This document shows, in pieces, positions 1 through 64,000 of a stretch of DNA of 64,000 nucleotides. Numbering within the stretch: position 1 is the stretch's first letter; the number at the start of each line of letters is the position of its first letter. The stretch is from Brevibacillus laterosporus LMG 15441 (lineage in GTDB: Bacteria > Bacillota > Bacilli > Brevibacillales > Brevibacillaceae), in assembly GCF_000219535.2 (NCBI RefSeq), contig NZ_CP007806.1, positions 804,501 through 868,500 of the forward strand, in the 5' to 3' direction. The notes below the pieces were generated by a model. It worked only from the letters and a program-made list of their open reading frames with translations. It was not told where the DNA came from and did no database searches. Both the position numbers and the translations under genes were made by a program.

Positions 1-624
1 GGAAACTATTTAAAAACACGGTTGGCCACGGCTCAATTATTAGAAAGAACAATAGAGGGGGCTTATTGGCCCAATCAATACAACAATCCAGAGAATCCTA
101 GAGCGTATATGGAGTCATTAGCCCGTGAAATTCACAGTGATTTTCAGGATACACTGGATTGGATTGTTTGTCCGGTTGGCACAGCAGGATTAATTACAGG
201 AGTGGCAGCAGAAATGAAAAAATTAAGCCCCTCTGTGAAAATTTTAGCTGTAGACGCTGTAGGATCGGTTATCTTTGGCGGGCAACCAGGCCCACGAAGG
301 TTGCTGGGGATTGGCAATGCTATTGTTCCAGGGAATTTAGATAAAAGCTTGTATGATGATGTAAGCTATGTAAATGATGCAGATGCGTTCTATATCACAA
401 GGCAATTGGTACTACAGGAAGGATTACTCGTAGGAGGATCATCAGGGGCAGCCGTTTGTGCAGCCCTGCGTTTACTCGATGATTTAGCTGAAGGACAAAG
501 AGTATTAGCCATTTTGCCTGATAGGGGAGATAGATACTATAGCACCATTTTTTCAGATGAATGGATGAGTCAACATGACATTACACTGCCTACCTCTATT
601 TATAAATCTATTTCGATTAATTAA
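1..624 (+). CDS. sbnA: 2,3-diaminopropionate biosynthesis protein SbnA, C-terminal part (5' end outside window)
   Basis: PLP-dependent enzyme of the cysteine synthase fold. In the SbnA family it joins O-phospho-L-serine and L-glutamate to give N-(2-amino-2-carboxyethyl)-L-glutamate, the precursor of L-2,3-diaminopropionate. The frame is open from base 1, so the N-terminal part with the PLP lysine lies to the left. Visible are the cofactor-contacting loop VCPVGTAGLITG, the GGSSGAA segment and the ILPDRGDRYYST tail typical of this branch rather than of housekeeping CysK. It is followed 27 bp later by sbnB, its usual partner. The pair makes the amino acid for staphyloferrin B in staphylococci and for Dap-containing peptides elsewhere. 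The rest of the cluster must lie to the left, because a terminator and an unrelated gene follow sbnB. SbnA is more likely than a plain cysteine synthase because of the neighbour. Confidence 0.88.
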   Translation, partial: GNYLKTRLATAQLLERTIEGAYWPNQYNNPENPRAYMESLAREIHSDFQDTLDWIVCPVGTAGLITGVAAEMKKLSPSVKILAVDAVGSVIFGGQPGPRRLLGIGNAIVPGNLDKSLYDDVSYVNDADAFYITRQLVLQEGLLVGGSSGAAVCAALRLLDDLAEGQRVLAILPDRGDRYYSTIFSDEWMSQHDITLPTSIYKSISIN

Positions 625-651
625 AGCGACAGCGATAAAGGAGTGGTTATG

Positions 652-1671
652 ATGTTAGTGGAAACGAAGCCGGAATTAATTTATCTGAACAAGCAAGATA
701 TTATCGACGTAGGTGGCTATAAGTCGCAAATATACGTACAGGCTATAAAACAAGCTCTTAGCCTACATTCAGAAAAGAATTTCAGTCAGCCTCTAAAACC
801 GTATCTCAAAACGAATAAAAAAGATGAGCATATCGCTGATAGAATCATAGCTATGCCGGCCTACTTGGGGGAGCCTGCCATCTCGGGCATCAAGTGGATC
901 GGAAGTAAATTTTCCAATCCTACGAAAAAGAATTTGGAAAGAGCAAGCGCTTTGATTATTTTAAATGATCCTGAAACAAACTTCCCCATCGCTATTTTAG
1001 AAGGCAGTGTTATCAGTGCTATGAGAACGGCGGCAGTAACAGTAGTAGCCACCGAATACTTGGCTAAAAAAGACTTCCAGCATTTATCCGTTATAGGTTG
1101 TGGATTAATTGCTAAGATGCAAATAAATTCTTTATTAGAGCAGTTTGACCAGATTAAGAATGTTCACTTGTTTGATTTAGATTTACAAAAGGCTAAAATG
1201 TTTGGCAAGGAGATGCAGCAGCGCTTTAGTCATGTTGTATTTCAGATTCATCACTCAGCTCAAAGTGCAGTAGAGAATGCAGAAGTTCTCGTCACGTGCA
1301 CCGTCACAGACCAGCCGTATATTAAAGCAGACTGGATCAAGAAAGGAACATTTGTTAGTAACATTTCTATTATGGACGTAGAGAAGGAAGCTTATTTACG
1401 GGCAGATAAAGTGGTGGTCGATGACTGGGATCAATCCAATCGTGAGAAAAAAATTATTAATCAGTTAGTATTAGAAGGTAAATTTTCAAAGGAAATGCTT
1501 CATGCAGAACTAGGAGATATTATCACCAATAAAAAAGCCGGCCGAGAAACCGATGATGAGATTATTATTTTAAATCCGATGGGGATGGCTATAGAAGATA
1601 TCTCGTGCGCTTATGAAATTTATAGAAAAGCACGACAAGAAGGAGTAGGTACAGTATTGAGCTTGTATTAA
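652..1671 (+). CDS. sbnB: N-(2-amino-2-carboxyethyl)-L-glutamate dehydrogenase SbnB
   Basis: Ornithine cyclodeaminase/mu-crystallin family, about 339 residues. SbnB oxidatively cleaves the SbnA product to L-2,3-diaminopropionate and 2-oxoglutarate with NAD. Visible are the family's MRTAA segment (about residues 124-128) and the dinucleotide-binding stretch SVIGCGLIAKMQ (about 146-157). GTG 643 lies inside the Shine-Dalgarno AAAGGAG (637-643) and is rejected. ATG 649 and ATG 652 are 5 and 8 bases downstream, and 652 has the better spacing. The gene is cotranscribed with sbnA. Its natural terminator has been split by an insertion sequence (1748-3026). It is the last gene of the Dap unit, so the product that uses Dap, a siderophore or a peptide antibiotic, cannot be told from this window. 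Confidence 0.87.
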   Translation: MLVETKPELIYLNKQDIIDVGGYKSQIYVQAIKQALSLHSEKNFSQPLKPYLKTNKKDEHIADRIIAMPAYLGEPAISGIKWIGSKFSNPTKKNLERASALIILNDPETNFPIAILEGSVISAMRTAAVTVVATEYLAKKDFQHLSVIGCGLIAKMQINSLLEQFDQIKNVHLFDLDLQKAKMFGKEMQQRFSHVVFQIHHSAQSAVENAEVLVTCTVTDQPYIKADWIKKGTFVSNISIMDVEKEAYLRADKVVVDDWDQSNREKKIINQLVLEGKFSKEMLHAELGDIITNKKAGRETDDEIIILNPMGMAIEDISCAYEIYRKARQEGVGTVLSLY

Positions 1672-1730
1672 AGGGAAGTAAATAAGCAAGCAGTAGGCTA
1701 TACGATAAAAAATGATTTTGTAGCGATAAA

Positions 1731-1747
1731 AAAGCACATGGTTTGGC
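1731..1747 (+). terminator. left half of an intrinsic terminator disrupted by an IS
   Basis: AAAGCAC, ATG, GTTTGGC. These arms pair with GCCAAAC and GTGCTTT at 3037-3053, now 1.3 kb away. Removing the IS and one copy of its GGC target duplication restores one hairpin with a T-tract behind sbnB. Confidence 0.8.
1745..1747 (+). repeat. target site duplication GGC, left copy
   Basis: GGC directly before the IS end. The same GGC follows the other end at 3027-3029. Three-base duplications are usual for IS3-family elements. Confidence 0.75.
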
Positions 1748-1791
1748 TGGTCAAGCCCCCGTTTTGTAGACAGTAAGAAAAGCCCCGGCCG

Positions 1792-2685
1792 TTAGGCCGC
1801 TAACTGACGCCTAAATTCACTAGGCGTCAGTTTATTTAACTTCAGTTGAAGACGTTCTTCGTTGTAAAAATAAATGTAATTTTCAATTCTCCTTTGAGCA
1901 TCTTGAAGATCTCGTATATCATAGGGATATAGGGCTTCGGTTTTCAAATGAGAAAAGAAGCTTTCTATCGAGGCATTGTCTAGGCAATTGCCCCGTCGGG
2001 ACATGCTGATTTGGGCGCCAACCGTAGGCAGCATGTCGTGGTATGCATGGGACGTGTACTGGGAGCCTTGGTCGCTGTGAACGATCAAACCAGTCACGTC
2101 TTTTTGCATTTCAAATGCTTTCCTAAAAGTCTCTAGAACAAGCGCATTGTCATTTCGAGTACTGATATGATAAGCGATAATCTCATGCGTACATAAATCT
2201 TTGATTGCAGAAAGGTAGATACGTTCCTCACCAATTCGATATTGGGTAACGTCAGTTACCCATTTTTGATTAGGCTCTTGAGCGGTAAAATCACGCTTGA
2301 GTAAATTATCTGCAACACGTCCATCCGATACCTTTGCTTGATGGGCAGTCATATAGGAACGTTTACGGCGAATGATGGATTTAAGTCCCAGATTTTGCAT
2401 GATGCGTAATACTTTCTTATGATTAACCCTACAACCAAATTGGCGTAACAGTTCGGCCTGAATTCGACGATATCCATATATTCCTTTTCTTTGTTCATAG
2501 ATCGTTCTGATCCGTTTTTTCATCGATTTATCCCTATACAAGTTTCTAGTAGAGAGGTACTTGTAATAGCCACTTCTCGAAACTCCTAACACCTTACAAA
2601 CCTCAGTAATTGGATATATTGTAGACAAACTCTCCACAATTCGATACTTCTTCCTTACACCTCCCGCATCCAGATTTCCAAACAC
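1792..2685 (-). CDS. IS3-family transposase OrfB (DDE integrase domain)
   Basis: Catalytic half of the transposase, 297 residues. An HTH_21-type region near the N-terminus (RKGIYGYRRIQAELL) is followed by an rve integrase core with the DDE triad: Asp in WVTDVTQY, Asp in HSDQGSQYTS and Glu in NASIESFFSHLKTE. It begins in the -1 frame relative to OrfA, right at the slippery heptamer A6G (minus-strand bases 2691-2685). The active protein is therefore probably the OrfAB fusion made by programmed -1 frameshifting, as in IS150 and IS911. No internal stop or deletion is seen. It cuts and joins the IS ends. Confidence 0.93.
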   Translation of the reverse strand: MFGNLDAGGVRKKYRIVESLSTIYPITEVCKVLGVSRSGYYKYLSTRNLYRDKSMKKRIRTIYEQRKGIYGYRRIQAELLRQFGCRVNHKKVLRIMQNLGLKSIIRRKRSYMTAHQAKVSDGRVADNLLKRDFTAQEPNQKWVTDVTQYRIGEERIYLSAIKDLCTHEIIAYHISTRNDNALVLETFRKAFEMQKDVTGLIVHSDQGSQYTSHAYHDMLPTVGAQISMSRRGNCLDNASIESFFSHLKTEALYPYDIRDLQDAQRRIENYIYFYNEERLQLKLNKLTPSEFRRQLAA

Positions 2686-2951
2686 TTTTTTAGGATTTCA
2701 TTCTCGTGCTTCAGTTTCTGGACATATCTATCCTGATCAATATAGGCCTCACGACGTCCGCGTCGATCTAGAAGTCCAAACTCACCCTGTTGTCTGTACT
2801 TTCTCATCCACTTTTTTAAGCGATCTTTGTCCTGAATTTCCAAATGCTCTACAATTTGTTTGTACGTCCATCTTTCCTCAATGTGTAAACGGATGGCTTC
2901 CATTTTCAATGATTCTGGATAACTTTTAAATTTTTGTCCTTTAACCGCCAT
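2655..2951 (-). CDS. IS3-family transposase OrfA (helix-turn-helix)
   Basis: 98-residue DNA-binding part of the IS transposase. The N-terminal half carries a helix-turn-helix (SLKMEAIRLHIEERWTYKQI region), and the C-terminal third forms a leucine-zipper-like helix (YVQKLKHENEILKKCLEI) that serves dimerisation in this family. It overlaps orfB by 31 bp. The slippery AAAAAAG at 2685-2691 lies in the overlap, about 30 bases before the orfA stop. Confidence 0.9.
   Translation of the reverse strand: MAVKGQKFKSYPESLKMEAIRLHIEERWTYKQIVEHLEIQDKDRLKKWMRKYRQQGEFGLLDRRGRREAYIDQDRYVQKLKHENEILKKCLEIWMREV
2685..2691 (-). promoter_or_regulatory. programmed -1 frameshift slippery heptamer A6G
   Basis: AAAAAAG on the - strand in the orfA/orfB overlap, in register for a -1 shift into orfB. 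This is the standard slippery signal of IS3-family elements. Confidence 0.85.
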
Positions 2952-3026
2952 GAAAAATACACCCCCTAAAGTTCATCGGATAACCTCAGGGCTTTTTCCA
3001 ATGTCTACTTTAAGGGGTGCACTTCA

Positions 3027-3029
3027 GGC
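3027..3029 (+). repeat. target site duplication GGC, right copy
   Basis: Matches GGC at 1745-1747 on the other side of the IS. Confidence 0.75.
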
Positions 3030-3036
3030 ACTAATA

Positions 3037-3057
3037 GCCAAACGAAGTGCTTTTTTT
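3037..3057 (+). terminator. right half of the IS-split terminator
   Basis: GCCAAAC, GAA, GTGC and a seven-T run. It is the complement of the arms at 1732-1747. On its own it cannot form the hairpin, so sbnB transcription may now end within the IS or read on into spoVR. Confidence 0.8.
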
Positions 3058-3123
3058 ATTTACCTTATTTCTTTTCCACGTTTTACATATACATGATGTA
3101 GAGGTGAAAAGGAGGGATTGTGG

Positions 3124-4548
3124 ATGAACCAGGAGGAACAACGTCAACTGGAATATGCAATTGATGAAATAACAGAAATTGCCAAAGGATTTGGCTTAGA
3201 TTTTTATCCCATGCGGTATGAGATATGTCCTGCGGAGATTATTTATACGTTTGGGGCCTATGGCATGCCGACTAGATATTCGCATTGGTCATTTGGTAAA
3301 AACTTCTTCAAAATGAAACTTCAATACGACTTAAACCTTAGTAAAATTTATGAGTTAGTGATTAACTCTAATCCATGCTATGCCTTTTTATTAGACGGAA
3401 ATAGCTTGATCCAAAATAAATTAATTGTGGCACATGTACTGGCTCACTGCGATTTCTTCAAGAATAATGTACGCTTTAGTAATACGAATCGCAATATGGT
3501 AGAAAGCATGGCAGCTAGTGCTGATCGTATCCGGGAGTACGAAATTGCCTATGGGAAAGAGAAAGTGGAGGACTTATTGGACGCTTGCATTGGGATTCAA
3601 GAGCATATTGATCCAAGACTGATCCAGCCTAAAAAAGAAAGAACAACGTTATATGCGGAAAAGTCAGATACTCCTAAGATTTATAAGCCTAGCTCACCTT
3701 ATGATGATTTGTGGAAGCTTGATCAAGATGCTCCGATAACAGATACTGAATCTAATCAGCATCAACGATTTCCCGAGCAACCGGAGAAAGATTTACTCTG
3801 GTTTATTCAGGAATATAGCCCATATTTGGCACCATGGCAGCGTGATATCATGACCATTATACGTGATGAAATGTTATATTTTTGGCCACAGATGGAAACG
3901 AAGATTATGAATGAAGGCTGGGCTTCCTTTTGGCATTGCCGGATTCTTCGCGAAATGGACTTAACGGAAGCGGAAACAATTGAGTTTGCTAAGCTGCATT
4001 CCTCGGTCATACAGCCATCTACGACTAGTATTAATCCGTATCATTTAGGCTTAAAAATGTTTGAAGATATTGAAATGCGTTATAATAATCCTACGAAAGA
4101 AGAACAGGAGCGTTTCGGTCGCAAACCAAATCAGGGAATGGAAAAAATCTTTGAGGTGCGCGAATTAGAGGGAGATATTTCTTTTATCCGTAACTATCTT
4201 ACAGAGGATCTTGTAAGGCGATTGGATATGTATACTTTTGGAAAGCAGGGGAGCGACTGGGTGATCACACAGAAGCAATGGGAGCTGGTGCGTGATCAAT
4301 TGGTACTTTCCCGTGTAAATGGTGGATTCCCCTACTTGATCGTCCAAGATGGTGACTACCTGCGCAGCGGAGAATTGTATATCAAGCATCTATACGAGGG
4401 ATTAGAGCTAGATGTGAAATATATTGAGAAAACCCTACCGTATGTTTATACATTATGGGGCAAAAACGTACACATTGAGACTACATTGGATGATCGGGCT
4501 GTGGCTTTTAGCTATGATGGGAAAAAGGTCCAACGAAAATTTTTATAG
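3124..4548 (+). CDS. spoVR: SpoVR family protein
   Basis: 474-residue protein that starts with the family pattern of an acidic helix followed by [20 protein letters not shown]. It also has [24 protein letters not shown] and the [15 protein letters not shown] block. SpoVR acts in the mother cell during cortex formation in Bacillus subtilis; its biochemistry is unknown. The length is normal for the family. TTG 3118 is only 2 bases from the Shine-Dalgarno AAGGAGGG (3109-3116), so ATG 3124, 8 bases away, is taken as the start. A CATATACAT stretch near 3087 resembles a sigma-E -10 box, but no good -35 was found, so this is weak. The IS lies just upstream of the regulatory region. Confidence 0.92.
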
Positions 4549-4859
4549 AATATAGCTAATTTGTTCGGTTAAATCAGATCAGGGTATGTACATCTCGAAT
4601 CATCTGTATGGATGATACGGGATGTTTTTTGTTTGCTGGGACTATTCACAAAATCCTCTCTATTACTGACAATTTGCTAACCTTTTTTGAATAACAATAT
4701 TACATATCTGTGAAGTTTAGTATAATAGCTAAAATGGCGTAAAAAACTAAGGAGTAATCTGTTAGCGTTGCATAAGAAGCATAGCGACTCAGGGGATATA
4801 GCACCTTAGCCTACCTAAAGGAAACTAGACATCTCGAGCAGAAGGAGCTTAGCCTGTTC
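4549..4859 (+). other. intergenic region: terminator, promoter and leader of the sensor kinase gene
   Basis: Holds the spoVR terminator (4591-4630), a TATAAT box at 4721-4726 and a leader of about 130 nt before the kinase start. In the leader CTAAGG (near 4749) can pair with CCTTAG (near 4804). No known riboswitch class was recognised. Confidence 0.5.
4591..4630 (+). terminator. intrinsic terminator after spoVR
   Basis: Imperfect hairpin with arms CATCTCGAATCATC and GGATGATACGGGATG around TGTAT, followed by six T. Confidence 0.8.
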
Positions 4860-6476
4860 ATGAACAAACCTGGCAAAAGGAAGTTACAGCTTAGCTTACA
4901 CACAAAAATTATCTTGCTTATTGGAATTGTCGTTATTAGTTCTCTATTGGTTACAAATGTGCTGATTAGCAGGGATATTGCTAGCCAGACCAAGGATAGC
5001 TTGTCTGAGAAGGTGACCGATATTGGGCGAATTGTAGCTAATTCGGTGATTGTTATTGAGGGGTTAACAGGCAAGCGAGATCAAGCCGAAATTCAGACCT
5101 TCTCTAATCGGATTAAAGATTTGACGAATGTGAGCTTTGTGGTCGTGCTTGATATGAATTTAATTAGAAAATCCCACCCGATTCCTTCCAGAGTAGGACA
5201 ATCCTTTTTGGATCGAGAAGATGCGAACGCTTCATTATCTGGTAAGGAATACATTTCTATCGCAGTAGGAGTGCTGGGGGAGGCTTTACGAGTATTTACA
5301 CCTGTATATGATTACAATGGAAAACAGATTGGCGTTGTGACTGTCGGAATCGCATTAGATGATGTAGGAAAGGCAGTTAAGCAGAGCCGATCGGTGATTT
5401 ATCTAAGTATGATACTCGGGATTGTAATTGGTATTATTGGAGCGTTGCTGCTAGCCAGACATATTAAAAAAATTCTGTTTGGACTAGAACCCTTTGCTAT
5501 TGCGAAAGTGTTAGAAGAACAAAACGCGATGCTTCAATCCGTACGTGAAGGCGTTATAGCCGTGGATCGGGAAGGAATTATTACCTTGGTCAATTCGGAG
5601 GCCCGCCGATTATTACAGCTAGCGGACAGCTCTGAAGAAATCGTAGGAAAGTGCGCTAGTGACCACATGTGGATATTGGAGGAAACTCTGCGTACGGGCA
5701 AGGCACAGTTAGATGAGCATTACAGCATCAATGGAATCTCTCTTGTGATTAACTGTGTGCCAGTAGTGGTTGATGATCAGGTAGTAGGGGTTGTGGCTAC
5801 GTTCCGAGATAAAACAGAAATACAACAACTGGTAGAACAAATTACAGGAATCCAGCTCTATGCTGATGCACTTCGGGCCAAATCGCACGAATTTAAAAAT
5901 AAATTGCATGTCATTCAAGGCATGATACACATGGGCTATTATGACCAGCTCAATGAATATATTAAACAAATTTCCATTCAGCACCAAAAAGAAATTGGAT
6001 TTATTGTGAGAAGGATTAAGAGCTCAGTGTTCGCTGGATTTTTATTAGGGAAAATTAGTGATGCTAGAGAAGATGATGTAGAGCTGATTTTAAATGAAGA
6101 GAGCTATTTAGCGGAGACGGAGGATTCGGAGCTGATTCATTCTCTCATTACCATAGTTGGAAATCTGATTAATAATGCTATGGAAGCCTCTATACAAGCA
6201 GAGGTTAAAAAAGTAGAGCTGAAGATTGAACAAACAGAAGAGCAGATTTTAATTGAACTAACCGATAGCGGACAGGGAATTCCACCAACATTTAGACGAG
6301 AAATCTTTGTGAAGGGATTTTCGACTAAAGGAGAAAATAGAGGATTGGGGCTGTATTTTGTTACTCAGCATGTGGATAAGTGGAAAGGTGAGATTGCTAT
6401 CCATTCTGTTGAGGGCAAAGGAACAAGCTTTGTGATAGCCCTGCCTTACAAAATGAAGGATGAGTATGATGATTAA
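4860..6476 (+). CDS. CitA/DcuS-type sensor histidine kinase
   Basis: 538-residue membrane kinase of the family that senses di- or tricarboxylates (CitA, DcuS, B. subtilis MalK). Layout: TM1 about residues 15-37, extracytoplasmic Cache/PDC sensor about 40-175, TM2 about 180-200, a PAS domain (EEQNAMLQSVREGVIAVDRE onward), a phosphoacceptor helix SHEFKNKLHVIQG with His343, and HATPase with NLINNAMEAS and GRGLGLYF-like N and G boxes. ATG 4860 lies 13 bases after GGAG, a long but possible spacing. The stop overlaps the regulator gene. The ligand cannot be read from sequence. Malate or another C4 acid is plausible because an AEC transporter and a D-lactate dehydrogenase follow. Confidence 0.88.
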   Translation: MNKPGKRKLQLSLHTKIILLIGIVVISSLLVTNVLISRDIASQTKDSLSEKVTDIGRIVANSVIVIEGLTGKRDQAEIQTFSNRIKDLTNVSFVVVLDMNLIRKSHPIPSRVGQSFLDREDANASLSGKEYISIAVGVLGEALRVFTPVYDYNGKQIGVVTVGIALDDVGKAVKQSRSVIYLSMILGIVIGIIGALLLARHIKKILFGLEPFAIAKVLEEQNAMLQSVREGVIAVDREGIITLVNSEARRLLQLADSSEEIVGKCASDHMWILEETLRTGKAQLDEHYSINGISLVINCVPVVVDDQVVGVVATFRDKTEIQQLVEQITGIQLYADALRAKSHEFKNKLHVIQGMIHMGYYDQLNEYIKQISIQHQKEIGFIVRRIKSSVFAGFLLGKISDAREDDVELILNEESYLAETEDSELIHSLITIVGNLINNAMEASIQAEVKKVELKIEQTEEQILIELTDSGQGIPPTFRREIFVKGFSTKGENRGLGLYFVTQHVDKWKGEIAIHSVEGKGTSFVIALPYKMKDEYDD

Positions 6477-7182
6477 GGTGCTAATCGTAGAGGATGACCC
6501 AATGGTAGCGGAATTTAATAAAAGATATCTAGAGATGGTAGAAGGCTTCACCGTTCAGGCAGTGGCCAATGATGTTAAGAAGGCTTTAGAGATTATTGAT
6601 GAGATAGAGGTTGATCTCGTTCTCCTTGATGTGTTTTTGCCTGGAAAAAGTGGGTTTGACTTTCTCACACAAATACGTCAAAGAGAAAGAAGTATTGATG
6701 TCATTATGATCACGGCAGCATGCGATACGAAAAGCATTAATAAGGCGCTGCAATTCGGTGCTGTTGATTATTTGATTAAGCCGTTCGAATTTGAACGCTT
6801 TCAGGAGGCGCTTCAAGATTACAAAGAGAAAGCTAGTGTGATGAAACGCCAAAAAAAATTAAGTCAAACCGATTTGGATAAATTTTTGTTAGCAAAGGAT
6901 AAAGATCATACCCAAATTTTATTGGACCTTCCCAAAGGATTAACGCGCACGACATTGCAATTGATTTGGGATCATATTACCGAGAGAAAAGGACAAGCAT
7001 TCTCCACGGAAGAAATGGCGCACGAGGTAGGGATTTCACGTGTATCCATGCGGAAATACTTAAATTTTTTAAGCGAAATCGGAGTATTGAAGGCTGAAAT
7101 TATGTACGGTACCGTAGGACGGCCTGTGTGTAAACACCGTACAGTTGAGGATAGCAGCGAGCGCATTAAACAATATATGTAA
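6469..7182 (+). CDS. CitB/DcuR-type response regulator
   Basis: About 237 residues. The receiver domain has phosphoacceptor Asp54 in VLLDVFLPG and the conserved Lys in IKPFEF. The C-terminal winged-helix/HTH (STEEMAHEVGISRVSMRKYLNFL) is the CitT/MalR type. Partner of the kinase just upstream, with overlapping ends. ATG 6460 sits on the Shine-Dalgarno AAGGA (6456-6460). ATG 6466 and 6469 are better placed, and 6469 gives the family start MIKVLIVEDDPMVAEFN. Relatives activate genes for uptake and use of carboxylates, and the AEC gene 250 bp downstream is the nearest candidate target. Confidence 0.88.
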   Translation: MIKVLIVEDDPMVAEFNKRYLEMVEGFTVQAVANDVKKALEIIDEIEVDLVLLDVFLPGKSGFDFLTQIRQRERSIDVIMITAACDTKSINKALQFGAVDYLIKPFEFERFQEALQDYKEKASVMKRQKKLSQTDLDKFLLAKDKDHTQILLDLPKGLTRTTLQLIWDHITERKGQAFSTEEMAHEVGISRVSMRKYLNFLSEIGVLKAEIMYGTVGRPVCKHRTVEDSSERIKQYM

Positions 7183-7189
7183 GAAAAAG

Positions 7190-7219
7190 GCGACTAGCAT
7201 TTGACTGGTCGCTTTTTTT
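7190..7219 (+). terminator. intrinsic terminator after the two-component system
   Basis: GCGACTAG and CTGGTCGC arms around a 7-base loop, then seven T. Confidence 0.85.
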
Positions 7220-7332
7220 ATTTATGAAAGCGGACATCCTTCCTATTCAGTTACATTAGTTACATAATCGATTTAATAAGTTATATAAGGTAGTCAGAAT
7301 AGAAAAGTAGGATTATGATAGAACCATAAAGA

Positions 7333-7350
7333 ATGTGAATTGATTCACAA
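7333..7350 (+). promoter_or_regulatory. Rex-like (or Fnr-like) operator 1
   Basis: ATGTGAATTGATTCACAA, one base off the Rex consensus TTGTGAA-N4-TTCACAA. It also fits TGTGA-N6-TCACA, the Crp/Fnr pattern. It lies 80 bp before the AEC start codon. Confidence 0.7.
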
Positions 7351-7388
7351 GGGTAAAACAAATAACTCACTTATTTTTTTGAACCATA

Positions 7389-7406
7389 ATGTGAAAGTAT
7401 TCACAT
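7389..7406 (+). promoter_or_regulatory. Rex-like (or Fnr-like) operator 2
   Basis: ATGTGAAAGTATTCACAT; the 8-base arms AATGTGAA and TTCACATT (7388-7407) are perfect. It is 56 bp from operator 1, and both are preceded by GAACCATAA. It is 25 bp from the start codon, close enough to block transcription, which suits a repressor such as Rex. Confidence 0.7.
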
Positions 7407-7430
7407 TTTCGATACAAGGGGGAGTGCTCG

Positions 7431-8486
7431 ATGAACATCGGGGAAATTTTTATTAGCACATTAACAGATAGCAAAATTGTTAGTGCCATTAGTTCTTCTG
7501 TCTTCATTATTTTCTTAGGATTCTTTTTACGTAAGAAAGAAGTTTTATCAAAACAAACAGCTAAGATTCTAAGCAACGTTATCTTATCTGTAGCTCTTCC
7601 AGCACTAGCATTTACGGCCTTTATGACTGACATTGATACTGAATCCTTGAAACAAGGGATTAACCTTCTGATTTGGGGAATCTTGGTCTACATCGTACTC
7701 ATTATTGTTTCTAAACCACTGTTTGCTAAATATGCAGGTGATAAACAAGATGTATTACGTGTTCTAACGATCTTTGGTTCTACTACTTTCTTCGGAATTC
7801 CAATTGTACAAGTTATGTATGGTGCAGTTGGTGTTATGTACGCTTCTATCTTTAACATTGGATATCGAATTTTCCTTTACTCTTACGGCTATATCAAAAT
7901 GTCTGGTTTAAAAATGGAAGCGAAAAACATCAAGACAATGTTCTTAAATCCAATCGTAGTAGCTACCTTTGCAGGATTGTTTATCTGGATGTTCCAAAAT
8001 TACATTCCACAGGTTCACATGATGGCAGATGGAAAAGAAGCAAGTTACGCATTCCTGCGCATTGATAAAACAGCTTTGTGGCTATTCAAACCAATGGATT
8101 ATCTAGCTAAATTAGCTTCTCCACTTGCTTGGTTGTCTATCGGTGCTACTCTAGCTGAGATTTCTTTAAAAGATGCTGTACGAGTTAAAGATGCTTGGTA
8201 CTACAGCTTAAACAAAGTAGTTATTGTTCCAATTATTAATATCGTGATCTTGACTGTGCTAACAGTGACTGGTCTATTGCCAGTATCTCACGTAGCTCTA
8301 GCAACAGTAGTAATCATGATGGCTACACCAACAGCAACAGTGGCAGCAGCTTATGCCATCAGCTTTGATAAAGAGGCAGTATTAACATCTAACTGCTCCT
8401 TGTTATCCACAATACTTGGTGTCCTAGCAATGCCTTTATGGATTGTCGTCCTAGAAATGATTAAATCTATGGGACTGTTTGTATAA
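7431..8486 (+). CDS. AEC family transporter (auxin efflux carrier / malate permease type)
   Basis: 351-residue integral membrane protein with about ten hydrophobic segments in two halves. The first begins SAISSSVFIIFLGFFLRKKEVLS, and the last holds the glycine/alanine/threonine-rich ATVVIMMATPTATVAAAYAISF typical of AEC proteins. AEC members move organic acids such as malate or export metabolites. Start ATG 7431 follows AGGGGGAG. It is followed 62 bp later by a D-lactate dehydrogenase gene and probably shares a transcript with it. Two Rex-like boxes in its promoter region suggest control by redox state (NADH/NAD). Direction and substrate are unproven; malate or lactate is the likely range. 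Confidence 0.85.
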   Translation: MNIGEIFISTLTDSKIVSAISSSVFIIFLGFFLRKKEVLSKQTAKILSNVILSVALPALAFTAFMTDIDTESLKQGINLLIWGILVYIVLIIVSKPLFAKYAGDKQDVLRVLTIFGSTTFFGIPIVQVMYGAVGVMYASIFNIGYRIFLYSYGYIKMSGLKMEAKNIKTMFLNPIVVATFAGLFIWMFQNYIPQVHMMADGKEASYAFLRIDKTALWLFKPMDYLAKLASPLAWLSIGATLAEISLKDAVRVKDAWYYSLNKVVIVPIINIVILTVLTVTGLLPVSHVALATVVIMMATPTATVAAAYAISFDKEAVLTSNCSLLSTILGVLAMPLWIVVLEMIKSMGLFV

Positions 8487-8548
8487 AAGAAATAACGAAA
8501 TACAGAGAAGCTTATAAATAGGTTCACAACAGAGAGGGAGGATTTCAA

Positions 8549-9550
8549 ATGAAAACAGTTAATCTAGTTTGCTATGGTGTACGAGATGTAGAGGTTGAAT
8601 TCTTTAAAAAACTAAACAAATTTAATTATAATTTAACACTAGTAACAGATTTAATGAATGATACGAATGTTGAGATGGCTAAGGGTGCAGATGCGGTTAT
8701 GGTTCGCGGTAATTGTAAGGCGACTCGCACGAATATCGAAAAATTAGCTAGCTACGGAGTAAAATATTTACTGACTAGAACAGTAGGGTTTAACCATATT
8801 GACCTACAAGCGGTGAAGGATTGCGGTATGAAAGCTGCTCGCGTACCAGCTTATTCTCCAAATGCGATTTCTGAATTAGCACTTACACTTGGCATGATGC
8901 TGATGCGCAATGCTTCTTATACAGCTAATAAAACAAAAGACAAAGACTTCACAGTTGATGCTTCTATGTTTAGTAAGGAGATTCGCAATTGCACAGTAGG
9001 TATCCTAGGTACCGGTAAAATTGGGTTAACAACTGCTAAATTATTCAAAGGCTTGGGAGCTCATGTAGTAGCATACGATGTGTTTGAAAATGAAGCGGCT
9101 AAAATCATTGTAGATTACCTACCTTTAGATGAAGTATTAGCAAAATCTGACTTGGTATCTGTACATGTTCCGTTCTTCAAGGATCAGAACTACAAAATGA
9201 TCAACGATGAGTTCCTTGCGAAAATGAAAGATCAAGCTGTGCTAATCAACACTTCTCGCGGTGAGTTGCAAGACAACGAAGCAATTCTACGAGCTTTAGA
9301 AACAAATAAACTAGCCGGATTTGGTACAGACGTATTCGAAAATGAATCTACTTTCTTCTTCAAAAACTTGAAGGATCAGGCTTTGCCTAATGAAACAATT
9401 GAAAAACTAATCAACATGTTCCCTCGTGTACTGGTAACACCGCATATCGGTTCTTACACAGACGAAGCGCTTACCAACATGGTAGAAATCTCTTATGAAA
9501 ACCTATATAGCTTCCTTACTCAGGGAAGATGTGATAACGAAGTAGCTTAA
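8549..9550 (+). CDS. ldhA: D-lactate dehydrogenase (D-2-hydroxyacid dehydrogenase family)
   Basis: 333 residues, the usual length. Reduces pyruvate to D-lactate with NADH, or acts on a related 2-hydroxy acid. Visible are the NAD-binding GILGTGKIGLTTAKLF (about residues 150-165), Arg in NTSRGELQDNEAI, the Glu of the catalytic relay in the FGTDVFENE region and His in VTPHIGSYTDEAL. VRGN and YSPNAISELAL are typical of D-LDH/D-HicDH rather than of phosphoglycerate dehydrogenase. Start ATG 8549 is preceded by GAGGGAGG. With the AEC gene upstream it may form a fermentation unit making and exporting D-lactate when NADH builds up, in line with the Rex-like boxes. D-hydroxyisocaproate dehydrogenase is the main alternative. 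Confidence 0.87.
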   Translation: MKTVNLVCYGVRDVEVEFFKKLNKFNYNLTLVTDLMNDTNVEMAKGADAVMVRGNCKATRTNIEKLASYGVKYLLTRTVGFNHIDLQAVKDCGMKAARVPAYSPNAISELALTLGMMLMRNASYTANKTKDKDFTVDASMFSKEIRNCTVGILGTGKIGLTTAKLFKGLGAHVVAYDVFENEAAKIIVDYLPLDEVLAKSDLVSVHVPFFKDQNYKMINDEFLAKMKDQAVLINTSRGELQDNEAILRALETNKLAGFGTDVFENESTFFFKNLKDQALPNETIEKLINMFPRVLVTPHIGSYTDEALTNMVEISYENLYSFLTQGRCDNEVA

Positions 9551-9580
9551 CAATTTGGCAAAGGAATAGTTCCTTTGGTA

Positions 9581-9623
9581 AACAGCCACCTTTCATCTAG
9601 TTAGAGAAAGGTGGCTGTTTTGA
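9581..9623. terminator. strong bidirectional terminator between ldhA and the YxeA-like gene
   Basis: 14-bp perfect arms AACAGCCACCTTTC and GAAAGGTGGCTGTT around an 11-base loop. T-rich on the + strand, and it also serves the convergent gene. Confidence 0.9.
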
Positions 9624-9638
9624 TTTGACTGATTTGTT

Positions 9639-9977
9639 CTATTGAATATGCAGTTGTTTCTGAGCCGGTTCGGGAATGTCCTTAATAGCCACGTTATCAA
9701 GTGTTATCACTTCACCTTGCTGGTTGATTGTGAATTTAACTAAAGAGCCCTCAGGTATTTTAGAATCTGCGATGTAAGTTAGGATTTTCTTATTGCCATC
9801 TTTATCATAGGTAGGGAGAGTATATTCCTTGCCTTTGTCGGTTAAGTCTTTACCTTCACTTAACATGGCAGCGTAAAATTCTGTTTCATGACCTAACACA
9901 TTGTATTGATCCCGTTCACAGCCCACCAAAGCCATACTTCCTAGTAACAGAATGATAAGGCCTAGATTCTTTTTCAA
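9639..9977 (-). CDS. yxeA: YxeA family (DUF1093) lipoprotein
   Basis: 112-residue small exported protein. The N-terminus has a lipoprotein leader ending in MALVGC, with the lipobox Cys about residue 20. The rest shows the YxeA pattern: YTLPTYDKDGNKKILTY, then a hydrophobic strand (SLVKFTINQQGEVITL) and a closing KDIPEPAQKQL. TTG at 9977 is preferred as start because AAAGGGTG lies 8 bases before it; a longer in-frame extension to 10034 lacks such a site. Function is unknown; YxeA proteins are often in envelope-stress regulons. It stands alone and converges on ldhA. Confidence 0.8.
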   Translation of the reverse strand: MKKNLGLIILLLGSMALVGCERDQYNVLGHETEFYAAMLSEGKDLTDKGKEYTLPTYDKDGNKKILTYIADSKIPEGSLVKFTINQQGEVITLDNVAIKDIPEPAQKQLHIQ

Positions 9978-10220
9978 TACAAACACACCCTTTCTATCGT
10001 TATCGATATGATGAAATCCCTTTATATACAACATTTCTGCAAAATCTTCTGCTTCAAGCGCTAGCTAAGTGGTGACTAGCTTACCAAATCAATAGGATAT
10101 TCAGCGTACAATCACGAAAGTTATACAAAACATACGAAATATTCATTTAATTGTCAACTTTTTTGACAGCTTAAAATGGAACAGCCAGCCTTAGGTTTAC
10201 CACAACTTTTCCTTAAGGTG

Positions 10221-10238
10221 GACATTCACCTGACATAC
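10221..10238 (+). promoter_or_regulatory. predicted response-regulator site A (GACAT direct repeat, 11-bp period)
   Basis: GACATTCACCTGACATAC. Two GACAT half-sites are 11 bp apart, as for OmpR-family regulators. It matches site B (13971-13988) in 15 of 18 positions. Confidence 0.6.
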
Positions 10239-10258
10239 TCCCTTAGTAAATTGATACT
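10230..10258 (+). promoter_or_regulatory. predicted promoter of the repeat-protein gene
   Basis: CTGACA, 17 bases, GATACT. The -35 overlaps the second GACAT half-site, the arrangement expected for activation. Confidence 0.5.
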
Positions 10259-10305
10259 TGTAAGAAGTTCTTCTTGCAAATCAACTATGAAGGAGATTGA
10301 TTCGA

Positions 10306-11385
10306 ATGAATAAAAAAGCATCGAAATGGATGATCGGAGCATTAGCTCTTGCAGTGTTTGCACCAACTGCTGCTTTTGCGGCAACTACTTCAAATGTAGA
10401 GACAACAAAAGTAGAACAAACCTTTCAAAAACGTGGACATTTTTCTCTAGAGGATAGACAAGCCAATCAGGAGGAATTAATGAAGATCATTAATAAATAC
10501 AATCCTGATCTAGCTGACGATTTCCAAAAGCTGTTTGATCAGCAGGAAAAAATGAAAGAAAAACGTCCTCAAATGGATGAAGAAACAAAGAATAAGCTAG
10601 ATGAAATTCGTGAACAGGTAAAGGATGGCTCATTAACGCAAGAGCAAGCCAAGGAAGAGATGGAAAAGCTTGGACTGAAAGGCTTTGATAAGGTTAAGAT
10701 GATCAAATTTAATAACTTAGATGAGGAAACAAAAAAGAAACTGGATGAAATTCAGGAACAAGTAAAAGCTGGAACATTAACGGAAGAGCAAGCAAAAGAG
10801 GAAATGGAAGAGCTAGGCATCAAGCAGCCTGTTCATAAAATCATCAAGCTAGACGAAGAAACGAAAAAGAAACTAGATGAAATTCGTGAACAAGTAAAAG
10901 CTGGAACATTAACAGAAGAACAAGCAAAAGAGGAAATGGAAGAGCTAGGCATCAAGCAGCCTGGTCATAAAATCGTCAAGTTTGACGAAGAAATGAAAAA
11001 TAAACTGGATGAAATTCGTGAGCAAGTGAAAGCTGGAACATTAACGGAAGAGCAAGCAAAAGAAGAGATGGAAAAACTGGGTGTCAAGAATGTGATCTAT
11101 AAAGACATCAAACTTGACGATGAAACCAAGCAAAAACTAGATGAAATCCAAGAGCAAGTAAAAGCTGGAACATTAACGAAAGAACAAGCAAAAGAAGAGA
11201 TGGAAAAACTAGGTATCAAGCGTTTTGGTCATGAAGGAAAAGAGAATATCATGGAACAGATCAAAGCAGCCGCTGATGCAGATGATGCTGATACCGTAAA
11301 CAAACTACTACAAGAGTGGTTAGAAAAAATGCAAAACAAGAAAAATCCAAAAGCAGAGGCAGAGTCTGAAGCAAAGGATGAGTAG
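10306..11385 (+). CDS. secreted protein with five 44-residue helical repeats
   Basis: 359 residues. Signal peptide about residues 1-25 (hydrophobic core, then AAFA), a short region, then five near-identical 44-residue repeats (first copy 48) at residues 91-314 with core LDEIREQVKAGTLTEEQAKEEMEELGIK. An acidic/lysine-rich tail ends in EAESEAKDE. The units are highly charged and predicted helical. No anchor or enzyme motif is seen. TTG 10297 is 1 base after the Shine-Dalgarno GAAGGAG, so ATG 10306 is chosen. It lies next to the OmpR-type two-component genes and has the same putative operator as the efflux operon beyond them. It may be an extracytoplasmic binding or envelope-protective protein of that regulon. 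Not a recognised named family. Confidence 0.8.
   Translation: MNKKASKWMIGALALAVFAPTAAFAATTSNVETTKVEQTFQKRGHFSLEDRQANQEELMKIINKYNPDLADDFQKLFDQQEKMKEKRPQMDEETKNKLDEIREQVKDGSLTQEQAKEEMEKLGLKGFDKVKMIKFNNLDEETKKKLDEIQEQVKAGTLTEEQAKEEMEELGIKQPVHKIIKLDEETKKKLDEIREQVKAGTLTEEQAKEEMEELGIKQPGHKIVKFDEEMKNKLDEIREQVKAGTLTEEQAKEEMEKLGVKNVIYKDIKLDDETKQKLDEIQEQVKAGTLTKEQAKEEMEKLGIKRFGHEGKENIMEQIKAAADADDADTVNKLLQEWLEKMQNKKNPKAEAESEAKDE
10576..11247 (+). repeat. five in-frame direct repeats of 132-144 bp
   Basis: Encode the 44-residue units (first 48). Neighbouring copies 2 and 3 are nearly identical in DNA over about 100 bases, so copy number may vary between strains by recombination. Confidence 0.9.
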
Positions 11386-11718
11386 TTGAAATAGAAAGTA
11401 GTAAAAAAGCTAGTGGCTACTATTACGGCAATTAGTAAGCTGCTAGTGAGTATAAAGGCAAGCTAAAAAACGGCAGTAGTATCCGACAAAGTAGCAGTAA
11501 GAATGCGGCAAAAAGTAGTATCCTCATGTTTATAGTACCCTCCCACTTTCGATATAATGCGTGATGATTGGCATGGCTTTCCTGAATTTACAGGAAGGCC
11601 ATGCCTGTGTGTAGTTTTTTATGCATGAATTGCCAAAACATACCCTCTTTTCCTTTCGGGATGTTTTTCGTATTCTTTTGATAAAGCCCTAGCCTCATAT
11701 ACTGGAAGGGAGCAACTT
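11386..11718. other. intergenic region with a large terminator hairpin
   Basis: No gene seen. The first 150 bases are rich in short GGCA/GTAGTA words (GTAGTATCC occurs twice), followed by the terminator at 11570-11620. Confidence 0.5.
11570..11620 (+). terminator. intrinsic terminator after the repeat-protein gene
   Basis: 15-bp arms GGCATGGCTTTCCTG and CAGGAAGGCCATGCC around AATTTA, with six T beginning about nine bases after the stem. Confidence 0.75.
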
Positions 11719-12405
11719 ATGCAAACAATTGTAATCGTAGAAGATGAAGTACCGATCTCTCGGGTTCTACAGGTATATTTAGAAAAAGCGGGATATCAGG
11801 TAGAGCTTGCCTTTGATGGTGAAGAAGCGATACATACATTTGAGCGTGTGGCACCTTCCCTGGTTTTATTGGACGTCATGCTACCAGGGCAGAGTGGATG
11901 GAAGGTTTTAGAGCATATTCGTACCAAAAGTAGCTGTCCTGTCATCATGCTGACAGCGTTGGGTCAACTGGATCAAAAGATAAATGGGCTAAATCAGGGG
12001 GCAGACGATTATATTACCAAGCCTTTTATTGGTGAGGAGGTCGTAGCACGTGTCAATGCCGTTTTACGCCGCTCCTTACTGGTCATGGGTGACTGCCAAA
12101 CTCGAATTTTTGGAAGTTTAAAAGTAGATTATCGAGCCCATTCTGTCACCTTGCACGGTATTGATCTTACTTTTACGCCACGTGATCTTTCTCTGTTTTT
12201 ATTTTTAGCACAGCATCCCAATCAGACCTTTACTAGAGAGCAATTAATCGAGCAGGTTTGGGGGATGGACTATGAGGGCAGTGATCGTGCTGTCGATCTT
12301 GCAGTGAAGCGTATCCGTAGAACCCTGCAAAATTGGCCAACCGATGAAGGAGAAATTCGTACACTACGAGGATTGGGGTATCAGTTCTGTGTCAATGAAA
12401 AATAA
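11719..12405 (+). CDS. OmpR/PhoB-family response regulator
   Basis: 228 residues. Receiver domain with acidic pocket VEDE at residues 7-10, phosphoacceptor Asp52 in VLLDVMLPG, Thr in MLTALG and Lys in TKPF. C-terminal winged helix (Trans_reg_C) with LTFTPRDLSLFLFLAQHPNQ and the recognition-helix region SDRAVDLAVKRIRRTL. Its gene overlaps the kinase gene by 11 bp. Nearly the same GACAT direct repeat stands before the repeat-protein gene upstream and the efflux operon downstream, so these are the likely targets. The signal is unknown; an antimicrobial or envelope stress is plausible because the downstream operon encodes a MacAB-like pump. Confidence 0.93.
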   Translation: MQTIVIVEDEVPISRVLQVYLEKAGYQVELAFDGEEAIHTFERVAPSLVLLDVMLPGQSGWKVLEHIRTKSSCPVIMLTALGQLDQKINGLNQGADDYITKPFIGEEVVARVNAVLRRSLLVMGDCQTRIFGSLKVDYRAHSVTLHGIDLTFTPRDLSLFLFLAQHPNQTFTREQLIEQVWGMDYEGSDRAVDLAVKRIRRTLQNWPTDEGEIRTLRGLGYQFCVNEK

Positions 12406-13801
12406 AGAGCGGAAAACGTTATTAACCTATTGGACAACTCGTTATGTATTAACCTTATGCGTTGGTCTTGTTGTCATTGGACTTTTCTCTAGCATGTGGA
12501 TAAGCTACAATGAAACGCAAAAAAGGCTAGATGTCATGAGATACATGGCTGTGGAGATGTCGGAACAAATTGTATCAGCAGACGGGACGACGATTTTGAT
12601 ACCTGCTTTCCTGCCACGATTGGTAGAGAATCGCCAACGCTTCATGGGTGGATTTAAGCCCATGGTTATGATATTAGATGCACACAAGCAGATTATCTTT
12701 GGAAAATCAAATCGATTTGTTGACGATATCCTCCGCCGAATCTCTCCAGATTGGGAAGAAGATCAGGTCGTGCAAGAAATACAGACGCGCTCAGGAGATA
12801 CTGCCATTTTTCTTACCCAGAAGATAGAGGAGAATGGTCAAACACTGGGGTGGGTATTTCTCTTCTCGCCGAAAAAAGAGATGGATCGCAGCATAGAGAC
12901 GTTGCAACAATTATGCATTATGCTAACAAGTCTTGGACTATTAGGCTGGATTGTGATTTATTATCTAACAAAAAAATTATCGGAGCCCGTGAAGGAAGTA
13001 GCGGATGCCGCTAAACAGATTGTGACGGGACACTATGATATTGAACTGAAGAAGGATATCAAGGAAAAGGAAATCTATGAACTAATTCATTCGTTTAAAG
13101 ATATGGCTGATCGACTACGGCAGTTAGAATTGATGCGAACGGAGCTATTGGCTGGAGTTACCCATGAGCTGAAAACACCCGTTACCTCTATCAGTGGGCT
13201 GTTACAAGCGGTTAAAGATGATGTGGTGACCGGTGAGGTAGCCAAAGAGTTTCTGGAGATTTGCTCCAAAGAAATTGTGCGCTTACAAAAAATGGTGGAA
13301 GATTTATTAGATTTTAACTCATTTGCAGTAGGAGATATTAAAGTTAACAAACAACCACAGAACATGAATCATCTGGTGCAGGAAATTACGCATCAATGGT
13401 TGATTGGGCAAGATGAGAATACGCTTGTTCTACAGACGAATATTTCTGAACAAGAAGTATGGATTGACACCGACCCGCTACGTATACAGCAAATTTTATA
13501 TAACCTATTAAATAACGCAAAACAAGCAACAGGATTAAACGCAATGATACAGGTAACTCTATTACAGCAAGATGACGTTCTTCAAATTTGTGTTCAAGAT
13601 AATGGTGTCGGCATTCCAGAAACAGAAAAGGAATATATTTTTGAGCGATTTTATCGCGGAGAAGAGAAGAAGCACAAGGTTAGAGGGCTTGGATTAGGAT
13701 TACCCTTTAGTAAAATGATGGCAAAGGCACTGGGTGGCGATCTTGAATTGATAGAGAGTGTTCAGGAAAAGACCATTTTTACGTTGTCGTTAACCAAATG
13801 A
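12395..13801 (+). CDS. sensor histidine kinase (HAMP/HisKA/HATPase)
   Basis: 468 residues from ATG 12395, which lies inside the end of the regulator gene and is probably translated by coupling; no strong Shine-Dalgarno is seen. TM1 about residues 15-38, an extracytoplasmic loop of about 140 residues, TM2 about 180-200 (LGLLGWIVIYYL), HAMP, HisKA with AGVTHELKTPVTS (His257), then HATPase with NLLNNAKQAT, DNGVGIPE and GLGLGLPFSK. A complete classical kinase, paired with the OmpR-type regulator. The extended frame back to 12344 is unlikely because it would overlap the regulator by 62 bp. Confidence 0.92.
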   Translation: MKNKERKTLLTYWTTRYVLTLCVGLVVIGLFSSMWISYNETQKRLDVMRYMAVEMSEQIVSADGTTILIPAFLPRLVENRQRFMGGFKPMVMILDAHKQIIFGKSNRFVDDILRRISPDWEEDQVVQEIQTRSGDTAIFLTQKIEENGQTLGWVFLFSPKKEMDRSIETLQQLCIMLTSLGLLGWIVIYYLTKKLSEPVKEVADAAKQIVTGHYDIELKKDIKEKEIYELIHSFKDMADRLRQLELMRTELLAGVTHELKTPVTSISGLLQAVKDDVVTGEVAKEFLEICSKEIVRLQKMVEDLLDFNSFAVGDIKVNKQPQNMNHLVQEITHQWLIGQDENTLVLQTNISEQEVWIDTDPLRIQQILYNLLNNAKQATGLNAMIQVTLLQQDDVLQICVQDNGVGIPETEKEYIFERFYRGEEKKHKVRGLGLGLPFSKMMAKALGGDLELIESVQEKTIFTLSLTK

Positions 13802-13848
13802 GGAACATCAAAAAGATTATCCACAGATAAATAAAAACATTCTATAGA

Positions 13849-13897
13849 AGTTGTCCATAATTACTGATTTCAAAGGTAGCTGTGGACAACTTTTTTT
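13849..13897 (+). terminator. intrinsic terminator after the two-component system
   Basis: GTTGTCCA and TGGACAAC arms with a wide loop, followed by seven T. Confidence 0.75.
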
Positions 13898-13970
13898 AAT
13901 AGTCCTTTTGCTATCTTGTAAAGGTTTCCTTTCCTTTGCCCCCATTTTTCACCAAGTTTCCCACAAGACA

Positions 13971-13988
13971 GACATCTAGCTGACATAC
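13971..13988 (+). promoter_or_regulatory. predicted response-regulator site B (GACAT direct repeat, 11-bp period)
   Basis: GACATCTAGCTGACATAC. Same architecture and 15 of 18 bases as site A; the second half-site again overlaps a CTGACA that could serve as -35. A palindrome GAACT-N7-AGTTC lies just downstream (13992-14008). Confidence 0.6.
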
Positions 13989-14056
13989 AGCGAACTTATA
14001 GTTAGTTCATCACGAATGCGGTTTACAAAATAAACGATTTTTTGGGGGAAATCTCA

Positions 14057-15652
14057 ATGCTTGGAAGCACAACGAGGACATCATTTTTAAGTAGAATGGG
14101 AAAAAAGAAAAGAAGGGTCATCATGGGAGCAGTAGCGATAGCCTTACTGTGCGGAACGGGTGTTTTTGCCTATAGTAAGCTGCTATCTCCTTCACGTGCA
14201 GCTTCGATTATGCAGACAATCCAAGTCCAGCGAGGGGATGTGTCGGAGGTAATTACTGCTTCAGGAACCGTACAAGCTGCACAGCAGGTGACAGTTAACT
14301 TTCCGAGTGGTGATCAGTCCGTAACAGCAATCAACGTTAAAATAGGTGATACTGTTAAAGCAGGGCAGGTACTAGCTACAATGGATCAATCCGATGCTTT
14401 GATGCAAATAAAGATTGCAGAAGCTAACCTCTTATCAGCTAAGGCAGGTTTAGCGGAAAAAATGCAGGCAAAGGATGAAAATGAAATTGTAGTACTACAG
14501 TCAAATGTAACAAAAGCAAAAGCAGCATTAGAATCTGCTAAGAAAAATTATGACAATCAAAAGGCCCTGATCCAACAAGAGAAAGCGAGCGATGCCTTAC
14601 AAGAGGCTCAAAAAAATCTGGAGACGCAAAAAAAATTATACGAAGCCGGCGCTATTTCCAAAAGTGAATTAGATCAGGCGCAAAATAGTTTGAATCAGTC
14701 AGAAGCTGAATACAAAACAGCCAACATGCAGCATAGTCAGACAGTAGACCAAAGTAATAATAATATTGCCCAAGCACAGGCTGCTTACGATTCTGCGCTA
14801 GCTCAATTTAATCAAGCTAAGGCTCCAGTCCAAGAGTCTTCCTTACAAGCCGCAAAAGCATCAGTTACTCAAGCTGAGGTACAACTGCAACAACAACAGC
14901 AGAATTTAGAAAAGCTAACCTTAAAAGCACCAATGGATGGTGTTATTTTACAGGTGAACGGGCAGGTAGGAGAAGCGGCAAGCTCTCCCTTTTTGATGAT
15001 GGACAATTCGAATTCTGAACAGTTGGGAGTAATGGCCCAGATTAGTCAGAACGATATCGGTAAAATCAAGCAGGGGATGGAAGCTACTTTTACGATTGGA
15101 ACCTACAATAATAAAAAATTTCAAGGAAAAGTAGAAACAGTGTACCCAGAAGGGAGTACAGAATCAGGTGTGACAACCTATAAAGTACTTCTTACTGTCG
15201 AAAATAAAGAAGGATTGTTAAAGCCAGGCATGACGCTCCAGACAACAATTCATGCAGGGGCACAAAAGAATGTGCTCTATGTTCCAATTACTGCTTTGCG
15301 CGAACAAGGCGGGAAAACTGGAGTTTTGGTAAAAGGAAAAGATGGTGCTAGTACAGATACGGAAACACAAGCCGATTCAAAAGGCAAATCGCGTGACAAA
15401 GGGCAAACTGTATCAGGTTTTCAATTTAAGGAAGTAACGACTGGACTAATAGGCTCAGATCGCGTTGAAATTACGTCTGGACTTGAGGAAGGAGATCAAA
15501 TCCTTTTAACTATGCAGGTAGCTAACAGCTCCTCGAATAGTCGTCAAATGGGTCAGGGGCCAATGTCGTCAGGTATGGGTGGTATGCCTGTAATGGGAGG
15601 AGGTATGCCAAGTGGCGGAGCTGGTTTCCAAGGTGGGGCAAGAGCAAGATAA
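14057..15652 (+). CDS. MacA/HlyD-type efflux adaptor (membrane fusion protein)
   Basis: 531 residues. One N-terminal TM (about residues 22-40), a biotinyl-lipoyl half ([18 protein letters not shown]), a long glutamine/alanine-rich coiled-coil hairpin (about 110-270), the second lipoyl half ([16 protein letters not shown]) and beta-barrel/MP domains. The tail is unusual, rich in glycine and methionine ([16 protein letters not shown]). It links the ABC exporter encoded next to its extracellular side. TTG 14042 overlaps the Shine-Dalgarno GGGGG (14044-14048); ATG 14057 is 8 bases away. First gene of a three-gene operon likely controlled by the OmpR-type system upstream. Homologues in Firmicutes (B. 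subtilis YknX) protect against toxic peptides. Confidence 0.9.
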
Positions 15653-16376
15653 TGCTAGAGCTGTAATTCGGATTGCAGATGTGAAAAAGAAGTATGTGAT
15701 TGGAGATCAAGAAATACATGCCCTGCGAGGAGTAAATCTTAGCATTGAAGAAGGGGATTTTGTAGCCATTATGGGGCCTTCAGGATCAGGTAAATCTACT
15801 ATGATGAACATGATAGGTTGCTTGGATCTGCCTTCAAGTGGAACCTTTTATCTCGATGGCTATCCTGTTTCGGAGGCAGAGGATGAAGAGCTAGCTAAAA
15901 TTCGGAACCAAAAAATAGGTTTTGTTTTTCAAAATTTTAATTTGATTCCGCGTACTCCCGCAGTGGAAAATGTGGAGCTTCCACTTTTATATGCAGGTGT
16001 AGATGCTAAACAAAGACGACAGCGAGCTATTGATTCCCTACATAGAGTCGGACTTGGCAATCGGTTATATAACAAACCAAATGAGTTATCAGGTGGGCAG
16101 CAGCAACGTGTTTCTATTGCGCGTGCCTTGGTTAATGAACCTGTGATTATTTTGGCGGATGAGCCTACAGGTGCCCTTGATACGAAAACAAGTCAAGAGA
16201 TCATGGGAATTTTTCAACAATTAAATAATGAAGGGAAAACGGTTATTTTAGTCACTCATGAACCAGATATTGCTGAATATGCTAAGCGAGTTATCCATTT
16301 CCGTGACGGACAGATCGTAGCTAATGAGGTAATTCAAGAGCGAAGAATAGCGAATTCCGAGGAAGTGGTGTTATGA
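15612..16376 (+). CDS. ABC transporter ATP-binding protein, MacB/LolD type
   Basis: 254 residues. Walker [11 protein letters not shown]-loop FQNFN, signature LSGGQQQR, Walker [14 protein letters not shown] and switch His in LVTHEPD. It belongs to the MacB/YknY/LolD group of ATPases that work with FtsX-like permeases. GTG 15612 has GGGAGGAGG (15595-15603) 8 bases upstream and starts 41 bp before the adaptor stop. The same DNA encodes the glycine-rich end of the adaptor, so the Shine-Dalgarno doubles as Gly codons. The stop overlaps the permease start (ATGA). Confidence 0.93.
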
Positions 16377-17584
16377 ATTATTGGGAAGCTATGCGCGTAT
16401 CACTGCGGAGTGTCACAGCTAATAAGCTTAGGTCTTTTCTAACCATGCTAGGTATTATGATCGGCGTATCTGCTGTGATCGCAATGGTAGCGATTGGAGA
16501 AGGAGCAAAAGCTAGTGTAGCCAATCAAATTAACGGGTTAGGGAGTAATCTGTTGATTATCTCGGCAGGGCAAGCAAGGCAAGGTGGCATTAGCTTGGGG
16601 GCAGGCTCGCTTTCACTTAGTCTAGAGGATGCTGCAGCCCTTCAACAAAAGGATTCGATAGCAGATGTTACCCCTGCGGTTAGCACCCGCGCCCAATTGG
16701 TGTATCAGAATAGTAACTATTTATCCAGTTTGGAGGGCACGACGGAAGCTTTTCCACAGGTACGAAACGTTAGCTTGCAAGAGGGACGATTTTTTACTAG
16801 CTTTGAGGTAAGCGAGCAGGCAAATGTGGCGGTTATCGGTCCAGAGATCGTCACCAATCTCTTTGCTAACTCCAATGAAAGTCCTATTGGCAAAACGATT
16901 GAAATTAATCGTATTCCATTTACAGTGGTTGGTATTTTAAAAAGCCAAGGAAGCTCCGGCATGACTAATAACGATGATAAGGTAATGATTCCAATTACTA
17001 CGGCGATGGAGCGTCTAGGACAAAGCAGCATTCGCACGATTTATGCCTCGGCAACATCAGCAGATGAAATGTTTCAGGCTCAGTTTGATATTCAACAAAC
17101 CTTGCGATCTCAGCATAAGCTAATGCCTAGCCAAGAAAATGATTTTACCATAAGCTCTCAATCAGATATTTTGGAAACAGCGCAAAGCGTAACCAGCGTA
17201 ATGACAACATTGCTATCGGGAATTGCTGCGATTTCTTTAGTGGTAGGCGGCATCGGTATTATGAACATCATGCTGGTCTCCGTAACAGAGCGTACTCGTG
17301 AGATTGGGATTCGCAAGGCCATTGGAGCAACTAAGACGGCGATTATGCAACAATTTTTGATTGAATCAGTTACGCTGAGTATCTTGGGTGGGTTCATTGG
17401 GATTGTGCTGGGAGTTGGAGCGGCTTGGGTCGTGAACAAGCTGGGAGGAGTGGAGATTGCCATTACAATAACTCCCATGCTGTATGCCTTTTTATCATCC
17501 TTATTGGTAGGTGTGGTATTCGGCGTGTATCCTGCAAAAAAGGCCGCAGAGATGAAGCCAATTGATGCATTGCGATATGAATAG
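16373..17584 (+). CDS. MacB-like ABC transporter permease
   Basis: 403 residues. N-terminal TM in the [25 protein letters not shown] block, a MacB_PCD extracytoplasmic domain of about 220 residues, then three TMs of the FtsX domain with [19 protein letters not shown] and a closing [22 protein letters not shown]. These are hallmarks of MacB/YknZ permeases, which use ATP to drive an adaptor-linked mechanotransmission cycle rather than carry substrate through the membrane. Translationally coupled to the ATPase gene (ATGA overlap). The operon encodes a complete tripartite-like pump without an outer-membrane channel; a TolC-family gene exists elsewhere in the window (55003). Confidence 0.93.
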
Positions 17585-17650
17585 AAATACATGTGTTCTA
17601 CTATAATTGAAGCGTAAAAAAGAAGATCTGTCATTTATGTTAATGTGAAG

Positions 17651-17707
17651 ATAGGAAAAGCCTTTTATTCCTGGTTTTGCCAACAGGAGTAAAGGGCTTT
17701 TTCCTAT
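17651..17707 (+). terminator. long-stem terminator after the efflux operon
   Basis: Arms ATAGGAAAAGCC...CCTG and CAGG...GGCTTTTTCCTAT fold into an imperfect stem of more than 20 bp with a T-run inside the descending arm. Confidence 0.75.
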
Positions 17708-17860
17708 ATAATGATTTAGTTAGATATAAGTGAAACCTTTTCTCATTTATTCTGTATTAATTAGTATGAAGTTACTATGTACCGCCAAAGATGAGAGAGT
17801 ATATTTGCATGATTGGTAGAAGCTATTTTTACCATAAGAAAGGAGTCCCTTTAGGGATAG

Positions 17861-19315
17861 ATGGACATGAGAAAAGAAAGATATCGCCAAATTCAAATTA
17901 TGAAGCTCCTCGGTGGAGAAAATAGATGGTTTACAGTTCAGGAGTTATCAGAAAAAATAGGTTGCTCATATAAGACTGTTGCCAAGGAAATTTCCATATT
18001 GAAGGATTTTTTGCCGCCTGGCTGGGAGATTAGTTCTATAAAAGGGAAGGGAGTCCAATTATTTTTACCGGAAAGCTCCTCTGTAAATGAAGTGATATCT
18101 TTATTTGTAAGAGATTCGTTTACTTTTCAAGTATTTCAGCAATTGCTTGAAGGAAATTGTAAAACCATTTCCCAATTAGCCGAACATTTATTTATCCAAG
18201 GACCTTCTCTTCAAAACGTTCTAAGAAGGGTAGGAAAACATTTAAAGACCTATAAATTACAGCTTCAAAGAAATCCCCTCCAAATTGTGGGGAATGAACT
18301 TCAAATCATCATGATGTTTTTTGAACTATATACTAGCTCTTATACCAATAAAGAATGGCCGTTTACAGAATACGAGGAAGTATGCATGCGGTACTTAGAC
18401 GAGATTGAAGAGAGATTAGGCATTACTTTTGATGTATACGATAGGCACAAGCTCTCCTATTTTTTAGCGATTGTATTAAAAAGAAACAAACAAGGCTATC
18501 AAATCAATTTAGACAATCCCATTTCTCACTATAATATTGAGACACCTTATTACCATACAATATCCACGATACTCGATCAGTTAACCTCAGAGTATAATAT
18601 CTCTTTAACAACAGAGGACAAAATCATTATGACGATTGTTATTAAGGCTTCTAAGCATGTGTATAAGGATGTCGGCAAAGTAAAAAGGGAAGCACTTCAA
18701 TATTTTCATGAAGGAAAAATACAAGTATTCATATATATGAAAGATTTCATTCATATGCTTGAAAATAAAATCAACAAGCCATTGATTCATGATGAGGAAT
18801 TTGTTTTTACCTTAATCGATTACTTTAAGCGAACCATGTATACCCTAAAGTATTTCTCTACGATAAAAGTAAAGGAAAAATCTATTACCAAATATATTAG
18901 AGAAAAGCACCGTAAAACGTTTTTACAGGTGCAAGAAATATATAATGAATGGGCAAAAAAATACGGGATGGCAGATCATATCATTGATGATGAAATTGCT
19001 AATGTCACCATGCAAATAGAAGCTATGATTTCATTTAAGCCTAGATCTAAAAAGGCTCTTATTATATCTGGTGATGGGACAAGCTGGAAACGATATATGG
19101 AGGCTATTTTAAGAGAAAGGTTTGGCGAGAAATTACAAATATTAGATCAGTATTTGTATGATATAACAGAGGAACAAATCAAAACGCTAGGTATAGATAT
19201 AATCATTACGACTATTCCTATTGATATACAATCCATTCCGGTTATTCGTGTTCAATCCATTTTATCTCAACGTAACCTTCATACCCTTCAGCAGTTTATT
19301 AACGACGATAAATAA
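17861..19315 (+). CDS. AtxA/Mga-like PRD-containing transcriptional regulator
   Basis: 484 residues with the layout of AtxA, AcpA and Mga. N-terminal HTH (QIMKLLGGENRWFTVQELSEKIGCSYKTVAKEI), a second winged HTH (NCKTISQLAEHLFIQGPSLQNVL), PRD-like helical domains with histidines (about residues 170-390), and a C-terminal EIIB-like alpha/beta domain (KKALIISGDGTSWKRYMEAIL onward, about 395-484). Such proteins can be phosphorylated by the PTS and control virulence or developmental genes. No PTS or toxin gene is adjacent, so the target is unknown. The gene stands alone between two terminators. ATG 17861 and ATG 17867 are both possible starts. Confidence 0.82.
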   Translation: MDMRKERYRQIQIMKLLGGENRWFTVQELSEKIGCSYKTVAKEISILKDFLPPGWEISSIKGKGVQLFLPESSSVNEVISLFVRDSFTFQVFQQLLEGNCKTISQLAEHLFIQGPSLQNVLRRVGKHLKTYKLQLQRNPLQIVGNELQIIMMFFELYTSSYTNKEWPFTEYEEVCMRYLDEIEERLGITFDVYDRHKLSYFLAIVLKRNKQGYQINLDNPISHYNIETPYYHTISTILDQLTSEYNISLTTEDKIIMTIVIKASKHVYKDVGKVKREALQYFHEGKIQVFIYMKDFIHMLENKINKPLIHDEEFVFTLIDYFKRTMYTLKYFSTIKVKEKSITKYIREKHRKTFLQVQEIYNEWAKKYGMADHIIDDEIANVTMQIEAMISFKPRSKKALIISGDGTSWKRYMEAILRERFGEKLQILDQYLYDITEEQIKTLGIDIIITTIPIDIQSIPVIRVQSILSQRNLHTLQQFINDDK

Positions 19316-19331
19316 TATACCTGTGAATGTG

Positions 19332-19380
19332 AAAAAGACGTTTACTCTTTCAATCATAATGAGAGAGAACGTCTTTTTTT
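19332..19380 (+). terminator. intrinsic terminator after the AtxA-like gene
   Basis: AAAAAGACGTT and AACGTCTTTTTTT arms with an inner CTCT/AGAG pairing. Confidence 0.85.
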
Positions 19381-19522
19381 CTGTGAGAGTCCATGAGTAG
19401 AGGTCTAAAACGCATAAAAATGGATGGCCTTGCATACAGGAAAGGCATCATCAAAATGAATAGTGAGAGATGACATGATCAAGGAAGAAAAAAATTACCT
19501 TTAGTAACGGTAATTAATGCAC

Positions 19523-19550
19523 TTGATAGGAAAATCAATTCATATGTAAT
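19523..19550 (+). promoter_or_regulatory. predicted sigma-A promoter of the HD-GYP gene
   Basis: TTGATA, 16-base spacer, TGTAAT. The inverted repeat at 19493-19515 lies just upstream. Confidence 0.45.
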
Positions 19551-19618
19551 ATATGTATTACGACTTAGGTATAAAGTCTTATGCAATGTCAGCTTTTAGG
19601 GAGGATTTATAAATATAC

Positions 19619-20674
19619 ATGCAGTTACTTTCTCAAAATCACAGTGGTTCTGGTATGAGGCTTTCAAGCGATATTTATAGTAGCAATCGCTCGATTTCGA
19701 CGGACAATGGAGGAACTTTCACTCAAAGTTTGTTTGGACACAATTCCATCCATGTTCAACATAAAAATATAGCGGATACTCCTGCTAAGGATGTTATATC
19801 TGGACAAGCAAGGAAGGAAGCCATAGATTTTGTGCATACCACATTGGATAATTCCTACTCTAAAGCTATCGCAGGAGAACAAATGGGCTCCAGCGCTCAG
19901 GAGATGCTGGCAGATTTAATTTATACATGCAAGAATAACTCAATGATCATGGACTTACTAGGAAGGATTTGTGTTTTTGATAAAAGCATATTTGTTCATT
20001 CCTTTCATGTAATGATTTATAGTGTATTAGTTGGATTGAGAATGGGCTTGAATAAGCAGCAAATCACAGATTTAGGCTTAGGGGCGCTTTTACATGATGT
20101 AGGGAAATTGATGATCCCAACTCAGATCATTCAGAAGCCGGATTCACTAACGAATGAAGAATATGACATAATGAAGACGCATGCAAGCAAAGGATTTGCT
20201 TTGTTGAGACGACTGCCAGCAATTCCAGAGATCGTTGCACAATGCGCTTATCAGCATCACGAACGTATGGATGGAAATGGGTATCCACATAACTTGCAGG
20301 AAAAAGATATTCATTTATTTGCGAAAATCATTGGAGTGTGTGACGTCTTCGAAGCTTTAACGAGCCAGCGTGTATATCGAAAGCCGATGCTACCGCACGA
20401 TGCCATGGAATTTTTATTTGCAGGCTCAGGCACCCAATTTTGCCAGAAGGTATTGCAAGCGTTCCGTAATTCCATCTATTTATATCCTGTGGGCATGTTT
20501 GTAACGTTAAGCTCAGGCTATTCAGGTGTCGTTGTGAAAAATAATCCGGGTATGCCTTCACGACCTATTGTTCGTCTTTTAGAAAATAAAGCACATGTTT
20601 CATTACCTTCATTTGAAATAGATTTGTCGAGCGAATTGAATTTGGTGATTTCCGATTGCAAAGCGATCGGATAA
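19619..20674 (+). CDS. HD-GYP domain protein, probable c-di-GMP phosphodiesterase
   Basis: 351 residues. The first 100 or so residues carry no recognised domain. The HD-GYP domain then shows HSFHVMIYSVLVG, the HD pair His159-Asp160 in LLHDVGKLMIP, HxxxH-type YQHHERMDGNGYP with GYP at residues 221-223, and the closing VCDVFEALTSQRVYRKPMLPHDA. All metal-ligand motifs of active members are present. It would hydrolyse cyclic di-GMP and so influence motility and biofilm. No output or sensor domain is fused and no operon partner is seen. ATG 19619 follows AGGGAGGA by 14 bases, a long spacing; no better in-frame start was found. Confidence 0.88.
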   Translation: MQLLSQNHSGSGMRLSSDIYSSNRSISTDNGGTFTQSLFGHNSIHVQHKNIADTPAKDVISGQARKEAIDFVHTTLDNSYSKAIAGEQMGSSAQEMLADLIYTCKNNSMIMDLLGRICVFDKSIFVHSFHVMIYSVLVGLRMGLNKQQITDLGLGALLHDVGKLMIPTQIIQKPDSLTNEEYDIMKTHASKGFALLRRLPAIPEIVAQCAYQHHERMDGNGYPHNLQEKDIHLFAKIIGVCDVFEALTSQRVYRKPMLPHDAMEFLFAGSGTQFCQKVLQAFRNSIYLYPVGMFVTLSSGYSGVVVKNNPGMPSRPIVRLLENKAHVSLPSFEIDLSSELNLVISDCKAIG

Positions 20675-20721
20675 GAATGGAATAAGAAAACTACATAAAT
20701 CCATGTAATGAACTATCTATA

Positions 20722-20766
20722 GGAAGGAATGTTTCGAAATTTATAACTGAAACATTCCTTCCTCTC
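20722..20766 (+). terminator. intrinsic terminator after the HD-GYP gene
   Basis: 14-bp perfect arms GGAAGGAATGTTTC and GAAACATTCCTTCC, followed by a pyrimidine-rich TCTCTT. Confidence 0.75.
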
Positions 20767-20823
20767 TTATAATAGAACTAACATCTGGTGCTACTTGTCA
20801 AAAGTAATTTAGGAGGAATTCAA

Positions 20824-22185
20824 ATGAATGACCTAAATGATTTACGGCAGTTATTTCGAGATGATCAGGTTTCTATAAGTGAGAGTGTTTTAGAGCTACA
20901 TAGCAAAGATGAATCTTATCACACCCCTGTTTTACCTGATGTAGTGGTGTTTCCTGAATCAAGGGAAGATGTATCACGTCTGCTTGCTTTTGCTAACGAC
21001 CGTGAGCTAACTGTGGTTCCATTTGGTAGCGGAAGCAGTTTAGAAGGACATGTGATTCCTGTGAAGAAAGGAATATCCTTAGATTTTCAACGAATGAATC
21101 GAATTCTGGAGATCCGGCCAGATGATTTGTTGATACGTGTCCAACCAGGAATAACTAGGACCCAAGTAAATAAAGAACTGAAAAAATACGGCTTGTTTTT
21201 TTCTGTTGATCCAGGGGCAGATGCTACGCTTGGTGGAATGGCCGCGACAAATGCTAGTGGTACTACTGCTGTCCGATATGGTGTTATGCGTGATCAGGTG
21301 CGTGACCTAGAAGTCGTATTAGCTGATGGAAGCATTATTCATACCGGTGGTTTAGCAGCTAAATCATCATCTGGATACCATCTAAATGGTCTGTTCGTTG
21401 GTTCTGAAGGGACATTGGGTGTATTTACTGAGCTGACCTTACGCGTGTACGGTATTCCTGAGGAAATGATGGCCGTTCGAGCTACATTTCCTGATGTGGA
21501 AAGTGCTGTTCAGACAGCGGTGACTATTCTTTCTGTAGGAATTCCTGTTGCTAAAATGGAGCTGGTAGACGAATTATCCATTCAAAAAATGAATCGCCAT
21601 AAAAATACCTCATACGAAGTGACGCCCACCTTATTTCTTGAGTTCCATGGAAATACAGCAGGATTGATGCAGGATGCACAATTTGCTAGAGAATTAGCGT
21701 TAGAGAAAGGCTGCCTGCATTTTCAGCAGGAGATAGATTCAAAGGCCCGGGCGCAATTATGGGAGGCTAGGCATCATTTGTACTATGCTTTTGCTCATTC
21801 CGTACCAGGAAAGCGTGTTATGACGACGGATGTATGTGTGCCGTTATCCGAACTGGCTGGTGCAGTACGTAATGCACAACAAGTCGTGCAAGAATTAAAT
21901 TTTGAGGGCGGAGTGGTTGGACATATTGGTGATGGTAATTACCATACGCTACTCTTATTAAATCCACTTGATTCCGAAGAGCTTGCCCGTGCAGAAGCGG
22001 CGAATACCCGTATAGTTGAATATGCCTTAGCACGCGGTGGTACATGTACGGGAGAGCACGGTGTAGGGCTGGGGAAACGAAAATACCAGCAAACAGAGCA
22101 TGGCGAAGCATTTCATTCCATGTTAGCTGTAAAAAAAGCCTTTGATCCTAAAGGAATATTAAACCCAGGAAAAATTTTCAGCTAG
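20824..22185 (+). CDS. glcD: FAD-binding oxidase, GlcD type (D-lactate/glycolate dehydrogenase)
   Basis: 453 residues. N-terminal FAD_binding_4 domain with VVPFGSGSSLEGHVIPVKKGISLDF and NASGTTAVRYGVMRDQVRDLEVVLADG, then the FAD-oxidase C-terminal domain ending GGTCTGEHGVGLGKRKY...KKAFDPKGILNPGKIF. Family members oxidise D-2-hydroxy acids such as D-lactate or glycolate and pass electrons to the membrane chain. The in-frame GTG at 20788 is not used; ATG 20824 has AGGAGG 7 bases upstream. A TATAAT box lies at 20768-20773. Single gene. It could use the D-lactate made by the dehydrogenase at 8549, though the two loci are far apart. Confidence 0.88.
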   Translation: MNDLNDLRQLFRDDQVSISESVLELHSKDESYHTPVLPDVVVFPESREDVSRLLAFANDRELTVVPFGSGSSLEGHVIPVKKGISLDFQRMNRILEIRPDDLLIRVQPGITRTQVNKELKKYGLFFSVDPGADATLGGMAATNASGTTAVRYGVMRDQVRDLEVVLADGSIIHTGGLAAKSSSGYHLNGLFVGSEGTLGVFTELTLRVYGIPEEMMAVRATFPDVESAVQTAVTILSVGIPVAKMELVDELSIQKMNRHKNTSYEVTPTLFLEFHGNTAGLMQDAQFARELALEKGCLHFQQEIDSKARAQLWEARHHLYYAFAHSVPGKRVMTTDVCVPLSELAGAVRNAQQVVQELNFEGGVVGHIGDGNYHTLLLLNPLDSEELARAEAANTRIVEYALARGGTCTGEHGVGLGKRKYQQTEHGEAFHSMLAVKKAFDPKGILNPGKIFS

Positions 22186-22253
22186 CAACCAACTACGGAG
22201 TGATACTGGTAGGACCTCTGGTGGCATGTGCTGTTTATCGTTCGAATACGTGA

Positions 22254-22295
22254 AGGACTCATCTCGATTTTCTTTGAGAGGAGTCCTATTTTTTT
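22254..22295 (+). terminator. intrinsic terminator after glcD
   Basis: AGGACTC and GAGTCCT arms with inner CTC/GAG pairing, then ATTTTTTT. Confidence 0.85.
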
Positions 22296-22441
22296 GCTGT
22301 GAAGAGTTACCATAGCTATAAGCCCTAGATGGAATCCTCCCCCCTATGCGCAATAACCGCAAGCTGTGAGGGACATATGTCCTTCCCAAAAAATACGGAT
22401 TATCATTTAATAATAGAGAATCGGATTGGGGGAGAGAGAAA

Positions 22442-22609
22442 ATGAGAGGGAGCCTATTCGCATTTTTAGGCGGGGCTTGTATTACCTTGCAAGGAGTCGC
22501 GAATTCTAGGATAAGTCGAGATATTGGAACTTGGCAAACGGCGACTATCACCCAATTAACTGGATTTGTTCTAGCTTTGTGGATAGCTGATTATTCGCAA
22601 GTATGGTGA
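22442..22609 (+). pseudogene. truncated DUF606 (YdcZ-type) DMT-family transporter, N-terminal 55 residues
   Basis: Short reading frame with a good Shine-Dalgarno (GGGGGAGAG, about 8 bases before ATG 22442). Its product starts MRGSLFAFLGGACITLQGVAN followed by SRISRDIGTWQTA, the typical first helix and loop of DUF606 membrane proteins, which are normally about 140-150 residues long. It ends after the second hydrophobic stretch (QLTGFVLALWIADYSQVW) and the remainder is not found downstream in any frame. The gene is probably a deletion remnant. A functional 55-residue form is possible but unlikely. Confidence 0.65.
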
Positions 22610-22666
22610 CATATGATAGACTAAGCTTATAAATATTTACCATATCGAATACGAATGGAGCATATC

Positions 22667-23212
22667 ATGATCATTAACAAACAAGAATTTGATATAAAAG
22701 GGCTAAGCTATACGATTCGATCTGCAACCGAAACAGATGCGAAAGCTTTGTCTAAGCTTAGATTACAGATAGATGGGGAGACTGAAAATTTAGACAGGGA
22801 AAAAGGGGAGGCGTTCATTGATCCATTAGGTTTTGAACAATTAATTAAAGCAGATACTGAAAATAAAAGAAACTTATTTTTAGTTGCGGTCGTTCATGAT
22901 CAGATCGTCGGGTTTTCCAGATGCGAAGGAAATCAGTTGAAAAGATTCTCACATAAAATAGAATTTGGTGTGTGCGTTTTAAAGGAGTTTTGGGGATTTG
23001 CCATAGGCAAAAATCTGTTAAAAGAATCTATTGCTTGGGCTGACTCGAATGATATTAAAAAAATTACATTGAATGTTTTAGAAACGAATGATAAAGCCAT
23101 TGCCCTTTATAGAAAGCTTGGCTTTGAAATAGAAGGCATACTAAAAAAAGACAAAATCCTGTCTGACGGTAAATATTATAACACCATTATCATGGGGAGA
23201 TGCCATGAATAA
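22667..23212 (+). CDS. GNAT family N-acetyltransferase
   Basis: 181 residues with one acetyltransferase domain: start YTIRSATETDAKAL, motif D/A region FGVCVLKEFWGFAIGKNLLKESIAWADSNDIKKITLNVLETNDKAIALYRKLGFEIEGILKKD. It has the pattern of RimJ/RimL- and SpeG-like enzymes that use acetyl-CoA. The degenerate acetyl-CoA loop (FWGFAIGKNLL) still fits Q/RxxGxG/A. ATG 22667 is preferred over 22655 because GGAG (22657-22660) overlaps the earlier codon. The substrate is not deducible. Single gene between the DUF606 remnant and a terminator. Confidence 0.88.
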   Translation: MIINKQEFDIKGLSYTIRSATETDAKALSKLRLQIDGETENLDREKGEAFIDPLGFEQLIKADTENKRNLFLVAVVHDQIVGFSRCEGNQLKRFSHKIEFGVCVLKEFWGFAIGKNLLKESIAWADSNDIKKITLNVLETNDKAIALYRKLGFEIEGILKKDKILSDGKYYNTIIMGRCHE

Positions 23213-23260
23213 GAACAAGCTAAAATTGCTAGGTACACTAATTTACTTCAGTCAGTCGTA

Positions 23261-23306
23261 ATAGAGTGCATAACCAGTCGGAGCTACTGGAGGCACTCTA
23301 TTTTTT
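23261..23306 (+). terminator. intrinsic terminator after the GNAT gene
   Basis: ATAGAGTGC and GCACTCTAT arms with inner CCAGT/ACTGG helix, then six T. Confidence 0.88.
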
Positions 23307-23351
23307 ATCCCCTCATTTGTATATCTTTGTATCATACTTACGTTAGACGGC

Positions 23352-24248
23352 CTACTGTTCTATCGAAAAATGCTCAACGACTTGGGACTTAAATAATTTA
23401 GCAGGAAAATGTAGCTCTCTATCCTTATGGACAATAAGCCCGTGTGTTGAGTAAATGGGCGGGCATAGTGGTAGCGTTTGGAACTCTTTTTCTTCTAGTT
23501 CTTTTTTTACGCATATTTCTGGAAGTAATGCAAAGCCAATGCCACATTTCACAGCTTGCTTAATCATTTCTATGCTTGGAAACTCTAATGCACTATTTCC
23601 CTCAATTCCAGCCTCCTGCAAAATCCTACTAGCTTGAGTGTGGTATAGGCAACTAGTTCCAAAGCTTATTACGATTTCATCGTGTAACATATCCAATCCA
23701 CTAGATTCAACTCTTTGCGCCAAGGCATCCGAGGCAATAAAAACAAGCTTTTCCTCTAAAAGTGGGTGGAAAATCAGATCATTGCGATTGGGATTTTGCG
23801 GAACAATGCCAAAATCTACAGCGTGATCTAAAACCCTCTTCAGAATATCCGGCTGAAATCCCGCTTCTAGTCTTACTTTTATCCGTGGATATTGATTCAT
23901 AAATTGTTGGATAAAGGAGGACATACGTGTTAAGAAAAAGGATTCCTGCATACGAATATGTATCGTTCCCTGCGGTTGATCCAATTCGTTCATTGCATGC
24001 TCTAAGGACATACCTAAATGTATAAATTGATACGCAAATGTAGCAAGTCTAACACCCGCTTCTGTAGGTTTTACACCTCTGGATAATCGATGAAACAATT
24101 TTTGATTGCAGGCTTGCTCCAATAACTGAATATGACTAGTTACAGTAGATTGAACATAGCCTAATTTCTCAGCGGCTCGACTAAAGCTCTTTTCTTCTAT
24201 TACTGCAATAAATGTCTGAAAGAACTTCCCTTCCAGTAATTCAATCAT
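23352..24248 (-). CDS. LysR-family transcriptional regulator
   Basis: 298 residues. N-terminal winged HTH (FFQTFIAVIEEKSFSRAAEKLGYVQSTVTSHIQLLEQ), followed by a two-lobed substrate-binding domain (about residues 90-290). ATG at 24248 has GGAGG 10 bases upstream on the - strand; the open frame reaches further up to 24365 but with no initiation signal. It is transcribed away from the PfpI-like gene across about 150 bp, the classical arrangement in which a LysR regulator controls its divergent neighbour and itself. The inducer is unknown. Confidence 0.9.
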   Translation of the reverse strand: MIELLEGKFFQTFIAVIEEKSFSRAAEKLGYVQSTVTSHIQLLEQACNQKLFHRLSRGVKPTEAGVRLATFAYQFIHLGMSLEHAMNELDQPQGTIHIRMQESFFLTRMSSFIQQFMNQYPRIKVRLEAGFQPDILKRVLDHAVDFGIVPQNPNRNDLIFHPLLEEKLVFIASDALAQRVESSGLDMLHDEIVISFGTSCLYHTQASRILQEAGIEGNSALEFPSIEMIKQAVKCGIGFALLPEICVKKELEEKEFQTLPLCPPIYSTHGLIVHKDRELHFPAKLFKSQVVEHFSIEQ

Positions 24249-24397
24249 TGTATATCTACCTCCATGGTATCGGGAATCGAAATGGATCATATCGTAAACA
24301 TTCATAAGTAAAATCGGTAATTCAATGATATAGTAACTCTCGTACAGAAGAAAGTACGATTTCAAAAGCAGGACGATCCAAAAGGAGGAAACAAAAC

Positions 24398-25057
24398 ATG
24401 AACAAAAAACAAGGATTTAGATTAGGCGTGTACATTTTTAAAGACGCAGAGGTTATTGATTACACAGCTCCCTACGGCGTATTTTCGGTAGCACGAAGAT
24501 TTGACCCTGAATTGGATGTTTTTCTTGTAGCAGACGCGATGAAACCAATTCAAACGCAAGCGGGATTAACTGTACACCCCAACTACAGCTTCAATGACAT
24601 GCCTGATTTGGATGCCTTTTTAATTCCTGGTGGCTTTGGTACCCGACAGGAAACGAATAATAAGCGACTACACCAATACATTCGATCTCTTCCTGAAACA
24701 GCTCTGCTTACAAGTGTATGTACAGGCTCATGGATTTACGGCAGAATGGGGCTTCTGGATGGTATCCCTGCAACAAATCGTAAAGAGCCAGATCATTTGG
24801 AGGCTACGGACATGGGCAAGGTACCAATCGATCGATTAGCTGAAATTGCACCAGCTTGCAAAATCAGTCGTGCTCGTATAGTTGATACTGGAAGAATGAT
24901 AACCGCAGGCGGGATTGCTTCTGGTATGGAAATGGGCTTTCATTTGTTAAGAAGAGCAGGCTATGATGAAACCTTTATTTCTGAAGTAGCTCGCGTTATG
25001 GAGTATAAAGTAGCATATGACAACTACAAGGATGATATTGAATATTTTGAGTGTTAG
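24398..25057 (+). CDS. DJ-1/PfpI superfamily protein
   Basis: 219 residues with a class I glutamine-amidotransferase-like fold. GVYIFKDAEVIDYTAPYGVFSVA at the start, LDAFLIPGGFGTRQE with the Glu-like elbow, and the nucleophile Cys in LLTSVCTGSWIYGRMGLLDG. The histidine after TNRKEPDH and the ITAGGIASGMEMGFHLL block fit the isonitrile hydratase / ThiJ-like branch of AraC-associated PfpI proteins. The enzymatic role is unknown. It could be an isonitrile hydratase, a glyoxalase III or a chaperone. Start ATG 24398 follows AAAGGAGG. Its divergent LysR neighbour is the likely regulator. Confidence 0.87.
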   Translation: MNKKQGFRLGVYIFKDAEVIDYTAPYGVFSVARRFDPELDVFLVADAMKPIQTQAGLTVHPNYSFNDMPDLDAFLIPGGFGTRQETNNKRLHQYIRSLPETALLTSVCTGSWIYGRMGLLDGIPATNRKEPDHLEATDMGKVPIDRLAEIAPACKISRARIVDTGRMITAGGIASGMEMGFHLLRRAGYDETFISEVARVMEYKVAYDNYKDDIEYFEC

Positions 25058-25381
25058 GGTAATTAGGTTAGAGTAGAGAGTAAATTTTATTGCCAAAGTT
25101 CATCTGAATAATCTACAAGTAAAGTAATACCGAGTTTCCATTATGAAGCCACCAAGCATAAAAAGCGAGGTGGCTTTTATTTTTGATTATAAGAGGGGGA
25201 ATTAATTTATAGCTTTCAAATCATTATGAAGAACAATTTTCTTTATAATTATTTACATTAATATACAAGTGAGTTATTATTATCTAAATATGTGAAGATA
25301 CGTATATGATTATTAATATGACAACTGAAGTAATAAATAATTCTATATTGTTAATCCAAATAGGTGAAGGCAGGGGTATAA
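25058..25381. other. AT-rich intergenic region upstream of the XRE-TPR regulator
   Basis: Holds the terminator at 25146-25180, then about 200 bases of strongly AT-rich sequence. No gene and no clear operator were seen. Confidence 0.5.
25146..25180 (+). terminator. intrinsic terminator after the PfpI-like gene
   Basis: AAGCCACC and GGTGGCTT arms around a 15-base loop, followed by TTATTTTT. Confidence 0.85.
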
Positions 25382-26674
25382 ATGGGGGGAAATCAAACTT
25401 TACATTATACATCTCTGGGGGAACTAATAAAAATGAAACGAGAAGACATGGAAATAAGTTTATCTGAGTTGGGAAGATTATCGGGAGTTCACAAAAGTGC
25501 TTTGGCGAGAATTGAAAATGGTGAAACCAAGCAACCTAAATTACAAACAATCAAGGCTATAGCCGACGTTCTAGAACTTCCTTATAAAGAAATTGTTGAA
25601 CATTATATTAAAATAGAACAACGTGCCGAGGTTTTACAGGAACTAATTTTAGAAGCGATTGAGGTTTCTCAGTTTCAATTAATCCCTAATGTGGCTCAAA
25701 AAGTGCTTGCATCTCCCAATGAGGATACATATATATCATTAGAGCGTCTGTATAATTTTGTTGACACTATTTTAAACAACGAAATTAAGCTATTACTTTA
25801 TGGTGAAATAATCACATATGCCAGGCAACATGGAGTACCAAAGTATATAGCTAAAGGATTATTGCAAAAATATTTGATTGAGAGAGAGGATTTTAAGAGA
25901 CTTGAAGAGTCATATAAAGATGGAGAAGAAATAGCTTACTATGTTGACTTTTTATCCCTTGACGAACAAATAACTTTTTATTATCGTATGGCACTTCACG
26001 CACATAACATTAAAAAGTATGAAAAGTGTATTAAATTTGGTCAAATGGGGATGGAAAAAGACAAAACAAAAAATGATCTTAAAGAAAGTGTAGCATTGGC
26101 AATGTGTAATTCTTATGTAGAACTCGAAGACCATGTCAGTCTTCATTTACATTTAGATGAATGTGAAAAAAAGAAATATCATTTCATTATTAGATGTATA
26201 AACTATTATCGAGCCATAATTCTTTCACAAAGAGGTGATTATGAAAAAGCTATTCCTTTATTGCAGGAATGTTTAGAAGAAGTTATAGGTATTAGACGCT
26301 TGTATCGATTAAACAGGCTGCTAGAAGCTCTATCTAAATCAAAAAATGTCGATCTAATCAGAAAACTAATACAGTCTGAGGAAAACGATTTTTCATTTAA
26401 TCCAGTTACGCCACACCAATATGCTCAGGCAGGTATGTACTATAAATTTAAAGGAACTTTTCTTATTGAAAATGGGCAATTCGATTTAGGTATAGAACAA
26501 CTTCTTCAAAGTATATCCTATTATGCTATGATAGGTTCGTATAAGGATATTATTGAATGTTCCAAGGAGATTTTTTATTACCACGCATTCTTCAAAAAAC
26601 AAACTAAATTTGAAATTGCAGGAAAATTGAACGAATTGTATAATGAAGTTACCATGGGAGAAAAGAGGGAATAA
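25382..26674 (+). CDS. XRE-type HTH + TPR regulator, RRNPP-like peptide receptor
   Basis: 430 residues. The N-terminal HTH_3/XRE domain (about residues 10-68) has LSELGRLSGVHKSALARIENGE and KLQTIKAIADVLEL. The rest is all-helical with degenerate TPR-like repeats, for example MALHAHNIKKYEKCIKFGQMGM, INYYRAIILSQRGDYEKAIPLLQECL and LIENGQFDLGIEQLLQSISYYAMIG. This domain order is that of PlcR, NprR, PrgX and AimR, which bind short exported peptides. ATG 25382 lies 5-6 bases after AGGGG. Its stop codon overlaps the start of a 46-codon ORF with a signal-peptide-like product, as expected for a receptor-pheromone pair. The codons are AT-rich compared with surrounding housekeeping genes. Confidence 0.82.
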   Translation: MGGNQTLHYTSLGELIKMKREDMEISLSELGRLSGVHKSALARIENGETKQPKLQTIKAIADVLELPYKEIVEHYIKIEQRAEVLQELILEAIEVSQFQLIPNVAQKVLASPNEDTYISLERLYNFVDTILNNEIKLLLYGEIITYARQHGVPKYIAKGLLQKYLIEREDFKRLEESYKDGEEIAYYVDFLSLDEQITFYYRMALHAHNIKKYEKCIKFGQMGMEKDKTKNDLKESVALAMCNSYVELEDHVSLHLHLDECEKKKYHFIIRCINYYRAIILSQRGDYEKAIPLLQECLEEVIGIRRLYRLNRLLEALSKSKNVDLIRKLIQSEENDFSFNPVTPHQYAQAGMYYKFKGTFLIENGQFDLGIEQLLQSISYYAMIGSYKDIIECSKEIFYYHAFFKKQTKFEIAGKLNELYNEVTMGEKRE

Positions 26675-26814
26675 TGATGAAGAAAATTGTAATTTCTACT
26701 ATTATCTTTTCAACCTTCTTATCACTTACATTTATTGTTTATGATAAATTTATGGGAGTTTACTCAGAAAAGTATTCCGCTTCCAAAGTTTATAACGAAG
26801 ACCCAGGGCATTAA
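26674..26814 (+). CDS. candidate Phr/NprX-like signalling-peptide precursor, 46 residues
   Basis: Starts at ATG 26674 or 26677, overlapping the regulator's TAA, with AGAGGGA at 26663-26669 as Shine-Dalgarno. The product has two lysines, a hydrophobic core (IVISTIIFSTFLSLTFIVYD) and a polar C-terminal part of about 23 residues that ends SKVYNEDPGH. This is the build of exported pro-peptides cut to 5-10 residue pheromones. It is directly followed by a terminator (26835-26863), so the two genes form one unit. The mature peptide would come from the C-terminal end, but which residues is unknown. A small membrane peptide with another role cannot be excluded. Confidence 0.68.
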   Translation: MMKKIVISTIIFSTFLSLTFIVYDKFMGVYSEKYSASKVYNEDPGH

Positions 26815-26834
26815 TCAACTTAAACCTTTTTAGG

Positions 26835-26863
26835 AAAAAACGCTATGGATTTAGCGTTTTTTT
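26835..26863 (+). terminator. intrinsic terminator after the signalling-peptide ORF
   Basis: AACGCTA and TAGCGTT arms, A-run before and seven T after. Confidence 0.88.
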
Positions 26864-27078
26864 GTTGTTAATGATTTTACAGCTAGTTTTCAGATATTCT
26901 ACGATAAATAGAGTTTTTAGCTAAAAGAGGATTCTGTATGTCTCTAATACGAGAAGTTTATAGATAGAAAATAATAAATGAGGCAAGAAGGGCGTTTCTT
27001 GAGAGATTATGAAAAATAGTTTCGACATTAAATGTAATATATTGTCGATAATTTTATAGTGTCGCAAATGTAAAAATT

Positions 27079-27108
27079 TTGAAGATTTCTAGCGACGGCT
27101 GATATACT
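27079..27108 (+). promoter_or_regulatory. predicted promoter of the structured segment
   Basis: TTGAAG, 18-base spacer, TATACT. The first hairpin starts about 55 bases downstream. Confidence 0.4.
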
Positions 27109-27114
27109 TATAGT

Positions 27115-27240
27115 AAGCATTTTGAAAGGGGGAATTGTTATAAGAAATTTTATTCTTAAATAGGGACGTTCTTCAAGTAATAGATAAGCCTGAACGTCCC
27201 ATTCAACATGAGTAATAGGCTAATATTACTCATACTAATT
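27115..27240 (+). ncRNA. candidate structured RNA or leader with two perfect hairpins
   Basis: Hairpin 1: GGGACGTTC (27163-27171) pairs with GAACGTCCC (27192-27200) across a 20-base loop. Hairpin 2: ATGAGTAATA (27208-27217) pairs with TATTACTCAT (27224-27233) around GGCTAA. AGCC in loop 1 (27187-27190) is complementary to GGCT in loop 2, so the loops could kiss. Neither stem has a T-tract, so they are not simple terminators. It may be an independent RNA or the leader of the secreted-protein gene at 27375. Not matched to a known class. Confidence 0.4.
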
Positions 27241-27374
27241 TTACCATTTTTGAAGTAGTGGCGAAAGTACAATGTCACAGGAAAAAATACTTAATGCAAT
27301 GGTTCTAAAAGGTTTAGCTTAACTATTAATGGTTATGGGTGAAAGGGATAAAATAAATTTTTGGGAGGATTAAC

Positions 27375-27902
27375 ATGAAAAGGATTATGACAGTCTTAAG
27401 TCTTTCTGCTTTGCTCGTGATCCCTACTACGGGTGGAAATGTTCTAGCATCAGAATCAAATGAACTATCTTTAGAAAGAAATGTGACTGAAAACTATGAA
27501 GTTGATTTCGAAAAATGGCCTACTAGTGATTTATCTAGTGAAATTGAATTGTCAGTAAACGTTTATACAAATAGTTTTAGTAGTCAAGGGTTTGACTTTA
27601 AAAGTCTTGCCACAGGAAAAACAAAACTATCATCCTCTGACAGTGAAGTAAAATCAACGGGGAAAACTAAAGGTAAAACTTTAAGTACAGTTGTTTCAGC
27701 AACAACAGGTTTATTTAAAGATGGTGAAAGCTTAGGGGAAAGTGATAAAGCGATTGCAATAGGTAAGTTGACTGCAACAGCTGAGAAAAGTTATTTCTCA
27801 AATAAGTGGAAAAAGAACAAGTTTGAAGGTGTAACTGTTCACACTGCAACTTATGATGGAGTTTTATACGATGATGCTACCGCAGATAAATTTGTAAAAT
27901 AA
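27375..27902 (+). CDS. small secreted protein of unknown function
   Basis: 175 residues with a clear signal peptide (about 1-25, ending NVLASES). The mature part is rich in Ser, Thr and Lys, with a strand-like central region (SSEIELSVNVYTNSF, GKTKGKTLSTVVSATTGLF) and no cysteine. No family recognised. Start ATG 27375 follows GGGAGG. It is a single gene ended by a perfect terminator. It sits between the peptide-receptor pair and a lipoprotein gene in an AT-rich stretch, so it may be part of the same accessory block. A link to quorum control is only a guess. Confidence 0.75.
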   Translation: MKRIMTVLSLSALLVIPTTGGNVLASESNELSLERNVTENYEVDFEKWPTSDLSSEIELSVNVYTNSFSSQGFDFKSLATGKTKLSSSDSEVKSTGKTKGKTLSTVVSATTGLFKDGESLGESDKAIAIGKLTATAEKSYFSNKWKKNKFEGVTVHTATYDGVLYDDATADKFVK

Positions 27903-27911
27903 ATAGTAGCA

Positions 27912-27940
27912 AAAAAGGTATGATTTTATCATACCTTTTT
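27912..27940 (+). terminator. perfect terminator after the secreted-protein gene
   Basis: 13-bp arms AAAAAGGTATGAT and ATCATACCTTTTT around TTT. Confidence 0.92.
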
Positions 27941-28074
27941 AACATTTAATTGAAAATGAAGTGATAATATAATATTCTAAGCGCTAGAAAGTACCACTAA
28001 TAATGGTTGGTGACGTTTAGAAAAACTTCTATGTAAGTTAAATAACTTTTTGAAATGGGAGGTATTCTGTACGA

Positions 28075-29133
28075 ATGAAAATAAAGAATTATTGGATGCT
28101 CCTATCGTTAGTGTTAATGTTAAATTTGATGCTTACAGCTTGCTCAAATGAAGGGTATTTACATGTTAAATATAAACAAGATGATATTTTGGTTATTCAG
28201 GGTGAAAAATTTTCCAAAAGTGAACATACTTTACTACATAATAGCCCTGTTGAATCCGCTTCTTTTACTACTGCAACGGGGTTTGTTCCAGATGAAAGAT
28301 GGAAAAGTCAAATAAAGGTACAGGATGAAAAATATACGTTTCTTGATATACATTCATCTAATGTAATAACAGGTATATTTATTCTTGATAATAATTCAAA
28401 AAAAGATATTAGATACAGGCTACTTGCTTATCAGGGGAACATAAACATACCAATTAATATTGATGGTTATGATAAAAAAATTGGAATTGAAGTAACGGTA
28501 AAGAGCAATACCACAGTAAAGCTACCTGTATCGATTCCATTTTCAACAACAGGCGATAAGGAACTAACTATTTTTCCAATAACTATTTCTAATCAATTAG
28601 AAAGATATAACGGTGGAAATCTTGGCTTAGTGCGATTTTTTGTCTCAAATGGAATGGATACTCAAATAACGAAAGAGATAATTGCTAAACAAGAATTCTC
28701 GTTACCTGAAAATTATGACACACGAAATATTTCTTTACTCCCTACGTTATCCTGGATGGGGGATAAGTTCGCTGAACCGAAATACATGAATAGGAATAAT
28801 AAGCGATACACTACAAAGAAAGTGAAAGGGTTACAAGTAAAGCCATTACCATATGATACAAAGCTCGATATAATTTGGGCAGACGAATTTGGGAATACTA
28901 GCCTACTTGCAAAAGATGTTCCTGTAACTAAAAATCAAGCTACCTCCATTAATATAGAAGATCAGATATTATCGGACATCTATAAAAACGAACAACGTCA
29001 ATTTTTATTTGTTTTTGCTAACAGGAATGAAGAAATCTTGGCTGATGCGCTTGCCCTTGATCAATTAAAAAAACCTTATATGACTACCTTTCAAGGGATC
29101 ATTGAGATATATCCAATTATAGAGAAAAACTAG
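28075..29133 (+). CDS. lipoprotein of unknown function
   Basis: 352 residues with a lipoprotein leader (lipobox LTAC, Cys23) and a beta-rich mature part. The central region (VITGIFILDNNSKKDIRYRLLAYQGN, VTVKSNTTVKLPVSIPFSTTGDKELTIFPI) reads like an Ig-like or adhesin-type sandwich domain. No enzyme motif seen. Start ATG 28075 lies 12 bases after GGGAGG. Base composition is AT-rich like its upstream neighbours. It would be anchored to the outer face of the cell membrane. No recognised family. Confidence 0.75.
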   Translation: MKIKNYWMLLSLVLMLNLMLTACSNEGYLHVKYKQDDILVIQGEKFSKSEHTLLHNSPVESASFTTATGFVPDERWKSQIKVQDEKYTFLDIHSSNVITGIFILDNNSKKDIRYRLLAYQGNINIPINIDGYDKKIGIEVTVKSNTTVKLPVSIPFSTTGDKELTIFPITISNQLERYNGGNLGLVRFFVSNGMDTQITKEIIAKQEFSLPENYDTRNISLLPTLSWMGDKFAEPKYMNRNNKRYTTKKVKGLQVKPLPYDTKLDIIWADEFGNTSLLAKDVPVTKNQATSINIEDQILSDIYKNEQRQFLFVFANRNEEILADALALDQLKKPYMTTFQGIIEIYPIIEKN

Positions 29134-29509
29134 CCTACTAGGTGGAAAGTCTATAATTTTTCTTCTGAGACGAAAAGGAAATTTTGAAACATCCTTTGAA
29201 ACATCCAATGAAGCTTAATGGAAGTTGTTAGAGGAAAAATGGAGCCTGAGTACAGTTAAAAGAATCATAAAGCAATGTCCCAACAGCGCAATAAGGCAAT
29301 GCTGGGACATGCTTGCAGCTCGGTTTTCTCTACCTTTCATAAGGAAAGATTTTATGGCTTGTTAACAAAAATATGAGTTAGGAATAAAAAAATGCCGGTA
29401 ATCCATACAGGGATACCGGCTGTTGGTTTTATGGACGCCAATTCAGATTAAGCTCAAATAAACTCCTTTATTTCCAAACGTAGTCATATCAGCCAAAGCA
29501 CCCATGTCC
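29134..29509. other. convergent intergenic region between the lipoprotein and chitinase genes
   Basis: No gene seen. Holds a stem ATGTCCC...GGGACAT (about 29275-29310) that may end the lipoprotein transcript, though without a T-run, and the chitinase terminator at 29384-29420. Confidence 0.5.
29384..29420 (-). terminator. intrinsic terminator of the chitinase gene
   Basis: GCCGGTA and TACCGGC arms with an inner TCC/GGA pair. The T-run lies on the - strand side. Confidence 0.85.
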
Positions 29510-32083
29510 TTACTTATCAGTAACCGCATATTTTTTGCCGTCAATTGTAATGGTATAATTTGTAGGACCGCTGATAGGCACGTAATAAACGATGCTCACA
29601 TCTATGCTTTGTCCAGGCGCTACTGATTTCCAAGTAGGAATGGTGACTGCCACACGGTGAAAATTACCCTTTAATCCACCGACGTTTGGCCCCGTATGAC
29701 CAGCAGAGATTAGTTTTACACTATCCCCGCCATAGCTACTAAATTGGGCTGAGGTAGAAGTAGGAACATCGAACTCAATGACGGAGCCGCCTGTGATAGT
29801 TAGATTACTGTTATTGGTTATTTTTAGCGTAGGATTGATTGGATAGTTTTGATCTCCTAGTTGAAAGCCAGTGACTTCTATTTTTAGGGCTAGTTTATCG
29901 GCTGGTAGCGGGGTTTTACTATTTGAAGCATCATATGGGGTTGCTATTAAAAATTTACTATGCATCAATTTGGTTAAAGTAGAACCCATGTGGTATTCTC
30001 CTTTACCGTCATTGCGATCCTTGTACCAGTCGTAGTCACCTGCCAATTCCCAAATCATAATGCCGCCAATCCCATTTTTTATAACATAATCTGCTTTGGC
30101 GCCGATAGATTGTTCATCCTCAGTAGATAGAAAAACTTTCTTCTCAGCATTCCAAAGCCATGGGGCAACAAGAGTAGAATCATAGTTACGCTTATAGGTA
30201 CCAGTCAACACTGGATTTACAATCCCATGATCCTTCAAATAGGAGCCAGCAATGCCCTTTTCGAGATTTTTGGCATGCCACATTGGATTTGAGCCTGCCC
30301 CTTCCTCTTTGCCATTCTCATCTTTATCATGCCAGATGTTATCAATACCTGTGGCGCCATCCCCGCAAGCGGTTAGTCCAGTTGGGCAATTTTTACCCAC
30401 AGCTTTTCCCCATAGCCCATCTGTTCCTCCCACAACATTTTGAAAGCCACGAGTATAATAGGGCACACCGATGTTGATTCGTCCTGCCTGCATCATCCCA
30501 CGCATGTAATGGTAAGCCCAATCTGTATTGAGGTAGCCAATGCCGCCATATTGAGGCGTGTTATAAATGTTGTATTTAATTAACTCTCCATCCTTGCCAT
30601 CATCAAATAATGCAGCATTAGGACCAACGAATTCATTCCAAGCCCCGTGAAGATCATAGGACATCACATTCACATAGTCGAGATACTTCAAAGCTTGGAA
30701 AGACTCCATTCCACGCAACAAATAGGCAGAAGAAGGTGAGGCTATGGTTAGCATGTAATATTTACCGTCCTCAGCAGATGCTTGATCCAGCTTGACTCGC
30801 AAGGTTTTTAACAAGGCGTTATAGCCTGTCATTAGTCCTTTTAAGCGAGGAGTGGAAAATTGCCAATCTAATGGATTGCCGGCTTGATTCATTGTAGTTG
30901 GGTATTCGTAGTCGATGTCGATTCCTTCAAAATTATATTTGCGTAAAAAATCAACAGCAGAGGTAGCGAATGTGTCAATTGCAGCTTGATTGACGGAGCC
31001 ATCTGCATTAGTCGTCATCGTGTAAAAGCCTCCAGAAGCAATTCGCTTGCCATTCTCATCAATATATCCTCCTGATTCAGCCCATCCTCCAACGGAAATA
31101 AGGGTTTTTACACCAGGATTTTTTTTCTTCCACTGTGTTAGCAGATTGAAGTGTCCTTTATATGGCAGGGATGGGTCCATTAGGGCATCGGGATACTCTG
31201 GCCAAGTTAAGCCTAGCGCTGGATTGGCTGGATCAGTGGGGGAACCAACAGATACGCGGTTATTACTGTCAACATGTGCAAAAGCGTAGTTGATATGTGT
31301 TAGGCTTTTCCACGGAATATCGGTGACTAAATATTTGGATTGTCCATTTTTCCCCGTTCTCCAGCTTGTAAAGTAGCCAATTATTCGTCGTTTAGAATCA
31401 TTGGCTAGCTTTTCACGTCCATCCTGATCATATGCTTGGCAATAAGGAATGTTTTTTACGCCAGAATCATATAGACCTGCTGGACGGCAAGGGGTGGCTG
31501 GCTCAGGTGGTAAAGTGTCTGTATCTGTAGTGACTTTTAACGGTTGACTAGCCTCAGACTCCAAGCCTTGATTGTCTTTTGCTTTTACTGTAAATGTGTA
31601 AGTGGTATTGGGAGTCAGATTGGTGATCGTAGCATTGGTTTTTGTAACCGCTTGCAAATTATCGTTATAATAAACCGTATAGCCTATCACTTGCTTATCA
31701 TCGGTAGAAGCAGCCCATGTGAGAGAAACACTTGTGGAGGTTTTTGCTGTTACAGCTAGATTGGTAGGTACCGTAGGAGGAGTATTAGAAGGATCAGGTG
31801 GATTAGTGGGATTAGTAGAGCAAACGCCAAGATCCTGCCACACATCACTGGTACCTAGCTCTTCACCCTGTGTCCACCATTTTGCTGTCCATTCATGACC
31901 CTTGTAGGAAGCTTGTTGTCCACTGGTGTAAATTGTTTTACTATCCCAGACAGCTGAGCAGATCGGCGAAGCAGAGACGCTAGCTGGTAGAATAGCTGGG
32001 AAAATACTTGCAAAAAGAACGAAGGCTAACAACAAGAAATTGAATTTTCTGACTGAATGAGCAGTAGGAATGTGTTGATACAT
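29510..32083 (-). CDS. secreted GH18 chitinase with CBM5/12 and FnIII domains
   Basis: 857 residues. Signal peptide about 1-39; chitin-binding CBM5/12 at about 40-88 (YTSGQQASYKGHEWTAKWWT); proline-rich linker; fibronectin III at about 103-188; GH18 TIM barrel from about 232 to 700 with the substrate motif SVGGW (330-334) and catalytic DxDxE at Asp389, Asp391 and Glu393; and a C-terminal beta-sandwich of about 130 residues as in other bacterial chitinases. The first residue of the usual DxxDxDxE motif is Glu386, not Asp, an uncommon change. It degrades chitin outside the cell. ATG at 32092 directly abuts GGAG, so ATG 32083, 9 bases away, is chosen. A single gene on the - strand. Confidence 0.93.
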   Translation of the reverse strand: MYQHIPTAHSVRKFNFLLLAFVLFASIFPAILPASVSASPICSAVWDSKTIYTSGQQASYKGHEWTAKWWTQGEELGTSDVWQDLGVCSTNPTNPPDPSNTPPTVPTNLAVTAKTSTSVSLTWAASTDDKQVIGYTVYYNDNLQAVTKTNATITNLTPNTTYTFTVKAKDNQGLESEASQPLKVTTDTDTLPPEPATPCRPAGLYDSGVKNIPYCQAYDQDGREKLANDSKRRIIGYFTSWRTGKNGQSKYLVTDIPWKSLTHINYAFAHVDSNNRVSVGSPTDPANPALGLTWPEYPDALMDPSLPYKGHFNLLTQWKKKNPGVKTLISVGGWAESGGYIDENGKRIASGGFYTMTTNADGSVNQAAIDTFATSAVDFLRKYNFEGIDIDYEYPTTMNQAGNPLDWQFSTPRLKGLMTGYNALLKTLRVKLDQASAEDGKYYMLTIASPSSAYLLRGMESFQALKYLDYVNVMSYDLHGAWNEFVGPNAALFDDGKDGELIKYNIYNTPQYGGIGYLNTDWAYHYMRGMMQAGRINIGVPYYTRGFQNVVGGTDGLWGKAVGKNCPTGLTACGDGATGIDNIWHDKDENGKEEGAGSNPMWHAKNLEKGIAGSYLKDHGIVNPVLTGTYKRNYDSTLVAPWLWNAEKKVFLSTEDEQSIGAKADYVIKNGIGGIMIWELAGDYDWYKDRNDGKGEYHMGSTLTKLMHSKFLIATPYDASNSKTPLPADKLALKIEVTGFQLGDQNYPINPTLKITNNSNLTITGGSVIEFDVPTSTSAQFSSYGGDSVKLISAGHTGPNVGGLKGNFHRVAVTIPTWKSVAPGQSIDVSIVYYVPISGPTNYTITIDGKKYAVTDK

Positions 32084-32485
32084 CTTTCTCATCTCCTAAC
32101 TTTCATTTTTTACTTAGGTCAGTTCATATCATTGTTGTTATATTAGATTGGTTCGTTTAAATATACAATAGTCTGAAATAAATGAAAAGTGTAATTTCGT
32201 GAAATGAAACAGTTTGCAAAAAGAAGGGAGGAAAGACCTGGGTATAGTTTCGTGCAATGATTTGTACAATTTCAGTCTAATTCTTGCACAAATGTATAAC
32301 GAACATTTGGACTAAAACTTTCAACAGCTAGGCGATATAATAAAGCCATAAAGCGATTGATATAATTATAAAATATCTATAGAAAGCGCTAACATTAATT
32401 TTGTTAGTTAGGTGCAAAAGTGGTTCCAATAAGGATGAAGCACTAAGAAGCACTGGAACATGGGGAAGGAGGTTAAAGGATCACC
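32084..32485. other. divergent regulatory region between chitinase and ascorbate-type PTS
   Basis: No gene. Contains TATAAT boxes at 32336-32341 and 32361-32366, TTGCACAAA at 32284-32292 (the reverse of a word repeated before the fru operon) and a cre site at 32381-32394. Confidence 0.55.
32381..32394 (+). promoter_or_regulatory. cre site for CcpA catabolite control
   Basis: AGAAAGCGCTAACA matches the cre consensus TGWNANCGNTNWCA at all but the first base. It lies about 90 bp before the PTS IIA start and about 20 bp after a TATAAT box, as for repressive cre sites. Confidence 0.7.
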
Positions 32486-32926
32486 ATGCTACGTGAACTA
32501 TTAACCAGAGACCGCATTCAAGTTATTGAGGAGGTTCCTACTTGGGAGGATGCGATACGTCTAGCTGCTCAACCGTTACTAGATGATGGGAGCATTCAAG
32601 ACTCCTATATTCAGGCTATGATCCATAATGTGAAGGAGCTGGGGCCATATGTAGTGATTGCGCCAGACATTGCTATTCCTCATTCACGTCCTGAGAACGG
32701 CGTCAACAGAGTAGGCATGAGCTTTCTGAAATGTCATAAACCGGTCTCCTTTTCAGAAAAAGCAGAGCATCGGGTAAGATTGCTCTTTGTGCTCGCAGCT
32801 ACGGATAATGACTCCCATTTAGGTGCACTATCTCAATTGACAGAAGTATTATCTGATCCAAATTCTTTACAAATCCTGTTAACAACAGATTCTATTGAAG
32901 AGATTCTTCAGCTTATTCAGGTTTAA
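32486..32926 (+). CDS. PTS EIIA component (mannitol/fructose type, UlaC-like)
   Basis: 146 residues, a single PTS_EIIA_2 domain. The phosphoryl-carrying His66 is in DIAIPHSRPENGV, the usual site. This soluble protein takes phosphate from HPr and passes it to the IIB encoded next. It starts at ATG 32486 after GGAAGGAGG. Gene order IIA-IIB-IIC with small separate proteins is typical of ascorbate-family (Ula) systems. No sugar-lactone or pentose-phosphate genes follow, so the substrate is unknown. Confidence 0.9.
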   Translation: MLRELLTRDRIQVIEEVPTWEDAIRLAAQPLLDDGSIQDSYIQAMIHNVKELGPYVVIAPDIAIPHSRPENGVNRVGMSFLKCHKPVSFSEKAEHRVRLLFVLAATDNDSHLGALSQLTEVLSDPNSLQILLTTDSIEEILQLIQV

Positions 32927-32970
32927 AACAATCAGTAACTATAACAATGACATTTGAGGAGGAATTAAGT

Positions 32971-33237
32971 ATGAAAAAGATTTTAGTTGTATGTGGAAAC
33001 GGTCTAGGAAGTAGCTTCATTGTGGAAATGAACGTGAAAAAAATCTTAGGAGAGCTAGGCCTTGAAGCGGAGGTATCCCATACCGACTTGGCTTCTAGTA
33101 AAACAGAGAGAGCTGATCTGTATCTAGGCTCTAAAGATATCGTGGGTAATCTTGAAGATGGTTCACGTGTTGTTGAAGGCCTAACCAACATTCTGGATCA
33201 GAACGAAATTCGTGAAGTCCTGAAAAAACACTTCTAA
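32971..33237 (+). CDS. PTS EIIB component (ascorbate/lactose-type IIB fold)
   Basis: 88 residues. Phosphocysteine Cys8 in ILVVCGNGLGSS, the P-loop-like signature of UlaB/SgcB proteins. The frame opens at 32947, but ATG 32971 has GAGGAGG 8-10 bases upstream and gives the normal length. Middle gene of the three-gene PTS unit. It receives phosphate from the IIA His and hands it to the incoming substrate in IIC. Confidence 0.9.
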   Translation: MKKILVVCGNGLGSSFIVEMNVKKILGELGLEAEVSHTDLASSKTERADLYLGSKDIVGNLEDGSRVVEGLTNILDQNEIREVLKKHF

Positions 33238-33299
33238 AGCTAGAAGTGTTTGGATTCCTCTTTATGGCACCATGAAAAAGAAAAGTGGAGGGATTGTCC

Positions 33300-34562
33300 A
33301 TGCTAGACTTTTTGATGAATGATATTTTAGGAACACCTGCAATCTTGGTCGGACTCTTCGCTTTATTCGGCTTGTTGCTCCAAAAGAAAAATATAGCTGA
33401 TATCATCGCAGGCACTTTGAAAACCACTATGGGTTTTATTATTCTAGGTGGTGGAGCTAGTATTTTAATTGGCTCTTTGGATGCCTTTAGCAAAATATTC
33501 ACAGAAGCCTTTCATATTAACGGGGTTATTCCCAATAACGAGGCGATTGTAGCCATTGCCCAACAAACATTTGGGAAAGAAACAGCGATGATCATGTTCT
33601 TTGGTATGGTAGCAAATATTTTGTTTGCCCGCTTCACTCCGTTTAAATATATCTTCTTAACGGGGCATCATACGCTGTTCATGGCTTGTCTGTTATCCGC
33701 AGTATTATCCACAGGTGGTTTTACAGGTGTACCATTAGTTATTATTGGATCAGTTTTATTGGGAGCTTTAATGGTTTTATCTCCAGCAATGACGCAACCA
33801 TATACGCGTAAAGTAACTGGTTCGGACGATTTCGCCATGGGTCATTTCGGATCATTTGGATATCTAACAGCGGGCTTTATTGGGGCAAAGTTTGGTAATA
33901 AAGCAAAATCCACCGAGGATATTAAAGTTCCAAAATCTCTTGGCTTCCTGCGTGATACCTCGATTTCTATCTCTTTGACGATGGCGCTCTTGTATTTGAT
34001 TATTGCACCATTTGCTGGACAAAGCTTTATCGAGAGCCAACTATCTAATGGTCAAAACTTCATTGTATATTCCTTTATTCAAGCAATCACTTTTGCAGCC
34101 GGTGTGTATATCGTGCTTGCTGGTGTACGTATGCTGATTGCAGAAATTATTCCTGCTTTTAAAGGGATTGCAGATAAAATTGTACCAAATGCAAAACCAG
34201 CTCTCGATTGCCCAACTATTTTCCCATTTGCACCAAACGCTGTGATTATTGGTTTCCTATCTAGTTTTGTGGCAGGCTTAATCGCCATGTTTATCCTGCC
34301 AGTGATTGGGCTCAAGGTTATTGTACCTGGTGTTGTTGGTCACTTCTTTACAGGTGCTGCGGCCGGTGTTTATGGAAATGCTACAGGTGGACGACGAGGT
34401 GCGATCATCGGTGCTTTTGTAAATGGACTATTGATCTCTCTCTTGCCAGCCCTATTATTACCTGTACTAGGTGGTCTAGGCTTTGAGGGTTCTACATTCG
34501 GCGACGCTGACTTTGGAATTGTAGGGATTATTCTTGGAAAAATGATTACCTTGTTTCAATAG
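33300..34562 (+). CDS. PTS EIIC component, ascorbate (UlaA/SgaT) family
   Basis: 420 residues, strongly hydrophobic with about ten to eleven membrane segments. Start MLDFLMNDILGTPAILVGLFALFGLLLQKKNIADIIAGTLKTTMGFIILGGG and the block HTLFMACLLSAVLSTGGFTG are those of UlaA-type permeases. GTG 33285 lies before the Shine-Dalgarno GGAGGG; ATG 33300 is 7 bases after it. It carries the substrate across the membrane. Homologous systems take up L-ascorbate, but many Firmicute members have no catabolic partners and an unknown substrate, as here. Confidence 0.9.
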   Translation: MLDFLMNDILGTPAILVGLFALFGLLLQKKNIADIIAGTLKTTMGFIILGGGASILIGSLDAFSKIFTEAFHINGVIPNNEAIVAIAQQTFGKETAMIMFFGMVANILFARFTPFKYIFLTGHHTLFMACLLSAVLSTGGFTGVPLVIIGSVLLGALMVLSPAMTQPYTRKVTGSDDFAMGHFGSFGYLTAGFIGAKFGNKAKSTEDIKVPKSLGFLRDTSISISLTMALLYLIIAPFAGQSFIESQLSNGQNFIVYSFIQAITFAAGVYIVLAGVRMLIAEIIPAFKGIADKIVPNAKPALDCPTIFPFAPNAVIIGFLSSFVAGLIAMFILPVIGLKVIVPGVVGHFFTGAAAGVYGNATGGRRGAIIGAFVNGLLISLLPALLLPVLGGLGFEGSTFGDADFGIVGIILGKMITLFQ

Positions 34563-34584
34563 ATAAAATAGTAAACAAATAAGG

Positions 34585-34620
34585 AAGGCTAGTTTCGCTT
34601 TAGGTGAAACTAGCCTTTTT
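34585..34620 (+). terminator. intrinsic terminator after the ascorbate-type PTS
   Basis: AAGGCTAGTTTC and GAAACTAGCCTT arms around a 9-base loop, then a T-run. Confidence 0.9.
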
Positions 34621-34801
34621 CATCGGGGAAAGCCCAAAATCCTACATATAAAATGTATATTGATTAGAGGAAGGTATTTTTTGGATGAAGTTTGCAAAAT
34701 CTGAGTAAAATACGGGCATAAATGAAAGAGTGCAAAGGAAGAGAAATTGCTTTATTCACGGATGACGAAAGCGATTTTTTTGATCAAAAAAACCGAGTTT
34801 C

Positions 34802-34819
34802 TTCCTATTATAATAGGAA
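34802..34819. repeat. 18-bp perfect palindrome in the fru leader
   Basis: TTCCTATTATAATAGGAA reads the same on both strands. It could be an operator; it contains a TATAAT on each strand. Confidence 0.6.
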
Positions 34820-34821
34820 AC

Positions 34822-34912
34822 TGTGCAAAGGCTATAAAATGGACCTGCAAATTGTGCAAAACCATCGTTCTTTTTGCAAATGAAAAATAGAAGTCAGCAC
34901 GGGTTTGTGCAA
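34822..34912 (+). promoter_or_regulatory. three TGTGCAA repeats upstream of the fru promoter
   Basis: Copies start at 34822, 34853 and 34906. Spacings of 31 and 53 are close to three and five helical turns, so the sites face one side of the DNA. Confidence 0.4.
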
Positions 34913-34960
34913 GAAAAAAGTAGCTGTCAAGAAATGGACGAGATTTGTAAGAGCTTACCG

Positions 34961-34989
34961 TTGATTTGTAGAAGGATTATGTATATAAT
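34961..34989 (+). promoter_or_regulatory. sigma-A promoter of fruR-fruK-fruA-ptsH-ptsI
   Basis: TTGATT, 17-base spacer, TATAAT; close to consensus. The repeat array begins directly downstream. Confidence 0.75.
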
Positions 34990-34990
34990 C

Positions 34991-35041
34991 AAAAACAATC
35001 ACAAACAATTAAAAACGATCGAGTATTAATCACAAACGATC
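34991..35041 (+). promoter_or_regulatory. predicted FruR operator array
   Basis: Four ten-base repeats: AAAAACAATC (34991), ACAAACAATT (35001), AAAAACGATC (35011) and ACAAACGATC (35032). The first three are 10 bp apart, the last 21 bp further. They lie just after the -10 box, ideal for repression by the DeoR-type FruR encoded next. Confidence 0.55.
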
Positions 35042-35076
35042 AATTGTGTGATTTTTACTAAAGGAGCGACAATAGA

Positions 35077-35832
35077 ATGTTAACTCCAGAACGTCATCAG
35101 CTCATTTTGGCTTTACTCAAAGAAAAAGAAGTCGTTACTGTTCATGAACTGGTAAATACCACGAATGCATCTGAATCCACAATTCGTCGAGATTTAAGCG
35201 AATTAGAGGAAAAGCGTTATTTAAAGCGCGTTCATGGTGGAGCATCCATCTTACATCGCAAACTTGAAGAACCGACTGTGCTAGAAAAGGTAAAGAAAAG
35301 TGAACAAGAAAAAGTAGCGATTGCTGCTTATGCTGCTTCTCTCATCAAGGATAAGGATTCCATTTATGTAGATGCAGGTACGACAACAGAACAGATGATT
35401 CACCACATCACAGCTAAACAAATCGTAATTGTTACGAACGGTCTTAATATTGCCCTGACTGCCCGCCAATATGATTGCAAGATTATTCTAATCGGCGGAG
35501 AGCTAAAAGCAGGTACGATGGCCGTGATTGGGAGAGGGGCTGCCACTGGAATGGGGCAATATCGCTTTGATAAATGCTTCCTTGGTATGAATGCCTTTGA
35601 TCTGACACATGGCTTTACTACTCCTGATCCAGAGGAGGCCTATATTAAGCAATTGGCGCTTTCTTATTCAGATGAGAAGTATGTGCTGTGTGATTCACAA
35701 AAGTATGGAGAGGTGACGTTTGCTAAAGTAGCGGATATCAGTGAAGCGATGATTATTACAGATGATCGCATAAATCCGACAGAAGCAGAGAAAGTAAGAA
35801 AACTAACAAGATGCAAAGTGGTGAAATTATGA
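35077..35832 (+). CDS. fruR: DeoR-family fructose operon repressor FruR
   Basis: 251 residues. N-terminal DeoR winged HTH (ERHQLILALLKEKEVVTVHELVNTTNASESTIRRDLSELEEKRYLKRVHGGA) and a C-terminal sugar-phosphate sensor of the ribose-5-phosphate isomerase fold with DAGTTTEQM and NGLNIALTA. In relatives fructose-1-phosphate relieves repression. Start ATG 35077 follows AAAGGAG. Its stop overlaps the fruK start (ATGA). The helically phased repeats right after its own promoter are the likely operators, so it would control itself and the whole operon. Confidence 0.9.
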   Translation: MLTPERHQLILALLKEKEVVTVHELVNTTNASESTIRRDLSELEEKRYLKRVHGGASILHRKLEEPTVLEKVKKSEQEKVAIAAYAASLIKDKDSIYVDAGTTTEQMIHHITAKQIVIVTNGLNIALTARQYDCKIILIGGELKAGTMAVIGRGAATGMGQYRFDKCFLGMNAFDLTHGFTTPDPEEAYIKQLALSYSDEKYVLCDSQKYGEVTFAKVADISEAMIITDDRINPTEAEKVRKLTRCKVVKL

Positions 35833-36740
35833 TTTATACGGTAAGTCTTAATCCTTCGATAGACTATCACATCTGGTTGCCAAGCTTGCAAGTAGGAAGA
35901 ATTACCGGAGCAACAAAAGAAATCAAGATGGCTGGAGGCAAAGGAATTAATGTCTCCAAGGTATTAAAGAATGTAGGAAAAGAATCGGTGGCCCTCGGAT
36001 TTATTGGTGGATTTACAGGTGAATTTATTGCTCAAGAGATGGAAGCGCTTGATATATCCACTTCGTTTATCAAAGTAGAGGGAGATTCACGAATTAACGT
36101 CAAGATGAAAGCGGAGACAGAAACAGATATCAGTGGTGTTTCCCCAGAGATTCCAGAAGCAGCGTTTGCGCAATTGATGGACCAAATCCAGAGTTTGCAC
36201 AAAGATGATTATTTAGTGCTAGCAGGAAGCGTGCCTAAAAGCTTAAAAAGTGACACCTACGAAATAATGATGGACGTTCTTGCAAAGAAAGGTTTGCAAA
36301 TTGCACTAGATGCTAGCGGAGATGCTTTAAAAAGCGGTATAACCAAAAAACCATTTTTTATTAAACCCAACCATCATGAGCTAGGCGAATTGTTTGGAGT
36401 AACCATCGCCACACCAATGGAAGCCTATCAGTATGCTAAGCGCATAATTGATCAGGGAGTTGAGAATGTCATTGTTTCATTGGCAGGTAAAGGAGCAGTC
36501 TTTGTAAACCAAGAAGGCGCTTACGTTGCCGAATTTCCTGAGAGTAAGCCAGTTAATTCGATTGGAGCAGGGGATTCGGTGGTTGCAGGCTTTTTATACG
36601 CTACATGCGAGCAGATGCAAGAGGCAGAAGCTTTTCAGTTTGCGATTGCTTGTGGTACTGCAACAGCTTTGTCCGAAGGTTTTTGTACACCAACGACTAT
36701 CGCGAAATACTTGCCAACCATCCGAGTGGCAAAAATATAG
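35829..36740 (+). CDS. fruK: 1-phosphofructokinase
   Basis: 303 residues of the PfkB/ribokinase family. Converts fructose-1-phosphate to fructose-1,6-bisphosphate with ATP. Starts MIYTVSLNPSIDYHIWL, followed by the substrate-binding GGKGINVSKVLKN and ending with the PfkB signature region VNSIGAGDSVVAGFLYA, whose Asp is the catalytic base. The longer frame from 35811 is unlikely, because ATG 35829 overlaps the fruR stop and gives the standard N-terminus. It uses the product of FruA encoded next. Confidence 0.93.
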   Translation: MIYTVSLNPSIDYHIWLPSLQVGRITGATKEIKMAGGKGINVSKVLKNVGKESVALGFIGGFTGEFIAQEMEALDISTSFIKVEGDSRINVKMKAETETDISGVSPEIPEAAFAQLMDQIQSLHKDDYLVLAGSVPKSLKSDTYEIMMDVLAKKGLQIALDASGDALKSGITKKPFFIKPNHHELGELFGVTIATPMEAYQYAKRIIDQGVENVIVSLAGKGAVFVNQEGAYVAEFPESKPVNSIGAGDSVVAGFLYATCEQMQEAEAFQFAIACGTATALSEGFCTPTTIAKYLPTIRVAKI

Positions 36741-36757
36741 AACCAGGGGGACAAGAA

Positions 36758-38638
36758 ATGCGTATCTTAGACATGCTGCGAGCAGATACTATTGTTATGC
36801 AACTATCTGCAACCTCCAAGGCAGAGGTCATTCAAGAATTGATTGACCAATTGGATCAAGCAGATTGCCTGAACGATAAAGATGGAATGAGAGAAGCAAT
36901 CTTAGCCCGTGAGGCCCATGCTTCAACAGGAATTGGTGAAGGAATTGCCATTCCGCATGCCAAAACTGAGGCGGTAAAAAAACCAAGTATTGCGTTTGGC
37001 TACTCCCATGAAGGAATAGATTACGATGCATTGGACGGACAAAAATCGCATTTATTTTTTATGATTGCAGCTACTGCCGATGCTAACCAGGCGCACTTAG
37101 AAACCTTGGCACATCTGTCTGAAATGCTCATGGACGAGTCCTTCCGAAATGAATTGACTCAGGCTACGAGCAAGGAAGAATTATTAAAAATGATTGCGAG
37201 AAAAGAAAAGGAAAGTCATAATGTAGAGGAGCCCTCTGTTTTACCAGGTGAAACAGGACGAGTAAAAGTTGTCGCTGTGACAGCTTGTCCAACAGGAATC
37301 GCTCATACTTATATGGCAGCCGATGCCTTGAAAAAGAAGGCAGAAGAAATGGGCATAGCCATCCGGGTAGAGACAAATGGTTCCGGTGGTGCAAAGAATA
37401 AATTGACATCAGAAGAGATTGAACAGGCAGATGCGGTAATCGTTGCTGCTGACAAACAGGTCGAAATGGACAGGTTTAAGGGCAAGGTAGTGATTGAGGT
37501 GCCGGTAGCTGATGGAATTCGTAAGGCAGAGGACTTGATTACACGAGCAGTAAATCAAGATGGCCCCGTCTACCAAGGTAGCACGTCAACGTCATCCGCA
37601 GATTCCTCTGAAGATAAGTCAGGCAGATCAGGTTTTTACAAGCATTTAATGAGCGGTGTATCCAACATGCTGCCATTGGTGGTTGGTGGAGGTATCATCA
37701 TCGCTATTAGCTTTATGTTTGGGATAAATGCAGCCAATCCGGATGACCCCACTTTTAACCCGATTGCCAAGCTGTTGAGTGACATCGGTGGTGGTTCCGC
37801 TTTCAAACTGATGATTCCTGTCTTAGCGGGTTATATTGCCATGAGTATTGCTGATCGACCAGGTTTAGCCCCTGGTTTAGTTGGTGGATGGCTAGCCGCG
37901 GAAACAGGCTCTGGATTTTTAGGTGGATTAATTGCAGGTTTCCTTGCCGGCTATTTGGTGGTAGGATTGAAAAAAGCGTTTTCTGGTTTACCACAGTCTC
38001 TTGAAGGTATTAAACCAACTCTGTTGTACCCGTTGTTTGGTATCTTGCTTACAGGTCTAGTGATGCTTGGTGTTATTTCACAACCCGTCGCAGCGCTTAA
38101 TAACTGGTTAACTGATTGGTTAAGTAATATGGGACAAGGGAATGCTGTCATTCTTGGTATTGTAATTGGTGCTATGATGGCTGTTGATATGGGCGGTCCT
38201 GTGAATAAAGCGGCGTTTACATTCGGTATTGCTATGATTGCAGCAGGAAACTATGGCCCGCACGCAGCAATTATGGCGGCCGGCATGACACCCCCGCTAG
38301 GAATTGCATTGGCAACGACTTTGTTTAAAAAGAAATTTACTGCACAGGAAAGAGAAGCAGGTAAAACCGCATATATTTTAGGAGCTTCCTTCATCACGGA
38401 GGGTGCAATTCCGTTTGCAGCAGCAGACCCAACACGCATAATTCCAGCAACAGTTCTGGGCTCCGCTGTAGCAGGTGGCTTGTCGATGTTCTTTGGATGT
38501 ACACTACCAGCTCCTCATGGGGGAATGTTTGTTCTTCCAGTTGTAGGTAATGTTGGGATGTATATTGTGTCAATTTTGGTAGGGACATTGATTACTGCCT
38601 TGATGATCAATATACTAAAAAAAGAAGTTCATGAATAA
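36758..38638 (+). CDS. fruA: fructose-specific PTS EIIABC
   Basis: 626 residues with three fused domains. IIA (about 1-145) with phospho-His67 in GIAIPHAKTE; IIB (about 165-265) with Cys177 in VAVTACPTGIAHTYMAADAL; IIC (about 290-626), hydrophobic, with NMLPLVVGGGIIIA and GGPVNKAAFTFG. It imports fructose and releases it as fructose-1-phosphate for FruK. The frame opens far upstream inside fruK; ATG 36758 with AGGGGGA 8-9 bases before it is the real start. Domain order A-B-C is that of Bacillus FruA. Confidence 0.94.
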   Translation: MRILDMLRADTIVMQLSATSKAEVIQELIDQLDQADCLNDKDGMREAILAREAHASTGIGEGIAIPHAKTEAVKKPSIAFGYSHEGIDYDALDGQKSHLFFMIAATADANQAHLETLAHLSEMLMDESFRNELTQATSKEELLKMIARKEKESHNVEEPSVLPGETGRVKVVAVTACPTGIAHTYMAADALKKKAEEMGIAIRVETNGSGGAKNKLTSEEIEQADAVIVAADKQVEMDRFKGKVVIEVPVADGIRKAEDLITRAVNQDGPVYQGSTSTSSADSSEDKSGRSGFYKHLMSGVSNMLPLVVGGGIIIAISFMFGINAANPDDPTFNPIAKLLSDIGGGSAFKLMIPVLAGYIAMSIADRPGLAPGLVGGWLAAETGSGFLGGLIAGFLAGYLVVGLKKAFSGLPQSLEGIKPTLLYPLFGILLTGLVMLGVISQPVAALNNWLTDWLSNMGQGNAVILGIVIGAMMAVDMGGPVNKAAFTFGIAMIAAGNYGPHAAIMAAGMTPPLGIALATTLFKKKFTAQEREAGKTAYILGASFITEGAIPFAAADPTRIIPATVLGSAVAGGLSMFFGCTLPAPHGGMFVLPVVGNVGMYIVSILVGTLITALMINILKKEVHE

Positions 38639-38669
38639 CTAATTTAACGAGAAAAAGGAGAAATATTCC

Positions 38670-38930
38670 ATGTTAACAAAAACTTGCGTAATTCAAAACC
38701 CTGCTGGCTTGCATGCTCGTCCGGCTACAATGTTCGTACAAAAAGCAACTTCTTTCTCTTGCGATGTAAATTTAATTAAAGGCACTAAAAAAATTAACGG
38801 CAAAAGCATCATGGGTGTTATGACACTTGCAGCGAAAAAAGGCGATGAAATCGTACTTGAAGTAAGTGGCGATAACGAAGCTCAAGCTCTAGAGGAATTG
38901 GGCGCGATCCTAGAAAGTGCAAAAGAATAG
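38670..38930 (+). CDS. ptsH: phosphocarrier protein HPr
   Basis: 86 residues. Active His15 in NPAGLHARPA and regulatory Ser46 in INGKSIMGVM, the site that HPr kinase phosphorylates in Firmicutes to make HPr a CcpA co-repressor. General energy-coupling protein of all PTS permeases, including the two in this window. It follows fruA by 31 bp with its own Shine-Dalgarno (AAAAGGAG). Location behind the fructose operon rather than in a separate ptsHI unit is notable. Confidence 0.96.
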   Translation: MLTKTCVIQNPAGLHARPATMFVQKATSFSCDVNLIKGTKKINGKSIMGVMTLAAKKGDEIVLEVSGDNEAQALEELGAILESAKE

Positions 38931-38947
38931 TTAGGAGATGATCCGTC

Positions 38948-40675
38948 TTGCTTTGTAAAGGTATTGCAGCAGCCCAAGGGATCGCTCTTGGTCGAGCTTT
39001 GGTAAAGGTAGAAGAAACCCTCTCTTATACACGTAAAACGCTTGCAGCGGATCAAGTGCCTGCTGAAGTGGCGCGTTTGAAAGAGGCTTTGAATAAAACC
39101 AACACCCAATTAGAAGCGATTAAGCAAAAAGCGCTTCGCGACATTGGGGAAGCAGAAGCAAAAATCTTCGAGGCTCACCAACTGTTCCTGGAAGATCCAG
39201 AATTCGTTGGAGCAATGGAAGGTAACATCGAGAATGATAAAGTGAACGCTGAAGCAGCTTTAGAAGATGTTCGCGACATGTTTGTTGGCATGTTTGAGAG
39301 CATGGACAACGAATATATGCGCGAGCGTGCGGCAGACCTACGTGATGTAAGTCAACGAATTCTAAAGAACTTGCTAGGTGTGGAAGACACTTTGGTTGGT
39401 GACTCCAAAGAACCAGTAATTTTGGTTGTTCATGACCTGACACCATCCGATACCGCACAACTTGATAAGAGCAAAGTGAAAGCGTTTGTAACCAATATTG
39501 GTGGTCGGACTTCTCACTCTGCGATTATGGCACGCACGATGGAAATCCCTGCGATTACCGGTCTTAACGATATCACTGAGAAAGTTAAAACAGGCGATAT
39601 GTTGATTGTTGACGGTGAGACAGGTGACGTATACGTAAACCCTGAACAAGAGCTCATTGCTACGTACCAGAAAAAATTAGAAGAGTACGAAGCACAAAAA
39701 GCTGCTTGGGCACAATTAATTAATGAGCCATCTGTATCTAAAGACGGTCATCATGTTGAATTAGTTGCGAACATCGGAAATCCTCATGACGCTGAAGTAG
39801 CTGATAAAGCGGGCGCTGAAGGTATTGGTTTGTTCCGTACAGAATTCTTGTACATGGGCCGTGATAACTTCCCGACTGAGGAAGAACAATTTGAATCATA
39901 TAAAGCCGTAGCGCTTACGATGGACAACAACCGTCCTGTAGTTATTCGTACGTTGGATATCGGTGGAGATAAAGAGCTTCCATACTTGCAATTGCCACAT
40001 GAAATGAATCCGTTCCTAGGCTACCGTGCGATCCGCATTTGCTTAGATCAAGTGGACTTGTTTAAAACGCAATTGCGTGCCCTTTTACGAGCAAGCGCAT
40101 TTGGTAACATTAAAATTATGTATCCAATGATCGCTACGTTAAAAGAGCTGCGTCAAGCAAACGCAATTTTAGAAGAAGTGAAAGCAGAGCTTCGCGATAA
40201 AGGTATTGCCTTTAACGAGGAGATAGAAGTGGGAATGATGATTGAAATTCCTGCAGCGGCTGTCATTGCTGATCAATTGGCAAAAGAAGCTGACTTCTTC
40301 AGTATTGGTACAAATGATTTAATTCAATACACTATGGCATGCGACCGTATGAACCAACAAATTTCTTATCTGTATGATCCGTTTAACCCTGCGGTATTAC
40401 GTTTGATTAAAAACGTGATTGATGCGGCTCATAAAGAAGGCAAGTGGGCTGGTATGTGCGGAGAGATGGCAGGGGAAGAATATGCATTGCCAATCCTTCT
40501 TGGCTTTGGACTTGATGAATTTAGCATGAGCGCACCTACTGTATTGCGTGCACGTCATATGCTAAAACAACTAAGCTATGCAGAACTTCAAGCAGTAGCT
40601 GAGCATGTACTTAGCCTAGAAAGCGGCGAAGAAATTCGTAACTATATCAAGGTTAATGTATTGGACAAGTTATAA
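38948..40675 (+). CDS. ptsI: phosphoenolpyruvate-protein phosphotransferase (Enzyme I)
   Basis: 575 residues, normal length. N-terminal HPr-binding helical domain, then the swivelling phospho-His domain with His190 in NIGGRTSHSAIMARTMEIPA, and the C-terminal PEP-binding barrel with EGIGLFRTEFLYMGRD and FFSIGTNDLIQYTMACDR. It moves phosphate from PEP to HPr. Starts at TTG 38948, with AGGAG (38933-38937) 10 bases upstream; no ATG is nearby in frame. A terminator 14 bp after the stop closes the fru-pts operon. Confidence 0.96.
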   Translation: MLCKGIAAAQGIALGRALVKVEETLSYTRKTLAADQVPAEVARLKEALNKTNTQLEAIKQKALRDIGEAEAKIFEAHQLFLEDPEFVGAMEGNIENDKVNAEAALEDVRDMFVGMFESMDNEYMRERAADLRDVSQRILKNLLGVEDTLVGDSKEPVILVVHDLTPSDTAQLDKSKVKAFVTNIGGRTSHSAIMARTMEIPAITGLNDITEKVKTGDMLIVDGETGDVYVNPEQELIATYQKKLEEYEAQKAAWAQLINEPSVSKDGHHVELVANIGNPHDAEVADKAGAEGIGLFRTEFLYMGRDNFPTEEEQFESYKAVALTMDNNRPVVIRTLDIGGDKELPYLQLPHEMNPFLGYRAIRICLDQVDLFKTQLRALLRASAFGNIKIMYPMIATLKELRQANAILEEVKAELRDKGIAFNEEIEVGMMIEIPAAAVIADQLAKEADFFSIGTNDLIQYTMACDRMNQQISYLYDPFNPAVLRLIKNVIDAAHKEGKWAGMCGEMAGEEYALPILLGFGLDEFSMSAPTVLRARHMLKQLSYAELQAVAEHVLSLESGEEIRNYIKVNVLDKL

Positions 40676-40688
40676 GATAAACATGAAG

Positions 40689-40726
40689 CAGGCTGTTGAG
40701 ATAACTCTCAATGGCCTGTTTTTTTT
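40689..40726 (+). terminator. intrinsic terminator after ptsI
   Basis: CAGGC-TGTTGAGA and TCTCAATG-GCCTG arms, then eight T. Confidence 0.9.
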
Positions 40727-40803
40727 ATATCAAATTAGGATATTTTAACTTTTGTAGAGATTTTACAGAAAAAATGCAAAATCTGCCTTTTTTCTCTTGT
40801 ATT

Positions 40804-40822
40804 GATAATGATAATCGTTTAC
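40804..40822 (+). promoter_or_regulatory. Fur box upstream of asbA
   Basis: GATAATGATAATCGTTTAC matches the 19-base Fur consensus GATAATGATAATCATTATC in 16 positions. About 90 bp before asbA, the expected control of a siderophore operon. Confidence 0.85.
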
Positions 40823-40913
40823 ATTTATAGGTGAGCACTATCAATTTTTATTAAAAAATCTAAATATCTACTTTTTTGGTAAAAAAAGCGTAGCAAGCAA
40901 AAGGAGTTGCAAT

Positions 40914-42713
40914 ATGAAGCATGTTAAAGATATTGCCGAACACGCAGCTATGCAAAGCTTTCTGAACTGCTATCTCCGGGAAACAGGAAACGGTAGATGG
41001 GTGACGACAAATGGAGAGAAATATCTTCATGTGCCGTTGGTGTCTCAGAAAATGGATTTATACGTCAAGGCCAGCTATCAATCTCCGACAGGAAGGCATC
41101 AATTTGACTATCCAGCCTTTTATCAAAGTAGAGAAGAGGCTCCAGCAGTTGAAGCTGATTATGTCACGATGACCGTATTATTGGTTAAGGAATTGTCGTT
41201 ACAGCATGGAACGAAGGCAGTACCAGACGAACTGGTATTGCGAGTTATTCAAAGCTGCCAAAATATGGAGAGATACTTAGCGGCTCGCTATGACGACAGA
41301 GAAGAGCTATATGGCTTTGAAATGGATTTCATTACGGCTGAGCAAGCTTTACTCTTTGGACACCTTTTCCATCCTACACCAAAGAGTCGGCAAGGCATTC
41401 CTGATACAAAGCAGGCTGTTTTTTCGCCAGAACAAAAAGGAGCTTTTCCTCTACATTATTTTGCAGCCCATCACTCCTTAGTCTTAGAAGGATCAGGACT
41501 TAAGCAGTCTGCTACTGAGATTATCAAAGCAGAGCTGGGGCAGGAAGTGCTAGAGCAAGATGGGATTAGGCAATATGCAAAAAATGAAGATTACTCACTT
41601 ATCCCTCTGCATCCTCTACAGGCAGAATGGATGCTGGATCAGCACTCTGTTCAAAAGTACATCAAGTGTGGGCTGTTGCATAATCTAGGTCTTCTAGGTG
41701 AATGTTATCAAGCTACTTCTTCATTGCGAACGGTTTACCATTCGGATAAGAGCTTTATGATAAAGCTTTCTATCCCTGTTAAGGTGACTAATTCCTTACG
41801 TGTTAACAAACGAGCAGAGCTAGAAAGCGGTGTGGAAGCAAAAAAGGTACTGGATATGTTTGAAGAGGAGATGAGCAAACAATTTCCGGGGTTTGCTTTT
41901 ATACACGATCCAGCTTATATCACACTAAAGCTGGACGAGCAGGACGAATCAGGATTTGAGGTTATCCTTCGTCATAATCCCTTCCAGGGTAGTGCGGCTG
42001 AAAATGCTACCGTGCTCGCTGCTCTCATTCAAGACCCATTACCGGGACAAAAGAGTAGACTGGGTGTTATTATTTTACAGCTTGCGAAACAGGAGGGACG
42101 GACGCCTTCAGAGGTAAGTCTTGAGTGGTTCCGCCGTTATCTTGAGATTTCACTCAAGCCAATGGTATGGCTTTATCTGAAGTGGGGAATTGGCTTAGAA
42201 GCTCATCAGCAGAATAGTATCGTCAAGCTTCAAGACGGGTACCCTAGTCAATTTTACTACAGGGATAATCAAGGATATTATTACTGTCAATCAATGAAGG
42301 AATTGTTATCACGAAATTTTCCCAATCTTGGTGAAATGAGCAAGAATGTAACCGAGGACAGCTTAGTGGACGAGCGATTGCGTTATTATTTAATTTTTAA
42401 TCATATGTTTGGGCTTATTAACGGCTTTGGATCTGCGGGATTAATAGATGAACAGCAGTTATTAGACGAGATGCGTAGTGTGTTACAAGAATTTTTGCCG
42501 TTAAATCGAGAACCATCTCAATTTTTACATAGCCTGCTGACTTCTGAAAAGCTTGCTTGCAAGGCGAATCTACTTACTCGTTTTCATGATGTAGATGAAC
42601 TAGAAAGTGAAGAGAGCAATTCTGCTATTTTTGTTAAGATCGATAATCCGCTTGCAAAAGCAAGGGAGCGTCAGATAGAGCTTGAAGCTGTAAACCAACT
42701 GGCACTACGTTAA
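40914..42713 (+). CDS. asbA: petrobactin synthetase AsbA (IucA/IucC family NIS synthetase)
   Basis: 599 residues. Siderophore synthetase of the ATP-dependent NIS type that condenses citrate with spermidine (or a dihydroxybenzoyl-spermidine) in petrobactin assembly. Visible blocks include LIPLHPLQAEWML, SLRTVYHSDKSFMIKLSIPVKVTNSLR (ATP/citrate site) and GLEAHQQNSIVKL, all diagnostic of IucA/IucC proteins, with a FhuF-like C-terminal part. Start ATG 40914 follows AAAGGAG. First gene of the operon asbABCDEF in the same order as in Bacillus anthracis, placed behind a Fur box. Confidence 0.93.
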   Translation: MKHVKDIAEHAAMQSFLNCYLRETGNGRWVTTNGEKYLHVPLVSQKMDLYVKASYQSPTGRHQFDYPAFYQSREEAPAVEADYVTMTVLLVKELSLQHGTKAVPDELVLRVIQSCQNMERYLAARYDDREELYGFEMDFITAEQALLFGHLFHPTPKSRQGIPDTKQAVFSPEQKGAFPLHYFAAHHSLVLEGSGLKQSATEIIKAELGQEVLEQDGIRQYAKNEDYSLIPLHPLQAEWMLDQHSVQKYIKCGLLHNLGLLGECYQATSSLRTVYHSDKSFMIKLSIPVKVTNSLRVNKRAELESGVEAKKVLDMFEEEMSKQFPGFAFIHDPAYITLKLDEQDESGFEVILRHNPFQGSAAENATVLAALIQDPLPGQKSRLGVIILQLAKQEGRTPSEVSLEWFRRYLEISLKPMVWLYLKWGIGLEAHQQNSIVKLQDGYPSQFYYRDNQGYYYCQSMKELLSRNFPNLGEMSKNVTEDSLVDERLRYYLIFNHMFGLINGFGSAGLIDEQQLLDEMRSVLQEFLPLNREPSQFLHSLLTSEKLACKANLLTRFHDVDELESEESNSAIFVKIDNPLAKARERQIELEAVNQLALR

Positions 42714-42753
42714 CCAAATGAAAAATGACTTGTTGATAATGGAGGCTTTGGTC

Positions 42754-44613
42754 ATGCAAGTAACTGACTGCGATGTGAACATTGGACAAGCCATTCGCTC
42801 CGAACAATACATAAAGGTGCGAAGAAGAGTGTTTCGTCAATGCATTGAATCTATGATCTATGAAGGAATTTTAACTCCTGAAACACAGCTAGAAGAGACA
42901 TTTACACCTATCACTATCTCAGGATGGGATGAACACGACCAACCAGTAGCTTACCGATTCTGGGCGCGACGGACTTTTACATTTGGAATGATTCGGCTTT
43001 TACCATCTAAACCGCTGATGCGTGTTGTGGGTAAGACAGAGCAGGAGGCAGAGTCAATTACGCGTTTTTTAATGGAAATATTCCGTAAAAGAGACGTGAA
43101 TGAGCAAAAGCTAGCCTCGTTTGCTCAGGAGTTGGAGCAAACCCTACTGAAAGACACATTAGCTCAGTACAGTCGATCAGAACGAAAAGTGTGGTTAAGA
43201 GGAAAAGGCTACGACGAGCTGGAAGGGGACCTGATGGACGGTCACCCCTATCATCCTAGCTACAAATCCCGCCTAGGATTCGATTACCTTGACCATTATG
43301 CATATGGACCAGAGTTTAAACAGGAAGTGCAGCTATTATGGCTAGGCATACATAAACAGTATGCCCATGTAAAAATAGATGAGGATATGGAGACTCAGCA
43401 GTTTTTTTTAGATGAATTAGGAGCAGAGAAGAGAGAAGCTTTTCATTCGGTTTTCGTTCAACAAGGATGCGACCCTGAGGATTATGATATGGTACCAGTG
43501 CATCCATGGCAGTGGCGCAAACATATCGTTCCTGCTTTCCAGGCTGATTTGCATGCCAAAAGAATTGTGGAGCTGGGGTTCTCCAACGATCGCTATCGGC
43601 CTCAGCAATCAATTCGAACCTTTACCAACAGCAGCAATCCAATTAAACCTTATGTGAAGCTGGCGATAAATGTAATCAATACGTCCGCAGCTCGTCACTT
43701 AACCCCTCATTCACTTGCTAGTGCACCGCTCATTTCTCGTTGGTTAAAGGGAATGCGAGATTCTGATCCATTTTTAAAAGACGAGATGAAGCTAGTTATG
43801 CTTGGGGAATTTGCGACTGTTTGCTATGATCCACCCCCTCCAGCCGATTTGGTTGAAATGGTGACGTTTGGTGTGATCGGTTGCATGTGGAGAGAAAGTT
43901 TACATCAATACTTGGAACCTGATGAAGAAGCTGTGCCCTTTAATGCTTTATCTGCCAAAGAGTTAGATGGAGTCCCGTTTATTGATCCGTGGATTCGAGA
44001 GCATGGTATAGAGAATTGGCTGAGGCAATTGGTTGAAAAAAGTGTGCTTCCAGTTGTTCATTTGCTAATCAAGCATGGAATTGCACTGGAATCTCACGCT
44101 CAAAACATGATACTGATCCATCGAAACGGGGTTCCAGTTCGAGTTGCATTAAAGGATTTTCATGAGGACTTGATTTACTGCAAGCCATATCTAAACGACC
44201 CGGAAGCATGTCCTGATTTTGCCAAGGTACATGAATTTTATGCAACGGTTGAACCTAATGTCATGTTTCACATGGACGATCCCTCGCTTGTACGAGACTT
44301 GACGTTAGAAACGCTATTCTTAATTAATTTAGGTCAATTGGCGCTTTTGTTGGCTGAACATTATGATTTTACTGAAAGTAGATTCTGGATGCTTCTAGCT
44401 CAAATGATTGAGCAGTACCAAAATCGTTTTCCTGAGCTCAAGGAACGATTTGAGCTTTTTGAATTATTTGTCCCAAGCATCCTGGCTGAGCAATTAACCA
44501 AGCGACGTCTGTATCCTGATAATGTGACGCATGTACATCAGGTGCCTAATGCCCTGTATCAAGCTAGACAAAGCTTACGATCTACTCCTGTAGGAGGTGA
44601 TAAGCCATGTTAA
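42754..44613 (+). CDS. asbB: petrobactin synthetase AsbB (IucA/IucC family NIS synthetase)
   Basis: 619 residues. The second NIS synthetase; it adds the second polyamine arm to citrate. Blocks: LMDGHPYHPSYKSRLGFD, MVPVHPWQWRKHI, SIRTFTNSSNPIKPYVKLAINVINTSAARHL and GIALESHAQNMILI, all typical of the family. The frame opens at 42718, but ATG 42754 has GGAGG (42741-42745) 8 bases upstream and is chosen. It starts 40 bp after asbA and overlaps asbC slightly. AsbA and AsbB differ in substrate order and cannot be told apart by motif alone; the names rest on gene order. Confidence 0.92.
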   Translation: MQVTDCDVNIGQAIRSEQYIKVRRRVFRQCIESMIYEGILTPETQLEETFTPITISGWDEHDQPVAYRFWARRTFTFGMIRLLPSKPLMRVVGKTEQEAESITRFLMEIFRKRDVNEQKLASFAQELEQTLLKDTLAQYSRSERKVWLRGKGYDELEGDLMDGHPYHPSYKSRLGFDYLDHYAYGPEFKQEVQLLWLGIHKQYAHVKIDEDMETQQFFLDELGAEKREAFHSVFVQQGCDPEDYDMVPVHPWQWRKHIVPAFQADLHAKRIVELGFSNDRYRPQQSIRTFTNSSNPIKPYVKLAINVINTSAARHLTPHSLASAPLISRWLKGMRDSDPFLKDEMKLVMLGEFATVCYDPPPPADLVEMVTFGVIGCMWRESLHQYLEPDEEAVPFNALSAKELDGVPFIDPWIREHGIENWLRQLVEKSVLPVVHLLIKHGIALESHAQNMILIHRNGVPVRVALKDFHEDLIYCKPYLNDPEACPDFAKVHEFYATVEPNVMFHMDDPSLVRDLTLETLFLINLGQLALLLAEHYDFTESRFWMLLAQMIEQYQNRFPELKERFELFELFVPSILAEQLTKRRLYPDNVTHVHQVPNALYQARQSLRSTPVGGDKPC

Positions 44614-45857
44614 TCATCAATGACAATGAAATCGGTTTAAATCAATTTGATTCTCGGTTGCTAAGCTATTCAGGAATGCCTCATTTTCAAAAACCAGAGG
44701 GAAAACGATACGCTTTATGCTTGTCCGATGCTTTAGACATTATTAGTCTTGTCCTTTATTTACGTGATCATGGTGGTTCTGTCCTGCTCATTCATGGAGA
44801 AACGCCAGAGAAGACAGCTTATCAAATGGCAGTGGATGGCCAGTGCTGCGGGCTTATCTACCATGTTCCCGAAAACTTTGTGTTGGTTCCGCAAGAAGGG
44901 GCGATAGAGCAGGAACCTTCTGTTTATCAATACAGCTCAGGAACGACTGGTCAACCAAAGCTGGTAAGGCGTAGCTGGCAGGAAATCAGAGTAGAAATGT
45001 CGGCATATAATCAGGTGTTTGGTGCATACGAGGAATTAATCCCGATTGTAATGGCGCCAGTTACCCATTCCTATGGCTTAATTTGCGGGGTATTGGCTAC
45101 TTTGGAACGAGGAAGTAAGCCATTGGTGGTTACTCATAAGAATCCCAAATTTGCTTGGGAGGTTATTAAAAGGACGCCAAAGCACATCGTTTACGGAGTG
45201 CCGTTGTTATTCCACGTCTTATCTAGCTTTACCAATGAAGCCGTTCGCTTTCATCGAATCATGGTCTCTGGAGCTCCAATGCCGGAGCAATTGTTTACAA
45301 GGCTACAGGGCATGACTGATACGATGATGCAACAGTATGGCTGCTCAGAGTCCGGGTGTATAAGTATCAGTGAACAGATGACCTCTCATGTTGATCTGGG
45401 GAAGCCCCTTTCACATGTAACGCTTACAGCAGGAATGGAATTGGAGAATCCAGCGGAGATTACGGCTACGCTCCATCATAAGACGATCTATACACAGGAT
45501 TTGGGGTATTGGCAAGCAGGGCATATTCAATTTGTTGCCCGAATGGATGATGTAATTAATGTATCAGGATTAAAAGTGTTTCCTATGGAAGTAGAGGAAA
45601 CGATTTTGAAGCTCAGTGGTGTTAAAGAGGCTGTTGTTTATAGAGGCCAGCATCCTGTAATGGGTGAGGTAGTCAAGGCGATGGTTGTGGCTGATGAGAG
45701 TATCACTCCTTCTAGCATTCGAGAATGGTGCTTACCGAGGTTGCCAGCTTACAAGGTTCCTTTTGAAATTAGATGTGTACAAAGGATTCCGAAAACACCG
45801 AATGGTAAAGTAAGTCGTCGCTTGTTAGAAATGGAGGAAGCTGTTCATGAAGCGTGA
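44607..45857 (+). CDS. asbC: 3,4-dihydroxybenzoate-AMP ligase AsbC
   Basis: 416 residues of the adenylate-forming family. YSSGTTGQPKLVRR is the AMP-binding P-loop; MQQYGCSESG and DLGYW follow, and the catalytic Lys of the C-terminal lid is in TPNGKVSRR. It activates 3,4-dihydroxybenzoate and loads it on the AsbD carrier. Shorter than common aryl-AMP ligases, as is B. anthracis AsbC. ATG 44607 follows GGAGGTGA and overlaps the asbB stop by 7 bases. Confidence 0.93.
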   Translation: MLIINDNEIGLNQFDSRLLSYSGMPHFQKPEGKRYALCLSDALDIISLVLYLRDHGGSVLLIHGETPEKTAYQMAVDGQCCGLIYHVPENFVLVPQEGAIEQEPSVYQYSSGTTGQPKLVRRSWQEIRVEMSAYNQVFGAYEELIPIVMAPVTHSYGLICGVLATLERGSKPLVVTHKNPKFAWEVIKRTPKHIVYGVPLLFHVLSSFTNEAVRFHRIMVSGAPMPEQLFTRLQGMTDTMMQQYGCSESGCISISEQMTSHVDLGKPLSHVTLTAGMELENPAEITATLHHKTIYTQDLGYWQAGHIQFVARMDDVINVSGLKVFPMEVEETILKLSGVKEAVVYRGQHPVMGEVVKAMVVADESITPSSIREWCLPRLPAYKVPFEIRCVQRIPKTPNGKVSRRLLEMEEAVHEA

Positions 45858-46134
45858 GGAAAGAATGGAACAAGTGAAGGAAATCGTTACGAAGAAGCTA
45901 AAATTGAAGCATGTCGTCAGCCTAGATGAATCCATGCGATTACAGGAGGATTTATTCATAGATTCAATCATGCTTCTTCAATTGATTGTTTATATTGAGG
46001 AAGAGATGAAGTTGATGGTTCCAGCAAAAGAATTGGACCCGCGTACTTTTCTTACTGTAGGATCGTTGCTTGATTTTATTGAGCAGCTACAGCCAGTTGA
46101 TTCTAATGCGTTATCACCTACTACTGCGAAATAG
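45847..46134 (+). CDS. asbD: aryl carrier protein AsbD
   Basis: 95 residues, a four-helix acyl-carrier-type domain with phosphopantetheine attachment Ser40 in LFIDSIMLLQL. It holds 3,4-dihydroxybenzoate as a thioester for transfer to spermidine. Start ATG 45847 is 9 bases after GGAGG and overlaps the asbC end by 11 bases, showing translational coupling. Confidence 0.92.
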   Translation: MKREERMEQVKEIVTKKLKLKHVVSLDESMRLQEDLFIDSIMLLQLIVYIEEEMKLMVPAKELDPRTFLTVGSLLDFIEQLQPVDSNALSPTTAK

Positions 46135-46179
46135 ATTTTTAACGATTTTGTACCAATACGTACAGCTCAGGGGGATTTC

Positions 46180-47163
46180 ATGGTTAAGGTTCATTGCTTA
46201 ATTAGTTGCTTTTGTGAAGTGATCAAACGTTATACCCATGTGGATTACCGCCCTTATTATTTTGGGGTTTGGGATGCTGATTTTGTTAAAAAGGAAGACG
46301 GAGTTCTAACCTACTACACAGACAATCATGAACCAATTATAAATGGATTTGAACACCTTTTTCGTGCTAACGTACAGGAATGGTACGATTCTGATAAAGA
46401 TAAAGAAAGTAATTTGCAAACCTTTTTGGAGCTTCTTGATTCGCGTAACGAGCATCAGTTTGTGCTTGTACAGATAGATATGTCGCTTATTCCTGAACGC
46501 GATAATAAATTCGCCTTAAAACCGTTCCCTCATTTTCTGATGATCGCTAAGACAGAGAAGGAGGACGAATGGTTTATGTTTGACCCAGATTTTCGCTGGG
46601 AAGGAAATGTTAAAAAGGCAACAGTTATAGAAGCATTCCTGCAAAATCCATTCGGAGGCGGCTATTTATTTGATGCTAGGGATATCGTAGCACCCTCATA
46701 TGAAAAAACGGAGCAATATTTTCATGCCACCTTTCAACGAAATCATAATGAATTTACAAGTAGTCTGAAAGAACTGGTCACGGATATGGCAGAAGAGAGA
46801 AATGGATATACCCTCGATATGCTATTACCGGCTGTGAAACAGGTGAAAGTGATTGCGATTCGAAAATATAGTTACGAGTATGCATTTATGTTTTTTAAAG
46901 ATTATCTCCAATATTCCCGTGATGAATTTTTACGATTAGCATACCAGATTGAAGATGTTGTCCAAGCATTCACTACGGCGCAATATCTAGCGGTAAAAAT
47001 GTCTATGACGAAAAATCTAGCACTTTTACCTCCGATCATTGAGGCGCTAGAGGAAGCTGATGCGATTGAACTGCAAATTAAAGAAGAGCTGGAGAGACAG
47101 TTTGTACAATGGACATTGATGGATAGGGCAGCAGTGACTCTTAATGAAGAGGAATGGAGGTAG
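46180..47163 (+). CDS. asbE: petrobactin biosynthesis protein AsbE
   Basis: 327 residues. In B. anthracis AsbE transfers 3,4-dihydroxybenzoate from AsbD to the spermidine amine. Beyond family resemblance (LISCFCEVIKRYTHVDYRPYYFGVWDADF at the start, then FALKPFPHFLMIAKTEKEDEWFMFDPDF) no common domain is seen. It keeps an early Cys-X-Cys-rich stretch and a His in FKPFPHF-like context. Start ATG 46180 follows GGGGGA. Placed between asbD and asbF as in known petrobactin operons. Confidence 0.9.
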   Translation: MVKVHCLISCFCEVIKRYTHVDYRPYYFGVWDADFVKKEDGVLTYYTDNHEPIINGFEHLFRANVQEWYDSDKDKESNLQTFLELLDSRNEHQFVLVQIDMSLIPERDNKFALKPFPHFLMIAKTEKEDEWFMFDPDFRWEGNVKKATVIEAFLQNPFGGGYLFDARDIVAPSYEKTEQYFHATFQRNHNEFTSSLKELVTDMAEERNGYTLDMLLPAVKQVKVIAIRKYSYEYAFMFFKDYLQYSRDEFLRLAYQIEDVVQAFTTAQYLAVKMSMTKNLALLPPIIEALEEADAIELQIKEELERQFVQWTLMDRAAVTLNEEEWR

Positions 47164-47168
47164 GGTTG

Positions 47169-48017
47169 ATGAAATTTTCACTATGTACAATTTCTTTTCG
47201 CCATCAGCTAATCTCTTTTGCCGATATGGTTGATTTTGCTAGGCGACATGATTTTGATGGTATTGAATTATGGGGGATTCATGCTCAGCACCTGTATGAT
47301 GGAGATCGAGAAAAAGCCGAAGAACAGCTTCGTATTTTAACAAATCATGACATGCAGGTATCGATGCTAAGCGACTATTTAGATATATCTTCTCATCAAC
47401 CGTTCTCCAAAACACTGGATAAAGGGAAACGATTAATTTCCCTAGCAAAGTGGTTAGGGGTCAATCGCATTCGGACGTTTGCTGGGCAAAAGGCAAGCGC
47501 TGAGGTATCGGCAAGCGAACGGACATTATATGTAAAGTATTTGCGCGAGCTATGCGAGCTATGTGGAGAAAATGGGATGGAACTGCTCTTAGAGACGCAT
47601 CCCAACACCTTGACGGATAACCTCGCTTCTACGCTGACTCTCTTAGAGGAAATTAACCATCCAGCGGTTGCTATCAACCTTGACTTTTTGCATATCTGGG
47701 AATCTGGTGCCGATCCGATAGACAGCTTTGAAAAGCTACAGCCTTGGGTGCGCCATTATCATCTGAAAAATATTGTTTCAACGGAGTATCTGGGAGTCTT
47801 TCAGCCAAATAACGTTTACTCGCCGAGTGGAAGTAGGGAAGGGATTGTTCCATTAGCATACGGAGCAGTAGACTATAGTTCTATTCTTGAGGTAATTGCG
47901 AAGACAGAATATTTCGCCTCAATCGAATGGTTTGGTCCTAACCCAGCTAAGGTTTTACGTGAAGAGATGAGATGGTTGCGCCAGCAGGTACCGGCTCAGT
48001 CATTAAGCCTTTTATAG
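47169..48017 (+). CDS. asbF: 3-dehydroshikimate dehydratase AsbF
   Basis: 282 residues, a xylose-isomerase-like TIM barrel. It dehydrates 3-dehydroshikimate to 3,4-dihydroxybenzoate, the catechol of petrobactin. Metal ligands expected in the family are seen: Glu in LLLETHPNTL, Asp and His in NLDFLHIWESG, His in VRHYHLKNI and Glu in SIEWFGPN. ATG 47154 lies before the Shine-Dalgarno GGAGG (47156-47160); ATG 47169 is 8 bases after it and gives the known start MKFSLCTISFRHQLISF. Last gene of the asb operon, closed by a perfect terminator. Confidence 0.95.
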   Translation: MKFSLCTISFRHQLISFADMVDFARRHDFDGIELWGIHAQHLYDGDREKAEEQLRILTNHDMQVSMLSDYLDISSHQPFSKTLDKGKRLISLAKWLGVNRIRTFAGQKASAEVSASERTLYVKYLRELCELCGENGMELLLETHPNTLTDNLASTLTLLEEINHPAVAINLDFLHIWESGADPIDSFEKLQPWVRHYHLKNIVSTEYLGVFQPNNVYSPSGSREGIVPLAYGAVDYSSILEVIAKTEYFASIEWFGPNPAKVLREEMRWLRQQVPAQSLSLL

Positions 48018-48051
48018 AAGGTCATATACATTCAAAATAGTTAGTCGCATC

Positions 48052-48088
48052 ATACAAAAAGATAGCTATTCCAGCTATCTTTTTGTAT
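48052..48088. terminator. perfect terminator after the asb operon
   Basis: 16-bp perfect arms ATACAAAAAGATAGCT and AGCTATCTTTTTGTAT around ATTCC; works on both strands. Confidence 0.93.
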
Positions 48089-48219
48089 GGATAAAACTTG
48101 AAAAAGCATAATCTGTTTCAGTAAACGCATAACATGGTTAAGAACCTTTGAGGTTAAATACTGTTGTATCGCTATCTCTAATGAAATGTGATGAAACAAC
48201 AAAGTAAAAGGAGGATACC

Positions 48220-51000
48220 ATGTTTAACAGCGTTTTTAAATGGATTTCTGCTGGATCTGCCCTCGTGCTATTTTTATCCACCGTACACACAGACGTAGGG
48301 GCATCATCTAAGGCACAGGCGATGGTACCGGTCGCCGAAGTCAAAGATATTAGTCACATGAGCACAGAACAAGAACCAGAACCATTTAACGAACCAAACA
48401 CAAAGTCAAAGGCAGGGCAACAAAAACCAAATGTCTCATCCCAGAAGGAACCCACTGAATCTGAGGTGAAATTCAAGGAACCACGTAAGGAACCTTCTAA
48501 GAAACCATCTTTGCCCTTACCAATACCCCCATCACTCCCCGCAAAGAGTAATGCTTCCACAACTGATGCAATCTCCTTGAAAGAAGCACAGAAGCTCTTA
48601 TCACAGTTTTCCCTGACACCTGAAAGGCTTAGCATTCACGTAGATCACTGTGTTGATGTGACTTTGGTAGCTCCTACTACAGAGCTAGACTTTACAGTAA
48701 AAAGCGATAATCCAAACATAGCCATTATCACGAAACAAGCTGATAACCGACTGCGAATCCAAGGAAACTCTCCTGGTAAGGCCCGTTTTTATGTTTTTAT
48801 AGATAAAGCCTCCCCTGCCTATATTGGCGAAGTGCAAGTATTTGCGAATACCGATGTCAATCAAGATGGGCTGCTAACCTCTGAGGATGTAGCGTATGTC
48901 CAAAAACACATGGGTAAAGATAAGAATGATCCTACCTGGGAAAAAATCAAAAGCGCTGATGTCAATGGAGATGGAAGGATTGATAGTCGCGATAAAAAAT
49001 TGGTGCAACAGCAGCTTGATCAGTATAAACATGTACCCTCGTATGAACATGTCATGTTGATTGGTATCAGCGGTCTTGGTAACGCTAACAAGAAGATTGC
49101 TACTCCAAATATTGATAGCTTGATTAAAAACGGGTCATATACGTATACCGCCAAGCCTGTAGCTGAACAAAAAAGCGCGGAGAACTGGGCAAGCATTTTA
49201 CTTGGCGTCCCCCCTAAGGAACATGGTATTACTAGTAGCAATGTAGATACGAATTTACGTACAGCATATAGTCCACATGCTTCTGTAATTCGGTGGTTAC
49301 ACGAGGAAAGACCGGGAGCTCATATCGGGGTTTTTACAGCTAACGCAGATATACGCCGAGGGATTTTAGAAGAAAAGTTAGCGAAGGTCAGCCAAATTAC
49401 CATGAACGCTGGTAGTCAAGATCTAGCTGATGCAGAAGTAGCCAAGCAAGCGGCATCGTACATTTTACATCAAGGCAATAAAAATAGATTAACGTTTGTA
49501 CAATTACAAGGTCCAAAGCTAGCGGCAAATCAAAATGGCTATTATTCGGCACAGTATGTAGACGCTGTGCGAATGGTTGATCAGGACTTAGGACTTATAC
49601 TAAGAGCGCTAGAGAAACAGAAGCAAAAAAATAAATCCTTAATTCTATTAGTAACGGATGAAGGCACTGATTTTGATTCCCCCACTTCGTCGAGCAGGTT
49701 TAACAGCCTCACATGGGTAGCATCCGGACCGAGCATAAAGCAGGGCAACAATCAAAATCCAATTTCAAACATGGATACGGCGGCAGTTATTGTGGAAGCG
49801 CTAAAGCTAAATAAGCCAACTGTTTTCGCGGCAAAAGTACCGCGAGATGTATTTAGTAAAGAGGTGAAGATTAAGAGTATTCGAATCAATAAATCAAGAA
49901 TTAGATTGGATAAAGGTGATACCGTTACGGTTCGAGCCGTTATTTCTCCTAAGGATGCGTCTAATCAAAACATCGAATGGAAAAGTAAAAACAAACGGAT
50001 TGCGACTGTGAAAGACCGAGGGAAGGGTAAAGCCGAAATAAAAGGAAAGCGAGAAGGAACTACCTATGTCTACGTTGTTACTGATGACAAAGATAAAGAG
50101 GATAGAGTTAAAGTAATCGTCGAGGATGATTCTGATTCCAGAGCGAATTCTCGTAAAGACAAAGAGAATCAAAAAGAGTGGCAACGTGAAATGATAAGAG
50201 CTGTTGAAAAGGAGGGCGGCAGGGTAATCTCAAGAGTCATGCATTTTGATAAAAAAGATAGCTATACTTTTACCATAGATGGGAGAATAGATACAAGCAC
50301 GAAGGTCTTGCTCCACTATGATGAAAAAAAGAATCGTTTCACTTATGTACCAGCTGATTTTGAATATGTACGTGGTGATACTAGAGTCAAAGTACGGGAT
50401 AAGCGTTTGAGTGGGACCTTTGCACTCGCAACCTTTACAAAGACATTTCGAGATATGTACGGACACTGGGCACGTTATGATGTGGAATGGTTAGCCAACA
50501 GACTTATAATCTATGGACAGTCTACTAATCAATTTGTACCAGAACAACCAATTACCCGTGCTGAATTTGTGGCGATGGTAATAAGAGCGCTTGGAGAACA
50601 AGAAGGAAGCGGGTCACGCTTTAACGATGTTTCTTCTTCCGCATGGTATGCTGGTGCTGTTGAGACAGCAAGGAGCCGAGGTTATGTTGTTGGCTACCAA
50701 AATCGCTTGTTTGAACCAAATAAAACAATTACTCGTCAGGAAATGGCAGTTATTATGAAACGCATGATCGAAAAACGGGGACTTCGTGTTAAGATTACTA
50801 CCGGTCAACAAGCTACATTTAATGCTGCATTTCATGATCTAGGCCGGCTTTCATGGGGAAAACGAGATATAGCAGAGGCTTATTATGCTGGACTCATCCA
50901 GGGTGTCAGATCTGGATACTTACAACCACAGGCAAATGCAACCAGAGCCCATTGTGCAGTAATGATCAAACGAATGATGGGAAAACTTAACCTATTGTAG
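48220..51000 (+). CDS. S-layer-anchored multidomain protein with dockerin-like EF hands, degenerate phosphatase-superfamily domain, Big2 and three SLH domains
   Basis: 926 residues. Signal peptide about 1-28; Lys/Pro/Glu-rich linker (50-110); an Ig-like stretch (125-208); two EF-hand loops as in dockerin I (DVNQDGLLTSEDV at 212, DVNGDGRIDSRDK at 247); an alkaline-phosphatase-superfamily domain (about 277-525) with TPNIDSLIKNGS and WASILLGVPPKEHGI; a Big2 domain (about 551-635); a charged linker; and three SLH repeats (743-926) that bind the pyruvylated cell-wall polymer. Metal-ligand positions in the phosphatase domain look replaced: ISG where VDG is usual, VTDEG where SDHG is usual. It may be a surface binding protein rather than an enzyme. 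Start ATG 48220 follows AAGGAGG. It follows the asb operon but has its own promoter region. Confidence 0.85.
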   Translation: MFNSVFKWISAGSALVLFLSTVHTDVGASSKAQAMVPVAEVKDISHMSTEQEPEPFNEPNTKSKAGQQKPNVSSQKEPTESEVKFKEPRKEPSKKPSLPLPIPPSLPAKSNASTTDAISLKEAQKLLSQFSLTPERLSIHVDHCVDVTLVAPTTELDFTVKSDNPNIAIITKQADNRLRIQGNSPGKARFYVFIDKASPAYIGEVQVFANTDVNQDGLLTSEDVAYVQKHMGKDKNDPTWEKIKSADVNGDGRIDSRDKKLVQQQLDQYKHVPSYEHVMLIGISGLGNANKKIATPNIDSLIKNGSYTYTAKPVAEQKSAENWASILLGVPPKEHGITSSNVDTNLRTAYSPHASVIRWLHEERPGAHIGVFTANADIRRGILEEKLAKVSQITMNAGSQDLADAEVAKQAASYILHQGNKNRLTFVQLQGPKLAANQNGYYSAQYVDAVRMVDQDLGLILRALEKQKQKNKSLILLVTDEGTDFDSPTSSSRFNSLTWVASGPSIKQGNNQNPISNMDTAAVIVEALKLNKPTVFAAKVPRDVFSKEVKIKSIRINKSRIRLDKGDTVTVRAVISPKDASNQNIEWKSKNKRIATVKDRGKGKAEIKGKREGTTYVYVVTDDKDKEDRVKVIVEDDSDSRANSRKDKENQKEWQREMIRAVEKEGGRVISRVMHFDKKDSYTFTIDGRIDTSTKVLLHYDEKKNRFTYVPADFEYVRGDTRVKVRDKRLSGTFALATFTKTFRDMYGHWARYDVEWLANRLIIYGQSTNQFVPEQPITRAEFVAMVIRALGEQEGSGSRFNDVSSSAWYAGAVETARSRGYVVGYQNRLFEPNKTITRQEMAVIMKRMIEKRGLRVKITTGQQATFNAAFHDLGRLSWGKRDIAEAYYAGLIQGVRSGYLQPQANATRAHCAVMIKRMMGKLNLL

Positions 51001-51018
51001 AGTAAAAGGATAGAGACA

Positions 51019-51068
51019 AGCATACGAATCGGAGTGAATCAAATGGCCCGGTTCGTATGCTTTTTTTA
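51019..51068 (+). terminator. intrinsic terminator after the SLH protein gene
   Basis: AGCATACGAA and TTCGTATGCT arms with inner CGG/CCG, followed by seven T. Confidence 0.9.
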
Positions 51069-51127
51069 TCGTGTATGCCGATAATTTTTCTTGTTAGTTA
51101 GCGTGGCATGGACAATAATGTTTTACT

Positions 51128-51415
51128 CTATAAGGTTTCGAGGAATGTGGGTAAATACCTTTCAAAGGTTTCTTGATTGATACGCAAAAATTTAGACTGA
51201 CCTTCATTTCGCATATGGATGAGTCCAGCTTCTCGTAAGGTTCGAAAATGATAAGAGGCATTAGATTTTGACATGTGACAAAGTTCACCTACCTCCCCGC
51301 ACTTTGCCTCTTGTTCTTTTTGGAAAAGAACCCGAATGATCTGCAGTCGTGTTTCATCCGCCAATGCTTTTAAAATTTTGATTCGCTGTTTATCTTTAAC
51401 TAAATTATTATACAT
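51128..51415 (-). CDS. ArsR-family winged-helix regulator
   Basis: 95 residues from ATG 51415. A single HTH_5/HTH_20 domain: KILKALADETRLQIIRVLFQKEQEAKCGEVGELCHMSKSNASYHFRTLREAGLIHMRNEGQSKFLRI. One Cys in the ECKxCG-like AKCGEVG position and one in ELCHM could bind metal or sense redox state, but the canonical CVC metal site is absent. No Shine-Dalgarno is seen before ATG 51415. The frame is open upstream to 51556, overlapping the DUF423 gene, so the start is uncertain. It lies in the same direction behind the DUF423 gene and may be cotranscribed. Confidence 0.8.
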   Translation of the reverse strand: MYNNLVKDKQRIKILKALADETRLQIIRVLFQKEQEAKCGEVGELCHMSKSNASYHFRTLREAGLIHMRNEGQSKFLRINQETFERYLPTFLETL

Positions 51416-51473
51416 GGAAAAATAATACAAAAAATAGGTATTATCTGCAAGTTTTTTATTTATCAAAAAACAA

Positions 51474-51851
51474 TCATACTGACCAAATAATCCCATAAAT
51501 AAATAGGCAAGCCCATCCTGCCAGAAAAGCCAGCCCACCGAGTGGGGTGATAGCACCTAGCTTACGAACGCCTGATAAACTCAATGCGTATAAGCTTCCT
51601 GAAAATAGAACGATTCCCACAAGAAACAACCATCCAGCAGCAGTAAGCAGTGTACTTGTCCCTAAAACTTTAAGCAAAACGGCTGTCATCACTAAAGCGA
51701 AAGCATGATACATTTGATATTGTGCACCGGTTTGAAAATTGGCTAGCATGTTATCGCTTAGCTTTCCTTTTAAGCCATGAGCTGCAAATGCTCCTAGTGC
51801 CACAGATAGAAAACCACCTATGCCGCCTAGTATCATAAAGGTTTGAGCCAT
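51474..51851 (-). CDS. DUF423 family membrane protein (YwdK-like)
   Basis: 125 residues with four membrane helices. The family start MAQTFMILGGIGGFLSVALGAFAAHGLKGKL is clear, then MYHAFALVMTAVLL and GSLYALSLSGVRKLGAITPLGGLAFLAGW. Small integral membrane proteins of unknown function found across bacteria. ATG 51851 has AAAGGAAG upstream on the - strand; the frame extends to 51932 but without an initiation signal. Confidence 0.92.
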   Translation of the reverse strand: MAQTFMILGGIGGFLSVALGAFAAHGLKGKLSDNMLANFQTGAQYQMYHAFALVMTAVLLKVLGTSTLLTAAGWLFLVGIVLFSGSLYALSLSGVRKLGAITPLGGLAFLAGWACLFIYGIIWSV

Positions 51852-52069
51852 ATTTCGTCTTCCTTTCTCTAATAACGTTGATTTACAAATATTGTACATC
51901 AATAGCAAGGAAAACCACATCAATGCAAGCACATCGCAAGAAGTATCTTATTAATCAAGATGAATGTTTTGTTAAAAATGAAAGTATTTCTATTCGTTAT
52001 GGTGATGGAGTGATACAATAGGGCTTATTATGAAGCAAGTCCGATATGTAAGGAAGGGAGAGAGGTAAG

Positions 52070-52720
52070 ATGAAGCGTTTTTGGAAAATGAAAGAGCCAG
52101 TGAATACATGGACGCATTTTATTACGTTCCTGGCTGGCATTGTTGGTCTTGTGTTTTTGATCGTTTTGTCCCGTCACAATGTTTCCAAGCTGATCACATT
52201 AACCATTTTTGGTGTTAGCATCATCTTGTTATACGGTGCAAGCTCCTTATATCATTGGGTGAGAACAACGCCAGCAAAAGAAATGATGCTCAAGAAATTT
52301 GATCACATTGCTATTTACTTCCTCATCGCAGGCTCGTATACGCCCGTGTTTTACTATGGTTTATCGGGTGGCTGGAAATGGAGTATGCTAGCTGCTGTGT
52401 GGGTGTTAGCGTTAATCGGAATGTTCCTGAAAATTTTTTATATTCATGCACCTCGCTATGTGTCCACGGCTTTTTATGTGACGCTAGGCTGGATTGCGGC
52501 CGTTCCGTTCGTTCAATTAATCCATCATTTACCGATTGGAGCAATCGCTCTCATTATTATTGGTGGCGTCATGTATACGATAGGGGCCATCATTTATGCA
52601 ACCAAGATATTTGATTTTTTCCCGAATCGGTTTGGGTTTCATGAGATATTTCATCTGTTCGTGATGGCAGGAACCACGCTCCATTTTATCATGGTAGTAA
52701 AGTATATTTTGCCCATCTAA
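52070..52720 (+). CDS. hemolysin III family protein (YqfA/PAQR-like)
   Basis: 216 residues, seven hydrophobic helices. Contains the PAQR/HlyIII metal-site motifs: SSLYHWV (Ser and His of the first site), KKFDHIAIYFLIAGSYTP (Asp/His) and the pair of histidines near the end (FHEIFHLFVMAGTTLHF). These residues form a hydrolase-like zinc site in PAQR receptors. Despite the name, most members are not hemolysins, and their role in Bacillus is unknown. ATG 52070 follows GAGAGG. Confidence 0.92.
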   Translation: MKRFWKMKEPVNTWTHFITFLAGIVGLVFLIVLSRHNVSKLITLTIFGVSIILLYGASSLYHWVRTTPAKEMMLKKFDHIAIYFLIAGSYTPVFYYGLSGGWKWSMLAAVWVLALIGMFLKIFYIHAPRYVSTAFYVTLGWIAAVPFVQLIHHLPIGAIALIIIGGVMYTIGAIIYATKIFDFFPNRFGFHEIFHLFVMAGTTLHFIMVVKYILPI

Positions 52721-52838
52721 TCAAGCATTTCTTAAGGGATTCCGTTGGTTGTAATTAGTTGCTTTTCATCAAAAGACATGATATTGTTATTACGTTGCGA
52801 TGAAACGCCTATATCCGTGGGAAATTCGCGAGTAACCA

Positions 52839-52885
52839 ATGGCGATGGACTTGATGCTCCATCCTTATGAATGCCATTTTTTTAT
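52839..52885 (+). terminator. terminator 1 between hemolysin III and DEAD-box genes
   Basis: ATGGC/GCCAT outer and ATGGA/TCCAT inner pairings, then seven T. Imperfect. Confidence 0.5.
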
Positions 52886-52904
52886 AAAACACGAGAATGT
52901 GCAG

Positions 52905-52939
52905 GCATTAAGTGTGAATTCTGCTTAATGCTTTTTTTT
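52905..52939 (+). terminator. terminator 2 between hemolysin III and DEAD-box genes
   Basis: GCATTAAG and CTTAATGC arms around an 11-base loop, followed by eight T. Confidence 0.85.
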
Positions 52940-53115
52940 GTGAAAAACGAGTGCTTACAGACGATCATTCCACTGATAGGTTTATCAGAAGCAAATAAAA
53001 TATTAGAGGCTTATATACACGATAAAGTGGCAAACTATAAATGTTACGTTTTTCGGCACTTATTGTGTATAAAGCATGAAGGATTTCATCCGTAAATAAA
53101 GGAGATTGAAAAATT

Positions 53116-54636
53116 TTGGCTACATTTAATGAACTAGGATTGAGTCCATCCGTACTTCGATCCATCAGTAACATGGGTTTTGAAGAAGCGACTCCAATCC
53201 AAGCTTTAACGATTCCAGTTGCATTAACAGGAAGAGACCTGATTGGTCAGGCTCAAACAGGAACAGGGAAAACCGTAGCATTCGGTATCCCAATGATTGA
53301 AAAAATTGATACCTCCTCTAACCACATTCAAGGGATTGTATTGGCTCCAACTCGTGAGCTTGCAGTACAGGTATCTGAGGAATTGATCAAACTAGGTCAA
53401 TACACAGGTATTAAAACCTTGCCAATCTATGGTGGACAGGATATCATGCGTCAAATACGCGCATTGAAAAAGAACCCTCACGTTATCGTAGCAACTCCTG
53501 GACGTCTAATTGACCACATTAACCGTCGTACAATCCGACTACAAAACATTCAAACCTTGGTATTGGATGAAGCTGATGAAATGCTAAACATGGGTTTCAT
53601 TGAAGAAATCGAAAGCATTCTAGAGCAAATTCCAGACGAGCGTCAAACGTTGTTGTTCTCAGCAACAATGCCACGCCAAATCGAATCTTTGGCACAGCGC
53701 TACCTTAAAAACCCAGAAAAAATTACCGTGAAAGCAAAAGAAGTAACGGTTCCAAACATTGAGCAAGTATACATGGAAGTTCAGGAAAAATTGAAGTTTG
53801 ATGTAATGACTCGCTTATTAGATATTCAGTCCCCAGAATTAGCTATCGTGTTTGGTCGTACAAAGCGTCGCGTTGATGAATTAAGCGAGGCCTTGAACAA
53901 GCGTGGTTATTCTGCAGAAGGTATCCATGGTGACTTGACACAAGCGAAGCGTGACAGCGTTCTTCGTCAATTTAAAGAAGGTACTATCGACATTCTAGTA
54001 GCAACAGATGTAGCTGCTCGCGGTTTGGATATTAGCGGTGTTACACACGTGTATAACTTTGATATTCCACAAGACCCTGAGAGCTATGTTCACCGTATTG
54101 GCCGTACTGGTCGTGCAGGTAAGACAGGGGTTGCGACTACATTTGTAACATCTCGCGAGCTAGATCACTTGCGCATGATTGAACACGTTACAAAACGTAA
54201 AATGAGTCGTCGTCCTGTACCAACATTAACGGAAGCTATTGAAGGTGCACAGCGCATTACAGTTGAGAAACTGTTGACTGTAATCGGGGAAGAAAACTAC
54301 CGTGATTACCATGGCTTGGCAGAAACTCTGCTTCAAGAAACTGATTCCGTTACATTGGTGGCAGCCGCTTTAAAAATGCTGACAAAAGAGCCAGATGTAA
54401 CTCCAGTTCGTTTAACAGAAGAAGCACCTCTTCGTTCTAAAAAGCGCCGTCCATTTGGCGATGATAAGCGCGGTGGTGGTCCACGCCGTGGTGGTTATGG
54501 CGAGCGTCGTAGCGGCGGTGGCAACTATCGTGGAGGACGTTCTGAGGGTGGTCGTCGTAGCGGTGATGACCGTCGTCGCAGCAGCGGCAGAACATCTAGC
54601 AAACCATCATCTGAAGGTAGAAAGCCTCGCGTATAG
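53116..54636 (+). CDS. cshA: DEAD-box ATP-dependent RNA helicase CshA
   Basis: 506 residues. All helicase motifs in order: Q motif [11 protein letters not shown], motif I AQTGTGKT, Ia [67 protein letters not shown]-terminal RNA-binding part ends in an Arg/Gly/Ser-rich tail (about residues 435-506). CshA unwinds RNA in ribosome assembly and mRNA decay, especially in the cold. Start is TTG 53116, with AAAGGAG (53098-53104) 11 bases upstream; no ATG is near in frame. Strong codon adaptation suggests high expression. The leader with terminators suggests regulated read-through. Confidence 0.95.
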
Positions 54637-55002
54637 TTGTTGGTTCAACTGTAAACAGCTAATCTATATCTATAAGACGTGTATGATTGTCCGAATCCGA
54701 CAGGAGAAAGGGCAATCTACACGTCTTTTTTGCATGCCAGTAAAGGTAGATTTTTCAGAATATGCTTTTAACTTATCAAAAGACAGAGGAAAAGAAAAGA
54801 AAGTTTAACAAGTAAGCTATTTTTCAATAACAATCATGCTATAAGCTGGGATTTCTGGATTTAGGTTGGCAGGAAATGAAACATTTACTGATTGAAAGGT
54901 TACATAATACAGGTGGATAATAAGCAAAGAATATTGGTATTTGCTTATAAGTTTATGAATAGGCAAAAGCACCAAGGATTATAAAGGAGGAACCAATAAG
55001 TA
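54637..55002 (+). other. intergenic region between cshA and the TolC-family gene
   Basis: Holds the cshA terminator (54674-54731). The remaining 270 bases show no gene or clear operator. Confidence 0.5.
54674..54731 (+). terminator. intrinsic terminator after cshA
   Basis: AAGACGTGTA and TACACGTCTT arms with inner GATTG/CAATC, followed by six T. Confidence 0.88.
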
Positions 55003-56154
55003 ATGAGTGTTTCCTATACAAAAAAGACCCGGCTATTAATGGTGATGATAGGTTCATTGCTGTTTATAAGCTATCCGCTAATGGCTCAAGCGACTGAGGA
55101 GAAGACTGTACATTCTCAAGCAAGTGAAGAAAAAAACAAGCATGAGCTAACTCCCAAAAAAGCTGGCGAGTTGGCCTTGGAACAAAATATTGATCTGAAG
55201 AAATTCCGCCTGGAACTTGATACAGCTGATATTAATGCTAATCAAGCCATATATAATTCCGTAAAAATGAAGGAATCAAATATTTCTTCGCTTGGCGATG
55301 CTCAGCAGAAATATGTGCAAACAGCCAAAGCGGAAGCGGCGCGAAATATCCACAAATATATGCTACAGGCCATGGAAGATAAGACCAAGCTAGGTGCAGA
55401 GAAAGCCTTTTATGAGCTATGGCATGCCAAGCAAGATTTGCAGCTACAGGAGCAAAGCTTAACTCGTGCCCAAAAGCAGGTAGATATGGCAAACGCCTTA
55501 TTTAAAGCAGGAATAAAAGCCAAAAATGATGTTTTGCAGGCTGAAACAGGATTAGCCCAAGCAAAAGCTAATCATGAAGTAGCTCGCAATCAGGTCCATC
55601 TATCTACCCTTTCATTAAATCAATTTTTAGCAGAAGACTTGACGAAAGAATGGGAGCTCTCTATACCTGAAGGAGATATCCGCGACAAAGAGATCATTTC
55701 ATTGGAAGAAGCCAAGCGTTTGGCTGTTGTTCAACGTGCTGAAATTCTGAAAAGTGAAGAAGAAGTCAACGCGGCGAAAAAGAGTGTAGATACAATAGAA
55801 AAATATTCAATCTTGTCCTCCTTCCAAGGTCAGCTTGCCAAAAATGAATTGGAAACAGCAGAAATGAACAAGGAGCAAATCAAAAACGATATTTTGTTAG
55901 AGGTGACTCGAAACTATGAAGCTCTAACCTCCTCTAAACAAGGTCTAGAGGCACTTGATAAAGCAAGAGAAGCTTCCAAAGAGAATTATCGTTTAACCCA
56001 ATTACGCTATGAAAATGGTCTTGAAACAACCTTGGATGTTATGACTGCTGAGGAGGAGCTAGCAAAGAGAGAAAACGAATATGAAACTGCTCAGCACAAT
56101 TATCAGTTAGCTTATCTCAACTACAAAAACTCGATGGGAAGATCTGTTTCTTAA
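55003..56154 (+). CDS. TolC-family (outer membrane efflux protein-like) secreted protein
   Basis: 383 residues. Signal peptide about 1-31 (ends MAQA), then an all-helical, coiled-coil mature protein with two OEP-type repeats: LTPKKAGELALEQNIDLKKFRLELDTADINANQ and ISLEEAKRLAVVQRAEILKSEEEVNAAKKSV, each followed by long helices ending NYRLTQLRYENGLETTLDVMTAEEELAKRENEYETAQHNYQLAYLNYKNSMG. This is the TolC helical pattern, yet the cell should lack an outer membrane. Beta-barrel strands of true TolC seem reduced. It may be a cell-wall conduit or a structural spacer, perhaps with adaptors such as that at 14057. Start ATG 55003 follows AAAGGAGG. Confidence 0.85.
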   Translation: MSVSYTKKTRLLMVMIGSLLFISYPLMAQATEEKTVHSQASEEKNKHELTPKKAGELALEQNIDLKKFRLELDTADINANQAIYNSVKMKESNISSLGDAQQKYVQTAKAEAARNIHKYMLQAMEDKTKLGAEKAFYELWHAKQDLQLQEQSLTRAQKQVDMANALFKAGIKAKNDVLQAETGLAQAKANHEVARNQVHLSTLSLNQFLAEDLTKEWELSIPEGDIRDKEIISLEEAKRLAVVQRAEILKSEEEVNAAKKSVDTIEKYSILSSFQGQLAKNELETAEMNKEQIKNDILLEVTRNYEALTSSKQGLEALDKAREASKENYRLTQLRYENGLETTLDVMTAEEELAKRENEYETAQHNYQLAYLNYKNSMGRSVS

Positions 56155-56262
56155 TAAAGAAACGTATAAATTTTAAGTTTTTTTTAAGAACTTGTACCCT
56201 TTCTTGTTAAGATCCGTCTTATAAAATAGGACAAAGGATCAGACAAGAAAGGAAGAGCATAA

Positions 56263-56868
56263 ATGAAAGCGAATAAAAGCGCTGTAGAAACGACCACTTG
56301 TCTAGCTATGCAACGTTACGTTAGAGATAAAGTTCGGTTCTTTACTACATTTGTTAAATCTCCTCGCGAGGTAGGGAGTGTGACCCCAAGCTCTGCACGT
56401 TTATCTAGCAGGATGCTGGAAGGAATCGACTGGGCGGAAGTTACGTCAGTGGTTGAACTAGGCGCAGGAACAGGTGTCTTTACAAAAAAACTGAAGCAAA
56501 AAATTTCACCCAATACAAACGTGTTTGTATATGAACAAGACGTAAAACTTCGAGCTGATTTACAAGAAAGATTTCCTTCATTTCACCATCATTGCGATGC
56601 TCAGTGTTTGTCAAAAGACTTGAAGCAAGCCGGTGTAGAACAGGTAGATGTCATCATTAGCGGATTGCCGTTTATGAACTTTCCGCAGGAATTACGGGAA
56701 CGGATTGTTGCGGAGGTTATGCAATCGTTAAAACCAGGCGGTGCTTTCATCGCATTCCAATATTCCTTACAAATGAGAAAACAACTGAAAGAGACCTTTC
56801 GTGAGGTATCTATCTCTTTTGAACCCTTGAACATCCCTCCTGCATTTGTCTATCGGTGTCGTAAGTAA
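56263..56868 (+). CDS. class I SAM-dependent methyltransferase, phospholipid N-methyltransferase-like
   Basis: 201 residues. SAM-binding motif I VVELGAGTGVFTKKL (about residues 63-77), acidic loop VYEQDVKLR, motif IV VDVIISGLPFMNFP and motif V LKPGGAFIAFQYS. The FVKSPREVGSVTPSS start and SGLPFMNFP resemble the PmtA-type/rRNA-dimethylase-like group that methylates phosphatidylethanolamine or similar. Position before a VanRS-like two-component system suggests cell-envelope work. A ribosomal RNA target is the alternative. Start ATG 56263 follows AAGGAAGAG. Confidence 0.82.
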   Translation: MKANKSAVETTTCLAMQRYVRDKVRFFTTFVKSPREVGSVTPSSARLSSRMLEGIDWAEVTSVVELGAGTGVFTKKLKQKISPNTNVFVYEQDVKLRADLQERFPSFHHHCDAQCLSKDLKQAGVEQVDVIISGLPFMNFPQELRERIVAEVMQSLKPGGAFIAFQYSLQMRKQLKETFREVSISFEPLNIPPAFVYRCRK

Positions 56869-56934
56869 CGGACAATCTGATGAGAAAGAAGTAGAATGAA
56901 TATGCGGTGCTATTTGTTCACGGGAGGAGCTTCG

Positions 56935-57639
56935 ATGATGAAAGAAACAATATTAATCATTGATGATGAAAAAGAAATACGTGATTTGATTGATATATAT
57001 CTAAGTAACGAGGGCTTTCAGGTTTTGAAAGCGGCTGATGGAGTAGAAGGGTTAAAAATCTTAGAGGAAAATCAGGTACACGTCATTATTTTAGACATTA
57101 TGATGCCCAGACTGGATGGGTTGGCTGCCTGCATGAGGATCAGGGAAAAGCAAAATGTCCCGATCATCATGCTGTCCGCCAAAGCGGAGGATATGGATAA
57201 GATTATTGGGTTAGCTACTGGAGCAGACGATTATATGACAAAGCCGTTTAACCCGATGGAACTTTTGGCACGGGTAAAGTCGCAGTTAAGACGTTACATG
57301 CGGTTAAGCGGTTTTTCAGAAGTGAAGACTGATGAACTGGTAGTCGATGACTTAACGATCAATGTCTCCACGCATGAGGTGAAGGTAGATGGGCGAGAAG
57401 TCAAACTAACTCCACGGGAATTTGCCATTTTAGAACTATTGGCTCGCCATAAAGGAATTGTATTTAGCGCTGAAAAAATCTACGAACGAATCTGGAACGA
57501 GCCTTTTTATCAATCTGATAATACGGTTATGGTACATATACGTAAAATCAGGGAGAAAATTGAGCAAAACCCACGAAAACCTCGCTATATCAAAACCGTT
57601 TGGGGAGTAGGTTATAAAGTTGAGATGGAATCCATTTAA
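56935..57639 (+). CDS. OmpR-family response regulator (VanR-like)
   Basis: 234 residues. Receiver with IIDDEKEIRDLID, phosphoacceptor Asp54 in IILDIMMPRLDG, SAK and TKPFNP; C-terminal winged helix with LTPREFAILELLARHKGIVFSAEKIYERIW and VMVHIRKIREKIEQNP. Closest in style to VanR and similar regulators. The frame opens at 56896; ATG 56935 lies 7 bases after GGAGG and is taken as start. It overlaps the kinase gene by 20 bp. Target genes unknown; the upstream methyltransferase or the downstream YeiH transporter are possible. Confidence 0.92.
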   Translation: MMKETILIIDDEKEIRDLIDIYLSNEGFQVLKAADGVEGLKILEENQVHVIILDIMMPRLDGLAACMRIREKQNVPIIMLSAKAEDMDKIIGLATGADDYMTKPFNPMELLARVKSQLRRYMRLSGFSEVKTDELVVDDLTINVSTHEVKVDGREVKLTPREFAILELLARHKGIVFSAEKIYERIWNEPFYQSDNTVMVHIRKIREKIEQNPRKPRYIKTVWGVGYKVEMESI

Positions 57640-59113
57640 GCTAATACCATATACGTTTTATGCGTGTTATAAGCTTGCGAAAAAAATGATTGCTCAGGGA
57701 AAATCAAGTTTACGTATTCAATTGATTGCGGCTTTTGGACTATGTGTACTGGCTGGATTTTTTGTGGCGAATGTCCTTAACCCCTATATGCGAACGCAAC
57801 AGGCATATATTGATTATACGCAAGGTATGGAAAATATTGATAATCACGCGCGTAATTTGATAAGCACCCTTCGAACAGAAAATGAAAATAAACAACTAAA
57901 TCCTTCCTATCAATTTGATTTGCAAGAAATAATTGATGACCGTTCGGATAGCGGGAAGTATCGTATTTTATTGGCTGATGAACAAGGAAAGGTTTTATAT
58001 AAGAGTAAACAAACCTCTGAGGCTACGATCGATATACATTCTGTTATCCAAAATGCAATGGATGTGCGTATCTATCGCCAGGATTATCAGAATGAGGCGA
58101 AAGAATTCGTGTCCTTTTATCCTGTGGATGTGGGGGAGAAAAAGCTATATCTAATAGTACGAGGTATGCCAGAACCATCTATCGTCTATCGAACAGGCTA
58201 TAGTCAGTTACCTGGACTGATTGGTTTTGGTGTATTTATTTTTTCCTTTTACTATCTTACAAAGCGAAAAATGTATCAGATTCAAAGCATTTCTCAAGGC
58301 ATTCAAGAAATGGCACTGGGGAATCTGGATATCCGTGTACCGGTTAACAGTAACGATGAATTAGGACAGTTGGCCCAAAATATTAATGTTATGGCCATGC
58401 AATTGCATCATACTAGAGAGGAAGAACGCAAGGCGGAGCGAACCAAGCATGAGCTAATTACCAATGTTTCACATGATTTACGTACTCCGCTTACTTCTAT
58501 TATGGGCTATTTACGGTTGATTCAGGATAAGCGTTATCATAGTGAGGGGCAATTGGAGGAGTATGCTGGAATTGCTGTAAATAAGTCGGAACAATTAAAG
58601 CGCTTAATTGAAGACTTATTTGATTATACGAAGCTCTCTACTAACGGTGTAGGAATGCAAATGCAGCGAGTTGATATATTAGAAATGTTGGAGCAATTAA
58701 TGGAGGAGCTTGTACCGCAAGCAGAGGAAGAAGGCTTGTCCTTTCGAAAAAACTATGCTGTAGATCATCTATTCGTACATGTAGATGCAGATAAAATAGT
58801 GCGTGTGTTTGATAATTTATTAATAAATGCCATTAAATATAGTGATAAACCAGGGGAAATTTTAATAAATGCAGAGCAACGGGGAAGTTCTATTCGTATC
58901 TCGATTGGGAATAAAAGTCCCAAACTGACTCCTCAGGAATTAGAGCGTTTATTTGAACGTTTCTATAAGGTTGATGAATCTCGAAGCATGGTAAAGGAAG
59001 GTTCTGGATTGGGCTTAGCCATTGCTAAAAGCATCGTTGAATTGCATTGCGGAAAAATTTGGGCTGAATCGCATGACAACATGATCCTTTTTTACGTGGA
59101 ATTGCCGCAGTAA
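57620..59113 (+). CDS. sensor histidine kinase (VanS-like)
   Basis: 497 residues. TM1 about residues 33-52, extracytoplasmic loop of about 140 residues, TM2 about 195-213 (PGLIGFGVFIFSFYYL), HAMP, HisKA with LITNVSHDLRTPLTSIMGYL (His285), HATPase with NLLINAIKYS and GSGLGLAIAKSIVELHCG. Start TTG 57620 inside the regulator end; GGAG lies 12 bases upstream, so coupling is likely. It partners the VanR-like regulator. No vancomycin-resistance genes are nearby, so the signal is unknown. Confidence 0.91.
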   Translation: MRWNPFKLIPYTFYACYKLAKKMIAQGKSSLRIQLIAAFGLCVLAGFFVANVLNPYMRTQQAYIDYTQGMENIDNHARNLISTLRTENENKQLNPSYQFDLQEIIDDRSDSGKYRILLADEQGKVLYKSKQTSEATIDIHSVIQNAMDVRIYRQDYQNEAKEFVSFYPVDVGEKKLYLIVRGMPEPSIVYRTGYSQLPGLIGFGVFIFSFYYLTKRKMYQIQSISQGIQEMALGNLDIRVPVNSNDELGQLAQNINVMAMQLHHTREEERKAERTKHELITNVSHDLRTPLTSIMGYLRLIQDKRYHSEGQLEEYAGIAVNKSEQLKRLIEDLFDYTKLSTNGVGMQMQRVDILEMLEQLMEELVPQAEEEGLSFRKNYAVDHLFVHVDADKIVRVFDNLLINAIKYSDKPGEILINAEQRGSSIRISIGNKSPKLTPQELERLFERFYKVDESRSMVKEGSGLGLAIAKSIVELHCGKIWAESHDNMILFYVELPQ

Positions 59114-59131
59114 AAACCCTATCATACTTGC

Positions 59132-59174
59132 AAAACGCATGTCATTCTCTTTAAAAGAGGAGCATGCGTTTTTT
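59132..59174 (+). terminator. intrinsic terminator after the VanRS-like system
   Basis: AAAACGCATG and CATGCGTTTT arms with an inner CTCTT/AAGAG helix, then a T-run. Confidence 0.88.
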
Positions 59175-59312
59175 GCTGTACGTGATTTATTTCCTATGAT
59201 AAGTTTTTCTAATGATAAGCATTGTATATCTGTATTTCACTTGTCAATCAAAAGAACTTATAGTGAAAGCATGGTAGGGGAAGTTCCTTGATAGACAGAA
59301 TGGAGAGATACA

Positions 59313-60389
59313 ATGGAAAGTAAAACAGAAAGTAAAACAGAAAGTAAAACAGAAACCAAAGAGCTTGTCAAACAAGAGAGGCAGACCGTTGGTTTTATCA
59401 TGGGAGTAGTAATTACTCTCATAATTGCTTTAGCGGCTAGATATTTGGCTCAATTTCCTTTCTTAAGCATAATGGGACAATTGGTAATTGCAATCCTGAT
59501 CGGTATTATCTGGCGTGCTGTGGCTGGTATTCCGCAGCAAACGATTGCGGGTACCAATTTTTCTAGCAAAAAATTGCTTCGATTTGGCATTATTTTACTT
59601 GGGATGCGATTAAATTTGATGGATATTTTATATGCTGGTCCCAAAGTGTTTGCTATGGCCGCATTAGCCATTATTTTTGGATTGAGTGTTGTTTATCTAT
59701 TTACACGTTGGTTCCAGGTAGAGAAAAAGTTAGGCATTCTAACGGCATGTGGAACGGCTATCTGTGGTGCGGCAGCGGTTGTGGCAATTGCACCACAAAT
59801 CAAAGCTAATGATGAAGAAACAGCAATTGGAGCGGCTACTGTAGCTATTTTGGGCACTATTTTCACACTTTTATATACGCTTCTCTATCCTTTTCTTGGT
59901 TTTACACCTAATGGTTATGGTGTTTTTTCGGGTGCGACCCTACATGAGATAGCGCACGTAATTGCCGCAGCAGCACCTGGTGGAAATAATGCTGTAGATA
60001 TTGCTGTCATCGTCAAATTAACCCGGGTTGCTCTTCTTGTTCCGATCGCCATTGGCATAGGAATATGGAGCAGTCGTTTGGAACAAAAGATGACTGGGGA
60101 AATCAATAAACGGTTTTCTTGGAGGTCACTACCTATTCCATGGTTTATCTTTGGATTTTTGGCGATGAGTGCTGTTAACTCACTAGGTATTATTCCTCAG
60201 GAAATAGCTACACAAATCGTTAGCATCGCTTATCTATTAATTGCGATGGCGATGGCCGGTTTAGGGTTAAACGTAAATCTAGTTGCCTTTAAGCGGATGG
60301 GATTAAAATCGTTTGCAGCCGGCTTAGTTGGATCGGTGTTACTTTCCCTATTTGGTTTTGCAATGACCTATGCTTTTCAGTTAGCTTAA
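59313..60389 (+). CDS. YeiH/UPF0324 family putative sulfate exporter
   Basis: 358 residues with about ten membrane helices. The N-terminus has an unusual cytosolic stretch of repeated ESKT units encoded by a 12-bp tandem repeat. Family blocks: LLRFGIILLGMRLNLMDIL, ILTACGTAICGAAAVVAIAPQIKA and GVFSGATLHEIAHVIAAAA. YeiH-type proteins are proposed to export sulfate or related anions after taurine or cysteate breakdown; the role is not proven. ATG 59313 lies 7 bases after GGAGAG. Single gene ended by a terminator. Confidence 0.88.
   Translation: MESKTESKTESKTETKELVKQERQTVGFIMGVVITLIIALAARYLAQFPFLSIMGQLVIAILIGIIWRAVAGIPQQTIAGTNFSSKKLLRFGIILLGMRLNLMDILYAGPKVFAMAALAIIFGLSVVYLFTRWFQVEKKLGILTACGTAICGAAAVVAIAPQIKANDEETAIGAATVAILGTIFTLLYTLLYPFLGFTPNGYGVFSGATLHEIAHVIAAAAPGGNNAVDIAVIVKLTRVALLVPIAIGIGIWSSRLEQKMTGEINKRFSWRSLPIPWFIFGFLAMSAVNSLGIIPQEIATQIVSIAYLLIAMAMAGLGLNVNLVAFKRMGLKSFAAGLVGSVLLSLFGFAMTYAFQLA
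59316..59351 (+). repeat. 12-bp tandem repeat, three copies, inside the YeiH-like gene
   Basis: GAAAGTAAAACA three times in a row, giving ESKT units after the first Met. Multiples of 12 keep the frame, so copy number would alter only the cytosolic tail. Confidence 0.9.
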
Positions 60390-60399
60390 TAAAATACTG

Positions 60400-60431
60400 C
60401 CTCTATTCCTATTGGGAGTGGAGGTTTTTTT
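60400..60431 (+). terminator. intrinsic terminator after the YeiH-like gene
   Basis: CCTCTATTCC and GGGAGTGGAGG arms around TATT, followed by seven T. Confidence 0.82.
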
Positions 60432-60525
60432 ATCTCGAAAGACGTACATATGTTACAAGCTTGTGAACAGGAGTAGTTTGCTGTATGCTTCAAATAGCGG
60501 AAGCTTGAAAAGGGGAGTACAAGGT

Positions 60526-60852
60526 ATGCATTACTATGGAAATGAAACGATTATGTCGATAACGCAAGCCATTCATTTAAAGCCAAATGAAATCAGGGTT
60601 CTTGAGTGGGTTCGTACCTATGAATATGTTGAAAATACGTATGGTGTAGACGAGAATGTACCAATATTTTTAGAGATTCAGCTTGTACCGGAAGGGGTCC
60701 GTGTTCAAAAGAATCAAATTACGGATTTTCCTAATTATACCTGTTTGCAAAAGGAAGTATATATCGATATTGAATCAGCTCTTCGTGTATTTAAAGAATG
60801 GGCTGACGAGATCATTGATCGCTTGAAAAAACAAGGAACGGCCATCGAATAA
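60526..60852 (+). CDS. conserved hypothetical protein, first gene of a three-gene unit
   Basis: 108 residues, soluble and acidic, no family recognised. The mixed pattern (LKPNEIRVLEWVRTYEYVEN, VPIFLEIQLVP, ALRVFKEWADEIIDRLKKQG) suggests an alpha/beta domain ending in a helix. The frame opens at 60412 over the previous terminator, but ATG 60526 has AGGGGAG 9 bases upstream. The next gene starts 12 bp after its stop, so the two are probably cotranscribed. Confidence 0.7.
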   Translation: MHYYGNETIMSITQAIHLKPNEIRVLEWVRTYEYVENTYGVDENVPIFLEIQLVPEGVRVQKNQITDFPNYTCLQKEVYIDIESALRVFKEWADEIIDRLKKQGTAIE

Positions 60853-60864
60853 GGGGATGAATGT

Positions 60865-61419
60865 ATGCGTGATACAAATAGCCGATACGGAAATCTACCT
60901 CCGCGGCCCCCTGCTTTGTTATTTCAGATTGTTCAAAAATTTTATCGCGGGGCTGTTAGTCATTATCCGGTCATTGAGCTAGCCAAAGAAGAGCTGCGTC
61001 AAGCTGTATTTGATTGGGAGGCTTGTATAGAAACAAAAAACAATGATGAATTAGAAGCAGAGGAGTTGGTTCGAAAAGCGCTTACTACTTTATTTCTAGA
61101 GTTTCACTTTTATGTGACGTGCTGGTTGCAAATTGATTTGGCGCTCCATCGGTTATGTACCCACCCGAATGGCTCTGTGTTCTGTCGATTGAAGCAACGC
61201 TTTTCAGATGATATAGAACGGCATCTTGCTGTACGACATTGTGTAGATGACACTGAAGCGTGTGTTAGTGCCCAAATGGAACACACCGAGGGAGATTTGA
61301 GTCAGCTTGCAAACGATAGTTACTGGTTTGATGGACGATTGTTTACTGTTGATACGACTAGTCTACATACACTAAATGAGCTTTATCGTGCGATTATGGA
61401 GAAAAGAGGTAGCGTATGA
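60865..61419 (+). CDS. hypothetical protein
   Basis: 184 residues, soluble, mostly helical, with six cysteines (two in FYVTCWLQ and HRLCTHPNGSVFCRL). No motif or family recognised. Start ATG 60865 follows GGGGATG. Its stop overlaps the next start by 4 bases (ATGA), so it belongs to the same unit as its neighbours. Confidence 0.7.
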   Translation: MRDTNSRYGNLPPRPPALLFQIVQKFYRGAVSHYPVIELAKEELRQAVFDWEACIETKNNDELEAEELVRKALTTLFLEFHFYVTCWLQIDLALHRLCTHPNGSVFCRLKQRFSDDIERHLAVRHCVDDTEACVSAQMEHTEGDLSQLANDSYWFDGRLFTVDTTSLHTLNELYRAIMEKRGSV

Positions 61420-61787
61420 AAATAAGTGGGAAAGTCGGCTGTGTCCTGATAGGTTTTTTGGTTGTTTATCTGTGGATCATTCATTTACCCTATCCTCCGT
61501 TGCCTATTGCCTCAATGCCGGTTGAACAAGCGATGGCTATGGTAAAGGAACATCCTGAACAGCTAGTTAACATCGGTAAAGAAGAGGGTTACGTGTATTA
61601 TATGATGGAAGGAACACAAAAGGAGGCGGCAGATAAGGTAAAACAGCAAATGGCTCAAAAGGGATATCAATTTGTTGAGAAGCAAGGAGCAGGGTATTTC
61701 TTTGAACGTAATGGCCAAAAACAGGTGATAACGAGTAACATGTGGACTGGCAATTATGTGATCTTGAAGACGACGAACCCTCTCTAA
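61416..61787 (+). CDS. small exported or membrane-anchored hypothetical protein
   Basis: 123 residues. The N-terminus is an uncleaved-looking signal anchor (VGCVLIGFLVVYLWIIHLPY), and the rest is a small domain outside the membrane with KEEGYVYYMMEGTQKEAADKVKQQMAQKGYQFVEKQGAGYFFERNGQKQ written as a beta-alpha-beta pattern. No family recognised. ATGA overlap with the gene before. CCCTCTC/GGAGAGGG after the stop forms a stem without a T-run. Confidence 0.7.
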   Translation: MKISGKVGCVLIGFLVVYLWIIHLPYPPLPIASMPVEQAMAMVKEHPEQLVNIGKEEGYVYYMMEGTQKEAADKVKQQMAQKGYQFVEKQGAGYFFERNGQKQVITSNMWTGNYVILKTTNPL

Positions 61788-61813
61788 AAGGAGAGGGAAG
61801 CATTGCCCCATCT

Positions 61814-62275
61814 CTATAGCAATGGAGAAGCTGTAAGCGGACAGCAGTGCTCGTCTTCAGAGTTCTTGCTTTTCGATTTCACTTGTAATAAGCTCTCTAC
61901 AATGTATAAGTGTAGAGCATTATATGATTTGTTGCGGAAATGCCGGAAAATCAAAAAGACTAATAACGTGACAAAACCAACAATTAGCATAGAGAGCAAA
62001 GGGATGCTATTTGCAATGTAATGTGTAAGTTTGCTGGAAAAAATGATGAAAACGATGGGAACGGTAGAAAAACAAAACGGTATGTAGCCAAGCTGAGCTT
62101 CTGTTTTTTTAATAGCAGCACAAAGAATGCGCAATTCATGAACGGTGAGTGTCTCATAAAAGTGCCAGATTTCTTCAATTTCTAACAGATCCTCACTGCG
62201 TTGAACAGCAATCTGTTGTGAATCATAGCGCCTAAGAGATTTATACAGCTTGCGAAAGTCGCCATACGGCTTCAT
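61814..62275 (-). CDS. hypothetical membrane protein
   Basis: 153 residues. An N-terminal charged helical part of about 60 residues (KSLRRYDSQQIAVQRSEDLLEIEEIWHFYETLTVHELRIL), then two hydrophobic segments (YIPFCFSTVPIVFIIF and LLSMLIVGFVTLLVFLIF), then a cytosolic tail. No family recognised. ATG at 62275 has GAGGAGG upstream on the - strand. Converges on the three-gene unit. Confidence 0.7.
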   Translation of the reverse strand: MKPYGDFRKLYKSLRRYDSQQIAVQRSEDLLEIEEIWHFYETLTVHELRILCAAIKKTEAQLGYIPFCFSTVPIVFIIFSSKLTHYIANSIPLLSMLIVGFVTLLVFLIFRHFRNKSYNALHLYIVESLLQVKSKSKNSEDEHCCPLTASPLL

Positions 62276-62296
62276 GTTCAGCCTCCTCTTAAGAAT

Positions 62297-62330
62297 AAAA
62301 AAGACCGCCTGTGAAGAGCGGTCTTTTGTT
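62297..62330. terminator. intrinsic terminator after the repeat spore-type protein gene
   Basis: AAGACCGC and GCGGTCTT arms around CTGTGAAGA-type loop. On the - strand the T-run follows the stem. It could act in both directions. Confidence 0.85.
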
Positions 62331-62354
62331 TACGGCTAGGCAATAGGGGAAGGA

Positions 62355-63380
62355 TTACATGCCGCTATAAGAGTGTAATGTACCGTATCCACCAATGTTT
62401 TGAGCTTTTACTTCTTGAGGATTGGTTCCTGCGAAGCCACTTTGAAAAATGCTTGAAGCAGGAGAACTATAGTTTTGATAGCTTTGTTGAGCTTGTTGAG
62501 AAAAAGCTGGTGTTGCAAATCCTGCATTTAACGATCTAACCTCTTGCACATTAGTTCCAGCAAAACCAGGCTGGAATACACTGTTAGCCCCAGCATAGCT
62601 CACTGGACTGCTGTATGAAGGAGCTTGGAATTGATATGATTGAGTTTGCGGGATGTGAGCTTGGTACGGCTGTTGAGCTACAGTAGGCATAGAATAGCCG
62701 GCGTTCAAAGCGTGTACCTCATTTGCATTTGTACCTGCAAAGCCTGGGGTATACACACTGTTAATGTTACTGTTCATACCTTGAGATAAAGCAGTTCCTG
62801 CTTGGCCAGCGTTTAAATGGCGTACCTCTTGGACATTTGTACCAGCAAAACCAGGTTGGTACACGCTGTTTGCATTAGTAAATCCGCCTTGTACCGCATA
62901 GTTTTGGTTTTGTCCGTAAGCTAGGTTTGTTAGGCTTGCAACACCTGGTGTAGGCTGACCTGCGTTTTGAGCTCGTACTTCTTGAACGTTTGTGCCAGCA
63001 AAACCAGGCTGGAATATGCTATTTGCACCAGTGAATCCAACTTGTGTTGCATAATGTTGATTACCATAAGAAGGGACTTGTCCGTAAGCTTGATGTGCCA
63101 AAGCCGGAGCAGACTGACCTGCATTCAGAGCTCGAACCTCCTGAACATTTGTACCAGCAAAACCGGGGTTGAAAACACTGTTAGCAGTTCCATAACCACT
63201 TTGTGTCCCATAAGATGGGCTTGGTACTTGGCTAAAGGCTTGGGTTGTTGGATAAAAGCTATTGTTCAAAGCTTTTACCTCCTGCACATTTGTACCAGCG
63301 AAATTCGGATTGAAGATCGCGCTTGCAGGTCCAGACATTTGGTTGTAAGCAGAAGTATGATAATTTTGATTGTAGGTCAT
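62355..63380 (-). CDS. seven-repeat protein related to gamma-type small acid-soluble spore protein
   Basis: 341 residues. Seven copies of FAGTNVQEVRALN-type motifs begin at residues 27, 74, 127, 178, 214, 272 and 316, each preceded by NSVFxPG and separated by spacers rich in Gln, Tyr, Ala, Ser and Gly. The 13-residue core matches the FSKTNAQQVRKQN unit of Bacillus SspE (gamma-SASP) position by position at F, T, N, Q, V, R and N. Gamma-SASPs are about 85 residues with two or three units and serve as amino-acid reserve in spores. Here the usual GPR protease site (TEFASE) is absent. No signal peptide. GTG 63389 overlaps the Shine-Dalgarno; ATG 63380 is 8 bases after GGAGG. Confidence 0.65.
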   Translation of the reverse strand: MTYNQNYHTSAYNQMSGPASAIFNPNFAGTNVQEVKALNNSFYPTTQAFSQVPSPSYGTQSGYGTANSVFNPGFAGTNVQEVRALNAGQSAPALAHQAYGQVPSYGNQHYATQVGFTGANSIFQPGFAGTNVQEVRAQNAGQPTPGVASLTNLAYGQNQNYAVQGGFTNANSVYQPGFAGTNVQEVRHLNAGQAGTALSQGMNSNINSVYTPGFAGTNANEVHALNAGYSMPTVAQQPYQAHIPQTQSYQFQAPSYSSPVSYAGANSVFQPGFAGTNVQEVRSLNAGFATPAFSQQAQQSYQNYSSPASSIFQSGFAGTNPQEVKAQNIGGYGTLHSYSGM

Positions 63381-63461
63381 GTTGACCACCTCCTACCCTC
63401 AGTTTTTACCAACAAAGGAAACTCAATGCATGCAAAGGAAAAAAATTTCGTTTTTACTTAT

Positions 63462-63508
63462 AAAAAAACAGGGAACGGCATCAGTAGGATTGATGAGACT
63501 CCCTGTTT
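63462..63508 (-). terminator. intrinsic terminator of the antiporter gene
   Basis: ACAGGGA and TCCCTGT arms with an inner CATCA/TGATG helix. The T-run is on the - strand. Confidence 0.85.
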
Positions 63509-63579
63509 GTAAGCAATAGATGTGATTTGTAAATAAATTCAATTCTATTTAGCAATGTACCTTTTCAGTTAGTTTCTAT

Positions 63580-64000
63580 TTACGTTTCATTCGTTCTAGG
63601 AATTCTCATGTGCTCTTCTTCCTTTTGAACATGCTCCTCTTCTCGATTAGAACGCTCTTCCGAAAATAATTGCTTAATCCTCTTCTGCTCTGCTTTCGGC
63701 CCAAGCACGTACAAGATATCACCTGCTTGTAAAATGGTATCTCCCTTTGGTATCAGCAATTTTTTCCCTCTGATAATCGCGTTTACTAGTGCCTGGTCAG
63801 ACAATTGAAGATCAAGCAGATTGGTACCCACGACATTGCTGTTTTCCCGAATGTGAACTTCAATCATTTCAGCGTTGGTTTTTGCAAGCGAAACTAGTTC
63901 CATGCTATAGGGAGCTACTGTCTTTTCCCCTTTAGAAAAGCCAAACCAGTTGGCAAGCGGCGAAATAGTCGCTCCTTGAATAAGAGCAGAGGTTAAGACA
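63580..64000 (-). CDS. potassium/proton antiporter of the CPA1 family, C-terminal part (start outside window)
   Basis: 140 residues visible; the frame runs off the window edge at 64000. The first part, LTSALIQGATISPLANWFGF, is the end of the Na+/H+ exchanger membrane domain of CPA1 proteins. It is followed by a TrkA-C (RCK_C) domain (MIEVHIRENSNVVGTNLLDLQLSDQALVNAIIRGKKLLIPKGDTILQAGDILYVLGPK) that senses ligand in the cytosol, and a charged tail. This domain pair is that of NhaP2/CvrA-like K+/H+ antiporters. It exports cations in exchange for protons. Confidence 0.85.
   Translation of the reverse strand, partial: VLTSALIQGATISPLANWFGFSKGEKTVAPYSMELVSLAKTNAEMIEVHIRENSNVVGTNLLDLQLSDQALVNAIIRGKKLLIPKGDTILQAGDILYVLGPKAEQKRIKQLFSEERSNREEEHVQKEEEHMRIPRTNET

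Follow-up and report, generated by a model that had tools for sequence, protein, structure and literature searches.

The gene pair considered here has its closest parallels in two described groups of peptide-receptor systems. In AloR-AloP systems (PMC7425212), as in the family of the present pair, the genes follow the order receptor, peptide and (in part) spo0E-like gene, many paralogues occur per genome, and the propeptides measure 32–50 aa, a range into which the 46 aa found here fall. The Alo13 signal comprises six residues: the spo0E-like gene downstream is activated by the receptor and shut off by the hexapeptide SHGRGG (PMC7425212). AloP13 thus ends in SHGRGG, whereas the present family mostly ends in [DN]PG[HYFW]. 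The second group, cluster 8, was predicted by RRNPP_detector on chromosomes, plasmids and phages of Paenibacillaceae, and likewise combines an HTH-TPR receptor with an adjacent propeptide (PMC10075063). According to the same text, a plasmid of Brevibacillus laterosporus LMG 15441 carries one AloR-AloP system and one novel cluster 8 system. No experiment on cluster 8 was found in the open-access literature searched. The text of PMC10075063, unlike the present work, was not found to describe a code or a leader, and a receptor-peptide code together with a structured leader met no earlier description in the running text of the open-access literature searched; the DPG tail motif may already be visible in the figures or supplements of PMC10075063.

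The DNA analysed here, called the window, is a stretch of 64,000 nucleotides of B. laterosporus LMG 15441 (contig NZ_CP007806.1, positions 804,501 to 868,500). A further parallel to its gene pair is offered by the AimR-AimP arbitrium systems of Bacillus phages, in which receptor and peptide also precede a regulated transcript, and the receptor family of the window occurs in Brevibacillus phages too. However, arbitrium tails and outputs are different: in the present family, the downstream product is a Spo0E-like or secreted protein encoded after a recurring leader.

A receptor gene and its overlapping propeptide gene

A first-pass annotation of the window, made from the letters alone, had described a regulator with a DNA-binding domain and TPR repeats, the layout of RRNPP receptors, and this layout was recovered (Table 1). 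HTH_3 matches receptor residues 16–70 over its cut-off, while the TPR region is weak with the single sequence (a sub-threshold TPR_2 match at residues 275–299) and clear with a family profile, which aligns residues 183–374 with 8bu0, a solved consensus TPR superhelix (E 4.8e-7). The PHROGs entry phrog_32768 covers the receptor over its full length (E 3.5e-152), but it is an entry of unknown function that brings no mechanism. No entry named Rap, PlcR, NprR, Rgg or AimR was present among all 24 matches, or among the best 60 of the 262 matches of the family profile.

The next reading frame does start within the receptor stop codon, as had been noted, with an AGAGGG ribosome site ahead of its ATG. 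Its product opens with KK and a hydrophobic segment, the basic and hydrophobic start of an RRNPP propeptide, and ends in the tail SKVYNEDPGH, also as first described; to our knowledge, this tail is unlike those of Phr, PapR, NprX and AimP peptides. The terminator announced straight after the pair is present as a hairpin with a T-run, although the pattern alone is weak evidence, because two such sites were seen in the 4.25 kb scanned against 1.4 expected from shuffles.

Could the small ORF be a chance ORF, or a membrane microprotein that is no ligand? Neither Pfam nor NCBIfam has a match to it and PHROGs has one weak match (E 0.037), as such an ORF would predict, but it recurs with the receptor at most loci, its tail is predicted by the receptor, and a control within the window points the same way, so that this explanation is very improbable. 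In the control, a small ORF with a Shine-Dalgarno-like site, a basic N-terminus and a hydrophobic core (criteria fixed but defined by the authors, on which detection therefore depends) followed one of the 41 non-overlapping ORFs of at least 200 aa, and that one is the propeptide gene itself. Judged by architecture, the order is that of an RRNPP-type receptor-pheromone pair, and the window pair is a real pair of genes for a receptor and a putative secreted signal peptide.

Table 1. Coordinates of the gene pair and of the features downstream of it (window positions)
Feature	Position	Strand	Remarks
Receptor gene	25382-26674	+	430 aa; XRE-type HTH and TPR region
Codon for receptor residue 174	25901-25903	+	Part of the last-residue map
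Codons for receptor residues 205-209 (LHAHN)	25994-26008	+	Stretch tracking the peptide last residue
Codon for receptor residue 343	26408-26410	+	Tracks peptide position -4
Propeptide gene	26674-26814	+	46 aa; ATG shares one base with the receptor TAA stop (TAATG)
Predicted mature signal NEDPGH	26794-26811	+	Last six codons; length predicted, -6 borderline
Terminator-like hairpin with T-run	26834-26863	+	3' of the pair
TTGTCG	27042-27047	+	-78 from the leader; first half of the box only; candidate receptor site
Promoter-like site TTGAAG-18-TATACT	27079-27108	+	TG before the -10; 1 of 27 sites in the scan
Two-hairpin leader element	27120-27243	+	Independent covariance-model match
Gene for 175-aa protein	27375-27902	+	N-terminus resembling a signal (by eye); probable first output gene
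Gene for 352-aa lipoprotein-like protein	28075-29133	+	LMLTACS close to the N-terminus (by eye); probable second output gene

A large family and its relation to AloR-AloP and cluster 8

The pair had been proposed as a new quorum-sensing pair; its novelty as a kind is not supported, with 13 family receptors in its own genome and a family that appears to be the predicted cluster 8 (PMC10075063). This genome (5.15 Mb, in contigs of 5,114,147, 32,617 and 7,095 bases) holds 17 receptor matches, fragments counted, of which 13 have sufficient length for judgement: ten close receptors are intact (L009-L018), one is frameshifted (L019/L021), and L020 and L022 are distant. All of the 13 except L020 are followed by a propeptide. 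Family members are present in 5/5 same-genus genomes searched, in 28 of 39 genomes of the order, and in 10 of 104 genomes from the family of a Paenibacillus relative (G005), and the full set of receptor, peptide and spo0E-like gene occurs in the phages Sundance and SecTim467 and on a B. halotolerans plasmid. With one sequence as the query, none of the 31 candidate stretches of the genome-contig scan was a relative; with an alignment as the query, 27 loci were obtained.

Most homologous receptors have a peptide ORF at the same place. By fixed criteria, a propeptide accompanies 71 of 88 related receptor sequences in a first set (six of the 71 pairs repeat, in truncated form, loci counted before, and 65 were kept), and 72 of 78 in a second set, which consists of stop-to-stop ORFs of at least 390 residues (loci L205-L282, some from training-set genomes) and partly overlaps the first. 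Among the 65 propeptides kept, 38 end in [DN]PG[HYFWLM] and 54 in the wider [DNEST]P[GQRL]x. From sequence, this is a large, so far only predicted, family of Brevibacillus-type bacteria.

Several loci look rearranged or decayed. At C1 4568342-4569602 of the same genome (L019/L021), a frameshift divides the receptor, and the propeptide, the leader and the spo0E-like gene are intact. L113 (G003:C1:1518500-1529500) is a tandem of two pairs whose first receptor looks mosaic, its start being close to L012 and its later part showing 86% DNA identity to the window, with an in-frame TAG in the wider match. Five loci (L044, L144, L146, L149 and L150) have leader copies without an intact receptor, most of them 5' of proteins with a signal-like start; L044 and L146 retain propeptide remnants, and all five look like remains of pairs.

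Which RRNPP family is this? The 32.6-kb replicon of the same genome (contig C2) carries two unrelated receptor-propeptide pairs in tandem (L201:9893-13066). One, L018, belongs to the window family, with the tail DYDPGY and 34% identity to the window receptor; the other consists of a 470-residue AloR-type receptor (P0003) and a small ORF that, translated by eye, ends in EHGVGG. Relatives of P0003 occur on 33 plasmid records, among them one of P. polymyxa ATCC 842, whose plasmid peptide ends in GYIGGA, unlike those of the window family. P0003 stands for AloR in what follows, its AloR-type assignment coming from these P. polymyxa relatives and not from AloR13. The DNA of contig C2 had no match among the plasmid records, a set that may lack records near this genome.

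Since contig C2 holds both P0003 and L018, elimination from the plasmid statement of PMC10075063 leaves cluster 8 for L018, and we infer that the window family is cluster 8, an assignment that derives from this one statement. The kind, the RRNPP systems, is known, and the subfamily would then already be predicted. Our first reading, by which the window pair was an AloR proper, was abandoned, contig C2 carrying both families without meaningful similarity between them. That the pair nevertheless belongs to AloR-AloP as strictly defined in PMC7425212 seems improbable: the AloR-AloP gene order is present, sizes, paralogy and spo0E-like neighbours are common to both, and Brevibacillus figures among the genera with AloR-like hits in that study, but BLASTP gives no meaningful similarity between the window receptor and P0003 (E 0.10), and PMC10075063 treats AloR and cluster 8 as separate systems on a single B. 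laterosporus plasmid. The spo0E-like gene itself follows several sister pairs, while a putatively secreted protein follows the window pair.

Receptor positions that track the peptide tail

The expectation that the C-terminal residues of the peptide would vary with the receptor's TPR domain held. An unsupervised scan of 48 dereplicated pairs (59 once L185 and receptors shorter than 410 residues had been left out, and 48 after dereplication at 92%) gave receptor columns 209, 208, 206 and 205 the highest ranks for association with the last residue of the peptide. In these training pairs, peptides ending in H go with [HK]208-N209 in 17/17 receptors, those ending in Y with [YF]208-A209 in 11/11 (Q206 in 10), those ending in G with F205 and H208 in 6/6, and those ending in L with [FY]208-A209 in 4/4 (L206 in three). 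The resulting rule, whose loose class covers five letters (F, Y, L, M and W), was fixed in writing before new pairs were fetched, and was applied to 46 new pairs, namely the second set dereplicated at 92% against the training pairs and against each other (the closest kept being L276 at 0.91, L253 at 0.90 and L281 at 0.87). All 23 strict calls were right, as were 11 of the 13 loose calls, whereas copying the last residue from the nearest relative in the training set would have been correct for 10 of the 23 strict calls. The ten others, of which nine end in W and one in G, received no call. Its failures are L090 (ending in V) in the training set and two ..PDWD peptides; L170 and L195 both carry LHAYA, yet their tails end in F and Y. 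In the counterpart of the window pair in genome G003 (L112), the receptor is 99% identical, the tail reads NEDLGH instead of NEDPGH, and the two genes that follow are both present. This counterpart and the L170/L195 case speak against too rigid a code.

On a tree built without receptor columns 200–212, 28 of 186 branches carry a change of the last residue and 25 a change of the motif class, with 23 coinciding in a test that ignores branch lengths. Of the 23, 21 take the expected direction or lead to an unclassified state, the exceptions being L090 and the L282/L195/L279 clade. Within the window's own genome, whose pairs are part of the training set or of its source, all 11 usable pairs obey the rule (one of them in the loose class; L022, which ends in W, was left out), as do 19 of 200,000 shuffles. 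By last residue, the window pair, L010, L012, L014 and L015 are of the H type, L016, L017 and L018 of the Y type, L013 of the F type and L011 of the G type. Covariation of receptor and tail, a trait of the RRNPP kind, is therefore present, and the code, by which a few receptor positions foretell the last letter of the receptor's own peptide, is strong enough to test directly.

How far along the tail does this coupling extend? A plain Mantel correlation was rejected as proof of ligand coupling, signal positions correlating equally: for the TPR part given the HTH part, it reaches 0.58 for the signal region against 0.47 for the last six and 0.51 for the last ten residues. Linkage thus explains part of the covariation. 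The plain correlation was replaced by a tree-based scan of 406 variable receptor columns against peptide positions, with 16 signal-region positions as controls; its parsimony p-values ignore branch lengths, so that ranks matter more than sizes. Position -1 couples to receptor residues 208, 206, 209 and 174 (4.5e-10 to 4.8e-8, the next column at 6e-4), -4 to 343 (5.2e-8, the next at 2e-3), -5 to 348, 301 and 280 (7.8e-8 to 9.2e-7) and -6 to 246 (1.4e-6). At -2 and -3, which hardly vary (12 and 7 changes only), no coupling was seen, the best value being 4e-4. Among the controls, 11 of 16 lie between 1e-4 and 1e-3, and the best, at 1.3e-6, is as strong as -6. By this measure, the couplings of -1, -4 and -5 exceed the control level, and that of -6 is borderline.

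Since -4 and -5 couple too, the C-terminal hexapeptide NEDPGH is probably the signal, and we read the TPR domain as holding about these six residues, with residue 174 and residues 205–209 reading the last one. It is possible, though rather doubtful, that the mature signal is longer (for example 7–10 residues) or internal, and that the last-residue code is one part of the contact: -10 reaches 1.2e-5, -7 to -9 lie around 1e-4, and some AloP peptides may exceed six residues (PMC7425212), but the best values for -7 to -10 (1.2e-5 to 1.6e-4) are at the level of the signal-region controls, and the coupling of the last residue to the receptor argues for a ligand that ends where the ORF ends.

A recurring leader, its outputs and the proposed circuit

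Downstream of the pair lies a two-hairpin leader element, recognised by a covariance model built from 11 sister-locus leaders, none of them from the window (E 3.7e-6 in the window and 3.0e-4 in the genome search). In such genome searches, 150 of 1213–2517 first-look candidates per genome were scored. The window's own genome has at least nine copies with E up to 1e-3 (150 of 2301 candidates scored): seven straight after pairs (six of these from the training set of the model, and the window copy, which lies outside it), one after a propeptide remnant and one with neither detectable. Across 30 copies, 89.5% of cells pair, and 28 double changes compare with 10.4 in shuffles (0/500 as high), in an alignment fitted to the structure, which favours the covariation score. 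Slid alignments score lower on all five measures, and further pair types do not rise above shuffles (441/500 as high). The leader has no Rfam match in the loci and stretch searched.

Two other identities were considered and set aside. A decayed type I holin-like toxin was dropped as an unsupported reading after comparison by eye with five Hol_Tox 3' hairpins, which looked unlike the leader; the own genome has seven Hol_Tox matches, four of them over the cut-off, and in L047, which carries a toxin of this type, no second match to the leader model was found at E up to 0.1. A coding ORF was rejected because the frame across the hairpins differs among copies, by eye.

Upstream of the leader, a box of the type TTGTCG..GTTTC, searched with a permissive pattern, precedes 23 of 29 leaders (29 of the 30 copies, L245 being left out), at -77 to -80 in 20 cases; the window retains TTGTCG at its place without the second half of the box. 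The promoter-like site between this half-box and the leader is to be read against a scan that found 27 such sites where shuffles gave 22.5.

The most likely targets in the window are the two genes that follow, an assignment that comes from their position after the leader. Neither product has a significant match in Pfam, NCBIfam or PHROGs, and among five same-genus genomes the first has a counterpart in G003 only (95%). An ORF with a signal-like start (by eye) follows the leader in the window and in the counterpart locus of G003; in L044, L144, L146, L147, L149 and L151, such an ORF comes no more than 600 bases after it. Of the 13 spo0E-like matches in the own genome, 5 lie after pairs, and one of these 5 is below the family cut-off. 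Other cargo is found downstream of sister pairs with about 65% receptor identity (L010/L031/L115 and L114), namely a protein of 263 aa, whose Peptidase_C39_2 domain was recognised in the L114 copy (E 9.2e-13), and a lipoprotein-like protein of 400 aa. The leader model has no match up to E 0.1 in L010 or L114, where the C39-like secreted protein lies downstream. Further along the window, on the minus strand (29510-32092), an 860-residue secreted protein combines, by eye, a GH18-type chitinase-like part with a fibronectin-like part.

The gene pair, its recurrence, the covariation of receptor and tail and the recurring leader are all established at the level of sequence, and the reading that we prefer, with a probability of roughly 0.7, is an RRNPP-type peptide quorum-sensing cassette working through export, re-uptake, TPR binding, an HTH switch and a downstream output. 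The propeptide would be exported by means of its signal-like N-terminus, cut outside the cell to about its six C-terminal residues (NEDPGH), re-imported and bound by the TPR superhelix of the receptor. The C-terminal His would sit in a pocket that includes receptor residues 174 and 205–209, with the Asp at -4 facing residue 343, and -5, perhaps also -6, facing residues of about 242–301 and 348. Binding would switch the HTH domain at the box upstream of the next promoter, whose predicted transcript would contain the conserved two-hairpin leader and the genes for the secreted protein and the lipoprotein; at many sister loci, a Spo0E-like gene would be the output instead.

By analogy with Alo13, both the sign of the response and the processing in the window would be those of that system, the free receptor activating and the peptide shutting off. 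It is also conceivable, albeit unlikely, that the same pair works with the opposite sign, the peptide turning the receptor into an activator as in PlcR-PapR: both signs occur among RRNPP receptors (PMC7425212), but in Alo13, the nearest tested arrangement of receptor, peptide and spo0E-like gene, although with a receptor of another family, the peptide shuts the output off.

How RRNPP receptors separate many similar peptides is an open practical question. In this family, receptor positions forecast the last residue of the ligand, with 23 strict calls on new pairs and no error, so that specificity becomes testable, even in the absence of a structure, by peptide swaps among the natural paralogues of one genome. 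Taken together, and with somewhat better than even confidence, the family may use a modular address code, in which residues 174, 206, 208 and 209 would read the last residue, 343 would read -4, and 280, 301 and 348 would read -5. Such a code would give about a dozen insulated channels per cell and cognates that can be matched from sequence; a family-specific box and leader RNA would lead to interchangeable cargo, Spo0E-like or secreted, in cassettes carried also on phages and plasmids. The leader and the secreted or Spo0E-like outputs hint at what the systems of this family control.
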